DNA from: Paenibacillus sp. YPG26 | Lineage (GTDB): Bacteria; Bacillota; Bacilli; Paenibacillales; Paenibacillaceae | NCBI RefSeq assembly: GCF_023704175.1 | Contig: NZ_CP084530.1 | Location: 1,324,001-1,388,000, forward strand | Length of the DNA stretch: 64,000 bases | Direction: 5' to 3' | In this document: positions 1 to 64,000 of the stretch, piece by piece | Numbering within the stretch: position 1 is the first letter of the stretch | How the letters are laid out: every line of letters starts with the position of its first letter | The notes under the pieces: model-generated | What the model saw: only the letters and a program-made list of their open reading frames with translations | Told to the model about the DNA's origin: nothing | The model's database searches: none | Position numbers and translations under genes: made by a program

Positions 1-119
1 GCATCAGGAAGTTCCACACTGTCCGGATAAGAATCCTTCACGAACATACCGGAATCCTTATCAATATCCCGCTGGGTTACCAAATCAACTTGCTCATGAG
101 TTTCCTTTTGTTCACTCAT
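1..119 (-). CDS. Hypothetical protein, N-terminal part only
   Basis: A reading frame starts with ATG at 117-119 on the minus strand and runs off the left edge of the window, so about 39 N-terminal residues are visible. A strong ribosome site (GGGAGGG) lies just upstream at about 126-133. The visible peptide is very hydrophilic and acidic, rich in Glu, Asp, Lys and Gln, with no signal peptide or membrane segment. I do not recognise the family. The good ribosome site and in-frame start make it likely to be real. Confidence 0.55.
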   Translation of the reverse strand, partial: MSEQKETHEQVDLVTQRDIDKDSGMFVKDSYPDSVELPD

Positions 120-236
120 CCTTAAGCCCTCCCTTACTGTGATGCATTCCCTATATATATCCCCGTTTGAGGGCCTACCCAATCACGGGATATGCCTGGG
201 AGTCCGGCAGGTTAACCAAGGAGGGCCAAGGTCTGT

Positions 237-274
237 CTATAGCGTCGGTTCACAGAGTTTGACTATAGCGTCAG
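237..274. repeat. Pair of 12-bp direct repeats in an intergenic region
   Basis: The element CTATAGCGTCRG occurs at 237-248 and again at 263-274, a spacing of 26 bp centre to centre. It lies between the partial gene at the left edge and the convergent end of the next minus-strand gene. It could be a binding site for a dimeric regulator or a chance duplication. Nothing else is seen in 121-283. Confidence 0.3.
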
Positions 275-283
275 CTCAAATTG

Positions 284-520
284 TTAAATAAGAGCGATCG
301 CCAGAAGCGTGAACAGGCTGAGTGTCAAAATCTCATTTCCATAACCATAGCCATACGGTGTAAAAGCGGATGTGCGGACAGAACCGCCGCCCCTCTCCTG
401 CTGCAGATAGACATTCTCTCTATCCACATCGACAATAGTGCCCTGGTAGTGCTTGCCGTCCACAGTAAGCAGGCGTACTTTCTTGTTCTTGCATTGCAGG
501 CAGTTATAATAGGCTTCCAT
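284..520 (-). CDS. Small Sm-like-looking protein with hydrophobic C-terminus
   Basis: This is a 78-residue protein. The ATG at 518-520 is chosen over longer in-frame starts because GGGAGAG lies directly upstream of it. The N-terminal half has a CxxC pair (Cys8 and Cys11) and then a Val/Asp/Gly pattern (VDGKHYQGTIVDVD) of the kind seen in small beta-barrel proteins. A Gly/Tyr-rich stretch follows, then a hydrophobic C-terminal tail that could anchor in a membrane. It may be a small envelope or spore-coat-type protein, but this is inference and I do not recognise a named family. Confidence 0.55.
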   Translation of the reverse strand: MEAYYNCLQCKNKKVRLLTVDGKHYQGTIVDVDRENVYLQQERGGGSVRTSAFTPYGYGYGNEILTLSLFTLLAIALI

Positions 521-697
521 GATGATCTCTCCCTTCTCGTATAGTTGTATAATATGAGCAGAGAAGGGTCGTGGAACGGCATTGGTACCTGTATCCATAT
601 GGAATGAACTACAGAATTAGAGGAATCATTTTTTCAAATTATGAGGAGGTATGGTATATTTGTTAGAATAAAATATAAAAAAAGGGAGCAGAAACCG

Positions 698-1045
698 ATG
701 CAGGTTATCGATATAGAACAAGTTCAGAGCAGAATCGATTCATTTAAGGATCAGGATATCTACGTCCATCTGGAGTTAACTACGGGGGCCTACGCGTCCC
801 ATCATGATAGCTCGAAGCATCCTGCAGCCAATTTTATAACCAACGCAGTTATTCGTTATTCAAATGGGTCTATCGTGGGCAGTAACGGCATATACCGGGC
901 AGGTCTCAAGATGGAGCATGGGTGGTTGTACGCTGAGGGTCTTACAACTTGGGATGAGAGTGACCCGGACAGGCTCATCCTTGCCGGACATGATGGTCAG
1001 GGCAAGCTGGTTGTCGCGCTGCAATTAAGCAGGGAGCCATTCTAA
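698..1045 (+). CDS. yojF: YojF-like protein (DUF1806), partner of BshB2
   Basis: This 115-residue protein resembles Bacillus subtilis YojF in length and in its central 'TTGAYASHHD' and 'KMEHGWLYAEGL' segments. The start is ATG 698, placed 9-10 bases after AAAGGGAG; an upstream in-frame ATG at 641 lacks a ribosome site. The stop codon overlaps the next frame, and the bacillithiol deacetylase gene follows 17 bases later, the same arrangement as yojF-yojG in Bacillus. YojF has no established biochemical role. The pairing suggests a supporting role in bacillithiol metabolism, which is inference. Confidence 0.85.
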   Translation: MQVIDIEQVQSRIDSFKDQDIYVHLELTTGAYASHHDSSKHPAANFITNAVIRYSNGSIVGSNGIYRAGLKMEHGWLYAEGLTTWDESDPDRLILAGHDGQGKLVVALQLSREPF

Positions 1046-1062
1046 TGGGAGAGGAGCTAAAT

Positions 1063-1722
1063 ATGATGCATCAGCGGATCCTTGTTGTGCTTCCTCATCC
1101 TGATGATGAAGCGTTCGGATTGTCAGGCACACTGGCCAAGTATATTAAGGAAGGAGCTCAGGTGACATACGCCTGCCTAACGCTCGGGGAGAGAGGCCGG
1201 AATATGGGTATTCCTCCTTTTGCCAACCGGGTTACACTTCCCGATGTACGCAGAAATGAGCTTCAGGAATCCTGTAAAGCGATCGGCATTCAGGATCTGA
1301 GAATGCTGGGCTTTCATGATAAGACTATAGAATTCGAGGATAAAGAGCTGCTGGACCGCCGCATTATGGAGCTTGTCCAGGAGATTCGTCCGACACTTGT
1401 GTTCACCTTCTACCCGGGTTACAGTGTGCATCCAGATCATGATGCTACAGGAGCTGCAGTGGTGCGGGTCATGGAGAGCTTGCCTGCCGAAGAACGGCCA
1501 ATCTTGCTTTGTTTGGCATTCTCCAAGAATTGCTACAGCATTCTGGGTCAACCGAATGTAAGTGTGGAGGTTACGGACTTCCTTGAGCATAAAATGAATT
1601 CTATTCAGGCTCACCGCTCTCAATTCCAGGCTGCTGAGCTGCTTGGAAGCAGAACACTTGAAGATAAGGAAATCCTTGATCGATTCGGAACAGAGCGGTT
1701 CTGGACTTATCCCCTGAACTAA
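1063..1722 (+). CDS. bshB2: Bacillithiol biosynthesis deacetylase BshB2
   Basis: This 219-residue protein belongs to the LmbE/PIG-L zinc deacetylase family. It removes the acetyl group from GlcNAc-malate, the second step in making the low-molecular-weight thiol bacillithiol in the cytoplasm. The N-terminal 'PHPDDE' motif (about residues 11-16) supplies the metal-binding His and Asp, and a second 'HPDHD' cluster lies near residue 125. The family length is about 220 residues. The ATG at 1063 is preferred to the one at 1045 because GGGAGAGGAG sits 8 bases before it. The gene is co-transcribed with yojF and ends at a strong terminator. Similar deacetylases can act on other GlcNAc conjugates, but the YojF neighbour supports BshB2. 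Confidence 0.88.
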   Translation: MMHQRILVVLPHPDDEAFGLSGTLAKYIKEGAQVTYACLTLGERGRNMGIPPFANRVTLPDVRRNELQESCKAIGIQDLRMLGFHDKTIEFEDKELLDRRIMELVQEIRPTLVFTFYPGYSVHPDHDATGAAVVRVMESLPAEERPILLCLAFSKNCYSILGQPNVSVEVTDFLEHKMNSIQAHRSQFQAAELLGSRTLEDKEILDRFGTERFWTYPLN

Positions 1723-1757
1723 ATAAGACGAAGTGATATATCTCTGATTGCAAGAAG

Positions 1758-1788
1758 ATCTCCAAGCCTTTGGCTTGGAGATTTTTTT
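1758..1788 (+). terminator. Rho-independent terminator after bshB2
   Basis: An 11-bp perfect stem (1758-1768 with 1772-1782) with a TTT loop is followed by seven T residues. It ends the yojF-bshB2 transcript. Confidence 0.9.
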
Positions 1789-1845
1789 CACTTACCGCAT
1801 TAGCTTAAGATGAAGACCTGATGAAGGCCTAAATTGCCCGGCTTA

Positions 1846-1873
1846 TTGACCGATAAATAGAATAACATATATT
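1846..1873 (+). promoter_or_regulatory. Candidate sigma-A promoter for the MHYT-GGDEF-EAL gene
   Basis: TTGACC (1846-1851) and TATATT (1868-1873) are separated by 16 bases. The -10 box lies 25 bases before the ATG at 1899, which gives a short leader containing the ribosome site TTGGAG. Confidence 0.5.
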
Positions 1874-1898
1874 ATTTTAGAATTTTGGAGATGATCGG

Positions 1899-3953
1899 AT
1901 GCATCACAACGTACTGCAGGGACACTACAATTACTGGATGGTGCTTCTATCTTTTATTATTGCGATGTTCTCTTCTTATTCCGCGCTCACCCTGGCGGCC
2001 AAAATTAGTCATGCCCGCGGACGCACTCAGCTGGGCTGGCTGATTGCGGGTTCCAGCGTTATGGGCTGCGGCGTATGGGCTATGCATTTTATCGGCATGC
2101 TGGCTTATGATCTGAATCTCCAGGTCACTTATGATGCGGGCATTACGATCCTTTCACTCATTTTCATGATTCTGGCCTCCTACATCGCCTTCCGGATTAC
2201 TTTGCCAACGAAGGTTAGGACCCGAAATCTTGCTATTGGGGGGTTCTGTATAGGCGGAGGAATCGTTGCGATGCATTATACCGGTATGGCAGCCATGCGG
2301 ATGGGAGGGGAAATGGCCTATGATCCTCTATACTGGACACTGTCTGCCATTATTGCCCTTACCGCTTCTTACGCTTCGCTGTATCTGTTCCTGAAGTTTA
2401 GAAACAGGTCTTCGGCAAGCCTGGCGAAATGGACCTCAGCGTTTATTATGGCCTTGGCTATTTGCGGGATGCACTACACTGGCATGAAGGCAACAATCTT
2501 CACCTCGAATCATATCGGAGACGGGGCAGTCCCTAATTCAGACACCGACATGCAGATCAAGCTGCTTCTGCTAATCGGTGTATCGGCTGCAGTTGTGGTC
2601 GTTCTCTCGATCTCCTCCCTGGCCATATATTTCGATCGGCGTACCATGAGAGGAATGGCCTATACGGACGAACTAACAGGGCTGCCTAACCGGTACCGTA
2701 TGAATCAATTCTTCGATGAGTACGACTTCCAGGCCCCGGATAGCCAGATGGCATTGCTGTTCGTTGACCTTGACCGGTTCAAGAATGTGAATGATACTCT
2801 CGGCCATGACTACGGAGATATGCTGGTCAGGGCAGTAGGTGACCGGCTGCGGAAGACGCTGAATCAGAGCGAGATCTACCGGCTGGGTGGCGATGAATTT
2901 CTATGTGCGCTAAGCGGTGTAGGACAAGCGGAGGCGGAACAATGGGCGAAAGTGCTTCTCGAGGAAATTCAGAAGCCCTTCATTATTGACGGATATGAAC
3001 TTTATATTACAAGCAGTATCGGGGTAAGTCTCGCCCCACTGCATGGACAGGATAGGCATGCACTACTGAAGGCAGCGGATACTGCGATGTACAAGGCCAA
3101 GGAAGAAGGTAAGAACCGCTACCGTGTGTTTGATGAATCGCTGGACAGGGGGAGAATCCGCCGTCTGGGGCTGGAGAATGATCTGCGCAGAGCCGTACAT
3201 AATGAGGAGTTCTTCGTGCTGTACCAGCCGAAATGGAATGCGGCCTCCGGCAAGGCAGCCGGAATGGAAGCCTTGATCAGGTGGCGTCACCCCAAGCTTG
3301 GAGTAATCTCCCCCGCCGAGTTCATTCCGATTGCCGAGGAGACAGGTCTTATCATTCCGATGACCCGCTGGATTATGAAGGAGGCCTGCAGACAGAATCA
3401 AGAGTGGCAGCAGGAAGGATTCGAACCCCAATGTGTCTCAGTCAATCTATCCGTACGAGTATTTGAAAGTCAGGATCTCCTGGATATGATTCAATCGGCA
3501 CTTGCCAAGACTGGGCTTGCGTCCCAGTATCTTGAAGTCGAGATCACAGAGTCGATCCTGGCTTCAGATTTCCAAGGGATCATCAATCAGCTGATGAAGA
3601 TCAGGGAGCTGGGCATCAAGATTGCCATGGATGACTTCGGTTCAGGCTATTCCTCACTTGGCTCACTGGACAAGCTGCCGATCGACACGCTCAAGATTGA
3701 TCAGCTCTTCGTTCGGGAGTATGAATCCGGCTCAAAGAAAGCGATTATACAAGCAATCATCACGCTCGGTCAGCAGCTTAACCTTGAGCTTGTGGCAGAG
3801 GGAGTAGAGACGATTGAGCAATCCGAATTCCTGAACTGTCTCGGATGCAGCATTATGCAGGGCTATTACTACGGCAAGCCGATGAATGAGGATCAGATAA
3901 GGGAATGGCTTAGCCATACCAGGGTGTCAGGCTCAATTGGAACCCAAGTCTAA
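1899..3953 (+). CDS. Membrane MHYT sensor with GGDEF and EAL domains (cyclic-di-GMP turnover)
   Basis: This 684-residue protein has an N-terminal seven-helix MHYT sensor (about residues 10-245) with three motif copies (MHFIGM, MHYTGM, MHYTGM), proposed to bind a metal and sense a diatomic gas. A GGDEF domain has its signature at residues 330-334, and an EAL domain has Glu at 457. The EAL catalytic landmarks look intact: EALIRW, the Asn in NLSV, EITES, DDFGSGYSSL and EGVET. The RxxD inhibitory site before GGDEF is not conserved, so product inhibition may be absent. Both synthesis and hydrolysis of cyclic-di-GMP are possible; which dominates cannot be told. It appears monocistronic. The start has TTGGAG 9-14 bases upstream. 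Confidence 0.92.
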   Translation: MHHNVLQGHYNYWMVLLSFIIAMFSSYSALTLAAKISHARGRTQLGWLIAGSSVMGCGVWAMHFIGMLAYDLNLQVTYDAGITILSLIFMILASYIAFRITLPTKVRTRNLAIGGFCIGGGIVAMHYTGMAAMRMGGEMAYDPLYWTLSAIIALTASYASLYLFLKFRNRSSASLAKWTSAFIMALAICGMHYTGMKATIFTSNHIGDGAVPNSDTDMQIKLLLLIGVSAAVVVVLSISSLAIYFDRRTMRGMAYTDELTGLPNRYRMNQFFDEYDFQAPDSQMALLFVDLDRFKNVNDTLGHDYGDMLVRAVGDRLRKTLNQSEIYRLGGDEFLCALSGVGQAEAEQWAKVLLEEIQKPFIIDGYELYITSSIGVSLAPLHGQDRHALLKAADTAMYKAKEEGKNRYRVFDESLDRGRIRRLGLENDLRRAVHNEEFFVLYQPKWNAASGKAAGMEALIRWRHPKLGVISPAEFIPIAEETGLIIPMTRWIMKEACRQNQEWQQEGFEPQCVSVNLSVRVFESQDLLDMIQSALAKTGLASQYLEVEITESILASDFQGIINQLMKIRELGIKIAMDDFGSGYSSLGSLDKLPIDTLKIDQLFVREYESGSKKAIIQAIITLGQQLNLELVAEGVETIEQSEFLNCLGCSIMQGYYYGKPMNEDQIREWLSHTRVSGSIGTQV

Positions 3954-4098
3954 GCTAGTCCTATAGTTCCCGGGCGCTTCCGAAGCAAGCGAGGAATCTT
4001 AAGCCTATCTTAACTTTGTTCATAGTTAATCATCTATTGATAATACTCTGGTATACTTGGAAGGAAATTAAATCCAGGCTGCCAAGGAGCGATTCCCT

Positions 4099-5037
4099 TT
4101 GACTCGGACCCGATCTATTCTTCGTAAGTTGAAATGGTTTTTCCTATGCTTAGTTGTTCTAGTTATCGCAGGCATTACGTATGAACAAATTTCAGAGCAT
4201 GTAACCCGGAACAAATACCAGCCCCCGGGCAGGCAGATTGATGTTGGCGGGTACAAGCTGCATATGGTTGAGGAAGGTAAGTCTGCCGGTCTGCCGACCG
4301 TGGTTCTGGAGTCAGGACTCGGAGTCCCGAATCCTAGTGAGGATTGGAGCAAGGTTCGGTCCAGGCTTGCCCAGGTAACCAAGGTAATCAGTTATGACCG
4401 GGCAGGATATGGATGGAGTGACCAGGCAGATTCAGAGCGGACGGCTTCAGCTTCGGCACAGGATCTGCACAAGCTATTGCAGGCGTCAGGCAACCCCGGC
4501 CCGTATGTGCTGGTCGCACATTCTTATGGCGGATTTATCGCTCAAATGTTCGCTTCACTGTATCCCGAGGATACCGCCGGTCTCGTCATGATTGACAGCT
4601 CCCAGGTTGGTCAGCAGCTCAGCTTCTCAGAAGGTCAGCTGCTTCTTATGCAAGCTTCCAGGATAACGGGTGTGAGTCGTCTTGCCGGAACCTTGGGACT
4701 TGTTCCTATGCCCGATCAGGATAAGGTGTCCAAGGATCTTTTCTACCAAATGGCCTTCAACCGCAACCATACCAGCGAGCTCCGGAACATGATGACAAAG
4801 TCAAAGGATCAAGTTCAGACAGTGGAGTCACAGGGCTTTGGCAGCTTGCCTCTAGCTGTGCTTGCCGTTCCGAACGAATATGCGGACTGGCTGGATATGC
4901 AGAAGAAGATGTCGGGTCTTTCCACGAACAGTACCTATCACGTGGTCCAGAATTCCACCCATTTTGTTCAGAAAGACCAGTTAGATCTTGTTGTTGATAC
5001 TGCCCTCAACATGCTGAAGGAGATCGGTACGAACTAA
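4099..5037 (+). CDS. Membrane-anchored alpha/beta hydrolase
   Basis: The protein has 312 residues and begins with TTG, 9 bases after AAGGAG; no better ATG exists. Residues 13-30 form a hydrophobic anchor or uncleaved signal after a basic start, placing the catalytic part outside the membrane. The fold signature is the nucleophile elbow HSYGG (Ser near residue 142), with an 'SYDRAGYGWSD' strand-loop before it and a C-terminal 'STHF' supplying the catalytic His. An ester, amide or haloalkane-type substrate cannot be chosen from sequence. It stands alone between the c-di-GMP gene and sigK. Confidence 0.85.
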   Translation: MTRTRSILRKLKWFFLCLVVLVIAGITYEQISEHVTRNKYQPPGRQIDVGGYKLHMVEEGKSAGLPTVVLESGLGVPNPSEDWSKVRSRLAQVTKVISYDRAGYGWSDQADSERTASASAQDLHKLLQASGNPGPYVLVAHSYGGFIAQMFASLYPEDTAGLVMIDSSQVGQQLSFSEGQLLLMQASRITGVSRLAGTLGLVPMPDQDKVSKDLFYQMAFNRNHTSELRNMMTKSKDQVQTVESQGFGSLPLAVLAVPNEYADWLDMQKKMSGLSTNSTYHVVQNSTHFVQKDQLDLVVDTALNMLKEIGTN

Positions 5038-5112
5038 TGATATAGACGATAGTTCAAGGTACAGATCATCAATTTTTTGAATGCCGTACAGGCACGCCTG
5101 GGCGGCCGCCCA

Positions 5113-5120
5113 CATAGAAT
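5113..5120 (+). promoter_or_regulatory. Possible mother-cell sigma (E/K) -10 element for sigK
   Basis: CATAGAAT at 5113-5120 resembles the CATAnnnT -10 element of sporulation sigma factors E and K. It would start transcription at about 5126, downstream of the upstream GTG at 5124 and 43 bases before the TTG start favoured here. The -35 part is not convincing. The identical octamer precedes the collagen-like spore-surface locus at 24043-24050. Confidence 0.35.
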
Positions 5121-5168
5121 GAAGTGACCGCAGACCGGTTGCACGCATTTATGCAGGAGGTGGCACCA

Positions 5169-5870
5169 TTGCCCGGATTGTTCACGACAATTGCCTTGTT
5201 CATCAAACAGTTGACCCTTCTCGTGTCTTATGTCAAAAATAATGCTTTTCCCCAGCCGTTAACCGAGGAAGAGGAAGCGAAGCATCTCCAGCGCATGGCG
5301 GAAGGCGACCCCGTCAGCCGCAATATTCTGATTGAGCATAATCTTAGGCTTGTGGCCCACATCGTCAAAAAATTTGACAATACCGGCGAAGATCTGGAGG
5401 ACTTGATCTCCATCGGTACGATTGGCCTGATCAAAGCGATTGAGAGCTTCCGGCTGGGCAAAGGCACCAAGCTGGCGACTTTCGCGGCCCGCTGCATAGA
5501 GAACGAGATTCTGATGCACCTGCGGTCACTCAAGAAGACGAAGAAGGATGTCTCCCTGCATGACCCGATTGGGACGGATAAGGAAGGGAATGAGATTACC
5601 TTAATCGATATCCTCGGCTCCGAGAACGATGATGTCGTCGAGCGGGTGCAGCTGAAGATGGAGAAGAGCAAGATCTATCAGAACCTGGATATTCTGGATG
5701 AGCGTGAGCAGGAGGTAATCCGGGGTAGGTTCGGGCTGGATCAGGGCGGTGAAGAGCGGACGCAGCGGGAAATCGCGAAGGAGCTTGGAATTTCGCGGAG
5801 TTATGTGTCCAGAATTGAGAAAAGAGCACTCATGAAGCTGTATCATGAGTTTTATAAGGCGAAGCGGTGA
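5169..5870 (+). CDS. sigK: Sporulation sigma factor K, intact pro-sigma-K
   Basis: This is the late mother-cell sigma factor that drives spore coat and maturation genes. From TTG 5169 the protein has 233 residues and matches remembered B. subtilis SigK along its length, including the membrane-associated pro-sequence that SpoIVFB removes. TTG 5169 is chosen because AGGAGG lies 8 bases upstream and the N-terminus then lines up with Bacillus; a GTG at 5124 would add 15 unusual residues. Region 2 (LVAHIVKKF to [13 protein letters not shown]) and region 4 helix-turn-helix ([24 protein letters not shown]) are intact. The gene is not split by a skin-type element here, but two degraded partial copies lie 2-3 kb downstream. 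Confidence 0.95.
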
Positions 5871-5876
5871 GAGAGG

Positions 5877-5902
5877 CCCGGGATGGAGATCCCGGGTTTT
5901 TG
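5877..5902 (+). terminator. sigK terminator
   Basis: A CCCGGGAT / ATCCCGGG stem (5877-5884 with 5889-5896) and GGAG loop are followed by TTTTT. The same hairpin is duplicated in the first sigK remnant at 8175-8199. Confidence 0.9.
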
Positions 5903-6145
5903 TTGTTATTAATTCTGGAAAGAGCTAGCCCGGTGCACTCCGATGGCGCAATGGTTTCGAACAAGATGAGACCTAGTACGATTACTGGGCGCGGCAATGA
6001 TCCCAAGTAGATGGGGGAGAATCTTGACGGACTATGCCAACGATTTTTATTTTAGATTCAGATTAGGAACTGAGTTGTCAGGAATAATTGATAAAAAGTT
6101 CTACCGCAACATTATCCAAGATACCTGCGCCTGATTCATAATATA

Positions 6146-7027
6146 ATGAACACTATTATATCTCGGACAAAGAAGGTGCAGATATTGACTCGTGAAGTAA
6201 GAACCGTGGTCTTCGACACGGACCTAGACTTTGAAGCCTATCAGTTTGAGGGGATTATGCAGAAGTTCCCCAACCATTTTCACGACTATTACGTAATTGG
6301 GTTTATTGAGCAAGGCAAGCGGCATTTGGTCTGCAACCAGGAAGAATATATACTAAATAGCGGGGATGTAATTATCTTCAATCCTCACGACCCTCACGCC
6401 TGTGCGCAGATTGACGGAAGCGCCTTGGACTACCGCTGCATCAATATTCAGCCGGAGGTCATGCGTAAATATGTGCTGGAAATAACAGGCCAAGAGTATA
6501 CGCCGCGGTTCACACAGAACGTACTTTACCAGAGCGAGCTGGCTCTTCCCCTTCATGACCTGCATCAGATCATTCTGGAGGACAAGGAGGATTTCCACAA
6601 AGAGGAGTTGTTTCTGTTCCTGCTGGAGCAGTTGCTGAATGAATACACGGATGCGGACTTTCCTCCTCCCGCACAGGAACTGACCTATGAGATTATAACC
6701 ATTTGCGAATACATGGAGTCCCATTATACGGAGAGCATTACCCTCAATCAATTAAGCGACTTAGTCGGATTAAGCAAATATCACTTGCTGCGGCTGTTCA
6801 CCAGACAAAAAGGCATCTCCCCCTATTGCTATCTGGAGACCCTGCGGATTAATTACGCCAAGCGACTGCTGGGGCAAGGTATGCCCCCCTTGGAGGTTGC
6901 AGGTCAGACCGGATTCAGTGACCAGAGCCATTTTACGAATTTTTTCAAAAAGCTGATCGGTCTCACTCCCAAGCAATATATGCTCATATTCACTCAGCAA
7001 GCACGTACAGAGGATACCCCCTTATGA
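6146..7027 (+). CDS. AraC-family regulator (cupin sensor plus HTH)
   Basis: The protein has 293 residues. An N-terminal AraC-type cupin (about 20-115) contains a metal or ligand pocket pattern '[13 protein letters not shown]' and '[12 protein letters not shown]'. The C-terminal double helix-turn-helix (about 190-290) ends in the typical '[22 protein letters not shown]' region. The ATG at 6146 has no clear ribosome site; TTG 6185, seven bases after AAGGTG, is a plausible alternative that removes 13 residues. The stop overlaps the start of the EamA transporter by four bases (ATGA), so the pair is one transcription unit and the regulator probably controls the transporter in response to its substrate. 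Confidence 0.88.
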
Positions 7028-7944
7028 CGGAGGAACGCAAGACAACCATGGGGCACTCGCTCGCTTTGCTGACCATTCTGATCTGGGGAACGACTTTTAT
7101 CTCCACCAAGATCCTGCTTATTGACTTTATGCCTATAGAAATTCTCTTCTTCCGCTTTCTGCTTGGTTATGTGGTGCTGATGTTGATCTACTCACGTCCC
7201 GTGCGAACAGAATCCTTTCGGGAAGAGCTGCTGTTCATGGCGGCTGGATTATGCGGGGTAACCTTATATTTTCTTGTTGAAAATATCGCGTTGGTATATA
7301 CCCTTGCCTCCAATGTAGGCGTGATTGTGTCAATTGCTCCCTTTTTGACAGCCGTATTGGCACATTTCTTCCTGGAGGGAGAAAAGCTACATCGACAATT
7401 CCTCTTGGGATTCGGGATAGCCCTCACCGGGATTGTACTAATTGGACTGAATGGGAGTTACGTCCTGAAGCTTAATCCGATTGGAGATCTGCTGGCCTTC
7501 CTGGCTCCTGCGGTCTGGGCAATCTATTCCGTACTAATGCGTAGAATCAGCCAGCGGAACTACCACATCATTGGGAGTACACGCAGAGTGTTCTTCTATG
7601 GATTACTGTTCATGATTCCTGCCCTTTTCCTGTCCAAATTCCACCTTGGCCTGACCCGCTTTGGAGATATAGGAAATATCATCAACATGCTCTTTCTTGG
7701 CCTGGGAGCTTCAGCTCTGTGTTTTGTGACCTGGAACCGGGCCGTTGGCCTTTTGGGTGCGGTTAAAACTAGCGTGTATATCTATCTGGTGCCTGTCATT
7801 ACCGTAGCCGCATCTGCATTGATTCTGGAGGAGCAAATAACCTGGGTAACGGGGCTGGGAACGGGACTTACACTGCTTGGGTCGTTAATTTCAGAAGGGA
7901 AAAGCAGTAAGGTTATATCTTCACGCAGGGAACGCTCGGTGTAA
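7024..7944 (+). CDS. EamA/DMT-family transporter
   Basis: This 306-residue membrane protein has ten predicted helices arranged as two EamA repeats. The typical first-helix motif '[12 protein letters not shown]' and a conserved '[13 protein letters not shown]' in the second half are present. Members export amino acids or other metabolites, or move nucleotide sugars; the substrate cannot be named. The start overlaps the AraC-family regulator's stop, so the two are translationally coupled. No terminator is obvious downstream, where the sigK remnant begins 96 bases later. Confidence 0.9.
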
Positions 7945-8040
7945 AAAGGGACAAGTATTAAGAGGAAAGCTTGGTGCTTAAGTTACACTGTTAAGTTAAC
8001 CAAATGAATTCACAAAGTGTACCATCATGGCAGCAAGATA

Positions 8041-8203
8041 TTAATCGATATCCTCGGCTCAGAGAACGATGATGTCGTCGAGCTTGGAATTTCGCGGAGT
8101 TATGTGTCCAGATTTAGAAAAGAGTGCTCATGAAGCTGTATCATGAGTTTTATAAGGCGAAGCGGTGAGAGAGGCCCGGGATGGAGATCCCGGGTTTTTG
8201 TTT
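8041..8203 (+). pseudogene. sigK remnant 1 (3' end with internal deletion and copied terminator)
   Basis: Bases 8041-8080 match 5601-5640 of sigK with a single difference. The match then jumps 141 bases and continues from 5782 to beyond the sigK stop and through its terminator, with only a few mismatches. The left edge is abrupt: nothing upstream of 8041 matches sigK. The edge lies 8 bases downstream of an AATGA (5589-5593) in the parent gene. The copy encodes nothing useful. The high identity suggests a recent duplication from the local sigK or gene conversion with it. Confidence 0.9.
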
Positions 8204-8252
8204 TGAAGAGATGTTCAAATATAAAAACTAAATCAAACAAAGTATCAAGAAA

Positions 8253-8477
8253 GTGAAAATTATCAAGTATTCTATAGAGTCTCTGTTGAGTGAGATCTTT
8301 AATCCAGTAGTGAAGGACCTTGCTAAATTAATTCGATTAACGGGTGATCGGGCTAAGTTGGACGCGAAAGCAAACGGGACAAATATAGTATATATAACAG
8401 CTGAAGGGCAAATAGTGAAAGAATATAGCTCGGGGAAGATCGAGAAAATGAATGAACAGGAATTTAAGCATGAATGA
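8253..8477 (+). pseudogene. Remnant small gene upstream of a Zeta-like toxin
   Basis: A 74-codon frame begins with GTG and has no good ribosome site. It ends overlapping the next ATG by four bases (ATGA), the coupling typical of small two-gene modules. The peptide is charged and ends 'KIEKMNEQEFKHE'. I remember similar small proteins preceding Zeta-like ATPases in Firmicutes but cannot name a family. It is very A+T rich compared with its surroundings. It may be intact, but the partner gene is deleted internally, so it is treated as part of a dead module. Confidence 0.4.
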
Positions 8478-8728
8478 GACAAGTGCAACCATGTTTGTTG
8501 TTCGCTGGTAATAATGGAAGTGGTAAGAGCACCATTCGTAGTATGAATAACCTTTTGTCTCACTTAGACCATATAGATCAACTAGTCGTTATTGATAACA
8601 GTACAACAGATGGTGAAATTATTCTTGGAGCAGACAATAGTGGAGTGAAATATTATTTAGATGAATTGCCTGAATGGACGCAAAAAATCGATCGACAATT
8701 ACAGAACAGAAACAGAACAAAAAAGTAA
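8474..8728 (+). pseudogene. Zeta-like toxin / AAA ATPase with large internal deletion
   Basis: The 84-residue frame starts with a hydrophobic strand and a Walker A loop (FAGNNGSGKST, about residues 10-20), typical of Zeta-type kinases that phosphorylate cell-wall sugar nucleotides. The sequence then passes directly into what looks like the C-terminal part of such a protein ('QLVVIDNSTTDGEI', '[11 protein letters not shown]'). Family members are usually around 200 residues, so roughly 100 central residues appear to be missing in frame. Walker A is retained but the rest of the active site is gone, so the product is presumed inactive. It lies between the two sigK remnants. Confidence 0.6.
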
Positions 8729-8780
8729 ACCAATTCGAATCGGGAACGATCGTAAGTGGTTTGCTTTCTTGCATATTATT

Positions 8781-9096
8781 GTGTCCATAGCCTTAAAGAA
8801 TTTGATAACACCAGGAAAGTATGGAGACTTAATCTCCGTTGGTACGATTTGCCTGATCAAAGCCATTGAGAGCTTTCAGCTGGGCGAAGGCACCAAGCTT
8901 GCGACTTTCGCCGCCCGTTGCATAGAGAACGAGATTTTGATGCACCTACGTTCACTCAAGAAGACCAAGTAGGATGTCTCCCTTCATGACCCGATTGGGA
9001 CGGTTAAGGAAGCTAATGAAACTACCTTAATCGAGGTGTCATGAGCTTAATAAGGCGAAGCGGTGCGTGGATGGAAACCCGATTTTATTTTTTAAT
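8781..9096 (+). pseudogene. sigK remnant 2 (middle and extreme 3' end)
   Basis: From about 8781 the sequence follows sigK from the 'LVAHIVKKF' codons through 'HLRSLKKTK', where AAG has become TAG (8970-8972). It then continues through the equivalent of 'VSLHDPIGT', an AATGA and 'TLIE' before jumping to the last codons (ATAAGGCGAAGCGGTG) and a decayed terminator. Divergence from the intact gene is clearly higher than in remnant 1, with a 3-base indel and many third-position changes. It is therefore an older copy or came from a related strain. Confidence 0.88.
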
Positions 9097-9351
9097 AGAT
9101 CTGAAAGTATAACTAAAGCCTGACATAGTAGGTAGTTAAAATGTCAACGTGTCTTTAGACCGTTTTTTATTGTTGTGGAAAGAAAGACAATTGATAGTCT
9201 TTTCAGGGGAATCAACGCAGAAATTAATGATAACAAAATATTAAGTCGAAATTTGAAGTAAATGGAACTATATACATATTTATATTACTTTGTTTTCCAT
9301 TTATTGTGTATATTGGTGAACTTAACTTTGACATACATTGGAGGGAAAAAG

Positions 9352-12300
9352 ATGGATTTCAAAAAGTGTTTTTGTGTTTTTTTGCTCATTTTATGTTTGG
9401 TCTTATCGTCTTTCCCGAAAGTCACGGTACAAGCTGAATTGATAGATGCTTCCTCGAATGTGGGAGGTGATCAAATTCCTGCAGTTACCAAGAAGAATAA
9501 CATTCTAGATCTCGACTTGCCGAGTGGTACTAATATTGATTTAACAACTTTAGAAGGGGGAGACAACATACAGAGCCGGTTTGAAACTCAGGCTGTTGAT
9601 AAGAATGTGATTGTCATTTCTCCAGGTGAAAGTCTTGAATTTGTGAATCCTACTCCAGCGGTTAAATCAGTTTATACAAATGCAAGTCTTAAGAACGGAA
9701 TTTTGTTCGATTATGCAGGGTATTCAGCTAATGGAAAAGCCACATACATTGATATGGATTCCGCTTCCCTTACACCTGTGATACCAGCAAATGGTGGCAG
9801 TTTAATAATTACTGCGCTTAATTCTCAAGTTAATCTTAAAGTTCCTGTTGATGTAATTTATGGTCACTCAGCAGAGCCAGCTTTGTTAAGAAAACCATTA
9901 GGCCGTGGTGAGAACTACCAGATTACTAACGTGGGAGAAGGTAACCTTCGTATTATGACAGACGCAACTTCAAGTAACGGAAAGCGACTTAGCTATGCAA
10001 TCTACAAAGTGGATGGCAATGTTAAATCATCGAATCTTGAGACGAATTCGGATCTATCAAGCTCTCTTAGTTCAGGAGAGAATATTGTAGTTACCGGAGA
10101 ATCGGACCAACCTATCGTTATAGGAACTTATTATAAAAATGCTGTTGGGCAAGAAATATCCGAACCTGCTTATGATAGCATTCAACTTCTTAAAGGAGAA
10201 AGCTATCAATTTACAAATATAGGTAAGTTCCCTGATTCAATTGAAAACAATGGGACGGTAATGGATAAGTTTGATTACGTAATTTATAAACCAGACGGGA
10301 GTGAACTTTCACGGGGGACAAATACCAGTTCTAAGCCATCATTTGCCCCTGGTCATCGTATTGTTATCACTTTAGTTACAGATAATCCAGTTACTTTTGG
10401 AGGACCCTATCGTTCGTTTGTCGGAAATTCTGTTAACGGCAATGCGATAAGCAGAGTAACACTATCGCTTGGACAATCTTATTTATTCCGTAACAACGGG
10501 TCGCTAACAAATCCAGTTAATAATAATGCAAGATTGGTAGGAAGTTTGTACGACTATGTGGTGTATCAGGGGGATGGTAATTACTACTCAAAAGGCTTCG
10601 GTAGTAAAACAACTCCAAATCTGCCTGCTGGCGGTTATGCCATAATAAATGTCGTATCAGGTCCCCCTGTTACTTTTGATTATACGGATGACTTCTCGGC
10701 TAAACCGAGCGATGAACCAGCCTTCTTCAAGATAACTCTTTCCAAAGGTGAAAGTTACGAATTTATTAATATAAGTGAATATACACGGACATTAGATAGT
10801 ACCGCAACGAAGGATAGCAGATTCGATTGGGTAGAGTATTATCCCGATGGCACCCAACAGGGGACACAGACTAATACTTATAACAATCCGCTTGTTTCCA
10901 AGGGGAACAGAATAGTTGTTACGACCGTAACCGATGCCCCAGTTACCTTTGGAGTTGCATATAGATTATTCTCTTGGCGTGATAAGCCTGGTGAAGCAAT
11001 TTCCCATCAAATAGTCCGATCTGGAGAATCGTATGTGTTCAGAAATAAGGGTAGCAAAACCGTATCCATTGTTAACGATGCCCAAGCTACAGAGAGAGCA
11101 TATGATTATGTTTCGTATACGCCCGAAGGACTGGTAGAAAATAGAGGTTTTAACGAGAAAGTAAAAACAATCTCAATTCCTGCACAGGGTTCCTTGATTG
11201 TGACAGGACAATCGGATAACCCTGTTACTTTTGATTATACAGAAACAATTACTGTGGAACAGGCCAACCACCCAGCGATGACCAGAGTGACTTTGAATCA
11301 AGGGCAATCCTATTTCTATAAGAATATTAGAGACAAGGTTGATTATTTGTACTCTGATGCGATTCAGAATCTAAATGACTTTTCATATATAATCACAAAG
11401 CCAGATGGTAATGTCCACTCTCAGGGCCCAGTTAAGTTCAATATCGTTATGATTCCTGCTGGATATACGATTAAGGTAACAGCCAACTATTTGCATCCAA
11501 CCATATTTGGAGCAGTCTTCACTTCATTTCTAGCTTCAGCGGCCCAGGAAAGTTCCTTATCAGAGAAAACAATAAAAACAAACGAGAGTTATATTTTTAC
11601 AAATCCAGATGCCAAAAATCAAGTGTTAACCAAGAAAAGTGGCAGCAATTCTTCCTTATTTGATTACGTAATATACTCGTCAAAAGGAGAAGTTACAAAA
11701 ATGGGGCTTAATATGGATAGTAACATCTCTATCCCCGCTGGAAGTTCGGCCGTAGTCACATCGGTTTCGCCGGAACCAGTTACTCTACAATATGTCAAAC
11801 CCGTTGAAGCTGAATCCGTAGCAGAACCGGCATTCTTAAAAAAGCTGTTGAAGACAGGTGAATCTATTACATTTTCAAATGTTAGCAGCTACGATACTCA
11901 GCTTAAGACAGATGCCAGTATTAATAACAATCAATACTATGATTACACGATTATAAAAGCTGATGGCTCCCTTTTTAAGGAAGGTGCTCATGCGACTGGG
12001 GAGTTTGTTGTTCCTTCAGGCGATAATATCACGGTTAAAGTAAGTTCAACAAACCCGATTTCGTTTGCTGGACCTTATCGGATTTTTAAATCGGAGGATG
12101 CTTTAGAGTTTGTATTTGAGAAGTTGTACGAGAACCAGCCTCTAAACGTTACGAAGGATGCTGGTAATTGTGGTTATTATTTGTTCACACCAGCTCAAAC
12201 CGGAAAATACCGTATTGCGGCAAAAGAAAATAACAACTCAGCCCAGAACCCTGTAATTACTATTTTTAGTGATCCTAAACTGCAAAATGCTCTGGTAGTG

Positions 12301-12363
12301 AGTAACAGTGATGAGAAAATATATGGCAATGTGGTCATACCCCTGTCAAGTAGACAGGTCTAA
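9352..12363 (+). pseudogene. Giant secreted repeat protein, 5' part, cut by an IS3-family element
   Basis: ATG 9352, after GGAGGG, starts a signal peptide (about 1-28, cleavage near VQA). The 1003 codons before the insertion contain nine tandem units of about 95 residues. Each has a 'GESYxFxN' start, a 'FDYVxYxPDG' centre, and an 'AGxxIVVTxVS..PVTF' end, which looks like an all-beta extracellular domain. Units 3-9 alternate between two linker types. The last 90 or so codons resemble a pre-peptidase C-terminal-like beta domain that is interrupted: the frame runs a few codons into the insertion and stops at 12361-12363. The remainder is at 13604-13874. A shortened secreted protein could still be made. 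The function is unknown; adhesion or delivery of the adjacent Rhs protein is speculation. Confidence 0.75.
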
Positions 12364-12373
12364 AAAGACATGT

Positions 12374-13240
12374 TTAAGCAGCAACCGTTTCTCGGTATTC
12401 AACCGGGGAACGGTTGTTTAGTTTTTTCTGGAATCTACTTTGGTTATAAAATGAAATATACTCGCGCACCTGTTTTTCTACCTCAGCTAAGGTTTGGGGA
12501 TTGCTTAAATATATCTTTTCCGTTTTCAGATGAGAAAAGAAGGATTCTATGCATGCGTTGTCCAGACAGTTTCCGCGTCTGGAATGGCTTCCGAGGATCC
12601 CAAGTCCAGTAAGTTTACGGTTAAATGGTTTGGAGGTGTATTGAAATCCCTGGTCTGAATGGAGAATAGCTCCCTCCAAATTTACATCTTTACTTAACGC
12701 GTCTAGCGTTTCGTTAACCAGAGCCAGATCGTTTCGTTCCGAAAGGTGCCAGGCTACGATCTCGTTGTTATACAGATCCTGGATTGCCGAAAGGTAGACA
12801 AACCGTTCCCCAACCCGTATGTAGGTAATGTCGGTAGCCAGTTTAGATAAAGGAGTATCCGCCTGAAATTGACGATCCAGCAGATTGGGATTCACGACAG
12901 AAGCCTGTTTACCGAAAAAACGACGCTTCTTTCGAATGACCGACTGAATCCCCAATTTCTTCATAATTCGGTAGACCCTTTTGTGGTTAACTACGAGGCC
13001 TTCTTTCCGTAAAGCAACCGTCATACGCAGATAACCAAAGTAGGGATGAAGGCGGTGGAGCGACAACATATGAGCTTCCAGTAGCTTGTCCCTTTCTTTA
13101 CGCTGCCTGGCTGTCTGCTGAGCCCTTCTCCATTTGTAATAGCCTGCTCGTGAAACATGGGCTAACTCTAATAGCCATTTCAGTGAATACCTCTCTCGCA
13201 TTTCCTCGATGATTCCGAACCTGGTTGCTTTCTTCGTCAC
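12374..13240 (-). CDS. IS3-family transposase OrfB (DDE integrase core)
   Basis: This frame has 288 residues with a GTG start overlapping the orfA stop (GTGA). It holds an HTH_21-like region near residues 50-100 and an rve integrase core with the DDE triad: Asp in 'ATDITYI', Asp in 'HSDQGFQY', and Glu in 'CIESFFSHLKTE'. The usual product in this family is an OrfAB fusion made by -1 frameshifting, and a fitting slippery site is present. The frame appears intact. Confidence 0.92.
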   Translation of the reverse strand: MTKKATRFGIIEEMRERYSLKWLLELAHVSRAGYYKWRRAQQTARQRKERDKLLEAHMLSLHRLHPYFGYLRMTVALRKEGLVVNHKRVYRIMKKLGIQSVIRKKRRFFGKQASVVNPNLLDRQFQADTPLSKLATDITYIRVGERFVYLSAIQDLYNNEIVAWHLSERNDLALVNETLDALSKDVNLEGAILHSDQGFQYTSKPFNRKLTGLGILGSHSRRGNCLDNACIESFFSHLKTEKIYLSNPQTLAEVEKQVREYISFYNQSRFQKKLNNRSPVEYRETVAA

Positions 13241-13536
13241 TCCTTGTGCAGATTTGGATACTGCTTTTTTAAATATTCAATCTCCGCTCGTAGATACGCC
13301 ATTTCTTCTTCCATGCTGGAAAACTTCGTTTTCGGTCGTCCTCGTCTTGGGCTAGTTGGCTCTAAAATCTCACCTGTTCGATATTTTGTTGCCCAGGTTT
13401 GTACCTGAGACTTATTACGAACGCCCAACTGTTTCGCCACTTCACGAATACTTCTCTGCTCCTCGTTCACCAACCGGACTGCCTCCATCTTTAATTCCAA
13501 GGAGTACTTCCGAAAGGTTTGCCCCTTTTTGGCCAT
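13237..13536 (-). CDS. IS3-family OrfA (helix-turn-helix)
   Basis: The 99-residue protein starts at ATG 13536, eight bases after GGAGGGG; a longer in-frame start at 13572 has no ribosome site. It has a homeodomain-like helix-turn-helix ('YSLELKMEAVRLV' then 'SIREVAKQLGVRNKSQVQTW') and a C-terminal coiled coil ('EEEMAYLRAEIEYLKK') for dimerisation. It recognises the terminal inverted repeats and forms the N-terminal part of the OrfAB transposase. Confidence 0.9.
   Translation of the reverse strand: MAKKGQTFRKYSLELKMEAVRLVNEEQRSIREVAKQLGVRNKSQVQTWATKYRTGEILEPTSPRRGRPKTKFSSMEEEMAYLRAEIEYLKKQYPNLHKE
13264..13270 (-). other. Programmed -1 frameshift site (A6G) in the IS element
   Basis: On the minus strand the heptamer AAAAAAG is in the A_AAA_AAG phase of orfA near its end. 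A -1 slip there moves reading into the orfB frame with no stop before the orfB start, which would give an OrfAB fusion as in other IS3-family members. Confidence 0.7.
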
Positions 13537-13603
13537 GAAAAATCCCCTCCGCTCAACAAGAATTAAATCCATCTTACCAGATGTCTTTTTTCTCTTGTCT
13601 ACT

Positions 13604-13874
13604 AGAAGGGGATAATACCAATGATATTGTCTTTATTGAAGCTGATTTACTAGCTGGAACTAAATACTATGTAAAAGTCGAAGAGAAGAATGGTAAGGAA
13701 TTGCAGCTATTTCTAGCTGCAGCAATCCTGAAAGTAACTCCAAATGCTACTTATGACTACAGCCCTACGGGAAGATTAATTAAAGTAGTATTCCCGACGG
13801 GGGACGTTATTTTATTTGAATACGATGCAAATGGCAACTTAAAGAAAAAGACCAAGCAAGTATATCCTTTCTAA
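13604..13874 (+). pseudogene. Giant secreted repeat protein, 3' part after the IS element
   Basis: The open frame resumes after the insertion with 'EGDNTNDIVFIEADLLAGTKYYVKVEE', which reads as the second half of the beta domain cut at 12347. About 45 residues with two YD-repeat-like turns follow ('YDYSPTGRLIKVVFPTG', 'FEYDANGNLKKK'). It ends 15 bases before the Rhs gene start. Without its own start it is probably not translated. The YD-like tail links this gene to the Rhs protein next to it. Confidence 0.75.
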
Positions 13875-13889
13875 TCCAGAGGTGATCAA

Positions 13890-16800
13890 ATGCTAAAACG
13901 TATATTAGTATCCATCTTGTGCTTATCAATTACTTTTACGGGCTTAGGGACAATAGCAAATGCAGTTAAAGATGAACAGCAAGCTTTAAGTTCAAATGGG
14001 AATAGAAAGCAGGAGATTGTAACCCTCTCAGGAATTCTGGAGAAGTTCCATAAAGAGGAGTTGTGGTTAGACCAACAGCTTGCCGAAGGTTACTCCCTGT
14101 ACGAAATTTATACAGCGCTAGATCAATCGGGCGGAGATCTTAGTGCCTATAAAACCATTATTAATAAAAACGGAACAAAAACGAAAGATCCTCAAGTACA
14201 AGTAAATAAGTTAGAGACTAGCTCAGCTTTGACTTTAAATCGTCCCAGCTCATTGGCTGCACAGACGGATTATGACCAAGCAGCAGTAGACCATTTGCCT
14301 GTAGATCAGCCCTGGTCCCCATATGTGGAGAGTTATGGTAGCGATTCGGTATCCGTAGCGACAGGCGATCTAAATGTTGGTTATACCGACTTTATATTGC
14401 CTGGTTTAATCCCGTTCTCCTTGAACCGGGTATATGACAGCTCCAAAGCCAATAATGATATTTCCGTAAAGCTTAGTGGCGGTAATTACAAAAATGAAGC
14501 GGGAACACGAAGAGAGGAGTCTGATTCGCAGCTAGGCAGAGGATGGAGATGGGATCAGCCTTACATTATGACACGGGACAGCCGCAGATTTATGTATTTT
14601 CCGGGAATCGGCACATACCGTATACTTACTGATCTATCCTTGCAGGGCTACAAGTATAAGAATCTCAAACTTGCTGATGACACAAGCGCAGTTGTTAATG
14701 GGAGAACAAGTAAATACAAACTCGCAGTTTTAAATGGACCAAACTATTATTTTGATGATGCCGGATATTTGATTCTAATTAAGGATGATTACAATAACCG
14801 GGTGGATTTCAGTTATACCAAGCAGGGAACTGGAAATGTCCTCACTAGGGTGAAAAACAGCGATGGAAACGAGCTTGTTTTTACTTATACAGATACGCAA
14901 GTAACCGTGAAACAAACGGGTACAGAGCTTGTTAAGGTATATACGCATGCTATGGATGAAGACCGGCCGGTGCTGACTAAAGTAACGGATGCTCTTGGGA
15001 AAGAAACCAAGTATTATTACAGTATGCCTGAAGCGCGGTTTAACTTTTTAGCCAATTTGGTTGGTCAGTTGGATCAACAATCTTGGGACAAATCTGCACT
15101 TCTGACACGTATTGTATCTCCGACCTCTTCAATAACGGATTTTGATTATGCCCCATCTCTGAAAACGATTGGCAGCTATGCAACTAGGTTTGTATTTAAA
15201 ACGACTAAACGCCAAGATGCCTATGCGGTTCTGAGAGGCGATATTTTAGTCTATAAAAGATTATTCAAGTACACCAACGAGGACTTAACAAGTTTCGGGA
15301 AGGATGCAAAATGGATTACAACTATTGAAGGACCGCATTCCAAACAAACTTTCCAACTTCGAAAATTATTTGATGGTGCAACACAGCCAGATATCCACTA
15401 TCTTGATGAATACCGAAGCGACGGAGACCAGACTGCGTCGGTTGAGAATCTGACTTATGATTCATCAAAAAGAAACCTTCCAATAAAAGTTGAAGACTGC
15501 TTTATTCAAAACGGAAAGAAATCTGAGTCAGTGACCGGAGAATACAAATATGATGAGAATGGGTTCATACTTTCGCTGAAGAAAAGTACCGGCCAAGAGA
15601 CTACTTATGACTATCAAAAATCAGCTGAACCGTACTTTTGGAATCAGCCTAGTAGAGTGAAAACCAAGCTTGCTGACAATCAATTCAGGGTTGAAACTAA
15701 TACTTATGATTCGCTAGGGGGATTAAAGCAGTCGTCTATCTCTGAAACGGGCTCAATTAACAAACTTCTGTCTCAGGCTAATTACCAATACGATAGCTAT
15801 GGAAACCCGGTTGTTGTTGAGGTGAAGGATGATTCAAGGACAATATCAACAAGACAATCCTATGAATCACCTTTCGGACATCATCTGCTTACAAAGGAGT
15901 CTACCCAAGTAACGGGTATTGATAACTCTTCATCAACGGTATCGAGTCAATATGAGTACTCCCGTACAGGGGCACTTTTCTTGGGAATTGACGAAACAGG
16001 GAATAAGACGTCATATAAATACGATAAGACCGGACGTATAGTTCAAACTAGCTACAGTGATGGTTCTACCGAAAAAGTCGTTTATGATGATAATTTGAAC
16101 ACAGTAATAACCACCGATCCTAGCGGATTGGTTACAATCAACAAATATAATCCTGTAGGGTTTCTTGCTCAACAAGTGCGGGATGATACAGTATTCCAAT
16201 ATTTTTATGATACTGAAGGCAATACCGAGGAGTATATCGATGCTGAAGGTAATAAGATCAGTTATAAATACGATTCAATGGATCGATTGGTTCAAACTAG
16301 TTATGCAGATGGCTCGAAGGATCTGGTTGGCTATGATTTAGTTAATCGGACTACGACCTATACAGATGCATCAGGATATAAAAAGAAGGAGACGTATGAT
16401 CTTCTCGGACAGACTGTATCTATAGAGGAATTTAATAATGAGGCGAATATCGTATTAGAGAAACGGGGGTACAACCTAGTTGGTAATGTAATCTCGGTTA
16501 CGGACGGGAAAAATCAGCAAACAATTTATGGGTATGACGGATTAGGAAGAATAATATCCGTAACCGATCCCAAGCAACAGAACACGAAGTATACGTACAG
16601 CCTTTCCGGTAACCTAACTAAAATTCAGCTTTCAGACCGGTCTGAGATTAATAAGCAGTACGATGAATTAGGCCGGGAAATACTACATGTTAATCAAGGT
16701 AATCAATCCAGAAAGTATTATTATGATGCTCGAGGAAATATCGCCAAGTTTGTGGATTTCTCTGGAAAACCCAAAGAATATCAGTACGATAGCGATAATA

Positions 16801-18773
16801 ACTTGACTCAAATTAAGGCTTCGGAAAATACAATAAACTATACATTTGATTTCTCTGGTCGCCGGACCACAATGCAGGATTCGCAAGGTACAACAAGATA
16901 TACTTACGATCCAACGGATGGTTCCTTAATAACATTAAAATATCCGGATGGGACAAAAATTGAATATAGTTATAACACGCAAGTACGGACAGGTTACACA
17001 TTGGTGTCTCCTAATGGGTCTGCAACACAGATCCAGGGTAATTTGGACGAGTTAAATAGAGTCAAGGATCTTGAAGTGTCCAGCAAGAATGGAACTGCTG
17101 CCGCATTGGCTGCCACACCTGGAGACAAGCTATCGTTTGAATATGGATCAAACAAATTACTAAAAAAATTAACAACTGCAAGTGGTACAGGGATAGTTTA
17201 TAGCTATAAAGGATATGATCTGTCGGGTATATCTGTAGAACAAGGCGGTAATCAAAAGCAGCAGTTCAATTATCAATACGATAACAATAAGAACATAATT
17301 AGTCGTACTCAGAATCAAATATCAGATTCTTTCGATTATGATCCATTAAATCGTATCCAGAAAGAAAGCACCAAAGAGAACACTAGAACTTACAGCTACG
17401 ATAACAAGGGAAATCGAATTGATGTAGAGGGATCCAAAATTTCGGGTATGCAGAATGCGGAGTATACATTTGACAGTCTGGATCGTCTAATAGGGGTAAA
17501 AGGAGAGGGGAAAGAAGTCTCTTACCGGTATAATGGAGATGGCCTATTATATGAACGTAAGGAAAAAGATAAAAAGATTCGTTACTATTATGATGAAGAA
17601 GCCAAATTAATTGCCGAGGCAGAAGTCAAACCAGACGGATCACCTAAGCTCTTATATGTTTATGTTTATGATTTGGGAGGACAATTATGGGCCCGTAAAG
17701 ACAAGAATACAGGCGCCATGCAGTATTACCAATTCAATGGCCATGGAGATGTGATTGGTCTAACCGACAGCAAAGGAACCGAACTCAATAGTTATACTTA
17801 TGATGTATGGGGTAATCCAGAGAGTAGCAAAGAAACAGTCCCCAATATATTCAGATATTCTGGTGAGTACTGGGATGAGACCACTGGGCTTCAGTACTTG
17901 CGGGCCCGCTGGTATGACCCGGGAATTGGAAGATTTATAGCTGAAGATACGTATGAAGGTGATGTTTCTAATCCCCTGAGTCAAAATTTGTATACGTATG
18001 TAGAGAATAACCCGCTGACCAATGTGGATCCAAGTGGGCACGAAAGAATAGTAGTATCGGGAGGAGATTATTCTGTCGATTCTCATGGAGGATATGATTA
18101 TAATTTCATCGAACCAGCACTTAAAAAGATACGTGAATTACGGAAAGCCAATCCTAGGGAGACGATTGCATGGCTTATTGCTAATGCTGGATGGAGTAAT
18201 AGTGATTGGGCTAACTTTTCGAAAGCTGTTAGCTCTTTGAATGTTAATATAGTGGGATTAAGCACTGCAGACGATTTCATTAACTACATTAACAATAAAA
18301 CTGGTGGTAAAAGCAGAATGAATGATAAAATAACTAGTTTTACACTTTTCTCACACGGACTTACCGGAATTATACCACTAGGGTATAACTATGATTCTTC
18401 ATACAATCAGAATTTAAATTTGACAACATCTAAGATAAAAAAAATTAATGGCAATGCATTTAGTAATCCCCTTTCATGGTTTTACTCGTGCAATACAGGA
18501 ACTGACGGCAATGATAGTTTCGCTAAGGCTTGGGTTAACCAAGTTGGTGGGACAACTTATGCATATGAAGGTAAAACAACATATCAATATATGATGTATC
18601 CAAGAGAGTATTATACTTGGAAAGCAAAAATCAACAGAGCACTAGGCGGTAAATGGGCTGCTTACGCTGAATTTGTTGAATTAGCGAGGAAGTCATATGG
18701 ATTTTCGATTATCGGTTCTGCGCGATATCCTGAAGCTGCAAGCGGAGCGACGTTATTAAAGTTTACAAGGTAA
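13890..18773 (+). CDS. Secreted Rhs/YD-repeat polymorphic toxin with caspase-like C-terminal tip
   Basis: The 1627-residue protein starts at ATG 13890 after AGAGGTG. It has a signal peptide (1-26) and a DUF6531-like entry segment ('VATGDLNVGYTDFILPG', about 153-170). Many YD repeats follow (about 550-1270), then the Rhs core end ('GDVIGLTDSKG', 'YLRARWYDPGIGRFIAEDT', 'LYTYVENNPLTNVDPSG', ending near residue 1383). After DPSG a 245-residue variable tip follows. It has 'LFSHG' (His1489) and 'FYSCNTG' (Cys1534) spaced like the dyad of clan CD cysteine peptidases (DUF4347/caspase-like). Such proteins encapsulate and deliver a toxic tip to competitors. The downstream small gene probably gives immunity. 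The peptidase call is inference. Confidence 0.85.
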   Translation: MLKRILVSILCLSITFTGLGTIANAVKDEQQALSSNGNRKQEIVTLSGILEKFHKEELWLDQQLAEGYSLYEIYTALDQSGGDLSAYKTIINKNGTKTKDPQVQVNKLETSSALTLNRPSSLAAQTDYDQAAVDHLPVDQPWSPYVESYGSDSVSVATGDLNVGYTDFILPGLIPFSLNRVYDSSKANNDISVKLSGGNYKNEAGTRREESDSQLGRGWRWDQPYIMTRDSRRFMYFPGIGTYRILTDLSLQGYKYKNLKLADDTSAVVNGRTSKYKLAVLNGPNYYFDDAGYLILIKDDYNNRVDFSYTKQGTGNVLTRVKNSDGNELVFTYTDTQVTVKQTGTELVKVYTHAMDEDRPVLTKVTDALGKETKYYYSMPEARFNFLANLVGQLDQQSWDKSALLTRIVSPTSSITDFDYAPSLKTIGSYATRFVFKTTKRQDAYAVLRGDILVYKRLFKYTNEDLTSFGKDAKWITTIEGPHSKQTFQLRKLFDGATQPDIHYLDEYRSDGDQTASVENLTYDSSKRNLPIKVEDCFIQNGKKSESVTGEYKYDENGFILSLKKSTGQETTYDYQKSAEPYFWNQPSRVKTKLADNQFRVETNTYDSLGGLKQSSISETGSINKLLSQANYQYDSYGNPVVVEVKDDSRTISTRQSYESPFGHHLLTKESTQVTGIDNSSSTVSSQYEYSRTGALFLGIDETGNKTSYKYDKTGRIVQTSYSDGSTEKVVYDDNLNTVITTDPSGLVTINKYNPVGFLAQQVRDDTVFQYFYDTEGNTEEYIDAEGNKISYKYDSMDRLVQTSYADGSKDLVGYDLVNRTTTYTDASGYKKKETYDLLGQTVSIEEFNNEANIVLEKRGYNLVGNVISVTDGKNQQTIYGYDGLGRIISVTDPKQQNTKYTYSLSGNLTKIQLSDRSEINKQYDELGREILHVNQGNQSRKYYYDARGNIAKFVDFSGKPKEYQYDSDNNLTQIKASENTINYTFDFSGRRTTMQDSQGTTRYTYDPTDGSLITLKYPDGTKIEYSYNTQVRTGYTLVSPNGSATQIQGNLDELNRVKDLEVSSKNGTAAALAATPGDKLSFEYGSNKLLKKLTTASGTGIVYSYKGYDLSGISVEQGGNQKQQFNYQYDNNKNIISRTQNQISDSFDYDPLNRIQKESTKENTRTYSYDNKGNRIDVEGSKISGMQNAEYTFDSLDRLIGVKGEGKEVSYRYNGDGLLYERKEKDKKIRYYYDEEAKLIAEAEVKPDGSPKLLYVYVYDLGGQLWARKDKNTGAMQYYQFNGHGDVIGLTDSKGTELNSYTYDVWGNPESSKETVPNIFRYSGEYWDETTGLQYLRARWYDPGIGRFIAEDTYEGDVSNPLSQNLYTYVENNPLTNVDPSGHERIVVSGGDYSVDSHGGYDYNFIEPALKKIRELRKANPRETIAWLIANAGWSNSDWANFSKAVSSLNVNIVGLSTADDFINYINNKTGGKSRMNDKITSFTLFSHGLTGIIPLGYNYDSSYNQNLNLTTSKIKKINGNAFSNPLSWFYSCNTGTDGNDSFAKAWVNQVGGTTYAYEGKTTYQYMMYPREYYTWKAKINRALGGKWAAYAEFVELARKSYGFSIIGSARYPEAASGATLLKFTR

Positions 18774-18784
18774 GGGTGATGTAA

Positions 18785-19282
18785 ATGGCAAGAGGAGTGA
18801 AGAGAATATTCTCTATAATGTTGTACATTATATTAATTGCTATTTTGGTAAACTTTGTTCCCGTAAAGTTTGCAGTAAAGCTAGAAGATGCCCAAAAACA
18901 GCTAGAAGTCGGCAAATACATTTGCGTAACAGAGTCTAAATATGTGTTTGAGACAGGATGGATTGCAAAAAAGAAAATTAATAAACACTTAAAAGAAACC
19001 CTTGCTGTAAAAGTATCTCGAAATAGTCCGGATAAGTATTTATCTAATTCCCAGTTTGATTTTAAATGGTTTGAAATTGAGAACAGATTCCTTCTAACTG
19101 GCGAAGTCGGAAATTATGAAAGAAATAAGGATACCAATGTTTTATATGCCGATCTTGATGTAGATAAATGGGAAGTAATATATCCAATCAATCGAGCATC
19201 GTTTAGAAAATATTTTACGCCTCCAGGCTACCTTACCATTTATGACTATGACTTGATAAAAGTAATAAAAACATTGTTGTAG
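18785..19282 (+). CDS. Candidate immunity protein for the Rhs toxin
   Basis: This 165-residue protein begins 11 bases after the Rhs stop, with AAGGGTGATG just before ATG 18785. Residues 9-28 form a single N-terminal membrane helix; the rest is a soluble domain rich in Lys, Tyr and Asn with no motif I recognise. Small, lineage-specific genes directly after an Rhs tip are usually immunity genes. A membrane-anchored form would be suited to meeting the toxin outside or at the membrane. The assignment rests on position, not homology. Confidence 0.6.
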   Translation: MARGVKRIFSIMLYIILIAILVNFVPVKFAVKLEDAQKQLEVGKYICVTESKYVFETGWIAKKKINKHLKETLAVKVSRNSPDKYLSNSQFDFKWFEIENRFLLTGEVGNYERNKDTNVLYADLDVDKWEVIYPINRASFRKYFTPPGYLTIYDYDLIKVIKTLL

Positions 19283-19428
19283 ATTTACTCGAATAACCAC
19301 CATGGGGTATCCCTCAGAGTCTTACTCTTATTCCCCACCCAGTGCCAAATGAATCGGGCAACAAGTCCTAAAAGAAGGTAACCGTTAATCCCCGTGCACT
19401 ATTTTTAGCGATATTCCATTATGTTAGA

Positions 19429-19472
19429 CAGGTCAATTATGGGTCAGATACTACCACGATTGACCTGCTTTT
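19429..19472 (+). terminator. Terminator after the Rhs/immunity genes
   Basis: A 9-bp perfect stem CAGGTCAAT / ATTGACCTG (19429-19437 with 19459-19467) is followed by CTTTTTG. Confidence 0.7.
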
Positions 19473-19566
19473 TGTTATCTTAGCTTTCTCACCGTTTTAT
19501 CAAAATGAATTTCAACTGTAAAATAACCTGTTCCGATAGTGAGAGTGAATTACAAGCTATATTACT

Positions 19567-19605
19567 AAGCAGCCAGCACGGGCTTATCCCGACAACTGGC
19601 TGCTT
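19567..19605 (-). terminator. Nested hairpin downstream of manganese catalase
   Basis: An outer 10-bp stem AAGCAGCCAG / CTGGCTGCTT encloses an inner CGGG / CCCG stem. There is no strong T-run on either side, so termination is uncertain; it may stabilise the 3' end instead. Confidence 0.4.
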
Positions 19606-19676
19606 AAGTTTGCAAAGTGTGCTTCGATCCTTGTCCTCAAAGGATTTCAAAGACCATATATAGAAATTCTAAATTC

Positions 19677-20531
19677 TTAAGCGTTCAAATCGTACAATCC
19701 AGGGCTGTGCTCATTTGGCATTTCTGGCATAACCGGAACAGGGAAGCCCTGAGGTGGATCAACGACATTCAGAGTACCGCCGTTACGGCTTGGGGTCTGG
19801 CCGCTGAAGATTTCGCCGATGCGCGTCGAATCCAGGCGGAAGTTGAATTGGGCATTATGGAAGCCCATATCCACATATTTACGGCACTCCGGGTATTTGT
19901 TGATATCGTAGTTGGGCACAGGGAACAGCTTGCCCCACTCCACACCTAGCGTCTCCAAAGCTTTGGCAAAAGCGTTCTGGTGCGCATTGTCGCGGACAAT
20001 GAGGAAAGCAAGCGTCTCGCGAAACGTTTGGTTGGAGCTCATTTCATAAATCCGGGACTTCTGGAGAACGCCAGTCGATTCAAGCACCAGGTTGTCGAGA
20101 AGGTCGCTGATTAGATTTCCGTGACTGTATACATAGTTACCGTTCCAAGGGTTGCCTGCCGCATCCACGGGCAGGGAACTCTGAGCCCCCATAATAAAAT
20201 GGTGGGGATTGGCGTGCTTAATCGCATTCTCAAGAGGGGCACCGGTCACGCCGCCATTCCCTACAGCTTCTTCTCCAGACCCAGTCAGGAGTTGGTTAAT
20301 TGTATGCTGCACTAACTCAACATGGCTGATCTCTTCTAAGAAAATACCACGCAGCAAATCCCGGTACTGTAGAGCATTACCGCGGAAATTGTTGCTTTGG
20401 AAGAAAAACTGCATCATAGTACGCATCTCACCAAATCGTCCGCCCAAGGTTTCTTGCAGAACTTTAGCCGCTTCTGGATCAGGTTTGTCCGGAACAATGA
20501 CATTGATTAAATCTTCTTTATAGAAATACAT
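19677..20531 (-). CDS. Manganese catalase (non-haem)
   Basis: The 284-residue protein removes hydrogen peroxide with a di-manganese centre in a four-helix bundle. Visible ligands include Glu and His of 'EEISHVELVQH' (about residues 66-76), a Glu in 'LVLESTGVL' and a His in 'RDNAHQNAF', plus an early Glu in 'FGEMRTMMQF'. The C-terminal tail ('DPPQGFPVPVMPEMPNEHSPGLYD') is of the YdbD type found in spore-formers; CotJC-type relatives are shorter, near 190 residues. The ribosome site AGGAGG lies just before ATG 20531. The gene is monocistronic. It may protect vegetative cells or be packaged in spores. Confidence 0.93.
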   Translation of the reverse strand: MYFYKEDLINVIVPDKPDPEAAKVLQETLGGRFGEMRTMMQFFFQSNNFRGNALQYRDLLRGIFLEEISHVELVQHTINQLLTGSGEEAVGNGGVTGAPLENAIKHANPHHFIMGAQSSLPVDAAGNPWNGNYVYSHGNLISDLLDNLVLESTGVLQKSRIYEMSSNQTFRETLAFLIVRDNAHQNAFAKALETLGVEWGKLFPVPNYDINKYPECRKYVDMGFHNAQFNFRLDSTRIGEIFSGQTPSRNGGTLNVVDPPQGFPVPVMPEMPNEHSPGLYDLNA

Positions 20532-20795
20532 TTGTTGTCCTCCTGTTGTCCACTAAGGCTGGAATGAAATTAATAACACTCATGCATCATTGTGGCGCAG
20601 ATGCTGAATTACTATGCGCAAGCAGGTCTGCTTAAAAATTCCAGCTTTATTTAAGGCCAGGTGTATGCTGATATCTGACATGAATCTACATAAACATAGC
20701 GATTTAACCGATATAGATGTTACATCTGACTTCATGCTTATCTGTGAAGAATGGTGATGTTTCTAACATCATATTGCCTTATGGGGGTCATCTCA

Positions 20796-22889
20796 GTGAA
20801 ATTGCATAAAAAAGTATCAATCATAGTAATCGGTGCGTTGTTGTTATCTGTACCTTTGTCTTCACCTGGTATCCAAGTTATTTCTAAACCGAGCAACATA
20901 GCATTTGCAGATGAATTGAGTCAACCACAGGCTAGGTCGATTTACATCACAGGGCCAGTGGTTTTTTCGCCAAATCGTGAGTTACAGCTAACTGCTAACG
21001 GAATAATGAGTGATGGTTCAATTACAGATATCAGTTCAACCGCTACCTGGAGTTCTGATAACGAGGCTGTTGCAACTGTATCCCCAGGGGGAATTATAAC
21101 AGGGCTAAGTGAGGGGACTGCCAATATTACCGCATCGCGTGATGGAGTAAATTCAACTCCGACGAATGTTACAGTAACCTGGGAAATATATAATAAGTTA
21201 AAAGAAGCTAGGGATTCGTTGAAGTTGCCTTTTACCGGCGGCCAAACTGAGGATAAAGTCACTTCTTCCCTAACTCTCCCTACTCTTGTGAACGGTGTAT
21301 TTTATTCATGGTCGTCTTCTGATACGTCAATTATTGCGAATGATGGTAAAGTCAAACGGCCCCCATATATTGGTGGAGATAAGCAGGTTACACTAACAGC
21401 TACACTCAGAGCTGGAACTGAAGCTCCAATAACAAAGGACTTTAATCTTATCGTGGTCAAAGCGGAGCCTACTCCTGAAGACAAGCTTCGTGAAGCCATG
21501 GATGAATTACAGATTAGTTATTACTACAGCGAAGATTCTGCGGATGGAGTTAGAAGCTCAGCTATAGGGTTGCCTATAGGGGGGAAATACTCGTCTTCCG
21601 TATCTTGGGTGTCAAGCGAACCTTCAGTAATTACTTCAAATGGTACGGTTAACCGAACCTTAGACGATACGGATCATTTGGTTAAGCTGACTGCGAGAGT
21701 ATATGTGGATGGAGTTTCGGATACTCGTGATTTCTTTGTTAACGTTAGACATTTCATCAAAGATAAAATGATCACTTCGTTTGCTCTGGATGACCATGTT
21801 GGAATTATCGATGAGGAGAAGAAGACCATCACTTTCGATATACCTCGAGGTGACCCCAGCCAAGGAATGCTAGTGACTTATACGGCAAAAGCATTCCAGG
21901 TGTCCGATTATGGTATTAATATGACTAGCGGGAAATACAAACTATATCCATTCTATTTCAAGAGTTATAGTGTCGCGGCAACAGATGAAATGCTGAAACC
22001 TGTATTCTACCAGCTGGTATTTGCGGGCAGCTCTACAACGCCAACACCGGATCCAAAGCCAACACCAAGTCCAATACCAACACCGGATCCACAGCCGAAC
22101 CCGACACCGAACCCGACACCGAACCCGACACCGGATCCGCAGCCAACACCAATACCGAATCCGATACCAACGCCGGATCCGCAGCCAACGCCAACACCGG
22201 TTCCAACACCGAAACCAGCACCGACGCCAACACCAGTACCAGCACCGGTTCCGGCTCCGAAGGATGATGAGGTTTTCAAGAAAGATGTACTTAAACCAGG
22301 GACCAGTACCACTCAAATCTTGGAGACGAAAGTCAGTGAAGCTCTTAAAAAGCAGGGTTCATCGTTTGCTCCAACCGATATCAAAAATCACTGGGCCGAG
22401 CATACCATTGATATTTTTACGAAATTGAATATTATTAAAGGTTATGAGGACAAGACGATTAGACCTGATCAAGACATGTCTCGCGGGGAGTTCGTTGGAA
22501 TTCTGTCCAGGATTTTTGATGTTGCTGGAACAAAGAAAGTTGCGCTCAAGGATATTAAGGGTCATTGGGCCGAAAATGCCATTAAACAGTTCACACAAGC
22601 AGGTATCATTAGCGGCAGCGGCAATGGAGCATTCCACCCGGACAAGGCAATTACACGCGAAGAAATGACTGTGATCTTATCTCGGATTGTAGACTTTCAA
22701 GGAATAACTCAAAACAAGATTGATAGTAAGGACCCGATTCAAATGGCAGCTCAGGCAGGTGTCATTAAAGGCAATGGAAACGGGGACTTAAATGCGAACG
22801 GCACTGCTGCCAGAGCTGAAGCGTTACAGCTCATCCTCAATACCTTAAAGTTAAACTCCAAAATTAAAACGATGCTTGAACTTTTATAG
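20796..22889 (+). CDS. Secreted S-layer-homology surface protein with Big2 and Ig-like domains
   Basis: GTG 20796 is chosen because GGGGG lies 8 bases upstream and a signal peptide (about 1-38) follows at once. The 697-residue product has a Big2 domain (about 45-130), two bacterial atypical Ig-like domains (about 140-325) and a further beta domain. A Pro/Thr-rich linker (about 415-488; PTPDPQPTP type) comes next, then three SLH modules (about 525-690; '[13 protein letters not shown]', '[11 protein letters not shown]'). SLH modules bind pyruvylated secondary cell-wall polymer, so the protein is tethered to the wall by its C-terminus. A strong terminator follows. No catalytic domain is seen; an adhesin or structural role is likely. 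Confidence 0.9.
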
Positions 22890-22910
22890 TTTATTGAATT
22901 ATGCAGGACT

Positions 22911-22950
22911 AAAAGCGTACCGATTTATCGGACGCTTTTTTCTTTTTTTT
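22911..22950 (+). terminator. Terminator after the SLH protein gene
   Basis: An AAAAGCGT / ACGCTTTT stem is followed by a long T-rich tract (TTTCTTTTTTTTTT). Confidence 0.85.
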
Positions 22951-23029
22951 TTTGCAACAATTTCTGAGTTCACCAATCCAAAAAGTTTTGAAGAGGAAGG
23001 AGTGTTCTCGGCTAATTTTTGATGAAATT

Positions 23030-23713
23030 TCAAAGACCAACAAGAGACCTTATATCACAAATTTGGACGTTGCTATCGAACTCAGGTACATCCGCGCATG
23101 CAGTTAGTAGATATCCTTCTTCCAAAGAGTAGGGACGAAAATACCATGGCTCGCCCCCGATTAATTGCTTTTCGGCCATACGATCCCCATCAACGGTAGA
23201 GAAGATGTTCAGAGGTATGGACAAGCCTTGGCCCATGGCCTTGATGTAGCTCTCTTTCGCTGTCCATATCTGAAAAAACCGCAATAATCTCGCTTCAGCC
23301 GATTCATGTTTCATGATGAAGTTGTACTCATCCTCCGTGTAGAATTGCTTCGCTGTCGCTAAGTCCATCTCGTTAACTCTCTCTATGTCTATCCCGATTC
23401 GCCCTGATGAACCTGCAGCCAGAACCACCCAATCCCCCGAATGAGAAACGTTGAAGCCAATATTTAAGTCATCCCCCATCAGAATAGGCTTCCCATGCAA
23501 GTTACTGCCGAATTCTAATTCGTCAGCACTACAATCTAGCATCCTGGGCAGCACAGCCCTTATTAGAAGGTCGCCAGTAGCACCGCGCAGCAAATCATGC
23601 AGAAAGCGAAATCTGAGAAGCTTAGCCCGTCTTACCTCGGGAAGTCCAGACAATATGGAATCCAAATGTTCTATTGGAAAGCTCGTAATCCGTGCAGCAT
23701 ACACTTTTATCAT
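23030..23713 (-). CDS. Sfp-type 4'-phosphopantetheinyl transferase
   Basis: This enzyme transfers phosphopantetheine from CoA to carrier proteins of non-ribosomal peptide, polyketide or fatty acid synthases. ATG 23713 follows GGGGGGAA and gives 227 residues, the usual Sfp length; an upstream in-frame ATG at 23803 is less likely. Landmarks are 'FNVSHSGDWVVLA' (about 103-115), the magnesium-binding 'GIDIERV' (about 123-129) and 'FFQIWTAKESYIKAMGQGL' (about 167-185), all intact. No synthetase genes are in the window, so it probably serves clusters elsewhere. It is convergent with the SLH gene. Confidence 0.92.
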   Translation of the reverse strand: MIKVYAARITSFPIEHLDSILSGLPEVRRAKLLRFRFLHDLLRGATGDLLIRAVLPRMLDCSADELEFGSNLHGKPILMGDDLNIGFNVSHSGDWVVLAAGSSGRIGIDIERVNEMDLATAKQFYTEDEYNFIMKHESAEARLLRFFQIWTAKESYIKAMGQGLSIPLNIFSTVDGDRMAEKQLIGGEPWYFRPYSLEEGYLLTACADVPEFDSNVQICDIRSLVGL

Positions 23714-24141
23714 AATTTCCCCCCTATTAATGAGCATATCAGCTGCCACTTTTCTAAAGTATACGCTAACCGAATACAGCTGAGAAACTCTGGAAGGATA
23801 CATTATTTCAAGAGTGAACAGTCTGTGTATTTCTATTCCTGAAATTTCTTCCCCGATGTTAAGTATCTAGACATGGCTTCTTCCCGAGTCCCTAGTTAAG
23901 CAGGTTTGTGACGAGCAGGTGGGCAAGAGCTTGAGGCAGCTCTTTTGGGCCAGGACACCGGGGTTGTACTTATTAGCTGGAATCAGAATTAAAGAAAAAA
24001 ACCTGCAATAGGTGTATACCGTGCTGTCTTTAGTCTCAAACCCATAGAATGTAACAATGACGGAAAGAAGCTATTGTTAAGCAGATTGAGTCAGATGGAG
24101 GCTTGTGGAATATCAAATATTTTCCGAAGGGGGCCCTATAG
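23714..24141. other. Intergenic region before the collagen-like locus
   Basis: This 428-bp stretch separates two divergent units and holds no convincing gene. It contains CATAGAAT at 24043-24050, matching the -10 pattern of mother-cell sigma factors E/K and identical to the octamer before sigK. It lies 91 bases before the first collagen-locus ATG, fitting late-sporulation expression. No good -35 partner is evident. Confidence 0.4.
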
Positions 24142-25768
<1,627 letters not shown>

Positions 25769-25780
25769 TGCTGATATAGA

Positions 25781-25819
25781 AAGCGGTTAATCCTTTGAGG
25801 ATTGCCGCTTTTCCCTTTT
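25781..25819 (+). terminator. Terminator after the collagen-like gene
   Basis: An AAGCGG-TT-AATCC / GGATT-GC-CCGCTT stem (25781-25793 with 25799-25810) is followed by TTCCCTTTT. Confidence 0.8.
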
Positions 25820-26053
25820 GGGGATTTGTAAACTCAATGTTAATAATAATGCTAGAATGTTTTAACAATTATAATGCTGAAGGCTAGCTTCCAGTCCGAA
25901 ATTTGATATAATTAAAACAGTAAAAATAGGTACATAGCTCTATATCTGGGTCGGTTTAATTCTTAAGAAAATCAACGTTAAATGTCGATAAAGAAGTATC
26001 GCTTGAAGTGATGTTTGTATTTTCTATGTTTATAATATACGGGGGCATTGAAC

Positions 26054-27925
26054 ATGTTTGGTCTAAACCAACGTCTGCAAGCCAGACTACTTCTAACGAT
26101 ACTACTGCTGCTTCTAAGTTTGCTAGGCGATTTGTTTTCGCTCCCTATGCTGTATGGGGTGAGTTTCCATCTATCAACCCTGTTTTTAATTTTGACATTT
26201 CTGCTTATCGGAAGTCGGGCAGCGATAATTTCAGCATTTTTCGTTGCTAGCAGTAATTATTTTTTGCTTCAAATGTCCGTGTTCGACTCCGTAATTATCT
26301 TTGTTGAAGTTATATTCGTGGTCCTTGCCTGCAGGCTGCGTAAGGGTTCAGTCTTTTTGTATGACTTACTCTTCTGGTTCCTGACAAGTGTATTCCTCTT
26401 CTTGTTATCAGTATATGTTGATCTGCTTCCAACCTCGACACAGCTGCTGCTTCTCATTGCGAAATCAAGCGTAAATGGCTCTTCCAATGCTCTAATAGCA
26501 GAGGTGCTGACAACTTATCTTCCCTTTATACGCCGGTTGAGAATTAAGAAGATGAGGACTCGAAGAATTCCTCTTCAGCAAATTCTCGTCCATCTGTCCA
26601 TTAGTGGTCTGATTCTGCCTTTTGTCTGCTTCATGATTATGACGGGAATCTCTCAAAATCATGTCGTTAACCTACGAGCGCTTCAACTGACACAATCTAC
26701 AGCCAGCAGCATCCAGGAGCAGGTTAGCGGCTGGAGTACAGCGGAGTACCGGGCACTTGAACTGGGAGATGTTATTTAGCTGGGAAAGCTGAAGGCAATC
26801 GTTAACAATGTGGCATCAGGAGCGGTTCAAGTTGTCATATCCCGTCCTAGTGGTGACATATTGGCTTCCAGTCTGCCTGACATTGCCGCCCAGCCTTCAG
26901 TGAACGATCTACCAGAACGCACAATGTATCAGTACAATTCGAATATGTATCTGCTGCTGCCAGAAGGCAGACATTTCACCGAGCTATCCAAGTGGAACGG
27001 CGGATACTATTGGTATAATACATCCATGCACAAGGAAGTACCTTATAACATCAACGTGAGGGTACCCGCATCTCATTTCTTGTATGAGGTATACGAGATT
27101 TATACGATAGAATTTGGATTGATTATGGCCTTTATCCTGGTGGTATTGCTGGTCGTATATTGGTTTAGTAAGCTGATTGTCCAAATCCTGATTAAGCTTA
27201 CTAACGAGACGACAGGCCTGCCTAGTAAAATAACAGAGAATTTCGAGGTGTCCCATACGGACAGCTACATTGTTGAGTTCGACAAGCTGTATGTGAACTT
27301 TCAGCAGATGGCGGTCAAGCTCAAAGAGATGTTCACGCAAGCCACTCGGATGAACACGGTATTAACCGAGCAGGCTCAGCAAATCAGGCAGTCCGAGCAG
27401 GAATTCCAGCGTTTAGCTTTTACAGATGCTTTGACTAACATTCCCAATCGACTTTATTTCCATAAGCAATTGAAGCAGCTGACCGAGGATAGAACTTCAA
27501 CAGTTGCATTAATGTTCATGGATCTGAATAAGTTCAAGCTGATTAATGATACTTACGGCCATGAAATAGGGGACAGGCTGCTGCAGCATTCAGCCACTCT
27601 GCTAACCTCCGCGGCAGGTCCCGACAGGGTATTTCGCCTTGGGGGAGACGAGTTCGTGGTTGTCCTTCCCGCAGCGGATACGGGTTTGGTTACGCGGACG
27701 GCTGAACAAATTATCGAGTTGTTTAAAACGCCGTTTGAAGTTCAGGGGCATACACTTCAGCCGCGTACAAGCATTGGTATTGCTTGTTACCCTCAGGATA
27801 CTGATAATCCCGATGAATTGTTGAAGCTTGCGGACCATGCGATGTACCAGGCCAAACAGTCAGGCAGTTCAATTGTCTGGCATAGCAGAGGGGCTGAACA
27901 ACAAGGAGATGTTAAGCATGATTAG
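26054..27925 (+). pseudogene. Membrane diguanylate cyclase gene with one in-frame amber codon
   Basis: ATG 26054 follows GGGGG by eight bases. The frame reads 241 codons to TAG at 26777-26779 and continues in the same frame to 27925, so only one nonsense codon separates two parts of a single gene. Part one is a multi-helix membrane sensor (5TMR-LYT-like) plus a further helix. Part two has an extracellular sensor segment, a membrane helix (about residues 355-380 of the joined protein), a linker, and a complete GGDEF domain ('RLGGDEFVVVLP') for making cyclic-di-GMP. CAG to TAG is the simplest change. The 3' end overlaps the solute-binding lipoprotein start by eight bases. Sequencing error, suppression or true inactivation are all possible. 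Confidence 0.8.
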
Positions 27926-29189
27926 ATTATGGAGACCGTTCATGTTGGCTCTGCTCCTGACGATGACCGCATGCAGCAGCTATGTGACAGAAATGACACC
28001 GATATCACCAGGCATAGAAGCATTGAAGCCATCCCAGCCTGATAAGGATAGTAAGAATGAACTGCTTGTTTGGACTTTCTATGATACTTCGGATGCGGAT
28101 CGCAACTTTATGATTCTCCATCCAGATATTAGAGTGAAAACCGTTCAACTCAAATACGAAGAGATCGCCGATGCATTTATCAGAGCCTATGGAACGGATG
28201 AGTCACCCGATGTTGTTTTTCTCGACAGTTCTATGTCGGGCAAGCTAAATGGGCTTGATATTCTGCATGACCTTAGGGAACAGGGAATTGAGATCAAAGA
28301 CTATGAACAACAGATTCCTGCCAATATGCTTCCGCAATATATGAACTTGCAGATGAACAAGCTTGTTACTCTGCCAACGTCGCTGCCAACGGCTTTTACG
28401 TATTATCGGGCTGATATATTAGAACAGAACGGCTTCCCTTCTAACCCGGACAAGCTTGCGGTATATCTAAGCACTCCGCAGAACTGGGTAGCTATGGCCA
28501 AGAAGCTGAAGAGCAAGGGCATATATCTGTTCCAGCATTATACGGATCCGATTGATGTCGCCTCAATGTCTTCCAGTATCCTGAATCGTAATCTTGAGTT
28601 CGCCTGGGACAGTAAGGAATTTCAAGACGCTGTATATGTTGCCCGAGAGATTCGGAGAAATGGACTTGCCCTTCGCAGTACGATATGGGATCCATCTGGT
28701 GAGCAGGCCTTGCGTGATGGGCAACTGGCGATGATATACTCGGCTCCATGGGCGACAGATTCGTTAAAAGGCTGGGCACCAGAACTCACGGGCCGATGGA
28801 GAGTAACCGGGCTTCCGCTTAACCTGTATGGATATAGGGACGGGGCCATGCTTGCGATCGCCAAGAACAGCAAGCATAAGGCGGAAGCGTGGGAATACCT
28901 GAAGAACAACCTCTCGCTCACTAGAAAAATAGACGATTCCGGGAAAGAGAGCTATCTGGGCGGGCAAAACCCATCGATCATGGCTATTAATTATGCACAG
29001 CATAACAAGGGATTATACCCAACGCCGCTGGATGCTGAGCTAAAGGCACTTTGGGATAAAAACGTTACCGGAATTATCGAATCCGACCAGTCTATCGAGA
29101 GTCAGCTGGGTCTGCTTAAGGAACAAATGGAGCAAATAACAAGCGAGGAAAGATCAATTATCAAGGAAGCCATTCATTCGAGCAACTAG
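27918..29189 (+). CDS. ABC-type solute-binding lipoprotein coupled to the diguanylate cyclase
   Basis: ATG 27918 follows AAGGAG by eight bases and overlaps the cyclase gene end. The 423-residue protein has a lipoprotein signal peptide with lipobox 'MTAC' (Cys near 19), then a family-1 extracellular solute-binding fold ('ELLVWTFYDTS', 'PDVVFLDSS', 'WVAMAKKLKS', 'GRWRVTGLPLN', 'AWEYLKNN'). No permease or ATPase gene is adjacent, so it may not serve transport. The overlap with the cyclase gene suggests that ligand binding outside the cell informs the membrane cyclase. That role is inference from position. Confidence 0.82.
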   Translation: MIRLWRPFMLALLLTMTACSSYVTEMTPISPGIEALKPSQPDKDSKNELLVWTFYDTSDADRNFMILHPDIRVKTVQLKYEEIADAFIRAYGTDESPDVVFLDSSMSGKLNGLDILHDLREQGIEIKDYEQQIPANMLPQYMNLQMNKLVTLPTSLPTAFTYYRADILEQNGFPSNPDKLAVYLSTPQNWVAMAKKLKSKGIYLFQHYTDPIDVASMSSSILNRNLEFAWDSKEFQDAVYVAREIRRNGLALRSTIWDPSGEQALRDGQLAMIYSAPWATDSLKGWAPELTGRWRVTGLPLNLYGYRDGAMLAIAKNSKHKAEAWEYLKNNLSLTRKIDDSGKESYLGGQNPSIMAINYAQHNKGLYPTPLDAELKALWDKNVTGIIESDQSIESQLGLLKEQMEQITSEERSIIKEAIHSSN

Positions 29190-29226
29190 GCTGGTGCTGC
29201 TGCAACAGCATAGTAATTCATACACA

Positions 29227-29269
29227 GCAACCTGATTCGGGTACACACCTGGAGACAGGTTGTTTTTTT
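29227..29269 (+). terminator. Terminator after the cyclase/solute-binding unit
   Basis: A GCAACCTG / CAGGTTGT stem (29227-29234 with 29256-29263) with an internal loop is followed by TTTTTTTG. Confidence 0.75.
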
Positions 29270-29462
29270 GCGTTCATAATTCAAAAATCATAAAAAAACA
29301 TATTTATTTCGGATTAAATTAAAACTTATCCAAGCCGGGCCATCCATTTCTCAAAAATATTCCAAATAAATACGTATTGAATTCCATTTAGACCCCCTAG
29401 GTTCTCTAATACAATCTTGTTAACACCTAACCACATGGTGAAAACAAGGAGGGGTTGTCAAA

Positions 29463-30494
29463 ATGAAAAGTATTTTCAAGTCTAGTGCGGTACTTCTGTT
29501 GACAGTCACAATGCTATTAATCTCAGCTTGCGGAAACACAGATTCTGGAAGCAAGTCAGGCACTGCCTCTACCACTGGGGCTGAGAATTCCGCGAATACA
29601 GACAAGAAGATTACGCTCGGCTTTGCTCAAGTAGGAGCAGAAAGCGGCTGGAGAACAGCTAATACGAAGTCCATCCAGGATTCGGCCAAAGAAGCCGGTA
29701 TTGATCTCAAGTTCTCGGACGCCCAGCAAAAACAAGAAAACCAAATTAAAGCGATCCGCAGCTTTATCGCTCAGAAGGTGGATGTCATCGCCTTCTCGCC
29801 GGTTGTAGAATCCGGTTGGGACACCGTGCTTAAGGAAGCGAAGGATGCGGGTATCCCCGTAATCCTTACGGACCGGGCTGTTGATTCCAAAGATACATCG
29901 CTCTATCAATCCTTCCTTGGCTCAGACTTCGTAGAAGAGGGACGCCGAGCCGGCAAATGGCTTCTGGAAGAAATGAAAGATCATCAAGGCCCTGTGAACA
30001 TTGTGGAGTTGCAAGGTACCACGGGTTCAGCGCCGGCCATTGATCGCAAGGAAGGCTTTGAGGAAGTCATTAAAGAGAATCCCAACCTGAAGATTGTGAA
30101 GTCTCAGACAGGCGATTTCACACGGGCCAAAGGCAAAGAAGTTATGGAAGCGTTTATCAAATCCGCAAAGGCTGAAAATACCAAGATGGATGTACTGTAT
30201 GCCCACAATGACGATATGGCGCTTGGAGCTATTCAAGCCTTAGAGGAAGCGGGTATCAAGCCTGGAGTAGACATCAAAATTATCTCCTTGGACGGCATCA
30301 AGGACGCCTTTCAAGCTATGAAGGACGGCAAGATCAACGTCATTGTCGAGTGTAACCCGCTGATGGGACCTCAGTTGATGCAAATTGCGAAGGACATTGT
30401 AGCCGGTAAAGAGGTAGAAAAGCGCATTCTGACCGATGAAGGCGTGTTCCCGCAAGATACAGCCGAGAAAGAGCTGCCGAACCGTAAATACTGA
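29463..30494 (+). CDS. ytfQ: Galactose/galactofuranose-type ABC substrate-binding lipoprotein (YtfQ-like)
   Basis: The 343-residue lipoprotein (lipobox 'ISAC', Cys near 23) resembles E. coli YtfQ throughout. Shared blocks are 'QVGAESGWR', 'QQKQENQIKAIRSF', 'PVVESGWDTVLKEAKDA', 'ELQGTTGSAPAIDRK', 'GDFTRAKGKEVME' and 'YAHNDDMALGAI'. YtfQ binds galactofuranose and galactopyranose and delivers them to YtfRT-YjfF. AAGGAGGGG precedes ATG 29463. A large hairpin separates it from the ATPase gene, which often lets the binding protein be made in excess. A paralogue lies at 39129. Confidence 0.92.
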   Translation: MKSIFKSSAVLLLTVTMLLISACGNTDSGSKSGTASTTGAENSANTDKKITLGFAQVGAESGWRTANTKSIQDSAKEAGIDLKFSDAQQKQENQIKAIRSFIAQKVDVIAFSPVVESGWDTVLKEAKDAGIPVILTDRAVDSKDTSLYQSFLGSDFVEEGRRAGKWLLEEMKDHQGPVNIVELQGTTGSAPAIDRKEGFEEVIKENPNLKIVKSQTGDFTRAKGKEVMEAFIKSAKAENTKMDVLYAHNDDMALGAIQALEEAGIKPGVDIKIISLDGIKDAFQAMKDGKINVIVECNPLMGPQLMQIAKDIVAGKEVEKRILTDEGVFPQDTAEKELPNRKY

Positions 30495-30529
30495 TCCTGT
30501 AGTATCTGTATTCCGAATTGATTAGAGCA

Positions 30530-30596
30530 AGAAGCCGTCTATTAATTGAGGCCGGGCTGGAAGCACCTGCCTTAAGCATGGCCTCGGACGGCTTCT
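30530..30596 (+). promoter_or_regulatory. Intercistronic stem-loop between binding protein and ATPase genes
   Basis: Outer stem AGAAGCCGTC / GACGGCTTCT (30530-30539 with 30587-30596) encloses inner GAGGCC / GGCCTC (30548-30553 with 30580-30585). No T-run follows, so it is more likely an mRNA-stabilising or partial-termination element that sets a higher level of binding protein than of ATPase. Confidence 0.6.
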
Positions 30597-30631
30597 CTTC
30601 ATTCTACGAACGTGATAGGAGGGTACCAGCA

Positions 30632-32161
30632 ATGGAAGAAGAGAAGAAACCCCGCTTACTTATGAACCGGATAAACAAACATTTCCCCGGTGTTAAGGCG
30701 CTTACAGACGTTAGCTTTCGCATGTTCCCTGGAGAGATTCACGCATTGATGGGTCAGAATGGTGCCGGCAAATCTACACTCATTAAGGTGTTGACCGGTG
30801 TGTATTCGATTGATGCTGGTGAAATCTGGCTGGATGACAAGGAGATTCGGGCGCAAAGCCCGCTTGAGGCTCAAGAGCTTGGAATCAGCACGGTGTATCA
30901 AGAAGTTAATCTATGTGCCAACCTAACGGTTTCGGAGAACATCTTCATCGGGCGCGAGCCTATGAAGAGAGGCCGGATCAACTGGAAGGAGATGCATGCT
31001 CATTCCACAGAGCTGCTGAAACGGCTGAACGTAGACATTGATCCTACGAAACAGCTCGGGGATTACTCGGTGGCCATTCAACAGATGGTAGCTATCGCAA
31101 GAGCATTAAATATATCGGCAAAGGTTCTGATTCTTGATGAACCGACCTCCAGCCTTGATGCGAACGAGGTGAGCGAGCTCTTTAAAGTGATGCGCAAATT
31201 GAAATCGGAAGGATTGGCGATTCTGTTCGTAACTCATTTCCTGGATCAGGTGTACGAAATGTCTGATCGAATTACCATTTTACGAAATGGGGAATTTGTC
31301 GGGGAATATAAAGCCGAAGAATTGTCCCGCATGGAACTGGTCTCGAAAATGATCGGTAAAGCTATGGATCAGATGGAAGAGGTTCAGGAGATGGCGGATT
31401 CACATACAAGCAGCGGCAAGGTTACACCCTTCTTGGAGACCAAGCAGCTTGCACGGAAAGGCTCGATTGAACAATTTGATCTCAAGCTGTATCCCGGAGA
31501 GATTCTCAGCCTTGCCGGGCTGCTGGGCTCAGGACGGACAGAGATTGCCCGCATTCTGTTCGGAGCAGACCGAGCCGATCAGGGAGAACTTGCGATCAAT
31601 GGCACGGTGGTGAACTTGAAATCACCGCGAACCGCCATTGATAACGGCATTGCTTTCTGTCCGGAGAATCGGAAGTCAGAAGCCATTATTGAGGATCTTA
31701 CCATACGTGAAAATATAATCTTGGCTATGCAGGCCTCGCTGGGCATATTCAAGTATTTGCCGAAGAAGAGACAGACGGAATATGCGGACGAGTACATCAA
31801 GCTGCTGAATATCAAGACACCTGGACCGGAGACCTTGATTAAGAATTTGAGCGGCGGCAATCAGCAAAAGGTGATTCTGGGCAGATGGCTGCTGACGAAT
31901 CCGGACCTCCTTATTCTCGATGAACCGACACGTGGAATTGATGTAGGCGCTAAAGCGGAAATTATGAAGCAGATGGGCCGTTTGTGCCAGAAGGGAATGT
32001 CAATTCTGTTCATTTCCTCCGAGCTTGAAGAGGTTGTGCGCACCAGCCATAGAATCGCCATCCTGCGTGACCGCCACAAAATTGCCGAGATTGATAACCA
32101 TAATGTCAGCCAGCAGGATATCATGAAAGCAATTGCAGGAGGAATGCCAAATGAGAAATAA
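30632..32161 (+). CDS. ytfR: Sugar ABC transporter ATPase, double nucleotide-binding domain (YtfR-like)
   Basis: ATG 30632 is chosen because AGGAGGG lies eight bases before it; the longer frame from 30518 overlaps the hairpin. The 509-residue protein has two ABC cassettes. The first has Walker A 'GQNGAGKST' (about 44-52) and Walker B 'VLILDEPTSSLD'. The second has a degenerate Walker A ('GLLGSGRTE'), signature 'LSGGNQQKV' and Walker B 'LLILDEPTRGIDVG', as in RbsA, MglA and YtfR. It energises import through the two permeases that follow. Its 3' end overlaps the first permease gene by 11 bases. Confidence 0.92.
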   Translation: MEEEKKPRLLMNRINKHFPGVKALTDVSFRMFPGEIHALMGQNGAGKSTLIKVLTGVYSIDAGEIWLDDKEIRAQSPLEAQELGISTVYQEVNLCANLTVSENIFIGREPMKRGRINWKEMHAHSTELLKRLNVDIDPTKQLGDYSVAIQQMVAIARALNISAKVLILDEPTSSLDANEVSELFKVMRKLKSEGLAILFVTHFLDQVYEMSDRITILRNGEFVGEYKAEELSRMELVSKMIGKAMDQMEEVQEMADSHTSSGKVTPFLETKQLARKGSIEQFDLKLYPGEILSLAGLLGSGRTEIARILFGADRADQGELAINGTVVNLKSPRTAIDNGIAFCPENRKSEAIIEDLTIRENIILAMQASLGIFKYLPKKRQTEYADEYIKLLNIKTPGPETLIKNLSGGNQQKVILGRWLLTNPDLLILDEPTRGIDVGAKAEIMKQMGRLCQKGMSILFISSELEEVVRTSHRIAILRDRHKIAEIDNHNVSQQDIMKAIAGGMPNEK

Positions 32162-33167
32162 GCTGTTTTGGCCGCTCGTAACCTTGGTCGTCTTACTCTT
32201 GGCCAATTTAATTCATAACCATGAATTCTTCAAAATCACCGTTCAGGATGGTCATCTGTTCGGCAGCTTGATTGATATTTTGAACCGTGCCGCACCTCTT
32301 GTGCTGATCTCGATCGGAATGACCTTTGTTATCGCTACCAAAGGAATTGACCTATCCGTAGGCTCGGTAGTATCCATTACCGGGGCAATGGCTTGTCTGA
32401 TCATCAGCCAGGGTGACGGGTCGAGCATGAGTGTGCTGTTCTCGGCTCTTGGGATCTCCCTTGTGCTGGCGCTTGCTGCCGGAGCCTGGAACGGACTGCT
32501 CGTCAGTGTGCTGGGCATACAGCCGATCGTTGCAACACTGATTCTGATGGTGGCGGGACGCGGGGTGGCCCAGTTAATCACAGATGGACAAATCCTGACG
32601 ATTTCCTCGAAGCCGTATTCCTTTATCGGAGCTGGTTATTTATTCGGACTTCCGTTCTCTATCTACATTATTGCCTTCTTCTTCATCATTGCAGCCGTCT
32701 TGACCAGGAAGACCGCTGTGGGTCTGTTCATCGAGTCGGTAGGCACGAATCCGACAGCAAGCCGCCTTGCAGGAATCCGCTCCGGGCTGATTATCTTTAT
32801 CGTATATTTGCTGTGTTCGTTCCTGAGCGGGATCGCGGGTCTTATTTTAAGCTCTAACGTATCCAGCGCGGATGGTAACAATGCGGGGCTCTGGTATGAG
32901 CTGGATGCAATATTGGCTGTGGTCATCGGCGGCAATTCCCTGAACGGCGGACGCTTTTATCTGACTGGAACAATTATTGGGGCATTAATTATTCAGACCT
33001 TGACCACTTCCATCTATTCAATGGGCGTTCCTCCGGAAGTTACGCTGGTTGTTAAATCTGTAGTCGTGTTAATTGTCTGCTTGATTCAATCTGAGACTTT
33101 CGGGGCTGCATTCGCCGCTAGGCGCAGAAAGAAAAATGAAACTGCCAAACAGGGGGTATCGGTATGA
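32151..33167 (+). CDS. ytfT: Sugar ABC transporter permease (YtfT-like)
   Basis: This 338-residue integral membrane protein of the RbsC/YtfT family has 8-10 helices. The typical segments are 'LVLISIGMTFVIATKGIDLSVGSV' near residue 50 and 'AVVIGGNSLNGGRFYLTGTIIGALI' near residue 260. ATG 32151 lies after GGAGGAATGCC inside the end of the ATPase gene. It pairs with the next permease to form the heterodimeric channel. Confidence 0.92.
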   Translation: MRNKLFWPLVTLVVLLLANLIHNHEFFKITVQDGHLFGSLIDILNRAAPLVLISIGMTFVIATKGIDLSVGSVVSITGAMACLIISQGDGSSMSVLFSALGISLVLALAAGAWNGLLVSVLGIQPIVATLILMVAGRGVAQLITDGQILTISSKPYSFIGAGYLFGLPFSIYIIAFFFIIAAVLTRKTAVGLFIESVGTNPTASRLAGIRSGLIIFIVYLLCSFLSGIAGLILSSNVSSADGNNAGLWYELDAILAVVIGGNSLNGGRFYLTGTIIGALIIQTLTTSIYSMGVPPEVTLVVKSVVVLIVCLIQSETFGAAFAARRRKKNETAKQGVSV

Positions 33168-34150
33168 ACATCCTGAAAATTGATAGACGTTACTTTCCCA
33201 TTCTCGTAACCGTAGCGTTATTTGTTGTTATGTTTGCGGCAGGTTCAATAGAGTATAACGGGTTCTTCTCTCTGCAGGTGTTCCTGAATCTGCTTATTGA
33301 TAATGCCTTCCTGCTGATCACGGCGGTAGGTATGACCTTCGTTATTCTTACAGGCGGAATTGATTTATCCGTGGGTTCCATGATCGCCTTCACAACGATG
33401 CTGTCGGCAACCCTTGTTCAGAATCATCATTGGTCGCCAATGCTGGTTATTCCGTTCGTATTGCTCATAGGCAGCTTCTTCGGCTGGGTTATGGGGAGCT
33501 TGATTCAGTACTTTAAGCTTCAGCCGTTTATTGTCACGCTTGCCGGAATGTTCCTGGCCCGGGGCCTATGCTATCTGATTAGTATCGAAAGCATCACCAT
33601 TGATCATGAGTGGTACAAATCCGTGTCTCAGACCAAAGTGTATTTATTCGGCAGCAATTATATCTCCATTAGCGTAATCATTGCGCTGGTTGTTGTGGCG
33701 GCAGCCATCTATATCGCGCATTATACTAAATTTGGCCGTAATGTGTACGCCCTGGGCGGCAGTGAGCAATCGTCCCTGCTGATGGGACTTCCCGTTGCCA
33801 GAACCAAAGTGCTGGTGTATACACTCAGCGGGTTCTGCTCTTCGCTTGCCGGAGTTGTCTTCACCTTCTACATGCTGTCAGGATACGGTCTGCATGCAGT
33901 AGGTATGGAGCTGGATACGATCGCAGCCGTTGTCATCGGTGGAACGCTGCTGACCGGCGGAACGGGTTATGTCGCTGGGACGGTCTTTGGGGTCCTGATC
34001 CAAGGCATCATCCAGACTTTGATTATGTTCCAGGGTACACTCAGCTCCTGGTGGACAAAGATTGCGATTGGCTTGCTCCTGCTAATGTTCATCCTGCTCC
34101 AGAAGGTGTTCATCTCACGCAAGAAAAAAAGCAGTGCAGCCGCCGCATAA
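33164..34150 (+). CDS. yjfF: Sugar ABC transporter permease (YjfF-like)
   Basis: The second permease has 328 residues and overlaps the first by four bases (ATGA). It carries the same family landmarks: 'LLITAVGMTFVILTGGIDLSVGSM' near residue 55 and 'AAVVIGGTLLTGGTGYVAGTVFGVL' near 255. Separate genes for the two permeases are characteristic of the YtfQRT-YjfF system, unlike the single homodimeric permease of ribose-type importers. Confidence 0.92.
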   Translation: MNILKIDRRYFPILVTVALFVVMFAAGSIEYNGFFSLQVFLNLLIDNAFLLITAVGMTFVILTGGIDLSVGSMIAFTTMLSATLVQNHHWSPMLVIPFVLLIGSFFGWVMGSLIQYFKLQPFIVTLAGMFLARGLCYLISIESITIDHEWYKSVSQTKVYLFGSNYISISVIIALVVVAAAIYIAHYTKFGRNVYALGGSEQSSLLMGLPVARTKVLVYTLSGFCSSLAGVVFTFYMLSGYGLHAVGMELDTIAAVVIGGTLLTGGTGYVAGTVFGVLIQGIIQTLIMFQGTLSSWWTKIAIGLLLLMFILLQKVFISRKKKSSAAAA

Positions 34151-34211
34151 TCGAAATGAGGATACGATCCGGCTGTCGACCACATTTAAGCATAAGGAGG
34201 CGGGGATACGA

Positions 34212-34451
34212 ATGAACAACACAACTGAAATCGGCTGGGAAATCTCTAAAACGGCTAACCAATTCAAATCTTCTTGTGTACTGAAGTTCGGGAAGATCAT
34301 CATTGATGCCAAAAGCATATTGGGTGTGTTCGTCTCTTTAGCCGAGCACCATAACTATGAGCTGTATGTAATGGGACCCGATGAAGACGAGGCGAAAAGG
34401 GCCCTGTCTGATCTGTTCGCCCGCTATGATCTTTCTTATATCATAAAATAA
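34212..34451 (+). CDS. HPr-like regulatory protein lacking the phosphocarrier histidine
   Basis: ATG 34212, after AGGAGGCGGGG, gives 79 residues. From about residue 11 the protein aligns with HPr: 'TANQF' for the 'TASKY' after the active-site helix start, 'DAKSILGV' for 'NLKSIMGV', and 'GPDEDEAKRALSDLF' for the C-terminal helix. The first strand and the His15 loop are shortened or missing, so PTS phosphotransfer is not possible. The serine equivalent to HPr Ser46 (Ser35 here) is kept. That is the combination seen in Crh, the CcpA co-regulator. It lies at the end of the sugar-importer operon, so a local role in catabolite control is inferred. Confidence 0.72.
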   Translation: MNNTTEIGWEISKTANQFKSSCVLKFGKIIIDAKSILGVFVSLAEHHNYELYVMGPDEDEAKRALSDLFARYDLSYIIK

Positions 34452-34486
34452 CTAGAATAAGTGGAATCCTTGAACTTCCGGCCGTT

Positions 34487-34567
34487 ATTGTCTCCTGATT
34501 TCTTAATTACTCCGCTCTTAGCGGGTGAAATCGGGAGACAAAGGCGATCGCTTTGGCTCTTTGTCTC
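34487..34567 (+). promoter_or_regulatory. Two mutually exclusive hairpins after the importer operon
   Basis: Stem A pairs TTGTCTCCTGATTTC (34488-34502) with GAAATCGGGAGACAA (34527-34541), with an inner CCGCT / AGCGG. Stem B pairs GAGACAAAG (34535-34543) with CTTTGTCTC (34559-34567) around GCGATCGC. The two share 34535-34541 and cannot form together. Neither has a strong T-run. It may end or stabilise the importer mRNA, or act as a switch before the kinase gene. Confidence 0.55.
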
Positions 34568-34602
34568 ATTTGAACGAAGATTTACGGAAGAATAAAATCT
34601 TC

Positions 34603-34631
34603 TTGTCGTATTTGTGAAAGCGCTTTATAAT
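34603..34631 (+). promoter_or_regulatory. Promoter of the two-component genes with a cre-like site
   Basis: TTGTCG (34603-34608), a 17-base spacer and TATAAT (34626-34631) form a promoter 91 bases before the kinase start. TGAAAGCGCTTTAT (34615-34628) covers spacer and -10, matches 12 of 14 positions of the CcpA site consensus TGWAANCGNTNWCA, and has a perfect AAAGCGCTTT core. It suggests glucose repression of the sensor pair. Confidence 0.6.
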
Positions 34632-34721
34632 CTGAATGGAATAATTCATCCTAATTGTAAAAATTTAAATGTCAGCGTAAATGCCCAAGCGTGAGATCAA
34701 GCAAAGTGAGGCTCTTCCGGT

Positions 34722-36542
34722 ATGAAACTATATGGTTGGATTACTTCTAGTCTACGTGCGAAGATGTTAGCGATGTTCGTCCTGCTGACGGCATTTCCGT
34801 TGATTCTCGTTGGCATGATTGCCTATTACATGTCTTACGAGACTGTATCGAAACACAGTGTTGCCGCAATACAGCTAACTGCAGATCATTTGAAGAATGA
34901 TATTGATACCTTATTCTCGGACAATCACAAGTTTCTGGATATCAGCAAGAACCCGAATGTATTAAGATTTCTTTTCATCCAGAATGAGACGTACCAAGAG
35001 GCCAAGGAGATTCTCAATACATTTAGTCTGTACCGCGATACGTACAGGTTATCTGACCGGATCAGCAATATGATGCTGTTCAATCTATATGGCAAGGGCA
35101 TCAGCGAGAGAAAAGGCATCTTTGACCTTGATCAGGACCTATCCACATATCCGGTATTTGCCAAGCTGATGAAGCAACCGGACAAGATTATGATCATTCC
35201 ACCTCTTTCCCCACAAAGACCGGACTATTTCGATCGTTCTATCGACGAGGGACAATCTGTAATCTCGATTGTATCCACAGTCAAACAGGAGATTACCGGT
35301 GAATTAATCGGATATATGGTAATCACGCTTGATGCTTCGGTAATCTCGAATTTCTGTAATAATATGCAAATTGGGCAGAGTGGATATTTTTATGTCGCGA
35401 ATGAGAAGGGCCAGCCGATTATAATCCCCGAACAGTTTGGAAAGTTCACTAAATTTGACGATGCGGAATCCAAGCTGCTGAATGGGGATATGGGGAATTT
35501 CACCCGTACTGTGGAGGGGGTTGAGCATTTCGTTGTATATACCTCTTCTGAACAGACCGGCTGGAAGATCATTGGGGAAGTACCTTTATCAGAAGTGCTA
35601 AAGGATGCCAGCCGGATTGAGAGATTGATTGGAGTCATAGTCATCTTCACGATTATTTTCACAATAGCCTTATACTTTTTTATATCATCCAAACTCATCC
35701 ATCCGATCCGCTTCCTTAAGAAGAAGATGCGCCAGGCTGCTTCAGGTTATCTGGACGCTAAGGTGCGTCAAATGGGAAGAGATGAAATCGCGGACCTCGG
35801 CTCGAGCTTCAATACCATGCTGGATAAGATCAAGATCTTGATAGAGAACAGTATAAAGGAACAGGAGTTGATTAAAATCGCCGAGCTCCGCACTCTGCAG
35901 GCTCAGATTAATCCGCATTTTTTATATAATACGCTGGATTCAATCATTTGGTTGGCTGAGAACAGAAAGAGTGAAGAAGTGATTGAGATTGTGCGCGCAC
36001 TTACTACTTTTTTCCGAATCAGTCTGAGTAGAGGACGCGATTTGATTACAATCAAGGATGAGATCGAGCATATTGGGAACTATCTAGTAATACAAAAAAT
36101 GCGTTATCGGGATATTCTCGATTATGAGATAGACATCGACGAAGATATTCTGAGCTGCCAGATTCTGAAAATGACACTTCAGCCTCTCGTTGAGAATGCC
36201 TTGTACCACGGAATCAAGAACAAACGTGGCAAAGGCATGATCCGAATTAGCGGTTCTTATATTTCCAATGATGCCATACGTATTGTCATTCAAGATAATG
36301 GAGCGGGGATGTCACAGGAACGTCTGCAGCAGCTGCAGGCTGGTATAGAGCAGAAAGTTGAGGATGAACCCAAGCAAGACGGAGGATTCGGATTTGGAAA
36401 TGTACACCAAAGGCTGCGGCTCTACCATGGAGAACTCTATGGACTTCAACTGGACAGTCAGCCCGGCGTAGGTACAACGGTCACTGTGAAAATACCTGTA
36501 AGGAGGGAATTTGATGAAGAAGGTTTTCCTGGTGGACGATGA
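34722..36542 (+). CDS. Sensor histidine kinase, YesM-type
   Basis: The 606-residue membrane kinase has TM1 (about 14-36), an extracellular Cache-like sensor (about 40-295), TM2 (about 300-322), HAMP (about 323-376) and a His_kinase domain with phospho-acceptor His399 in 'INPHFLYNTLD'. A HATPase domain follows (N box 'PLVENALYHGI', G boxes 'DNGAGM' and 'GFGFGNVHQRL'). This class usually senses sugars, often through a binding protein. Its 3' end overlaps the response regulator gene by 29 bases. The neighbours (importer, two sugar-binding lipoproteins, mannanase) point to a carbohydrate signal. Confidence 0.92.
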   Translation: MKLYGWITSSLRAKMLAMFVLLTAFPLILVGMIAYYMSYETVSKHSVAAIQLTADHLKNDIDTLFSDNHKFLDISKNPNVLRFLFIQNETYQEAKEILNTFSLYRDTYRLSDRISNMMLFNLYGKGISERKGIFDLDQDLSTYPVFAKLMKQPDKIMIIPPLSPQRPDYFDRSIDEGQSVISIVSTVKQEITGELIGYMVITLDASVISNFCNNMQIGQSGYFYVANEKGQPIIIPEQFGKFTKFDDAESKLLNGDMGNFTRTVEGVEHFVVYTSSEQTGWKIIGEVPLSEVLKDASRIERLIGVIVIFTIIFTIALYFFISSKLIHPIRFLKKKMRQAASGYLDAKVRQMGRDEIADLGSSFNTMLDKIKILIENSIKEQELIKIAELRTLQAQINPHFLYNTLDSIIWLAENRKSEEVIEIVRALTTFFRISLSRGRDLITIKDEIEHIGNYLVIQKMRYRDILDYEIDIDEDILSCQILKMTLQPLVENALYHGIKNKRGKGMIRISGSYISNDAIRIVIQDNGAGMSQERLQQLQAGIEQKVEDEPKQDGGFGFGNVHQRLRLYHGELYGLQLDSQPGVGTTVTVKIPVRREFDEEGFPGGR

Positions 36543-38085
36543 AATCCTTGTGAGAGAAGGAATAAGAGACCGTATTGACTGGGAAAGCGAGGGATTTGTG
36601 TACAGCGGTGACGCCCCGGATGGAGAATTGGCCTTACCCTTAATTGAACGAATTGCTCCGGATATTCTAGTAACCGATATTAAAATGCCTTTTATGGACG
36701 GTATTCAGCTTAGCAAGATTGTGAAGGAACGGATGCCTGAGGTGAAAATTATTATTCTCAGCGGCCACGATGAATTCACGTATGCCCAGGAAGCCTTGAG
36801 AATTGGAGTGGAGGAATACTGTCTGAAGCCGCTGAGCTCTTCAGAGCTGATTAACAGCCTGCGCAAGATATCCAACAAGATCGACAGTGAACGTAAAGAC
36901 AAACGCGAGCGGGAAGTACTTCAGGTGAGAGCAAGCGCCAATAAAAACTTCATGAGGGAACATATGCTCATTGATCTGTGCACGGGTTCCATTCCTACAG
37001 CAGATGCGATTCAGATGTCGGAAGAATTTGGCGTACCGCTGATTTCGCGCTTTTATCTGGTGACATTGTTGGAGTTCGAAGCAGCAAGCGAGGGAGACAT
37101 TGCGGCGGTAATTGATATGGAGCATGATCCGTTGTTCCAGAGAATAAGCGCAGAGTTCTCAGACCACCTGTATGTGAAGCGGAACAAGAAACAGCATGCC
37201 TGGATTCTTAAGGGTGATCATCCAGCCCAGCTTGAGTTGTTGGCAGAGAAGCTGGTCCGGGAGATGAAGCAGCTGGAGGAGAACAAGATTTGTACTCTTT
37301 ATACTGGAATCGGATCTGTGAAGAGCCGGGTTCAAGAGATTTCTATTTCTTTTTCGGAAGCTGATCAGAAGAAAAGCTACCAGCATTTCATACGAAAGCG
37401 GCCAATTAAAGGCAGGGAACTGCAGGGGATCATCGCGGATAAGCGAACCAGATTGAATGATTTCCTGGAACAGGGGGACAACTCCAAGGTAGAAGGGTTC
37501 GTATTAAGCTACATCCAGGACGAGGAAGATCATCATAATGCGCTATATTCCCATTATTTAATTATGGATATGTTAATGTCTGCCACACAGTTCATTCACG
37601 AATCCGGCGGGGATGTGAACGCGTTCATCGCGGAGCTCGAATCTGTGGAGGAGAGTCTTCAGGAAGTCTTCAGTCTGGAAGAATTGCGCAACAAAGCTTC
37701 TGTTGTTCTCAGACTCGTATTCCGGTATAGGGACCAGATCAAGAATAAATACAGTGATATCATAAGCAAGGCGAAGGACTACATCGACCGGAATTATGAT
37801 AATCCGGAGATATCACTTCAATCCGTTGCCGGTTATGTCAATGTCAGCCCGAATCACTTTAGCAGCATTTTCTCAAATGCTGTCGGCCAGACTTTTATTG
37901 ATTATTTAATCAGAACCCGTATTAGGAGAGCCATGAAGCTGCTCAAGACCACAAGTGCCAAATCCTATGAGATTGCGACCATGGTAGGGTATAACGATCC
38001 GCATTATTTCAATTCCGTATTTAAAAAAATCACAGGTGTAACCACAAAGGTCTACAGGAATCAAGAAGAGCAAATCTGTCTTTAG
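36514..38085 (+). CDS. Response regulator with AraC-type DNA-binding domain, YesN-type
   Basis: ATG 36514 lies five bases after AGGAGGGA; TTG 36511 is an alternative. The 523-residue protein has a receiver domain (1-120; acidic 'VDDE', phospho-acceptor Asp55 in 'VTDIKMPFMDG', 'LSGHDEF', Lys in 'CLKPLS'). A long middle region (about 130-415) is followed by two AraC helix-turn-helices (about 425-520; 'VAGYVNVSPNHFSSIF', 'VGYNDPHYFNSVFKKITG'). It is the partner of the overlapping kinase and probably activates the importer and mannanase genes. Confidence 0.93.
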   Translation: MKKVFLVDDEILVREGIRDRIDWESEGFVYSGDAPDGELALPLIERIAPDILVTDIKMPFMDGIQLSKIVKERMPEVKIIILSGHDEFTYAQEALRIGVEEYCLKPLSSSELINSLRKISNKIDSERKDKREREVLQVRASANKNFMREHMLIDLCTGSIPTADAIQMSEEFGVPLISRFYLVTLLEFEAASEGDIAAVIDMEHDPLFQRISAEFSDHLYVKRNKKQHAWILKGDHPAQLELLAEKLVREMKQLEENKICTLYTGIGSVKSRVQEISISFSEADQKKSYQHFIRKRPIKGRELQGIIADKRTRLNDFLEQGDNSKVEGFVLSYIQDEEDHHNALYSHYLIMDMLMSATQFIHESGGDVNAFIAELESVEESLQEVFSLEELRNKASVVLRLVFRYRDQIKNKYSDIISKAKDYIDRNYDNPEISLQSVAGYVNVSPNHFSSIFSNAVGQTFIDYLIRTRIRRAMKLLKTTSAKSYEIATMVGYNDPHYFNSVFKKITGVTTKVYRNQEEQICL

Positions 38086-38090
38086 GAAGG

Positions 38091-39095
38091 ATGTTGCTGT
38101 GCATGCACCCAGCTTATAGCCGAATAGGCTCTTTCATTGCCATTCTGCTGCTGTGTTCTCTGAGCTTGAGCAGCTGCAGCACAGCCCATACCCCGGGCAT
38201 ACCGATAAACAAGCAGGGAGCCGAAGCACTTGCCAGCAGTCACCAGGCTCAGAGGTTAACCATGGCTATTATATTTGCAACTGCGGATCCTGTGTATAAG
38301 CAGGTGACAAAGAGTGCCAAGGCGGCAGCTGCTAAAGCGGACATTCAACTCATTGTCAAAGCTCCAAATGAAGCGAATCTAGAACAGCAAATCAGAATTA
38401 TGGAAAATTTGATTAAACAGAAGGTGGACGGGATTGCAATCAGCCCGGTGGACTCCGAGGCGATGACTCCGTATATTGATAAGGCAGCAGCGGCGGGGAT
38501 TAAAGTCATCTGCTTCGATAATGATGCGCCAAATAGTAAACGGCTGGCCTATTTCGGGATTGATAACTACGAAGCAGGAAGACGGATGGCAGAATACGTG
38601 GATAAACTGCTCGGCGGCCAGGGTATGGTCATTGCAGAGACCGGAATGATCAGTTTTAACAACATTCGTCAGCGGGTTGCCGGATTTAAGGACTATTTAG
38701 CGGGTTCATCCGGGGTTCAACTGCTGGAACTGCGCACAGACGGGGACCATGCTGACCAAGCTACCGCAAATATTGAAGAAATGATTGAAGACCATCCCCA
38801 TTTTGATGCGTTTGTCGGTTTTGATTCACAGGCGAGCTCATCAGCCATTCTTGTATGGAAAGCCAAGGGGTTACGTCAATTTGCGGTCACCTTCAACAAT
38901 ACGCCTCTAACCCTAAACGGGATTCGCAATGATCAGATTACGGCGACTATCGATCAGTCCGAAGATAGGTGGGGGGATATAATTCTTCAGCAATTGACCG
39001 CAGCTTGTTCAGGACAGCCTCTTCCAGTTGTTCAGCAATTGAATGCAAAAATCCTGACAAGGGACAATTGGAATAAAGAAGCTTTGGACAAATAA
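38091..39095 (+). CDS. Periplasmic-binding-type sugar lipoprotein in the two-component operon
   Basis: The 334-residue lipoprotein (lipobox 'LSSC') has a type I periplasmic-binding fold of the ribose/galactose class: 'KQKVDGIAISPVDSEAM', 'GIKVICFDNDAP', 'YFGIDNYEAGRRMAEY', 'DAFVGFDSQASSSA'. ATG 38091 lies directly against AGGAAGG, so an internal ATG at 38103 is possible. It starts five bases after the regulator's stop. Binding proteins so placed commonly act as extracellular co-sensors for the kinase instead of transport. It is more diverged from YtfQ than the next gene. Confidence 0.82.
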   Translation: MLLCMHPAYSRIGSFIAILLLCSLSLSSCSTAHTPGIPINKQGAEALASSHQAQRLTMAIIFATADPVYKQVTKSAKAAAAKADIQLIVKAPNEANLEQQIRIMENLIKQKVDGIAISPVDSEAMTPYIDKAAAAGIKVICFDNDAPNSKRLAYFGIDNYEAGRRMAEYVDKLLGGQGMVIAETGMISFNNIRQRVAGFKDYLAGSSGVQLLELRTDGDHADQATANIEEMIEDHPHFDAFVGFDSQASSSAILVWKAKGLRQFAVTFNNTPLTLNGIRNDQITATIDQSEDRWGDIILQQLTAACSGQPLPVVQQLNAKILTRDNWNKEALDK

Positions 39096-39128
39096 AGAGA
39101 AGGTCTAATCATACTCGGGGAGGTAGCT

Positions 39129-40163
39129 ATGAAGATGAGGCGGATCAGCATTCTGTTCGTCGTCTTAATATTCATTAGCGGTTGCCGGTCAGAGCAAAGC
39201 AGGGAAGTGGCGACACAAGAAGCAACAATTCTGCCTGCATTACATGAGCAGGAGTTCACGGAGCTTCCACAGGATCAGGAAAGGCCGCTCGTCCTGGGCT
39301 TCTCCCAGGTTGGTTCGGAGAGCGCATGGCGTGCGGCGAATACGAAATCGATCAAGGAAGCAGCCAAGCAGGCAAGTGTGGAGTTGTTATTTGAAGATGC
39401 GCAGCAGAAGCAGGAGAACCAGATTCAGGCAATTCGTTCTTTTATCACCCGCAGGGTAGATGTGATCGGCTTCTCCCCCGTAGTAGAGAGCGGCTGGGAA
39501 GAGGTACTTAAGGAAGCGAAGGATGCCGGGATTCCCGTTATTATCACAGACCGATCCGTTAACGTTGCTGACCCCTCGCTGTACATAACTCTAATTGGCT
39601 CTAATTTTACGGAAGAGGGCCGTAAAGCTGGTAAGTACGTACTTGATAAAATGCGACTGGTCCGCGGTCCGATTCAGATTGCCGAGATTCAGGGAACGCT
39701 GAATTCCGCACCAGCCATTGACCGGAAGAAGGGCTTTGAAGAGATGATATCCAGGAATCCTGCGATGTCTATTGTTGCATCGGATACCGGGGATTTCACA
39801 CGCGAATCGGGGAAGGCCATTATGACCGGGTACTTGAAGAAGTATGGCAAAGACATCCAAGTACTGTATTCCCACAATGATGATATGGCATTTGGAGCCA
39901 TTGAGGCGATTGAGGAGGCTGGACTTAGGCCGGGCAATGATATTGTGATCGTTTCTGTAGATGGTGGAAAAGAAGCTTTTCAGGCTATGCTTGCGGGCAA
40001 GCTGAACTGTACAGTGGAATGCAATCCACTGCTGGGACCTCAGCTAATACAAGCGGCCAAGGAGGTTGTGGCAGGTCATACGCTGCCCAAACGAATTGTC
40101 ACCCGTGAAGGAGTATTTACGAAGGGGACCGCTGCGCGGGCAATTGAGAACCGAAAATATTGA
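39129..40163 (+). CDS. Second YtfQ-like sugar-binding lipoprotein, probable co-sensor
   Basis: The 344-residue lipoprotein (lipobox 'ISGC') is a clear paralogue of the importer's binding protein at 29463. It keeps 'QVGSESAWR', 'QQKQENQIQAIRSF', 'PVVESGWEEVLKEAKDAG', 'APAIDRKKGFEE', 'GDFTRESGK' and the same C-terminal 'ENRKY'. GGGGAGG precedes ATG 39129. It is the last gene of the kinase-regulator unit. The two copies would see the same sugar, one for uptake and one for signalling. This division is inference. Confidence 0.85.
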   Translation: MKMRRISILFVVLIFISGCRSEQSREVATQEATILPALHEQEFTELPQDQERPLVLGFSQVGSESAWRAANTKSIKEAAKQASVELLFEDAQQKQENQIQAIRSFITRRVDVIGFSPVVESGWEEVLKEAKDAGIPVIITDRSVNVADPSLYITLIGSNFTEEGRKAGKYVLDKMRLVRGPIQIAEIQGTLNSAPAIDRKKGFEEMISRNPAMSIVASDTGDFTRESGKAIMTGYLKKYGKDIQVLYSHNDDMAFGAIEAIEEAGLRPGNDIVIVSVDGGKEAFQAMLAGKLNCTVECNPLLGPQLIQAAKEVVAGHTLPKRIVTREGVFTKGTAARAIENRKY

Positions 40164-40270
40164 AGAAAATGAAATAGAAATTCGAATAATTTCTAAAACA
40201 GCCTTGGTCCTGAATACAGGATGAAGGTTGTTTGACTTTGTCAAATCGGCTGCTTGTGCAGAAAAATATA

Positions 40271-40325
40271 TTGACATGAAATCGCTTACAAATTATAGTA
40301 ATCTCTAAGCTTACCGATAAGCTTA
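40271..40325 (+). promoter_or_regulatory. Mannanase promoter with perfect cre site in the spacer and 5'-end hairpin
   Basis: TTGACA (40271-40276), 17 bases, TATAGT (40294-40299). The spacer holds TGAAATCGCTTACA (40277-40290), a perfect match to the CcpA consensus TGWAANCGNTNWCA, so CcpA would block RNA polymerase when preferred sugars are present. The transcript would begin near 40306 with TAAGCTTA-CCGA-TAAGCTTA (40306-40325), an 8-bp 5'-terminal stem-loop of the kind that stabilises mRNA. Confidence 0.85.
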
Positions 40326-40575
40326 AACTTCGAAGTGAAGGGAGGGAAATCATGATTAGAAGATAGGCAGCTTTACTTTAATGTAGTCGAAGTCAATTGC
40401 ACTCCACGCTAGTTCAGTACTATGCATCATGTGCCCCTCACAGCTTCTTGTCTCCTTTCTATTCACCTTGCAGTCTAACACGTTCAGACATGATCCAATC
40501 TGGACTTCTGCAACATCACAACCTAATGCGTAACCTAATCTTTGTCCAAAAACAAAATTACGGAGGTTAAAGTTA
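40326..40575 (+). promoter_or_regulatory. Long 5' leader of the mannanase mRNA
   Basis: About 250 bases separate the 5' hairpin from the mannanase ATG. They contain a four-codon upstream frame with a strong ribosome site. Apart from that I see no gene on the plus strand. A minus-strand frame here ends 'WSAIDFDYIKVKLPIF', which looks like a carbohydrate-binding-domain tail and may be a fossil. Confidence 0.5.
40352..40366 (+). CDS. Four-residue upstream frame (MIRR) in the mannanase leader
   Basis: ATG ATT AGA AGA TAG follows AAGGGAGGG with six bases spacing, a stronger ribosome site than many full genes here have. Two rare-type AGA codons precede the stop. It could be a leader peptide affecting translation or mRNA stability, or the surviving start of a lost gene. 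Confidence 0.35.
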   Translation: MIRR

Positions 40576-42696
40576 ATGAAAAGAATGTTATCCTGCTTAA
40601 CTATTCTTGCTCTATTTATTAATTTGTTACCGCTTACAAATGCGGAGGCAGCAACGAGGGTTAATGTTGCGCTGAACAAAACTGCCACAGCAAGCTCCGT
40701 GGAGGATTCATCCAAGACAGCTGGACTAGCTTTTGATGGGAATTCATCTACCAGGTGGTCCTCCAGCTATTCGGATTCACAGTGGATCAGCGTGGATCTG
40801 GGCACAGCTACAAATATTAACGCAGTTAAGCTGAACTGGGAGACAGCATATGCCAAGTCCTACAGAATTGAGACGTCAAATGACAACAGTAATTGGACAA
40901 CTGTATATTCCACACAGGCAGGAGATGGGGGAATTGATGAGATTTCCTTTGCAACGAACAGTGCTAGATATGTAAGAATGTATGGAATCCAAAGGGCGAC
41001 GAATTACGGTTTCTCTCTTTGGGATTTCGAGGTATACGCTGCTAACGGAAATAATGAACCAGGACAAAGCGGAATTGTGTCTGGTGGAATCTACAAGGTG
41101 ACAGCGCAGCATAGCGGGAAAAGTCTTGAGGTAGCTGGCGGTTCGTCCGCAGATGGTGCCAATGTGCAGCAGTGGACGGATAACGGCAGACCGGAGCAGC
41201 AATGGAAGGCCGTAGATGTTGGTGGCGGATATTATAAGCTGATCTCTCAGTCCAGCGGTAAAGCACTGGATGTAGAGGGAGCATTCACTCATGATGGAGC
41301 CAATGTGCACCAATGGACAGACAATGGTCAGGCGAATCAAAAATGGAAAATCGTTGATGTTAGCGGTGGATACTATAAGCTGATTTCCGGATCTAGCGGT
41401 AAAGCCTTGGACGTTGCCGGCGGCTCGACAGCAGATGGAGCGAATGTCCAGCAATGGACGGATAATGGAAATGCACAGCAAAAGTGGAAATTCACCAAAG
41501 TCACAACACAGCAGGATATCACACCACCAACAGCTCCAACCAACCTCGCAAGTACATCTAAGACAGCCACAACAGCAACTCTCACCTGGGCAGCATCTAC
41601 AGATAATGTAGGCGTAGCAGGGTATGACATCTATAGAGGGACTACTCTCGCCGGATCAAGCACATCAACAAGTTATACAGTTACAGGATTAACTGCAGCT
41701 ACAGTGTACAGCTTCACCGTGAAGGCAAAGGACGCAGCGGGCAATGTGTCGGCCGCAAGCAATGCGGTAAGCGTCACTACGAACCCGGCCACAACGCAGC
41801 ATGCCGGATTCTACATTGATGGGACAACTCTGTATGACGCGAATGGGAATCCTTTTGTGATGAGAGGGATTAACCATGCTTACACCTGGTATAAAGGTCA
41901 GGAGGACGTGGCCATACCCGCCATTGCCAGAACAGGTGCGAACACGGTAAGAATCGTGCTTTCCGACGGGCAGCAGTGGACCAAGGACAGCTTGTCTGCA
42001 TTACAAAGGCTGGTTACTCTGTGTGAACAAAACAAGCTGATTGCTGTTCTTGAGGTGCACGATGGTACGGGCTCCGACAGCGCAGCTGTACTTGATAATA
42101 TTGCGAATTACTGGATCGAGATGAAGAGTGCCTTAATCGGGAAAGAGAAAACGGTGATCCTCAATATCGCAAATGAATGGTACGGCACTTGGAACGGAGC
42201 AGATTGGGCTAAAGGCTATATTTCTGTTATCCCTAAGCTTCGAAATGCCGGCATCAAGAATACAATCATGGTTGACGGCGCAGGTTGGGGACAATATCCG
42301 CAGTCGATCGTTGACTATGGAACACAGGTGTTTAATTCAGATCCTCAGAAGAATACAATGTTCTCTGTTCATATGTATGAGTATGCAGGCGGAAATGCTT
42401 CAACGGTTAAAAGCAACATAGACAATATTCTGAATAAGAATCTGGCACTGGTAATAGGTGAATTCGGAATTAGACACACAAATGGAGATGTGGATGAGGC
42501 AACCATCATGAGCTATAGCCAGCAAAAAGGCGTAGGCTATCTCGGATGGTCATGGAAGGGCAATGGCAGCGGACTTGAGTATCTGGATATGGCCAATGAC
42601 TGGGCAGGTACCAGTTACACGGAGCAGGGGAACGCAATCATTAATGGTCCGAATGGAATTAAGAACACTTCCAAGCTGGCTACTGTTTTTAACTAG
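40576..42696 (+). CDS. Secreted multidomain GH5 (subfamily 8-like) beta-mannanase
   Basis: The 706-residue exoenzyme is expected to hydrolyse internal beta-1,4 bonds of mannan and galactomannan. It has a signal peptide (1-26), a CBM32/F5_8 type C domain (about 28-155), a ricin-type CBM13 trefoil (about 165-310, three QxW repeats), a fibronectin type III domain (about 316-402) and a C-terminal GH5 catalytic domain (about 409-706). Catalytic glutamates are Glu534 in 'IANEWYG' and Glu629 in 'VIGEFGI'. The catalytic domain closely resembles Bacillus GH5_8 mannanases. GGAGG precedes ATG 40576. Expression is under the cre-containing promoter; the product sugars fit the neighbouring sensors and importer. 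Confidence 0.93.
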
Positions 42697-42715
42697 ACTT
42701 TAATACGGAATGAGA

Positions 42716-42746
42716 GAAGCCCGGGATACCCATCCCGGGCTTCTTG
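42716..42746 (+). terminator. Mannanase terminator
   Basis: A 12-bp stem GAAGCCCGGGAT / ATCCCGGGCTTC (42716-42727 with 42732-42743) is followed by TTG, with few T residues. The CCCGGG core resembles the sigK and 52032 terminators. Confidence 0.75.
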
Positions 42747-42836
42747 TGATTAATCAATCACCTTGAGAATCGTCCCAACTACGGTCTCTGCTATAAGTTA
42801 CATAGTCTTGGCAATCATTACCTAATAAATTGTTAA

Positions 42837-42865
42837 ACAAAAATCGATTTTTGTCGATATATAAT
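42837..42865 (+). promoter_or_regulatory. 18-bp perfect palindrome upstream of the chemoreceptor -10 box
   Basis: ACAAAAATCGATTTTTGT (42837-42854) reads the same on both strands and ends five bases before TATAAT (42860-42865). It sits where the -35 box and spacer should be, and no consensus -35 is present, so it may be an activator or repressor operator. Confidence 0.5.
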
Positions 42866-42932
42866 CTGTCCATGTAACTTTGCAGCGTGCTGCTTACTAT
42901 TTATTTTATTTAAACATCGGGGGGTTCTTTCT

Positions 42933-44621
42933 TTGGCAATTAAACTTCGAACTAGATTGTTACTCAGCTTTTTCTCCATAATCCTACTGTTCTTAACAAC
43001 AGTAACGGTTACGACAATGATGAACCAGACGATCTCAGGCCTCAATGACAGCATCTTTGAGTCTCAGAAAAGAATGGAAGTCATTCAGCGGTTGAATCTG
43101 TTTGCCAGAACGGCCAATGACAACGGGGCACATTATTTGCTTGCTCCGGACAATATGATGGGTAATTTCAAGAGCAGTTTTGATGAGACGGTTAAGTTCG
43201 TGGATCTGGAACTATCCAATCTTAAGAAAATGACCAAGGATCAGGGCAGCCTGAAGCAGATCGAGCAGTTCCGCACACTGTGGTCCCGCAATATGGAGTA
43301 CAAGAGAACCATTATGGACAAAAAGGCAGCTGGCGAGACCCTGACGGCTCAAGAGAAATACAGCAAGGAGTCGTTCGAATCCGTTGCCTTCTCCCTTCTG
43401 TCCTTCATGAAGGATGAACAGGCAAAGATTGAAATGTACAAAAATGAGATTTCCAGCATGAATCAAAGGGTTAAGCTGGTTAACTACTCACTGGTTGGCA
43501 TAGCCATCCTATTGTCTGTTGGAATCGCTTATCTGCTGTCTCGGTATATGATTAACCGGACCCGGAAGCTGATTCAATCTGCTGGTGCCGTAGCAGAGGG
43601 CAACCTTCAGGTTGAGGCATTAAGCTTCAAGGGGAGAGATGAGCTCTCTGAGCTTGCCACGGCATTTAATACGATGACAGATTCACTTAGAACCGTTATT
43701 GGAAGTGCGGAAATGGTGTCTATGCAGGTAGCGGCTTCTTCCGCTCAGCTGCAGGCCAGTGCTGAACAGACCAGCCAGGCTACTTCGTATATCGCTACAG
43801 TTATGCAGGAGATTACAGAAGGGACAGAGACTCAAGCCACTCAGGTTACCCAGAACCTGGATACCATCACGAACCTCTCGGACAAGGTGCATCACATAGC
43901 CAGCAATGGACAAGCTGTGCTGCAGACGGTTACTCATACCTCCGCAACAGCTATGCAGGGTAAAGATGATTTGATCAAGGTTATTCAGCAAGTTCGTACA
44001 ATTGAGAGCAGTAACGGCAAGCTTGCTGAAGTTATAGACGATCTGGAGCAGCAGGCCGTCCAGATAGGCAAAGCTACACAGCTCATTATGGATATAGCCA
44101 GCCAGACAGACCTGCTTGCCTTGAACGCAGCTATTGAAGCGGCAAGAGCCGGTGAGCAAGGGCGCGGCTTCTCGGTTGTAGCCCAGGAAGTCCGGAAGCT
44201 CGCCGAGCAGTCCCGTGTATCAGCTGATCAGATACAAGGCCTGATTACGGGTATCCAGCAGGAAGCTAATATGGCATCACAGGAAATGGAACAGGGAACT
44301 CTTGAGGTTCGTAAGGGAATTCAGCTAATTGAAGTGGCTGGGGATTCCTTCGAGAGAATTATAGAGCTCATTAATCAGGTGGAAGAAGACGTGCAGGGAG
44401 TTACCGCGTCGACTACCGAGATTATGACCGATACTGAATCTGTGGTCTCAGGTATAACCATGATCTCACAGATCGCTACTGAGAATTCATCAGGTACACA
44501 GAGTGTGGCTGCTTCAACTGAGGAACAGCTTGCCTCCATGGAGGAAATCTCCGCTTCCTCAACTGAACTAGCCAATTCGGCTGACGAACTTAAGCAGCTA
44601 ATCGGCAAATTCCGATTATAA
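42933..44621 (+). CDS. Methyl-accepting chemotaxis protein
   Basis: The start is TTG 42933, eight bases after GGGGGG. The 562-residue receptor has TM1 (about 9-30), an extracellular four-helix-bundle sensor (about 31-183), TM2 (about 184-206), HAMP (about 207-260) and a cytoplasmic signalling coiled coil. The conserved hairpin tip is near residue 390 ('[20 protein letters not shown]'), where CheA and CheW bind. Its place after the mannanase and before a solute-binding lipoprotein suggests taxis towards sugars, possibly through that binding protein. Confidence 0.93.
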
Positions 44622-44646
44622 ATTCTATAACCAGGGGTGACACAGT

Positions 44647-45891
44647 ATGATATTAAAACGATCTATGGCCGTTCTATTAATGTTTTCTTTAATATTAGTA
44701 AGTGCCTGTTCGAGTTCTTCCAAGTCAGAGCAGCCGGTAACCATAACTTTCGTAAGTACTTATGAAGGGAAGGAAGCTGAGTTCTTCTCAAGCAATATTA
44801 AAGCCTTCGAGAAAGAAAACCCAGGCATTAAGGTGAAAGTAGTCAATGTTGGTTTTGGCTCAGCTTCCAACTATGTCAAGACAGCAATGCTGGGGGATCA
44901 GACGCTGGATGGATTCAGATCCGACAGCTCCTGGGTTCCCGAGTTCGTTGAATTAGGGCTGCTGTATCCCCTTGATTCAATGATTGCTGCAAAGGACAGA
45001 GCTGATTTCAATCCGGCAGCGCTTAATTCCCTTGTTATTAACAACAAATTATACGGGCTGCCTACAGTAATGGAAGCTCCAGCGTTACTGTACAACAAAC
45101 GGATTCTTAAAGAGCTTGGATATTCCAATCCCCCGCAGACCATGGCCGAGATGATGGATATAGCGAAGAAAGCAACCAACGAAGGTCGTTACGGAATTTT
45201 TCTATCTGATGATTCATTCTTTGCTATTCCATATATTTGGGCGTTTGGTGGAGAGACCATCACAGATGACCGCAAAGTTCACATTGCCTCCCCTGATTCG
45301 ATTAAAGCTCTGGAATTCCTTCAAGAGCTTCGCAGCAGTGGAGTAACTCAGCCATACCCGGATTTCAGTGACAGCTATAATAAAATGATGACAGACTTCA
45401 AAGAGGGGAAATCCTCAATGATCGTGAATGGTCCGTGGGCTGTGAGTGATCTGCTAAGCGGCAGCGAGTTCAAGGGCTCGAATAACCTGGGAATTGCTCC
45501 AGTTCCAAAGGGACCTAAGGGACAAGGCTCGCCTGCGGGAGGACAGAGCTTTGTCATCTCCAAATACAGCAAGCATCCCGCAGAGACCTATAAGTTCATT
45601 CAGTATTTAACGAACTCGAAGAACCAGACCCAGCGAGTTAAGGAATTCAAGTCCTTACCTAGCCGTCTAAGTGTATATCAGGACCCAAGTCTGGCCAATG
45701 ACACAATTATTCAAAGCTTTAAGCAGGTATTGGCACTGGCCAAGCCTCGTCCACGTATTGCCGAAGGTGAAGACATGTTCGCCGACTTTACTTCTAATTT
45801 GGGCCAAATGCTGCTCGAGAAGATTACTCCCGAACAAGCCGGCAAAAACATTGAAGTGGCTTGGCGTGAACTGCTGAAGCTTGATCGATGA
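44647..45891 (+). CDS. Orphan family-1 sugar-binding lipoprotein
   Basis: The 414-residue lipoprotein (lipobox 'VSAC', Cys near 21) has the maltodextrin-type binding fold: 'ITFVSTYEGKEAEFF', 'YGLPTVMEAPALLYNKRIL', 'GKSSMIVNGPWAVSDL', 'PAGGQSFVISKYSKHP', 'AYKFIQ'-like helices. It starts 25 bases after the chemoreceptor stop, with AGGGGTGA before the ATG. No permease genes follow; instead a terminator closes the unit. It may present a sugar to the chemoreceptor or share a distant permease and ATPase. Confidence 0.85.
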   Translation: MILKRSMAVLLMFSLILVSACSSSSKSEQPVTITFVSTYEGKEAEFFSSNIKAFEKENPGIKVKVVNVGFGSASNYVKTAMLGDQTLDGFRSDSSWVPEFVELGLLYPLDSMIAAKDRADFNPAALNSLVINNKLYGLPTVMEAPALLYNKRILKELGYSNPPQTMAEMMDIAKKATNEGRYGIFLSDDSFFAIPYIWAFGGETITDDRKVHIASPDSIKALEFLQELRSSGVTQPYPDFSDSYNKMMTDFKEGKSSMIVNGPWAVSDLLSGSEFKGSNNLGIAPVPKGPKGQGSPAGGQSFVISKYSKHPAETYKFIQYLTNSKNQTQRVKEFKSLPSRLSVYQDPSLANDTIIQSFKQVLALAKPRPRIAEGEDMFADFTSNLGQMLLEKITPEQAGKNIEVAWRELLKLDR

Positions 45892-45929
45892 AGAAAAAGA
45901 GCTATTCTGAATAAAATATGATACAGCAG

Positions 45930-45970
45930 GGCAGCAATTAATCCTTCACAGGATTCAATTGCTGCCTTTC
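45930..45970 (+). terminator. Terminator after the chemoreceptor/binding-protein unit
   Basis: A GGCAGCAATT / AATTGCTGCC stem (45930-45939 with 45957-45966) with an inner AATCC / GGATT is followed by TTTCTG. Confidence 0.8.
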
Positions 45971-46015
45971 TGTCCTTTATAATAGGATTAATACTATGAA
46001 ACGAGGTGGAAGCAA

Positions 46016-46855
46016 TTGATCCTTACTCTTAATCCTGTAACAACAGGGGGAGCCTTCCTTGAATTCTTGGACGCAGCGAGTGGCGCTGGCTTTCCCGCGA
46101 TAGAATATGATATTCGGCCCTTTGCGGAGATTGCAGAGAAGCAGTCCCTTGAAGCGGCACGGGAGCTGCTGTCCTCAAGAAATCTTGTACTTGGCTGTAT
46201 TGGGCTGCCTGTCGAATTCCGGCGCAGCGAAGAGGAGTTCGAGCAGGAGCTGGCGGAACTTCCCCGTCTCGCTGCATTCGCCCGTGAGCTCGGTGTGGAG
46301 CGCTGCTGTACATGGCTCATGCCAACTACAGATGAACCGGTTGCCGAGTACACGTGCCGTACGGTGGTAAGACTTCGGAAGTGCGCTCAAATATTAGGCG
46401 CACAAGGGATCCGCTTCGGACTCGAATGGGTAGGTCCCAAGACTTTGCGTACTCAAAAGTATGATTTTATCCATGATCTTCGGGGTGCGTTAGATCTGAT
46501 TGACGCGATTGGAGAGCCGAACGTAGGCCTCTTGTTCGACAGCTTCCACTGGTTCACTTCCGGCGGGACCGCGCAGGATATTCTAAATCTAAGGTCAGAG
46601 CAGATTGTGCTGGTCCATATGAATGATGCCCCGAATGAGCCGGTGGATGAACAGCTTGATCAAGTGCGCCTGCTGCCGGGTGAAGGGATTATTGATTTGG
46701 CCGCCATGTTTGAAAGTCTCGGCAGAATCGGATACGACAGTTATGTGTCCGTGGAGACATTTGGTAAGGAGCTTCCGGCTTTAGGGGCCAAAGAAGCCGC
46801 TGTAAGAACGAAGGCGGCTGCGGACAAGACACTCCATGCGTTGAAGAATACATAA
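46016..46855 (+). CDS. Sugar phosphate isomerase/epimerase (xylose isomerase-like TIM barrel)
   Basis: The start is TTG 46016, five to six bases after GAGGTGG. The 279-residue protein has an AP-endonuclease-2 / IolE-type barrel with metal ligands in 'GLEWVGPK' (Glu), 'LLFDSFHWF' (Asp, His), 'VLVHMNDAP' (His) and 'YVSVETFG' (Glu). Such enzymes isomerise or epimerise sugars or inositol derivatives; the substrate cannot be specified. It is a single-gene unit next to the sugar locus. Confidence 0.85.
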   Translation: MILTLNPVTTGGAFLEFLDAASGAGFPAIEYDIRPFAEIAEKQSLEAARELLSSRNLVLGCIGLPVEFRRSEEEFEQELAELPRLAAFARELGVERCCTWLMPTTDEPVAEYTCRTVVRLRKCAQILGAQGIRFGLEWVGPKTLRTQKYDFIHDLRGALDLIDAIGEPNVGLLFDSFHWFTSGGTAQDILNLRSEQIVLVHMNDAPNEPVDEQLDQVRLLPGEGIIDLAAMFESLGRIGYDSYVSVETFGKELPALGAKEAAVRTKAAADKTLHALKNT

Positions 46856-46917
46856 AATTCAGCATGAGGTACAAGATATAAGGAGACAAGAATTAGAAAT
46901 GAAGGAGGGGATATGGA

Positions 46918-47100
46918 ATGGAGAACAAGTCTCACAGCGGGAACTATAGAGGAACAACGAACATGAAGGCCAAGAATCAGGACATGGCTTTTGTGAATGA
47001 TACGCTGGAGAATGCCAAGAACACGACGCCTGTGAATACGATGAAGGATGACGTTAACGAGGGGAATGAACAAGAGCCCCTAAATCTGAATGGGGTATAA
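46918..47100 (+). CDS. Small hydrophilic protein of unknown function
   Basis: The 60-residue protein is rich in Asn, Lys, Thr and Glu, with no hydrophobic segment. An excellent ribosome site (AAGGAGGGG) lies nine bases before the ATG and a terminator follows, so it is probably expressed as a single gene. The composition suggests a disordered small protein, perhaps sporulation- or stress-related; I recognise no family. Confidence 0.6.
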   Translation: MENKSHSGNYRGTTNMKAKNQDMAFVNDTLENAKNTTPVNTMKDDVNEGNEQEPLNLNGV

Positions 47101-47131
47101 ACTCAGAATCTTTCTGTCTGAGTACAGCGAC

Positions 47132-47175
47132 AAAAGCCTGGATTTGCGGTAACAGCCGCAGGTTCAGGCTTTTTC
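47132..47175 (+). terminator. Terminator after the small hydrophilic protein gene
   Basis: AAAAGCCTG / CAGGCTTTT (47132-47140 with 47165-47173) with an inner TGCGG / CCGCA hairpin, ending in TTTTTC. Confidence 0.8.
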
Positions 47176-47290
47176 TTCGTAATCTCCATCTGGGAGATAG
47201 ATCATTCAATGATTCGTACTTGCTGCCTGCGCATATGATCTACAAGCCAGGGATTAATCGTTAGATTTGATTAGGGAGTTGGTCTACCTA

Positions 47291-48370
47291 ATGATAACCA
47301 TAAGCTTATGTATGATTGTTAAGAATGAAGAGGATACGCTTGGCCGATGCCTGGACTCGGTACAGGGTATAGTGGATGAGATCAATATTGTTGACACGGG
47401 ATCGGATGACCGCACCAAAGAAATTGCTTCAAATTATACGAATCGTATCTTTGACTTCGAGTGGGTTAATGATTTTGCCAAGGCCAGGAACTTTGCTTTC
47501 CAGACAGCAACCAAAGACTTTATCTTGTGGTTCGACGCCGATGACGTGTTCCTGGAGGAAGATCGGCGAAAGCTGCAGCTATTGAAGAATGAGCTGGAGC
47601 CTTCTATTGATTCTGTGACTATGGAGTATCATTTGGCAGCTGATGAATACGGCAATGTGACTATGAAGTCCGTGCGGAACCGTCTGGTCAACAGGAGTAA
47701 GCAGTTTGAATGGATTGGCGCCGTCCATGAATATCTCGAAGTGAGTGGAGATATATTCACCAGTGATATCGCAGTCACTCACAAAAGCATCCGGCACGAT
47801 GCAGACAGAAATTTACAGATATACGAACAGCAGCTGTCAGAAGGTAGAGAATTTACACCCAGGGATTTATTCTACTATGCTAACGAATTGCGTGATCACC
47901 AGCTGTATGAGCGGGCTGCCGAGTATTACGAGAAATTCCTGTCAACCCGGCAAGGCTGGGTGGAGGATAATATTTCGGCTTGTATCCGACTGGCCGACTG
48001 TTATTTTGCACTGGGAGATGCCGAGGCACAGCTTGAATCTACTCTGCGCTCGTTACAATATGATCACCCGAGGCCGGAATTGTGCTGCAGATTAGGCTTT
48101 TATTTTATATCCAGGCATAATTACAACGCGGCTATTTTCTGGTACCAACTGGCCACCACGATTGAACTGCCTAAAGGAAGCATGGGCTTTCAGAATCCAA
48201 GCTTCTCAACCTGGCTGCCCCATCTGCAGCTGTGTGTGTGTTATGACCGGATAGGCCAATATGAGTTAGCATACAAGCATAACGAAGAGGCCCGGACATA
48301 TCGTCCAACGGATACGAGGATACTTCATAACAAAATATACTTAGAGCCGCTTCTGCATAAAGAGGCCTGA
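47291..48370 (+). CDS. Glycosyltransferase family 2 with TPR-like C-terminus
   Basis: ATG 47291 begins the family motif directly ('ITISLCMIVKNEE'); an in-frame TTG at 47267 is an alternative because the ribosome site GGGAG is rather far upstream. The 359-residue protein has a GT-A fold (about 1-200) with 'DTGSDDRT' and the metal-binding 'WFDADDV'. Tetratricopeptide-like helices follow (about 200-345). Proteins of this SunS/tetratricopeptide type glycosylate peptides or surface proteins. It sits six bases before the next glycosyltransferase, forming a pair. Confidence 0.88.
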   Translation: MITISLCMIVKNEEDTLGRCLDSVQGIVDEINIVDTGSDDRTKEIASNYTNRIFDFEWVNDFAKARNFAFQTATKDFILWFDADDVFLEEDRRKLQLLKNELEPSIDSVTMEYHLAADEYGNVTMKSVRNRLVNRSKQFEWIGAVHEYLEVSGDIFTSDIAVTHKSIRHDADRNLQIYEQQLSEGREFTPRDLFYYANELRDHQLYERAAEYYEKFLSTRQGWVEDNISACIRLADCYFALGDAEAQLESTLRSLQYDHPRPELCCRLGFYFISRHNYNAAIFWYQLATTIELPKGSMGFQNPSFSTWLPHLQLCVCYDRIGQYELAYKHNEEARTYRPTDTRILHNKIYLEPLLHKEA

Positions 48371-48375
48371 GAGGG

Positions 48376-49944
48376 ATGGCTAAGATTAAAGTTCTGGTGG
48401 CAAGCCCTGTTTATCAGAAGCCTTCGATTCTGCAACACTTTCTTGAGTCGCTGACCCGCTTGGACCAATTCAAGATTGAGTATTCTTACATGTTTGTGGA
48501 TGATAACAAAGAGACCAGATCAAGTGAACTTCTCCGCGAATTTAAGCAGGCTAACAACAACGTGACGATTATGAATTCGGTTCATGAAGCTGATTATGTA
48601 TGTGATGACAGGACCCATTATTGGAATGAGGGCCTAATATGGCATGTGGCGGGTATCAAGAACATGATCCTAGACTACGGCTTGGCACTGGGATATGATT
48701 ATCTGTTTTTAGTGGACTCTGATATTGTCTTGTATCCTCAGACTGTTGATCATTTAGTGTCACTCGGGAAGGACATTATCTCGGAAATCTTCTGGACAAA
48801 ATGGCAGCCTGAAGCCGGCGAACAACCCCAGGTGTGGCTGAGTGATGAATATATCCAGTGGAAGCAGGTCCGGGGAGAGAAGCTTACAGATGAAGACAAA
48901 TCGCGGCGTTATGATGAGTTTATTCGGCAAATGAGGATGCCCGGCGTCTATGAGGTAGGTGGACTGGGAGCATGCACATTAATCAGCGCGCACGCGCTCA
49001 GGGCTGGTGTGAATTTCAAGCCCATTCCAAATCTCTCATTCTGGGGAGAAGACCGGCACTTCTGTATAAGGGCGGCTGCGCTTGGGCTGCGGTTATACGT
49101 AGACACCCATTATCCGGCTTATCATATATACCGGGAATCCGACCTGGAAGGTGTTCCCGGCTACGTGTCCAGAACATTATCAACCCAAGACCATGAACAG
49201 CCGGCATCGGTCAGTCGGGCCCCTCAAGTTATAACGGGAACCAGACCGAAATTGACCTTGTCGATGGTCGTGAAGAATGAAAGCGGCCGTTATTTGGAGA
49301 AAGTCATTGCTGAACACAAGAAGTATGTTGATGAGGTTGTCATTATAGACGACGGCAGTACTGATAATACAGCGGATATCTGCAAGGAGTATTTTGATGG
49401 TATTCCTGTTCATTTGGTCAGCAACAAGTTATCCAAGTTCTCGAATGAAGTGGAGCTTCGTAAGCAGCAATGGAAGGAGACGATCTCCACCAACCCGGAA
49501 TGGATCTTGAACCTTGATGCGGACGAAATGTTCGAGACTAGATTCCACATGGAGCTGCCGAAGCTTCTTGGCCAGACGCAGACGGATGTGTTTTGTTTTC
49601 GTTTATATGATTTTTGGAATGAAGATCACTACCGGGAAGACAGCTTTTGGAGATCACATAAGACATACCGTCCTTTTTTACTAAGATATCGTCCGAATTT
49701 TGAATATACCTGGCAAGAAACGCCGCAGCACTGCGGAAGATTTCCTAATAATATACTCAAGCTGACCCATGCGCTCTCTGACCTGCGTCTCAAGCATTTT
49801 GGTTGGATGAGCGAGGAGGATCGTGCTCGAAAATTCGACAGGTACATGAAGCTTGATCCGCAAGGCAAGTTTGGATGCTTGGCCCAATATTTATCGATTG
49901 GTGATGAGCACCCACATCTTGTGAGATGGATAGAGCAGCTTTAG
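48376..49944 (+). CDS. Bifunctional protein with two GT-A glycosyltransferase domains
   Basis: The 522-residue protein has an N-terminal Anp1-like GT-A domain (about 1-260; 'VLVASPVYQKPS', metal motif 'FLVDSDIVLYP', 'GGLGACTLIS'). A linker follows, then a second family-2 domain (about 290-520; 'LTLSMVVKNES', 'IDDGSTDNT', metal motif 'LNLDADEMFE'). Both have acidic DxD-type motifs, so both may be active. AGGGATGG is the likely ribosome region. With the upstream transferase it could build a glycan on a surface or spore protein. A target such as the collagen-like protein is speculation. Confidence 0.88.
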   Translation: MAKIKVLVASPVYQKPSILQHFLESLTRLDQFKIEYSYMFVDDNKETRSSELLREFKQANNNVTIMNSVHEADYVCDDRTHYWNEGLIWHVAGIKNMILDYGLALGYDYLFLVDSDIVLYPQTVDHLVSLGKDIISEIFWTKWQPEAGEQPQVWLSDEYIQWKQVRGEKLTDEDKSRRYDEFIRQMRMPGVYEVGGLGACTLISAHALRAGVNFKPIPNLSFWGEDRHFCIRAAALGLRLYVDTHYPAYHIYRESDLEGVPGYVSRTLSTQDHEQPASVSRAPQVITGTRPKLTLSMVVKNESGRYLEKVIAEHKKYVDEVVIIDDGSTDNTADICKEYFDGIPVHLVSNKLSKFSNEVELRKQQWKETISTNPEWILNLDADEMFETRFHMELPKLLGQTQTDVFCFRLYDFWNEDHYREDSFWRSHKTYRPFLLRYRPNFEYTWQETPQHCGRFPNNILKLTHALSDLRLKHFGWMSEEDRARKFDRYMKLDPQGKFGCLAQYLSIGDEHPHLVRWIEQL

Positions 49945-49954
49945 GAGAGCAAGG

Positions 49955-50009
49955 AATCAGCAGCTGGCAATTGAATGACAGACCTCCTGCAGAGGTTACG
50001 CTGCTGATT
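49955..50009 (+). terminator. Nested hairpin after the glycosyltransferase genes
   Basis: Outer AATCAGCAG / CTGCTGATT (49955-49963 with 50001-50009) and inner ACCTC / GAGGT. No T-run follows, so it may be a weak terminator or processing site. Confidence 0.4.
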
Positions 50010-50242
50010 TGGTACGAAAGAGAAAGGAGTATTGAGAAGTTTGTCGAATAAATAAATATACTAACAGATGCATGCTCTCCAACAGAAGAGATCAGGAGCT
50101 AAGGGTGGTATATTCCTCCCTTATTTTCTTTGTGTATATTAAAATAGAGTAGTTTTTTTTATTTATGTCATAAAAAGAAGAAATATGTCGATTAATAGTA
50201 TAGTACTCTGGCATTAGATAATTAGAAAGGAACGTTCCCGAG

Positions 50243-52006
50243 ATGATTGGATTTAGAAGATTAATGATTGTATACATATTAGTGATGAGCCTTCTGTTAA
50301 TCTTTTTGAACGGAATTTATTACTACACTATGAGAAGCACGCTTCTTGATGGACAGAAGCAGAGCATTGAGATGATGACCTCACATATTAAATCTTCGCT
50401 GGAGATTACACAAAAGGGGGAGATGCTCTTCGAGGAAGCCTTGTCGGGTAAGCTGCGCCTTGCCTCGATTGCAGCCCAGGCTATGCTGCCGCATAAGCTT
50501 GATGAGGTATCCAATGAACAGCTGGTCCGGATCCGCGACAAGCTTGGCATTGAAGATTTGACCTTGTTCAGGTATTTGAAGAATGAGAATAACTTTATCG
50601 GAGAGAAGTCCAGTGATCCCAAAGAAATCGGCATGACCACGGAGACCTGGGGCAAGGGAAAGTGGAACGTAGTCTTCAAGGAATTGATGGAAAAGCATAA
50701 TGCTACGCCGATTCCGAACTTTGGCGAGAACCTGCCTAATTTTTGGGCGGGCCCATTCGATACCTCCTCCTCTGATCCTACTAAAATCAGCAAATGGGGA
50801 TACTACAACGACGGGACCACAGACTATCTGATTGATCCTTATATTTCGGAAAGTATCATTAACAGGTTCAGAGACAAGGCTGGGGTGCAGTTCAATATCG
50901 AGGAACAGGAGAAAAGCAACCCGTTAATCCTTGAAATTGGCATACTTAACGACAAAATTCTGCAGGGAGAATGGAAGGTGCCGAAGGATAAGCCTGAATG
51001 GCATTCTGAACGCAAGCTTCTCTATGGTAAATATAATTATACCTCCCCGGAAGATTCAACACTTGCGAAAGAGGCTTTTTCCAAGATGGAGAAAGTGCAT
51101 AAGGTGATGGAGATCAATGGGAGGTCCGTGCTGAGAACCTATTCACCAATTAGCCTGGAGGATAATGTGAATAAAGGATTCGACCGCATGCTGGTCATCG
51201 TGACTTCCGACATGGATCAGCTTACATCGGACTTGATTCAGAAAGAAGTAAGAATATCGATTGTGGCCTTGATTATCCTGGTCATCGGAGCCTTAATGAT
51301 TACTGCCGTTGTTAGATACATTAAGAAGCAGAGCAGAATTGTGAACGATGTTCAAAGCATGTACCTTCAAAATATAGACAGCCTGTTCACTACAATCAAG
51401 GAGTATCGGCATGATTTCGTGAATCATATCTTCGCGCTCACGGGACTTGCGAGAATTAAGAAATATGATGAGCTTGAAGCATACCTTCACAGCCTCAACC
51501 ATATTAATAAATCGCTTAATGACATTATTGATATTCAGGTTCCCGCGTTCAATGGGCTTATTCAGGCCAAAGTGGCTCAGGCGCTGGAACGGAAAATTAA
51601 CTTTGAGTATTATTTCTCGGGGTTTGAGCTGTTGGATCTGGATATATTAAAAATTACGAACCTTGTCCGCATTACCGGGAATCTGGTTGATAATGCGTTC
51701 TATGCCGTTCAGGATATGGATGAAGCTGAACGGAGAGTGGAAGTGATAGCGCGGGTTGAGCACAAGAAACTAACTATTCAGGTTCGCAATAATGGTGAAC
51801 CCATACCGGAAGAGCTCAGAGAGCGGATCTTTGATCATGGATTCACGACAAAGCCCAAGACCCGGAACAGTGGTCTGGGTCTCGCGATTGTAAGAAAGCT
51901 TGTTGAGGGCTATAATGGGCGGATTACACTTGAGAGCAGCAGCGAATATACCTGCTTCAAGATCGACATTCCCCTTAGCCCCAAAGAAATGCATGGGTTC
52001 GCTTGA
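50243..52006 (+). CDS. Orphan sensor histidine kinase with Spo0B-type dimerisation domain
   Basis: The 587-residue membrane kinase has TM1 (about 8-28), a long extracellular sensor (about 30-340) and TM2 (about 341-361). A Spo0B-like four-helix domain carries phospho-acceptor His390 in 'YRHDFVNHI', and a HATPase domain follows ('NLVDNAFYAV', 'FDHGFTTK', 'GLGLAIVRKLV'). This is the CitA/DcuS/DctS class, usually paired with a response regulator for carboxylates, but no regulator gene is adjacent. It could feed a distant regulator or the sporulation phosphorelay. A terminator follows at once. Confidence 0.87.
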   Translation: MIGFRRLMIVYILVMSLLLIFLNGIYYYTMRSTLLDGQKQSIEMMTSHIKSSLEITQKGEMLFEEALSGKLRLASIAAQAMLPHKLDEVSNEQLVRIRDKLGIEDLTLFRYLKNENNFIGEKSSDPKEIGMTTETWGKGKWNVVFKELMEKHNATPIPNFGENLPNFWAGPFDTSSSDPTKISKWGYYNDGTTDYLIDPYISESIINRFRDKAGVQFNIEEQEKSNPLILEIGILNDKILQGEWKVPKDKPEWHSERKLLYGKYNYTSPEDSTLAKEAFSKMEKVHKVMEINGRSVLRTYSPISLEDNVNKGFDRMLVIVTSDMDQLTSDLIQKEVRISIVALIILVIGALMITAVVRYIKKQSRIVNDVQSMYLQNIDSLFTTIKEYRHDFVNHIFALTGLARIKKYDELEAYLHSLNHINKSLNDIIDIQVPAFNGLIQAKVAQALERKINFEYYFSGFELLDLDILKITNLVRITGNLVDNAFYAVQDMDEAERRVEVIARVEHKKLTIQVRNNGEPIPEELRERIFDHGFTTKPKTRNSGLGLAIVRKLVEGYNGRITLESSSEYTCFKIDIPLSPKEMHGFA

Positions 52007-52031
52007 TTGAGGAGACACCACCGCTGGAACC

Positions 52032-52062
52032 GAAGCCCGGGAGCATATTCCCGGGCTTCCTT
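52032..52062 (+). terminator. Terminator after the orphan kinase
   Basis: GAAGCCCGGGA / TCCCGGGCTTC (52032-52042 with 52049-52059), a strong stem with only a short T-run (CTTGC). Confidence 0.7.
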
Positions 52063-52119
52063 GCAATAGATCAGAACAACAATGCCTGCCGTTTGCTCAG
52101 GAAAGGGGAACTTCACAAC

Positions 52120-53010
52120 ATGAAATCTGTACTCAAAGGTGGATTCTCCACTGAGTTATTGTATATTCTGGGGATTATCGCCATCTCGTCTGCGGCCATC
52201 TTTGTGAAATGGTCACAGGCTGAGGTATCGGTTATTGCCATGTACCGCATGTTCATTACAGACCTCTTGTTAATTCCGCTGTTATGGAAATACAGAACTG
52301 AATTCTCTCAGCTGACTCTGCGGCAGCTCGGTATGCTGTCAGTCTCGGGAATTGCGCTAGGGCTGCATTTCCTACTGTGGATGGCGTCACTTCGGTACAC
52401 TACGGTGGCCAGTTCTACAGTCATACTGACCTTAGAGCCGATTATCGTTATGCTCGGTTCATTCTATTTGTTCCGCCTGCGTTCTAATCTTGCCATGAGA
52501 TTAGGCATGGCTGTGGCGCTGGCCGGCTCGCTAGCCATCAGCATTGGGGATTTCACCTTATCGGGCTCCGCTTTAGCCGGGGATATTATGTCATTTCTTA
52601 GTGTACTTGCAGTATCTGCCCATCTTCTGATTGGTAAGCGGATGCGGGAGAAGACCAGTGCCTATGTGTACAATTTCAGTGTCTTTGCCTTTGCGGGGAT
52701 ATTTCTGGCTGCCTACAATGCCGTCAATGAGATTCCGTTTGGAGGGTATTCGGAGAGAGAGTGGGGATTATTCCTGCTTCTAGCCTTGATTCCAACCTTG
52801 TTCGGTCATTATTTATTCAATTGGCTGCTGAAGTATATGAACGCTTCTGCCGTGTCCATGGCGGTTCTAGGGGAACCGGTGGTGGCTTCCTTACTTGCCT
52901 GGCTGCTGCTGAATGAGAGACTGACCTGTCTGCAGCTCATTGCCGGGGTGTTCATTATTGCTGGGGTCTGGGTGTTTATCCGCTATGGCAGGGAGACGGA
53001 CAGGAGCTGA
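52120..53010 (+). CDS. EamA/DMT-family transporter
   Basis: ATG 52120, after GAAAGGGGAA, gives 296 residues; the longer frame from 52003 crosses the upstream terminator. Ten membrane helices form two EamA repeats ('SSAAIFVKWSQAEVSVIAMYR', 'SVLAVSAHLLIGKRMREK', 'LGEPVVASLLAWLLLNERLT'). Substrate unknown. It is unrelated in detail to the EamA protein at 7024. Confidence 0.9.
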   Translation: MKSVLKGGFSTELLYILGIIAISSAAIFVKWSQAEVSVIAMYRMFITDLLLIPLLWKYRTEFSQLTLRQLGMLSVSGIALGLHFLLWMASLRYTTVASSTVILTLEPIIVMLGSFYLFRLRSNLAMRLGMAVALAGSLAISIGDFTLSGSALAGDIMSFLSVLAVSAHLLIGKRMREKTSAYVYNFSVFAFAGIFLAAYNAVNEIPFGGYSEREWGLFLLLALIPTLFGHYLFNWLLKYMNASAVSMAVLGEPVVASLLAWLLLNERLTCLQLIAGVFIIAGVWVFIRYGRETDRS

Positions 53011-53076
53011 AGAGCAAGCCCGGGCATACTCTCAAGCTTGATCTCCGCAGATCCTGTCAAATAGCTGAATATTTAA

Positions 53077-53118
53077 AAGAAGGAGCCCACGGTCTGATTG
53101 CCGGGGCTCCTTCTTTTC
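53077..53118 (+). terminator. Terminator between convergent EamA and AHSA1 genes
   Basis: AAGAAGGAGCCC / GGGGCTCCTTCTT stem with an inner CGG / CCG, followed by TTC on the plus strand; the A-rich left flank makes it usable in both directions. Confidence 0.75.
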
Positions 53119-53169
53119 ACGATCCCTGCCTTAATCCGCGCTTCCCACTAAGGACGGGCAGCTCGGACT

Positions 53170-53631
53170 TCAGGCGAAATTAAGGGTACGGCCGGTCTCG
53201 ACAAGGGTCTTGATATTGCTGAGAATCATCGGCCAGCTCTTCAGACTCCCTTCATAGGAAGGGTCATTGGCGTGCCACTCATCGTGAATGAGAACCAGCT
53301 TTGTTACACTTCCAACAGGCTCAAGCAGCCAGCTGATCCGCGATTCATAGTTCTCTGCGTTCGGCTCCTTGAGATAGGAAGGTCCGACCCTGTGTGTGAA
53401 CCGAAATGCCTTCTGCGGGGTGAACTCGAGTATCGTGCCGAACACATGAAGTGTCTTCTCACCATCGCTGCCTGGGCCGATGTATTCCAGCAGGTCCCCT
53501 TCCTTGAATGTGGAGTGAATGACGCTGCCATAGTAAATCTGCTGCACCTGATGCGGAGCAACCAAAGCTTCCCAGACCTCTTCAGGTGAGCCGCCGATAT
53601 ACATTTCATATTTCAGATCTTGCATGTCCAT
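53170..53631 (-). CDS. SRPBCC / AHSA1-family protein
   Basis: ATG 53631 follows AAGGAGG and gives 153 residues. The fold has 'IGGSPEEVWEALVAPHQVQQIYYG' at the start and a C-terminal helix 'KSWPMILSNIKTLVETG', typical of activator-of-Hsp90-like START-type barrels that hold hydrophobic ligands. It lies 85 bases downstream of a WYL regulator on the same strand and may be under its control. Confidence 0.85.
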   Translation of the reverse strand: MDMQDLKYEMYIGGSPEEVWEALVAPHQVQQIYYGSVIHSTFKEGDLLEYIGPGSDGEKTLHVFGTILEFTPQKAFRFTHRVGPSYLKEPNAENYESRISWLLEPVGSVTKLVLIHDEWHANDPSYEGSLKSWPMILSNIKTLVETGRTLNFA

Positions 53632-53716
53632 TATACCTCCTTGATTCATGATTCTACCCAGCTGCATATGCCGAGTATCTGGGCCAAGTATAGTACAAGA
53701 TCACTGCCAGCTGCTG

Positions 53717-54688
53717 TCAGTTAAGATCATTCTTCTCATAATGATGCAGCATACCCTTGAGGATTTCGACCATCCTCTTCTGCAGACTCGCGGGTTCAAG
53801 TATGGTAATTGCCTTTCCGTAAGATAATAGGAAATAGGGCGCGAAGCTCTGAATGGACTCCTCTGTTAATCTGAACAAAATTTCGCCGGGTCCCCGCCTG
53901 GTTAGCGTGTGAGCGAACAGCCAATGCCTGCTTAGCTCATTCAGCGCTTCCTCCTGACCGGATATCCGTACATGTACGAGGTCCGGTTCCTCCTTGGATC
54001 CGGGAAGCAGGGAGTTCATGAAGAACTGGCTTGCCGAGAAGGATTCAGGGTGCCTGAAAGTCTGCTCGGTAACCGTCAACGTCTGAATTCGGTCTACCCG
54101 AAAGCTCCGGATCTCACTGCGGTGGTGACAGTAGCCGACTACGTACCAGTTCCCTTTCCACTGAACAAGCCCATATGGATCAAGAAGACGCTCCTTGGCC
54201 GATCCTTCGTGACTTCTCATATAGACCATATGAAGGGTGCAGCCTTCCGCCGCACAGGTGCTCAACAGCTGAAGATGTTCCTCGAGCTTCTCCGATGAAG
54301 GTGTGATGACTCCGATCCGGTTCTCATGGAGCATCACCTGCTGAAGCTGCTCCGGCCCAATATACGTTTTGAGCTTGGAGATGGCCCGGTTCAGGATATC
54401 GGGAAAAGGATACCCGGCATCCTGCGCGAACTGTGCAGCCTGAACAAGACTTTTCTGCTCGTCAGGATCGAAGAGCAGCGGGACAGAGTTGAAATGTTCC
54501 ATCAGCCGGTACCCGCCATGATGCCCGGTATCCGCTGTAATAGGAACCCCGCTGGCACACAGTGAATCGATATACCTGTAGACCGAACGGACGCTGATCT
54601 CCAGTTCCTCTGCAAGCTCACGTGCCGTAATTCTTTTGCGGGTCTGAAGAATCCATAATATTGACATCATATAATCAGCTTTCGCCAC
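53717..54688 (-). CDS. WYL-domain helix-turn-helix regulator (YafY-like)
   Basis: The 323-residue protein has an N-terminal HTH_11 winged helix (about 1-60; 'ITARELAEELEISVRSVYRYIDSL'), a WYL ligand-binding domain (about 140-225; 'QWKGNWYVVGYCHHRSEIRSFRVDRI') and a C-terminal WCX region. Such regulators respond to nucleic-acid-like or other small ligands. The adjacent AHSA1 gene on the same strand is a likely target. Confidence 0.9.
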   Translation of the reverse strand: MAKADYMMSILWILQTRKRITARELAEELEISVRSVYRYIDSLCASGVPITADTGHHGGYRLMEHFNSVPLLFDPDEQKSLVQAAQFAQDAGYPFPDILNRAISKLKTYIGPEQLQQVMLHENRIGVITPSSEKLEEHLQLLSTCAAEGCTLHMVYMRSHEGSAKERLLDPYGLVQWKGNWYVVGYCHHRSEIRSFRVDRIQTLTVTEQTFRHPESFSASQFFMNSLLPGSKEEPDLVHVRISGQEEALNELSRHWLFAHTLTRRGPGEILFRLTEESIQSFAPYFLLSYGKAITILEPASLQKRMVEILKGMLHHYEKNDLN

Positions 54689-54903
54689 TTAAGCATGCAC
54701 CCTCTTCATTTGGCTGGGGTCATCAGTGAACCCTTCTGTCTCCATATTCCACATGCATCCGGAGTTTCCTTTGCGGACGATGGAATTAGGACTATAGAGA
54801 CAGTTCGGTCTCACTATAGCTCCCGCTGTGATACAATGCACACGCTTACTTTCAGGGTATATAATACAATAAAGCTATAACTTCATAAGTAGGGGGAGTA
54901 TAT

Positions 54904-55368
54904 ATGAAGGTCAAAGATTTCATGATTACGAATCCCGTTACGGTCAGCAGTACAACAACCCTGAGGGAGCTGCTTCAGAAGCTGGTGGATAAGCGAATTG
55001 GCGGAGCTCCTGTTGTGAACGACCAGAGCAAGCTGCTTGGCATGATTAGTGATGGAGATGTCATCCGCTACCTTAAGCCAAGCACGGGCCGTGTATATGA
55101 CTTCTTCAGCTATGTGATCCAGACCGAGACAGAATCACTGGACAGCTCTGTGATGAACAAGCTTGAGACCTCGGTTGGCAAGGTTATGGTCAGCAAAAAT
55201 TTATTTACGGTATCCCCGGAGGATCCTCTGGAAAGAGCGATTGAAATTCTGGGCAAGCACCACTTCAAGAAAATTCCGGTCGTTGACCCGCAAGGGACGA
55301 TCGTGGGTGTAATCAGCCGGGGAGACGTGCTTCGCCAGCTGGTCAACTCCTTCGTTCTTAACCCTTGA
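54904..55368 (+). CDS. Tandem CBS-domain protein
   Basis: The 154-residue protein consists of two CBS motifs (about 6-60 and 96-150) that form a Bateman module and bind adenine nucleotides such as AMP, ATP or c-di-AMP. Key turns are 'DFMITNPVTVSSTTTLRELL', 'GMISDGDVIRYL' and 'GVISRGDVLRQLV'. There is no attached catalytic domain. GGGGGAG lies before the ATG. Single-gene unit with its own terminator. Confidence 0.9.
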   Translation: MKVKDFMITNPVTVSSTTTLRELLQKLVDKRIGGAPVVNDQSKLLGMISDGDVIRYLKPSTGRVYDFFSYVIQTETESLDSSVMNKLETSVGKVMVSKNLFTVSPEDPLERAIEILGKHHFKKIPVVDPQGTIVGVISRGDVLRQLVNSFVLNP

Positions 55369-55386
55369 ACCGGGTTGATACTCAAG

Positions 55387-55426
55387 AGACCTTGGCACCT
55401 CCATTTGGTGCCAAGGTCTTTCTTTA
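55387..55426 (+). terminator. Terminator after the CBS protein gene
   Basis: A 13-bp perfect stem AGACCTTGGCACC / GGTGCCAAGGTCT followed by TTCTTTAT. Confidence 0.85.
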
Positions 55427-55479
55427 TAAACCCGAATATTACAAGCGCACACAATCAATGTAACAAACAAGCAGATTTA

Positions 55480-55821
55480 TCAATCTGATTTCTTGTCCTT
55501 ATTCATCTCTATTCGTTCTCCCAGCGCTTGAAATACCTCGTCAATCGTTTTTATCCGCTCCTCAACTCTTTTTGCCGCTGCATCCAAGGTGAAACCATCA
55601 TCAAGCAGTTCTTTTACCAGAATAATTTTCTTAATGCTCATATAGTCGTATTTTCGGGTCGATCCTTCACCCTCTTTTACAGAGTGGATCACGCCTTTTT
55701 CTTCCCAATATCGAATTTGCCGCTGCGGAACCCCCGTTATATCGGACACTTCGCCTATGCCAATGACTAATTTTTTTAACAAGGCCAGATCAAGCATAGG
55801 ATCTATTGATTCTTTCATCAT
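55480..55821 (-). CDS. MerR-family regulator
   Basis: ATG 55821 lies six bases after AAGG; GTG 55827 would add two residues. The 113-residue protein has a MerR winged helix (about 18-85; 'IGEVSDITGVPQRQIRYWEEKGVI', then 'STRKYDYMSIKKIILVKELLDDGF') and a short C-terminal coiled coil with no obvious ligand domain. It is divergent from a two-gene unit ending in an MFS exporter, and matching palindromes stand before both units. It probably controls itself and the exporter operon. Confidence 0.88.
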   Translation of the reverse strand: MMKESIDPMLDLALLKKLVIGIGEVSDITGVPQRQIRYWEEKGVIHSVKEGEGSTRKYDYMSIKKIILVKELLDDGFTLDAAAKRVEERIKTIDEVFQALGERIEMNKDKKSD

Positions 55822-55842
55822 GTTCACCCTTTGAATTCAATT

Positions 55843-55861
55843 ATTGTAATTAGTCTACAAT
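55843..55861. promoter_or_regulatory. MerR operator 1
   Basis: ATTGTA-N7-TACAAT (55843-55861), 21 bases before the MerR start. It has the same half-sites and spacing as operator 2, pointing to autoregulation. Confidence 0.65.
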
Positions 55862-55894
55862 ATGTGAATGCTGTTAACAACTTTAGTTATATTA

Positions 55895-55922
55895 TTGACT
55901 TAAATTGTAGATATGTTACAAT
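55895..55922 (+). promoter_or_regulatory. Promoter of the exporter operon with MerR operator 2
   Basis: TTGACT (55895-55900), 16 bases, TACAAT (55917-55922). The palindrome ATTGTA-N7-TACAAT (55904-55922) fills the spacer and includes the -10 box. The spacer is short, not the stretched 19-20 bases of classical MerR-activated promoters, so repression with release by an inducer may fit better. Confidence 0.65.
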
Positions 55923-56085
55923 TTGCGAAGAAATATTACATTAAATATTTTTAATTTACTGAGGAGAGGGGGGCAATTAGGCTTGGCAGATTGTATGAAT
56001 TAACTCGACATCATTTATAAAACAGTCCGATGGATAAGGTCGACGATCTTAGAGCTTGAAGAAAAAAATAGATGAGGTGTAGAAC

Positions 56086-56694
56086 ATGGATCATGCGGCA
56101 GTAGAAAATGTGATAGATGAGCAGGAGTATCGCCAAGTATTGAAGCGGATGTTGGAACTTGTATCTGTACCTGATGGTTATGCTTTGAGGCATGTACAAT
56201 GCCAACAACAGAATAGCAACGATGTATGGGTTGTTCGTTATGAGAAAGATTCAGGAGACAATAGTGGCTTAGGTGGAGAGCATTACTCCTTTGTTGTGCA
56301 GAAAAATAATCATAAGCTTCTCGGAATCACTTGGATGGACGCGAGTCTCTCATACGGCAACCTTCCCTCCAAGGAGGAAACGGAAGAGCTGGCTAAATCT
56401 TTTTTGAACAAAATAGAGCCAGGGCTGTTTGAACGGCTGGAACATAAATGGACCGATCTTCATCAAGAAACGATTCATGTTAAGAACCGCGATGGGGACC
56501 ATGAGGAAGTGATCGTGACTGGAATGAAATACAAATGCTATTTAAGAGATGAGCAAAATTATGCCTGGGTTATATTTGGCCCCGGGGGACAACTGATCAC
56601 GTTTGAACAGGGAATCATCTGGGAGGGAGGCAGAGTTACGGAAAAATGGCTCCACGATAGTTGGCTTGAGCAAGAGAATCACACGTTATCGTAG
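56086..56694 (+). CDS. Hypothetical protein in the MerR/MFS unit
   Basis: The 202-residue soluble protein has an N-terminal helical part (about 1-40) and an alternating beta-strand region ('VWVVRYEKDSG', 'HYSFVVQKNNHKLLGITWMD', 'AWVIFGPGGQLITFEQGI'), somewhat like PepSY/YcdB-type domains. ATG 56086 follows GATGAGGTG. It has no signal peptide. It lies 42 bases before the MFS gene and shares the MerR-controlled promoter. Function unknown. Confidence 0.65.
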   Translation: MDHAAVENVIDEQEYRQVLKRMLELVSVPDGYALRHVQCQQQNSNDVWVVRYEKDSGDNSGLGGEHYSFVVQKNNHKLLGITWMDASLSYGNLPSKEETEELAKSFLNKIEPGLFERLEHKWTDLHQETIHVKNRDGDHEEVIVTGMKYKCYLRDEQNYAWVIFGPGGQLITFEQGIIWEGGRVTEKWLHDSWLEQENHTLS

Positions 56695-56736
56695 TACTCC
56701 TCGATTGACTATGTGGAAAAGGAGTAAGTTCACCTT

Positions 56737-57939
56737 ATGAAAATTAAAGTTCTCGTACTGACGATTGCTGCCTTCACCGTCGGTCTTGTGGAATTGATCA
56801 TAGGCGGTGTACTGCCGCAAATTGCCGGTGACCTAAGCGTCCCTGTCAGTACGGCCGGTCAGCTCATTACAGCTTATGCCCTTGTATATGCCATATCTGG
56901 TCCTGTACTTATCGCACTGACGTCCAAGGCCGAGCGCCGTAAGCTGTATTTATGGTCATTGGTTGTTTTTGTCCTCGGAAGCCTGCTTGCTTTTTGGAGC
57001 CCGAATTTTGGTGTCCTGCTGATTTCACGTTTTGTTACGGCGGCCAGCGGCTCTTTGATTACAACCTTGTCGCTGACCATTGCCGTAAGATCCGTTCCGG
57101 AAAAGTTCCGAGCTCGTGTACTTGGTGTCATATCGATGGGCATGAGCTCGTCCATCGTACTCGGCCTTCCTCTGGGCGTTCTGGCAGCCGACCGGTTTGG
57201 CTGGCGTGTCCTGTTTCTGTTCATTGCCGTTTTTGCCTTGTTGACCATGCTTGTTGTATATAAACTCATGACGCCGATTGAGCCGCAGCACGTGATGCCG
57301 CTCCGTCAGCAGCTTACCTCACTGAAGAATATACGGGTTGCAGGGGCTCATGTAGTTACGCTGCTTATGATGGCGGGACACTATACGCTATATGCCTATT
57401 TCACGCCATTTCTGGAAAACATCATGCATATGGGGGCCTCCTGGATCAGTATTGTTTACTTTTTCTTCGGTGCCTCGGCCGTGGCAGGCGGTATGATCGG
57501 CGGTATATTATCGGATACTATCGGCGTGAAGCGGAGTATTTTGATCATCGTCGGCGTGTTTTCACTGCCTCTGTTTATTTTGCCGTTTTCAGCTTCGCTA
57601 ATCCCTCTATTTGTTGTGCTGATCTTTATTTGGGGGGCGTCAAGCTGGGCATTGGCTCCTGCACAGCAAAGTTATCTGATCGAAACGGCACCGGAAACAT
57701 CAGAAATTCAACAGAGCTTTAACTTTTCCGCCCTGCATGCGGGTATCGCAGCTGGATCGGCCATCGGTGGGATTGTGATTCATCGTACTTCATCCGGAGC
57801 GTATAATGCTTGGTTTGGCGGAGCCATTGTTATGCTGGCTTTTGTCGCAGCCTTATATACGTTTTATCATAAACCCTTACTCCGAGAATCAGGAAAAGTG
57901 GGGCCAGTCGCACAATTGCGCAGCGGAGAAGAGACTTAG
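56737..57939 (+). CDS. MFS exporter (AraJ/YdhP-like)
   Basis: The 400-residue transporter has twelve predicted helices. Landmarks are 'AFTVGLVELIIGGVLPQIAGDLSV' in helix 1, 'SKAERRKLYLWSLVVF' in the loop 2-3 region and 'SMGMSSSIVLGLPLGVL' in helix 5 (drug:H+ antiporter-1 type). These proteins export sugars, drugs or metabolites by proton exchange. AAAAGGAG precedes the ATG. Control by the divergent MerR regulator suggests induction by a toxic compound. Confidence 0.92.
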   Translation: MKIKVLVLTIAAFTVGLVELIIGGVLPQIAGDLSVPVSTAGQLITAYALVYAISGPVLIALTSKAERRKLYLWSLVVFVLGSLLAFWSPNFGVLLISRFVTAASGSLITTLSLTIAVRSVPEKFRARVLGVISMGMSSSIVLGLPLGVLAADRFGWRVLFLFIAVFALLTMLVVYKLMTPIEPQHVMPLRQQLTSLKNIRVAGAHVVTLLMMAGHYTLYAYFTPFLENIMHMGASWISIVYFFFGASAVAGGMIGGILSDTIGVKRSILIIVGVFSLPLFILPFSASLIPLFVVLIFIWGASSWALAPAQQSYLIETAPETSEIQQSFNFSALHAGIAAGSAIGGIVIHRTSSGAYNAWFGGAIVMLAFVAALYTFYHKPLLRESGKVGPVAQLRSGEET

Positions 57940-58341
57940 GTTAACGTGTCCGTTCTGCTGATGCTGTTCTGCGAGCGGCATGCCGGGTCCGAAAGCCGTG
58001 CATGACCGCTCTCTGAAAGCCGATATGACGTGCTGCTGTACGTGCAGCCTGTTCATAAGTGCAAACAAGGAAGTGCCGCTTAATCAACGGCACTTCCTTG
58101 TTTGTGATGATATCTTGATTCCGCCCTCTAAGGCTTTGGCGAGAGAAGTCTCTGGCTGTGCCATCCACCCGGCAAAACCTAAGAGACTCTAAAGGGAAGG
58201 TTCAAAACATAATTTTCATGATAATATGCTTACACCAAATGGGTGAGAAAATACGATGCCGCATAAGGTTATTTGCAAGTCGCTTCCGCAATTCGGAATA
58301 AATACTGCTGCCAAAGGCACAGTCTGTCTCAAGTTCAGAAC
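57940..58341. other. Intergenic region between convergent MFS and M42 genes
   Basis: A very strong terminator sits at 58062-58104 and a small GCTGC / GCAGC hairpin before it near 58031. No convincing gene is seen. Confidence 0.6.
58062..58104. terminator. 17-bp perfect hairpin, bidirectional terminator
   Basis: CAAACAAGGAAGTGCCG (58062-58078) and its exact complement (58088-58104) are separated by CTTAATCAA. The ends are A-rich and T-rich, so it can stop transcripts from both sides. Confidence 0.8.
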
Positions 58342-59415
58342 TTAGCTTCGCTCCAGGATTGTGTTCAGGGTCGTCCGGTCCAGTCCGCGAACCAGCTTGA
58401 TCAACAGCTCCTTGGCTGCCGCATAATCGTCGGTATGAAGAATGGACGACGAGGTGTGAATATAGCGTGAGCAGACACCAATAACCGTAGAAGGGACCCC
58501 AATTCCGCTAAGATGGACCTGACCGGCATCCGTACCGCCCGGGGATACGAAGTACTGGTATTTGATCTTGTGGGTATCCGCGGTGTCTTGTACATATTCA
58601 ACCAAGCCCCGATGGGTCAGCATGGTAGGGTCGAGTATGCGCAGCAGCGCCCCCTCGCCCAACTGGCCGAATTGACGTTTGTCCCCGGTCATATCGTTTG
58701 CTGCACTTGCATCCAGCCCGAAAAAGATATCCGGCTGAATCAGATTCGCCGAGGTACGCGCCCCGCGAAGGCCCAGTTCTTCCTGAACCGTAGCCCCTGC
58801 ATACAGCACATTAGGCAGCTTCTCCTGATGAAGTGCCTCCATCAGTTCAATGGCTAGACCCACTCCATAGCGGTTATCCCAGGCTTTGGCCATAATCTTC
58901 TTCGGATTGGCGAGAGGGGTGAATTCACAGATGGGCACAATCTGTTGTCCAGGACGGACGCCGAAGCTCTCAGCCTCCTCCTTACTGTCCGCACCAATAT
59001 CCAAATACATCGTTTTGAGGTCTACGGGCTTGCTGCGCAGAGCGTCATCGAGCAGGTGAGTCGGAATAGAGCCGACTACCCCGACGATCCGTCCCTGGGG
59101 TGTAATAATCTGAAGCCGCTGGGCAAGCACGGCTTGGCTCCACCATCCGCCGAGAGGCTGGAAGGTAATCATCCCGTTAGGAGTGATGCCTGTAACCATG
59201 AACCCTACTTCATCCATATGTCCTGCAACCATAACTTTAGGTCCTTGTTCGTCTCCGCGGAGGACACCGAATAGACTGCCCAAGCGATCCTGCACGAACT
59301 CTTCGGTATAGGAAGAGAGCCGCTCTTTCACGAAGCCGCGAAGCTCCCGCTCAAAGCCAGGTGCTGAAGGGAATTCAGTCAAGGTGCGAAATAGCTCAAG
59401 TGTGTGTTCATTCAT
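58342..59415 (-). CDS. M42-family metallo-aminopeptidase
   Basis: ATG 59415 follows AAAGGGGA and gives 357 residues, the usual length for YsdC/YtoP/FrvX-type tetrahedral aminopeptidases with two metal ions. Ligands and catalytic residues are visible in '[12 protein letters not shown]' (His, Asp), '[14 protein letters not shown]' (Asp), '[11 protein letters not shown]' (Glu, Glu), 'GLDASAAND' (Asp) and the C-terminal '[14 protein letters not shown]' (His). It trims peptides in the cytoplasm. Some relatives were annotated as glucanases, but the ligand set fits a peptidase. Confidence 0.92.
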
Positions 59416-59557
59416 ATCGAGTATTCCCCTTTCGTTCAATATTTCTAGTATGAACTACGATGTAAGCCTTGTCGAGTTGATGAGCTCAAGGGTTATAACA
59501 TGCACAGAACTCCTCAGCCAGCATACGATGTGTAAGGTCCTGCTTGGGGGGAGTCTT

Positions 59558-59668
59558 ATGACAATTGTCCAGTTGAAGCAACTGCTTATGATCTGTCTGC
59601 TGTTCATTTTGCTTGTTATCGTGCTCTATTTTTTCGAGAGGCAATCTCGCCTGCTGCTGATGTACTGA
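59558..59668 (+). CDS. 36-residue single-span membrane peptide
   Basis: ATG 59558 has GGGGGGAG five bases upstream. The peptide has one long hydrophobic helix (about 9-26) followed by a basic tail and is closed by a terminator. The ribosome site, terminator and independent orientation support a genuine small protein gene. It stands between the divergent M42 gene and spoVAE. Function unknown. Confidence 0.6.
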   Translation: MTIVQLKQLLMICLLFILLVIVLYFFERQSRLLLMY

Positions 59669-59677
59669 ACAGGTACT

Positions 59678-59711
59678 GAACAGTCTCCTGCCGGAGGCTG
59701 TTCTTCTTTAT
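59678..59711 (+). terminator. Terminator after the small membrane peptide
   Basis: GAACAGTCTCC / GGAGGCTGTTC stem (one wobble pair) with a TGCC loop, followed by TTCTTTATTTT. Confidence 0.8.
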
Positions 59712-59870
59712 TTTAACTTTGGCATATGGATGATTTACCAATCATAACAATCCGCACTGCAACAAATAATGAGGGGGACGAGCTCAGCCGCGCTGCTAAT
59801 GCGCTTGGCTCACACACATATCCTGGATCGATGATATGTATGGATTAACCTATGAAAGGGGCAGGATCAG

Positions 59871-60221
59871 ATGATATTTCTCTGGGCATTTATCATCGGA
59901 GGTTTATTTTGTGTAGTGGGTCAGCTTATGTTCGACCTGTTCAAGCTTACTCCGGCCCATACAATGAGTACTCTGGTGGTCATTGGAGCCCTTATGGATG
60001 CATTCGGCTGGTACGATCCATTGATCAAATTTGCAGGTGCCGGGGCTTCGGTACCGATTACCAGCTTCGGGAACGCGCTTGTTCATGGGGCGATGACAGA
60101 GCTCAACAAGGAGGGCTGGATCGGGATTGTTGCGGGTATATTTGAAGTGACAAGCGCGGGGATCTCCTCTGCGATTATATTCTCGTTCTTTGCCGCATTG
60201 TTGGTTCGTCCCAGAGGATAA
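59871..60221 (+). CDS. spoVAE: Stage V sporulation protein AE (SpoVAEb type)
   Basis: The 116-residue membrane protein matches remembered B. subtilis SpoVAEb nearly end to end: 'FKLTPAHTMSTLVV', 'FAGAGASVPITSFGNALVHGAM', 'FEVTSAGISSAIIF'. It is part of the SpoVA channel that moves dipicolinic acid into the forespore and out at germination. AAAGGGG precedes the ATG. In most spore-formers it is next to spoVAC and spoVAD; neither is in this stretch, so this is an isolated gene or the rest lies elsewhere. Confidence 0.93.
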   Translation: MIFLWAFIIGGLFCVVGQLMFDLFKLTPAHTMSTLVVIGALMDAFGWYDPLIKFAGAGASVPITSFGNALVHGAMTELNKEGWIGIVAGIFEVTSAGISSAIIFSFFAALLVRPRG

Positions 60222-60491
60222 GAAGCCTGCTCGGCACAGAGATGTCCATAAGGTATCGCGTTCACAACGGCATGGATGACACGAACGCGTGGATAAGAGA
60301 AACCCTTTTTTGAAGATTGGTTGTGTTCCATTACTTCCATTTTCAAGAGAGTGGTTTCTTTTTTTTGGCTGTTATTAAGAAATCGAAGGAACTATACGCA
60401 GGCCCATCTCATCATGTACAATAGGAAGATATATACAGGCTTAAAGTTTATTGTTATTTTGTGAACATTTTGATGAGGGGGAAAGTCAGGC

Positions 60492-61448
60492 ATGACGTTG
60501 ATGAGAGAATCCGTGCAAGCTGCAACAGCTATCCGAGTGAATCTGGAATCATGTATATTAGGTAAATCCTTTGAAATAAAGCTATTGTTGACCGCGCTTT
60601 TTGCGGGAGGGCACGTCCTGATTGAAGATGTGCCAGGAACGGGCAAAACCCAGCTGATCAAGGCCCTGGCCAGATCCATGAATGGGGAATACCGCAGAAT
60701 CCAGTGTAATCCGGATATTCTGCCAAGCGATATTACGGGGGTATCCGTATTTCATCCCCAGGAAGAGCGCTTCGTCTTTCGGCCAGGTCCTGTAATGACT
60801 CATATCCTTCTTGCAGATGAGATTAACAGGGCTACAACAAAGACGCAGTCGGCCCTGCTTGAGGTTATGGAAGAGCGGAATGTGACAGTGGACGGGGTAA
60901 CCTATGGACTGCCGAATCCTTTTATGCTGTGTGCGACCCAGAATCCGATTGATTTCGAAGGCACTTATATGCTTCCCGAGGCTCAGCTGGACCGTTTCAT
61001 GATGAAGCTGCGCATGGGTTACCCTGATGAGAGTACCGAAAGAACCATGCTGCACTCCCACCAGAAGGGACAGCCTGTGGATCAGCTTGAGCCTGTGACC
61101 CACATGGACGAAATTGCCCGTATACAAGAGGAAATTCGGCTTGTGCATATTGATGATGCCGTGCTGAATTATCTGCTGGAGATTGTGCGTCGTACCCGCG
61201 AATATGAAGGCGTGCTGCTTGGCGCCAGCCCGAGGGCTTCCCTGGCATTTCTTAATGCGGTGAAAGCGTATGCATTCCTGAATGAACGCAGTTATGTACT
61301 TCCTGATGATATCAAAATCCTGGTTCCCTATGTGTTGGGCCACCGGATTTTGCTCCGGCCTGAAGCTAGGCTGGACAGCCTGAACACGGATACTGTATTG
61401 CAGAACATTCTCAGACAAGTCGACGTCCCGGTTTCTGTGGAGCGATAA
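60492..61448 (+). CDS. MoxR-family AAA+ ATPase
   Basis: The 318-residue AAA+ protein has Walker A 'EDVPGTGKTQ' (about 42-51), Walker B 'ILLADEINRA' (about 105), the MoxR 'ATQNPIDFEGTYMLPEAQLDRFMMK' region and sensor 2 'GASPRASLAFLNAVKAYA'. MoxR ATPases act as chaperones for partners with VWA or DUF58 domains. It heads a three-gene unit with a DUF58 protein and a transglutaminase, a widespread set. GAGGGGGA precedes ATG 60492. Confidence 0.93.
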   Translation: MTLMRESVQAATAIRVNLESCILGKSFEIKLLLTALFAGGHVLIEDVPGTGKTQLIKALARSMNGEYRRIQCNPDILPSDITGVSVFHPQEERFVFRPGPVMTHILLADEINRATTKTQSALLEVMEERNVTVDGVTYGLPNPFMLCATQNPIDFEGTYMLPEAQLDRFMMKLRMGYPDESTERTMLHSHQKGQPVDQLEPVTHMDEIARIQEEIRLVHIDDAVLNYLLEIVRRTREYEGVLLGASPRASLAFLNAVKAYAFLNERSYVLPDDIKILVPYVLGHRILLRPEARLDSLNTDTVLQNILRQVDVPVSVER

Positions 61449-61491
61449 GCTTGTGAATCAAAGCTTGTTGGCTTTAGAAGGAGGGTCAGGG

Positions 61492-62694
61492 ATGAAGCGA
61501 CTATGGAGACCGGCTGTATTATGGCTGGTATGTCTGGTATACACCTTGTTTCAAGGAGGCAAAACCTCCATTATGCTGCTAATGATGGTCTCAATTCTGA
61601 TGGTATACTGGGCGCTCAGCAGCTGGATCGGTCTAAGGAAAATAAGCGGATCAAGATCCCTGTCCATGGAAGGCGGGCCGGGAGGCCAGATGCAGGCCGG
61701 GGATCAGGTGCAGGTCAAGCTGAATCTGGAGCATGGCGGCTGGGCGCCGCATCCATTTATTGTTGTACGTGAAACATTGAAGCGGCACAGCGGCAGTTCT
61801 TGGGCCTTTGAAGAAAGTGTAATTCCGAGGTTTCGTTCGGGAGCACAGATCTCTTTCCAGACACCGCCGCTGGAGCGGGGCAGATATACTTTTGCGGAGA
61901 CCGAATGCAGTGCCGAGGACATCTTCGGTCTTATCAAGCATTCGCGCAAGTTTGATTTCAAAGGTGAATTCTATGTGCTGCCGAGAACCGTATTTATTCC
62001 ATATTGGCATTTGACCGACCGCAACTCCCGGTTCGCAGGTCCGGAGAATGCGTTGTCCCTGTCCCGGCGTGAGACGACTCAAATCAATGGAGTCAGAGAG
62101 TATGTCTATGGGGACCGCTTGTCCAGGATCCACTGGAATGCTACTGCGAAGACAGGGAGCTGGAAGTCCAAAGAATTTGAACATGAGTCTCTCCCGAAGA
62201 CAGTAATGGTACTCGACGCCAGTCAAGGCAGTTATCCAGACCCGGCAGAATTCGAGCTTGCCGTATCTACTGTAGCCTCCTTGCTGGATTACAGCGCGAG
62301 AGAACGTATGAGTATCGGGATGTGCACAGTGGGAAGCCGCTTCACAGGATTTCTTCCAACAGATCATGCTGAAGGGCGTCAGCGGATGATACAGCATTTG
62401 GTGGACATCAAGGCGGATGGTCAGGGCCATCTGAGAGATAGGCTGGCCGGGAGAAGGGAATTGTTCGCACCAAGTACTTTCTTTGTGCTTATTAGTTCAC
62501 GGGCAGACAAAGAAATCCTGGAGACCTTGCAGTGGGCGAAGTCCAACCAGATGTCCCCTTACCATATCTTGATCGGTGAAGCTCCGCAGAACGAACAAGT
62601 CCTGGCTTCCTTACGTCAGCAAGGCTTGCGGGGAATCGTTGTTCCTTCTCTACAGGAGCTTCCTGTGTCCATGAGAGGAGGACGCTATGTTTAA
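61492..62694 (+). CDS. DUF58 membrane protein
   Basis: ATG 61492 follows GGAGGGT; GTG 61453 is a weaker alternative that would nearly touch the MoxR stop. The 400-residue protein has two close membrane helices (about 8-45), a beta domain, and the DUF58 core near residue 200 ('REYVYGDRLSRIHWNATAKTG'), followed by a von Willebrand A-like fold ('VMVLDASQGSYP'). It is the usual partner of MoxR. The last eight bases overlap the next start. Confidence 0.92.
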   Translation: MKRLWRPAVLWLVCLVYTLFQGGKTSIMLLMMVSILMVYWALSSWIGLRKISGSRSLSMEGGPGGQMQAGDQVQVKLNLEHGGWAPHPFIVVRETLKRHSGSSWAFEESVIPRFRSGAQISFQTPPLERGRYTFAETECSAEDIFGLIKHSRKFDFKGEFYVLPRTVFIPYWHLTDRNSRFAGPENALSLSRRETTQINGVREYVYGDRLSRIHWNATAKTGSWKSKEFEHESLPKTVMVLDASQGSYPDPAEFELAVSTVASLLDYSARERMSIGMCTVGSRFTGFLPTDHAEGRQRMIQHLVDIKADGQGHLRDRLAGRRELFAPSTFFVLISSRADKEILETLQWAKSNQMSPYHILIGEAPQNEQVLASLRQQGLRGIVVPSLQELPVSMRGGRYV

Positions 62695-64000
62695 CAGGTT
62701 AGGCAAAGTACAGTACTCATGGTATTTTATTCTTTGTATTATTTGGGTCATGATTATGTCTGTCCAGTGGATTCATTTCGTTAAGCCGATCTGGTACAAC
62801 GAGACCTCGGTGCTTGTTCTGTATGTTTTGATTGCTTCGGCCGCAGCGGAGGCCCTGCTGCCTTTTAACAGGTGGCTCAAGTGGGGAGTTAAGGTTGCCG
62901 CCATCGTCATTATTCATTATTGGGTGTTATCTTCTTATTCTGTTTTTGTTGCAGACGGGCCTTTGATTCCCGGTAATGTCATCAAGTTCCTGAAGAGCCT
63001 GGACCCTTATATCTGGTTCTCTCTGCCTGCCTGGGGATTGTTTGAGCTTGCGATCCGGCTTGCGAGCTATCGCGGGTTTATCCTTCTCTTTACGGGGATG
63101 AATATTATAACCTTCGCCATCCTCGACTCGTTCACCAGCTATTATTTGTGGCCACAAGTGGCCTGGACGGTCTTCGCGGGACTTGGCTGGCTGGTCAGCT
63201 TTCATTTCCACCGGTATCAGATTAAATATCCGCGGGGCTGGAGCCACTTGCGGCTGTATCCGTTCAAAGTCCTTGCGAATGTTGTGGTAGTATTCTGCTG
63301 TGTTTTGCTGCTCGGAGTCAGCATGCCTGAGGTGTCACCGGTGCTGACCGATCCATACTCGGCATGGTTGAAATCCAGAGAGAATAAATATGGCAAGGCG
63401 GAGGAAGCCGATAAGAAGGAAGGGCAATCCGCTTCCGGATACAGCAGGGATGATTCGAAGCTTGGCGGCGGATTCACGTTTGACTACAGCTACGTCATGT
63501 CTGTGACTTCATCGAAGGCGGCTTATTGGCGGGGAGAGACGCGTGATCTCTATACAGGAACAGGCTGGGCTCTCCATGAGGGGCATGCGAATGACTCTTC
63601 AAATATTCTGGATCAGTCCGTGCACGACAACAGGCTGGGTAAGAAGGTGAAGACCGAGCCAGTGGTACAGACAGTTGTAATGACCGGCAAGCGAAGCTAT
63701 CCGGTGCTGTTCGGAGCCTACTCCATTTCGAAGATCACACTGCTTAATAAAGAGGAGAAGGCCAAAGGTCCAATAGCGAGATGGCATCCGGGGGATAGCT
63801 CTGTGACGTGGGAGGGCTTTGACAAAAATCCGAAGAGTGCCGGATATCCTTCCATATACCAAGTGAAATCCGAGATACCGATTATTCCGTTGAGGGAGCT
63901 GAGGTCATCTGATTATGACTCCCTGTACCCGGATGGAGTGGAAGATAAGTATTTGCAATTAAATCCTGACTTTCCTGACAGTGTAAGAGAGCTTGCCGAG
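62687..64000 (+). CDS. Transglutaminase-like membrane protein (TgpA/DUF3488 type), 5' part
   Basis: ATG 62687 after GAGGAGGACGC overlaps the DUF58 gene end. About 438 residues are visible: roughly five to six N-terminal membrane helices (1-215) and the start of an extracellular beta region with 'YWRGETRDLYTGTGW', which precedes the transglutaminase core in this family. The catalytic Cys-His-Asp region is beyond the right edge. The gene order MoxR-DUF58-TgpA is common in bacteria. The role is in the envelope but not well defined. Confidence 0.88.
   Translation, partial: MFNRLGKVQYSWYFILCIIWVMIMSVQWIHFVKPIWYNETSVLVLYVLIASAAAEALLPFNRWLKWGVKVAAIVIIHYWVLSSYSVFVADGPLIPGNVIKFLKSLDPYIWFSLPAWGLFELAIRLASYRGFILLFTGMNIITFAILDSFTSYYLWPQVAWTVFAGLGWLVSFHFHRYQIKYPRGWSHLRLYPFKVLANVVVVFCCVLLLGVSMPEVSPVLTDPYSAWLKSRENKYGKAEEADKKEGQSASGYSRDDSKLGGGFTFDYSYVMSVTSSKAAYWRGETRDLYTGTGWALHEGHANDSSNILDQSVHDNRLGKKVKTEPVVQTVVMTGKRSYPVLFGAYSISKITLLNKEEKAKGPIARWHPGDSSVTWEGFDKNPKSAGYPSIYQVKSEIPIIPLRELRSSDYDSLYPDGVEDKYLQLNPDFPDSVRELAE

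Follow-up and report, generated by a model that had tools for sequence, protein, structure and literature searches.

The sigK locus of Paenibacillus sp. YPG26

The window, that is, the whole stretch of 64,000 nucleotides that was analysed, contains an intact sigK gene followed by two decayed sigK pieces, which flank a broken antitoxin/Zeta module. This arrangement had been noticed in a sequence-only reading of the same DNA, and five matches in an own-genome search bear it out. The features are as follows.

5169..5870, + strand: intact sigK with a TTG start (NCBIfam TIGR02846 spore_sigmaK, 369.9 bits)
5365..5368, + strand: unoccupied recombination core TCAA (attB), sigK nt 197-200 (alignment of split and unsplit sigK genes)
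6146..7027, + strand: AraC-type regulator (Pfam AraC_binding, HTH_18)
7024..7944, + strand: EamA-type transporter (Pfam EamA)
8041..8200, + strand: remnant 1, an older sigK 3′ end with terminator, internally deleted (own-genome search, alignments)
8253..8477, + strand: antitoxin-like ORF of 74 aa (alignment with G027 and G025)
8474..8728, + strand: broken Zeta-like toxin gene (alignment with the intact G027 gene)
8768..8792, + strand: decayed foreign half-arm of an attachment site (P side of attR), 25 bp (alignment; matrix score at the fixed place)
8793..9065, + strand: remnant 2, a displaced sigK 3′ half starting at the core, internally deleted (own-genome search; arm plus sigK model, E=3.9e-9)
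9069..12331, + strand: putative native flank, behind sigK prior to the insertions (86% alignment with G017)

The TIGR02846 cut-off is 298.65 bits. A longer GTG ORF over sigK opens at 5124, and the upstream order is common to the window and G027 as far as -119. The own-genome search with sigK (E<=1e-3) gave exactly five matches, among which 5169-5870 is the sole full-length one. In remnant 1, sigK nt 433-475 (8041-8083, 98%, E 1.2e-13) are fused to nt 613-702 (8080-8168, 96%, E 1.0e-33), and the sequence continues past the sigK end into the sigK terminator. In remnant 2, nt 199-440 (8795-9034, 87%, E 1.4e-78) are fused to nt 672-701 (9036-9065, 90%, E 6.8e-4). These matches are not due to chance, and the internal deletions in both remnants had escaped the sequence-only reading. 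No sigK 5′ half or attL was found upstream of the window sigK, and no 5′ half elsewhere in the genome at E<=1e-3. An Rfam search of 4900-9300 gave no matches. The G017 counterpart of the flank at 9069..12331 comes after a sigK-type terminator.

Compared with the intact G027 gene, the Zeta-like gene is frameshifted close to its start and lacks about 350 nt internally. The window fragment has no Pfam match, to PF06414 or any other family, while the G027 homologue matches Zeta_toxin (PF06414) at 30.6 bits (cut-off 22.3). No Pfam family matched the antitoxin-like ORF. G027 has the complete pair, as does G025 by alignment; thus, the large deletion in a Zeta-like pair that had been proposed earlier is real. 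The toxin module and the arm are common to the window, G027, and G025. The stretch of the AraC regulator, between sigK and the toxin module, has no match in these two genomes, and the regulator and the EamA-type transporter are likely the cargo of a younger unit.

A recurring junction at nucleotide 197 of sigK

The informative edge is that of remnant 2, which opens at sigK nt 197 behind the foreign arm; it had been overlooked before. Hence an attR-type junction inside sigK is present in the window. When the arm was scored at its fixed place with a matrix of 79 other arms, just 8 of 127,950 window positions scored equally well; in a blind arm-only scan of the window, 8768-8792 was not among the five best matches. 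The G025 arm was the best of 39,752 positions with G025 left out of the matrix. A model of arm plus sigK built from 79 other junctions gave E=3.9e-9 for the window against 0.47 for the best reversed control, with sigK itself supplying much of the score. An attL model matched the intact sigK itself and otherwise nothing in the window better than E=2, so that the window has the attR end without a recognised attL.

Is this junction common in the genus? I found 13 arm matches in 7 of 40 genus genomes and none in the control. In a scan of 84,980 genomes, all 43 stretches matched belong to Paenibacillus, and the same arm lies ahead of displaced sigK 3′ halves. The DNA to the left of the arms mostly differs between places. 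Among 114 partial sigK pieces in 25 relatives, 75 have their left edge at nt 184-202, where about 3.3 would be expected under uniformity (a count drawn from all 140 rows). The crossover in the genus is therefore sigK nt 197-200 in codon 66, corresponding to window positions 5365-5368, and not AATGA. Thus, the earlier suggestion that halves of sigK and mobile-element debris record insertion of mobile DNA into the gene and subsequent decay holds, but the crossover at AATGA (5589-5601) that went with it does not, as the genus site lies far off. Among viral contigs, 11 stretches match the short arm pattern, none with sigK, and none matches the attL pattern. No phage or circular form of the element was found.

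In relatives, a large serine integrase lies directly ahead of the sigK 3′ half in 15 of 27 loci, ahead of a complete sigK in 5, and beside the 5′ piece in 3; G434 and G439 also have an integrase upstream of sigK. The G010 integrase has Resolvase, Recombinase, and zinc-ribbon domains (PF00239, PF07508, PF13408) above cut-offs, and its best solved match is the TP901-1 integrase. CcrB is the best NCBIfam match, at 140.7 bits, followed by CcrC (89.1) and CcrA (57.5), all below the cut-offs of these equivalogs (900, 900, and 700, respectively), which places the integrase outside SCC/Ccr. The recombinase for which a search in relatives had been proposed is thus found at the junction there, and the window genome has no match to it at E<=1e-60.

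The sigK gene is split in some relatives, P. timonensis and P. sediminis among them, and 17 of 25 have an intact sigK together with displaced 3′ halves. In all five split genes tested (G010, G421, G429, G343, and G330), the halves join to a frame open to nt 690, as far as they were joined, which would be necessary but not sufficient for excision in the mother cell to restore sigK. Seven of the 19 integrase genomes have a complete sigK flanked by 5′ and 3′ pieces on the same contig and strand (the 5′ piece of G253 covers nt 1-108 only). In G343, G330, and G344, the ATG of the element sigK lies 52-61 nt behind the left-junction core, and the gene would thus apparently be under the host promoter (promoter capture). 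These element genes are open throughout, and they are 69-73% identical to the host 5′ part (3 genomes) and 74-77% to the host 3′ part (2 genomes). The promoter-capture pattern gave 9 matches in 8 of 394 genomes, and sigK lies at only three of the nine (L276, L277, and L280). Recoding of the element-borne sigK as an evasion of attB was considered and rejected, as it has 8-9 mismatches where 51 ordinary sigK genes have 3-9, which is not enough.

Proposed history and alternatives

It is quite probable that mobile elements entered sigK at nt 197-200 at least once, and most likely twice, through a large serine integrase, each of them bringing sigK sequence, and that 5365-9068 is what decay has left of the product. 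Each insertion would cut sigK at codon 66 and move the old 3′ half downstream behind one attachment-site arm, while the sigK sequence of the element would leave a whole gene in place. Read downstream, the current sigK would be followed by the first cargo (AraC regulator and EamA transporter), remnant 1 as the 3′ end of an earlier sigK, the second cargo (the antitoxin/Zeta pair, now broken), the attR arm, remnant 2 as the oldest 3′ half, and the native flank. A deletion between a truncated 5′ piece and a complete sigK carried by an element and lying behind that piece would be the simplest way for the whole gene to have been kept. The role of the integrase in cutting, the number of rounds, and the preservation of the window gene by an element-borne copy are what I infer.

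One alternative is that the units are one-sided cassettes, in which a circle of sigK 3′ half, cargo, and arm enters an intact sigK in an integron-like manner and a complete sigK is never carried. Entry would occur through integrase-mediated joining of attB and an attR-like site, or through a RecA crossover in the 500-bp 3′ half. The arrays fit this idea, since they are rich in 3′ halves and poor in 5′ halves, and a search of 12.8-14.9 kb upstream found neither 5′ half nor attL in 14 of 16 array-type genomes. The 3′ halves are mosaic, and 28 of 29 close pairs (chosen by low 5′ divergence and not independent) show higher divergence in the 3′ part than in the 5′ part, with p<0.01 in 12. Upstream order is kept between G435 and both G419 and G433 to about -237, and between the window and G027 to -119. 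On the other hand, serine integrases are not known to join attB with attR. The RecA route predicts identity extending past the core into the 3′ half; in contrast, in all eight pairs with shared left flanks (picked for a similar left flank and not independent) the likeness stops at the core, with 91-98.5% to the left and 74-89% to the right. Since the last 40 nt ahead of the core already differ by 4-8 nt in six of these pairs, the step is placed to within about 40 nt only. Moreover, elements with a complete sigK exist, and one or two array genomes have a fossil attL upstream of their intact sigK (G424, E=3.8e-6 against 0.24 for the best control; G425, recognised by eye). The cassette explanation is thus rather unlikely. 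An integron-like stationary integrase upstream of sigK was dropped as a reading of its own and retained within the cassette explanation, because some such genomes also have a 5′ half further upstream.

Besides the missing integrase, 5′ half, and attL in the window, the blind arm scan, and the lack of a recognisable arm ahead of remnant 1, several comparisons of related loci weigh against the insertion reading. Some sigK pairs have the divergence step elsewhere, near nt 297 (G009 and G018) or at nt 138 (G435 and G419), nt 168 (G434 and G439), and nt 120 (G423 and G425). In G035 and G007 the downstream DNA is about 99.6% alike and the 3′ half differs by 7.5%, a pattern other than simple co-transfer; between units, the gene behind sigK often shows a closer likeness than the 3′ half does. 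G012 and G022 are 97% identical farther upstream and 92% in sigK, with 2.4-2.8 kb of unrelated DNA between. Upstream synteny was found in just 3 of 66 pairs of one clade.

That the remnants are simply tandem duplicates of sigK that decayed, without site-specific recombination, is very improbable. Among the genes compared, the one nearest to either window remnant is the window sigK, and 15 of 36 scored array remnants are nearest to the own-genome copy; however, the other 21 are nearest to a copy of another species. The explanation was rejected on this count, on the foreign arm at remnant 2 that recurs in dozens of places, and on the mostly different DNA left of the arms; the integrase at the junction in relatives also speaks against it.

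The AATGA of the window sigK (nt 421-425) is the codon of the Bacillus crossover, a point that the sequence-only reading could not confirm, since AATGA insertions in B. cereus are placed at sigK position 423 (PMC10745906). Nevertheless, a skin-like element inserted there is scarcely credible: B. cereus AH820 and J7/J62 use this codon, as does B. subtilis (PMC10745906), the left edge of remnant 1 (nt 433) lies 8 nt past it, and G041, of another family of the order, has a second sigK break at the equivalent codon, but AATGA is ruled out as the junction by remnant 2, which runs unbroken across it, and by the edge counts, as only 5 of the 114 pieces (G427, G436, G428, G432, and G441; that of G436 sits after an internal deletion in one copy) start at nt 410-440 against the 75 above, and no arm was recognised ahead of remnant 1.

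Relation to known elements and meaning

Integrase-driven insertion at nt 197-200 thus remains the preferred reading. The window is at most a fossil of a skin-type sigK-intervening element, because no recombinase gene was found in its genome at E<=1e-60, and no sign was found that the window copy can still move.

SCC elements and their composite islands use a Ccr large serine recombinase and one chromosomal target gene, and they form tandem units with attachment scars. The sigK elements work alike, and CcrB is the best NCBIfam match of their integrase; they differ in its 140.7 bits against a cut-off of 900 and in the target, which is the middle of sigK instead of the end of rlmH. In the accretion of ICEs and CIMEs, integrase-less units are likewise left between attachment scars. 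However, their targets are gene ends, so that a few bases are duplicated, whereas 500 bp of a sigma-factor gene are duplicated at the sigK site.

The skin of B. subtilis (SpoIVCA) and skinCd of C. difficile (CD1231/CD1234) are described as insertions inside sigK with a large serine recombinase (PMC6957869, PMC5025042). The Paenibacillus elements share the insertion inside sigK, the large serine recombinase in relatives, and the split gene in some species. Unlike the B. subtilis skin, they use another sigK position, and unlike both, the window and the arrays keep an intact sigK beside displaced halves, and some elements bring a complete sigK. According to the account of island IV of B. cereus bv. 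anthracis (PMC10745906), this island is inserted at sigK position 195, with which the nt 197-200 site agrees; it has no phage genes, a type I restriction-modification cargo, and a recombinase of 545 aa, against 547 aa here, a likeness at the level of the description. The same account presents island IV as a single clean split that is excised in sporulation, with the recombinase beside the 5′ piece, whereas in Paenibacillus it is mostly beside the 3′ piece; arrays and a spare sigK are Paenibacillus features of which no mention was found in the description of island IV (PMC10745906).

On balance, I lean towards the view that Paenibacillaceae elements target and split sigK yet carry a complete sigma-K gene, sometimes promoterless behind the left junction and driven by the host promoter, and that in repeated rounds the developmental sigma factor is replaced while cargo and old 3′ halves accumulate across hundreds of kilobases; the window would then be a minor relic of such events. 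In the known cases, the interruption of sigK is removed, which repairs the gene; here sigK appears to be an accretion site. After insertion, the host can apparently be left with a sigma factor that is replaced in part or entirely, and with an expanding island of genes for restriction, toxin-antitoxin systems, Wadjet, and sugar use. Successive insertions into a single essential developmental gene can be read from such loci, and a takeover of the late mother-cell sigma factor by elements becomes a testable idea.

Remnants of sigK in the window

The window genome is a single contig of 3.97 Mb. The resident sigK reaches the SigK equivalog cut-off of the NCBIfam model, and its search against its own genome returned the intact gene and four pieces, which form two remnants (8041-8168 and 8795-9065). 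The two decayed sigK pieces that the sequence-only reading had seen beside an intact sigK were thus recovered. Hereafter, the core is TCAA (sigK nt 197-200), the arm is the foreign half of an attachment site beside the core, a 3′ half is a displaced part of sigK from the core on, and G- and L-numbers denote genomes of relatives and loci taken from them.

Features of the sigK region (window positions, forward strand)
5169-5870: resident sigK, intact; query of the own-genome search
8041-8168: remnant 1; sigK nt 433-475 fused with nt 613-702, internal stretch missing
Between remnants 1 and 2: antitoxin-like ORF and broken Zeta-like gene
8768-8792: decayed arm of remnant 2, from the alignment of the junction region
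8793-8796: core of remnant 2, from the same alignment
8795-9065: remnant 2; sigK nt 199-440 fused with nt 672-701, internal stretch missing

An intact Zeta homologue exists in G027 (Pfam PF06414). Alignment with G027 and G025 revealed that the window gene has lost about 350 nt and its reading frame, which bears out the large internal deletion ascribed to the toxin pair from the sequence. Upstream of sigK, the gene order is common to the window and G027 as far as -119. Downstream, the current 3′ half is followed by AraC and EamA genes, remnant 1, the toxin module, the arm, remnant 2, and DNA from 9069 onward that matches G017 at 86%, where it lies behind a sigK-type terminator. Remnant 1 carries a terminator and about 90 nt resembling the G017 flank. 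The region would consist of two units: an outer toxin unit, the older one, with counterparts of its kind in G027 and G025, and a younger inner AraC/EamA unit that would have lost its arm. This parse is the plainest reading of the region, and from it I infer two rounds.

An IS3-type insertion (family assigned by eye) at 12332-13618, with ORFs at 12374-13240 and 13237-13572, interrupts a region unbroken in G017; its two sides, window 9069-12331 and 13619-18013, correspond to L038 4884-8147 and 8143-12537. The flank that probably followed sigK before the insertions also encodes a very long RHS-repeat protein (PF05593; 13890-18773).

Position of the crossover

When 58 relatives were searched with the same query, 3′ pieces with a recurring left edge at nt 189-200 were found besides full-length sigK. 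In 25 named genomes, 75 of 114 partial sigK pieces start within nt 184-202. In the alignment, the foreign arm immediately precedes the TCAA of the core; its consensus, aTTTACnTtGcTTcGTGTtCACAACc, derives from 80 distinct junctions among the loci compared, one of them the window's. Since the left edges recur and the arm adjoins the core, the working site was placed at nt 197-200 (codon 66; window 5365-5368) and not at AATGA. AATGA (sigK nt 421-425), where the crossover had been suspected, corresponds to the codon used as insertion site in Bacillus (position 423; PMC10745906). It has no visible part as a junction in the window, and the recurring left edge in relatives lies elsewhere. The comparison with skin-like sigK elements thus stands as to kind, insertion debris in sigK, but not as to site.

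A model built from the arm and the adjoining 60 nt of sigK at the 79 other junctions matches window 8772-8848 with E=3.9e-9 (at least 0.47 for reversed sequences), much of the score being sigK itself. In a blind arm-only scan of the window, 8768-8792 was not among the five best matches. At the fixed place before the core, only 8 of 127,950 window positions equal or exceed the score of the arm, and shifting it by 1-2 nt lowers the score greatly. In G027, which contributed to the matrix, and in G025, which did not, the arm is the best-scoring position of its locus and, as in the window, follows the toxin module. The best window match of the arm-only model, 60252-60268 (E=0.11), lies far from sigK and is probably due to chance.

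Other positions were seen in other families. In G041, of the same order, sigK is apparently broken twice (L078 3109-3448 and 18188-18288; L079 1-279). One break, near nt 341, adjoins a SpoIVCA-like recombinase; the other, near nt 424-431, seems to be at the AATGA equivalent, but L079 begins at a contig end, so this break is not read across. A third position, near nt 332-348, splits sigK in G053, G040, and G052 (L075, L076/L077, L083), and recombinases 53% alike adjoin the split in G053 and G052.

Split genes, integrase, and arrays of 3′ halves

Genomes with a truly split sigK have the other, left junction (attL type), e.g. ...CATATCGTCAACACGTTGTGAACACGAA. The two arms are near inverted repeats around the core, an arrangement found in serine-integrase attP sites. 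In G010 (putative P. timonensis), a 547-aa protein with Resolvase, Recombinase, and zinc-ribbon domains ends at the arm. Its nearest solved match is the TP901-1 integrase, and its nearest NCBIfam model is CcrB, with a score far below the cut-off. Matches to it (E<=1e-60) were found in 39 of 394 family genomes, 27 with at least 47% identity and 12 with 31-34%. Among 27 integrase loci (L162-L188), a sigK 3′ half lies directly behind the gene in 15; the gene is upstream of a complete sigK in five and beside or before a 5′ piece in three, and no sigK was found in the stretch examined at four. The host sigK halves join in an open frame to nt 690, as far as they were joined, in G010, G421, G429, G343, and G330. 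Eight of 33 genomes tested have the integrase, six of them without a full-length sigK match; at the same threshold it is absent from the window and from 15 of 17 genomes with an intact sigK plus array. A recombinase of the kind to be sought in sister strains was thus found beside a sigK 3′ half in relatives, and none in the window genome at E<=1e-60.

The G010 element carries JetA and JetD-type Wadjet genes, a Zeta toxin, and a Fic protein. Thirty-six cargo proteins, a subset of the ORFs of five units and one split element, include, among the 25 commonest families listed, type I restriction-modification, helicases matching Hachiman models, ABC sugar transport, GH42, GH32, and a GerA protein.

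A scan of 84,980 genomes with the arm pattern gave 43 matching stretches, every one from a record titled Paenibacillus. A full-length sigK with at least one separate 3′ half of the nt-190 edge was found in 17 of 25 arm-bearing genomes searched. Strain Soil787 (G435) has five 3′ halves on the same strand in the first 118 kb or so downstream of sigK, Root444D2 (G433) has three within about 200 kb, and V4I3 (G419) has six pieces in a stretch of about 320 kb, of which five show the nt-190 edge, and three elsewhere. A second group of 3′ pieces in V4I3 (C1:3327116-3369393) lies about 3.6 Mb from sigK on the other strand, possibly through an inversion.

The DNA left of the arms is mostly unlike between copies. 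In all eight junction pairs with a common left flank, the likeness ends by the core (91-98.5% left, 74-89% right); six show 4-8 differences already in the last 40 nt before it, which places the step no more than about 40 nt from the core. G004, G012, and G022 have 9-10 kb of cargo in common, with segments of 94.7-98.8% identity, while their sigK and 3′ halves differ by about 10%; between G012 and G022 there is one difference in 40 on the arm side and 12 in 59 on the sigK side. Judged from these alignments, the shared cargo has moved horizontally, with the core as breakpoint. Among 36 displaced 3′ halves scored, the nearest copy is from another species for 21 and from the same genome for 15.

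By eye, 3′ halves in several array genomes are followed by an apparent ABC-transporter ATPase gene (L194, downstream of sigK), apparently a copy of the native neighbour carried along. Near the G024 array, a peptide motif recurs in spurious ORFs at L036 445-1657, where a CRISPR-like array may lie.

How sigK may have remained whole

In seven of 19 integrase genomes, a complete sigK is flanked by 5′ and 3′ pieces on one contig and strand. In G343, G330, and G344, the ATG of the enclosed sigK follows the core by 52-61 nt, a space that holds a ribosome-binding site but leaves hardly any room for a promoter. Its frame is open throughout, with nucleotide identities of 69-73% to the host 5′ part (three genomes) and 74-77% to the host 3′ part (two genomes; not G344). 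The pattern of sigK set behind the core matches 3 of 394 family genomes at sigK. If the DNA between the truncated 5′ piece and the beginning of the element-borne sigK were deleted, the layout seen in the window and the arrays would result: a sigK that is intact but partly new, followed by cargo, arm, and the old 3′ half. Two array genomes have traces that fit such a deletion: G424 has a fossil attL some 640 nt before its intact sigK, and in G425 a decayed one was recognized by eye. The 3′ part is more diverged than the 5′ part in 28 of 29 pairs (exception, G011 and G006; p<0.01 in 12), the pairs being not independent and chosen by a third-position divergence of at most 0.15 in the 5′ part, which favours a diverged 3′ part. 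A change point with LR >10 was found in 13 of 17 pairs, ten at nt 198-264 and three at nt 120-168.

Alternatively, a circle of sigK 3′ half, cargo, and arm may enter an intact sigK, with no complete sigK carried. I consider this less likely than the insertion of elements with a complete sigK. It was retained because no 5′ piece or attL is left in the window or upstream of sigK in 14 of 16 array-type genomes, the divergence steps away from the core in some pairs (e.g. G009 and G018), 3′ halves seem to be exchanged, and the upstream order is preserved in only 3 of 66 pairs (one clade). As for the exchange, G035 and G007 have nearly identical downstream DNA but not 3′ halves, and in many cases the gene that follows sigK is more similar between copies than the 3′ half; homologous recombination between 3′ halves thus probably occurs too. 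G012 and G022 also differ by an unexplained block upstream of the promoter.

Insertion of elements carrying a complete sigK, the preferred reading, may be set beside published cases. These are a 22-kb island at sigK position 195 of B. cereus bv. anthracis, excised in sporulation (PMC10745906), skin elements and their recombinases (PMC6957869, PMC5025042), an Alicyclobacillus sigK with an integrated phage (PMC13141910), and phage-encoded sporulation-type sigma factors (PMC9429907). The P. larvae sigK inversion (PMC12453123) differs from the insertions described here. In titles and abstract openings of the open-licence literature, no report was found of Paenibacillus with sigK arrays or with a complete sigK carried by an element. 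The window by itself is a modest fossil; the underlying process is a new form of sigK-targeting elements.
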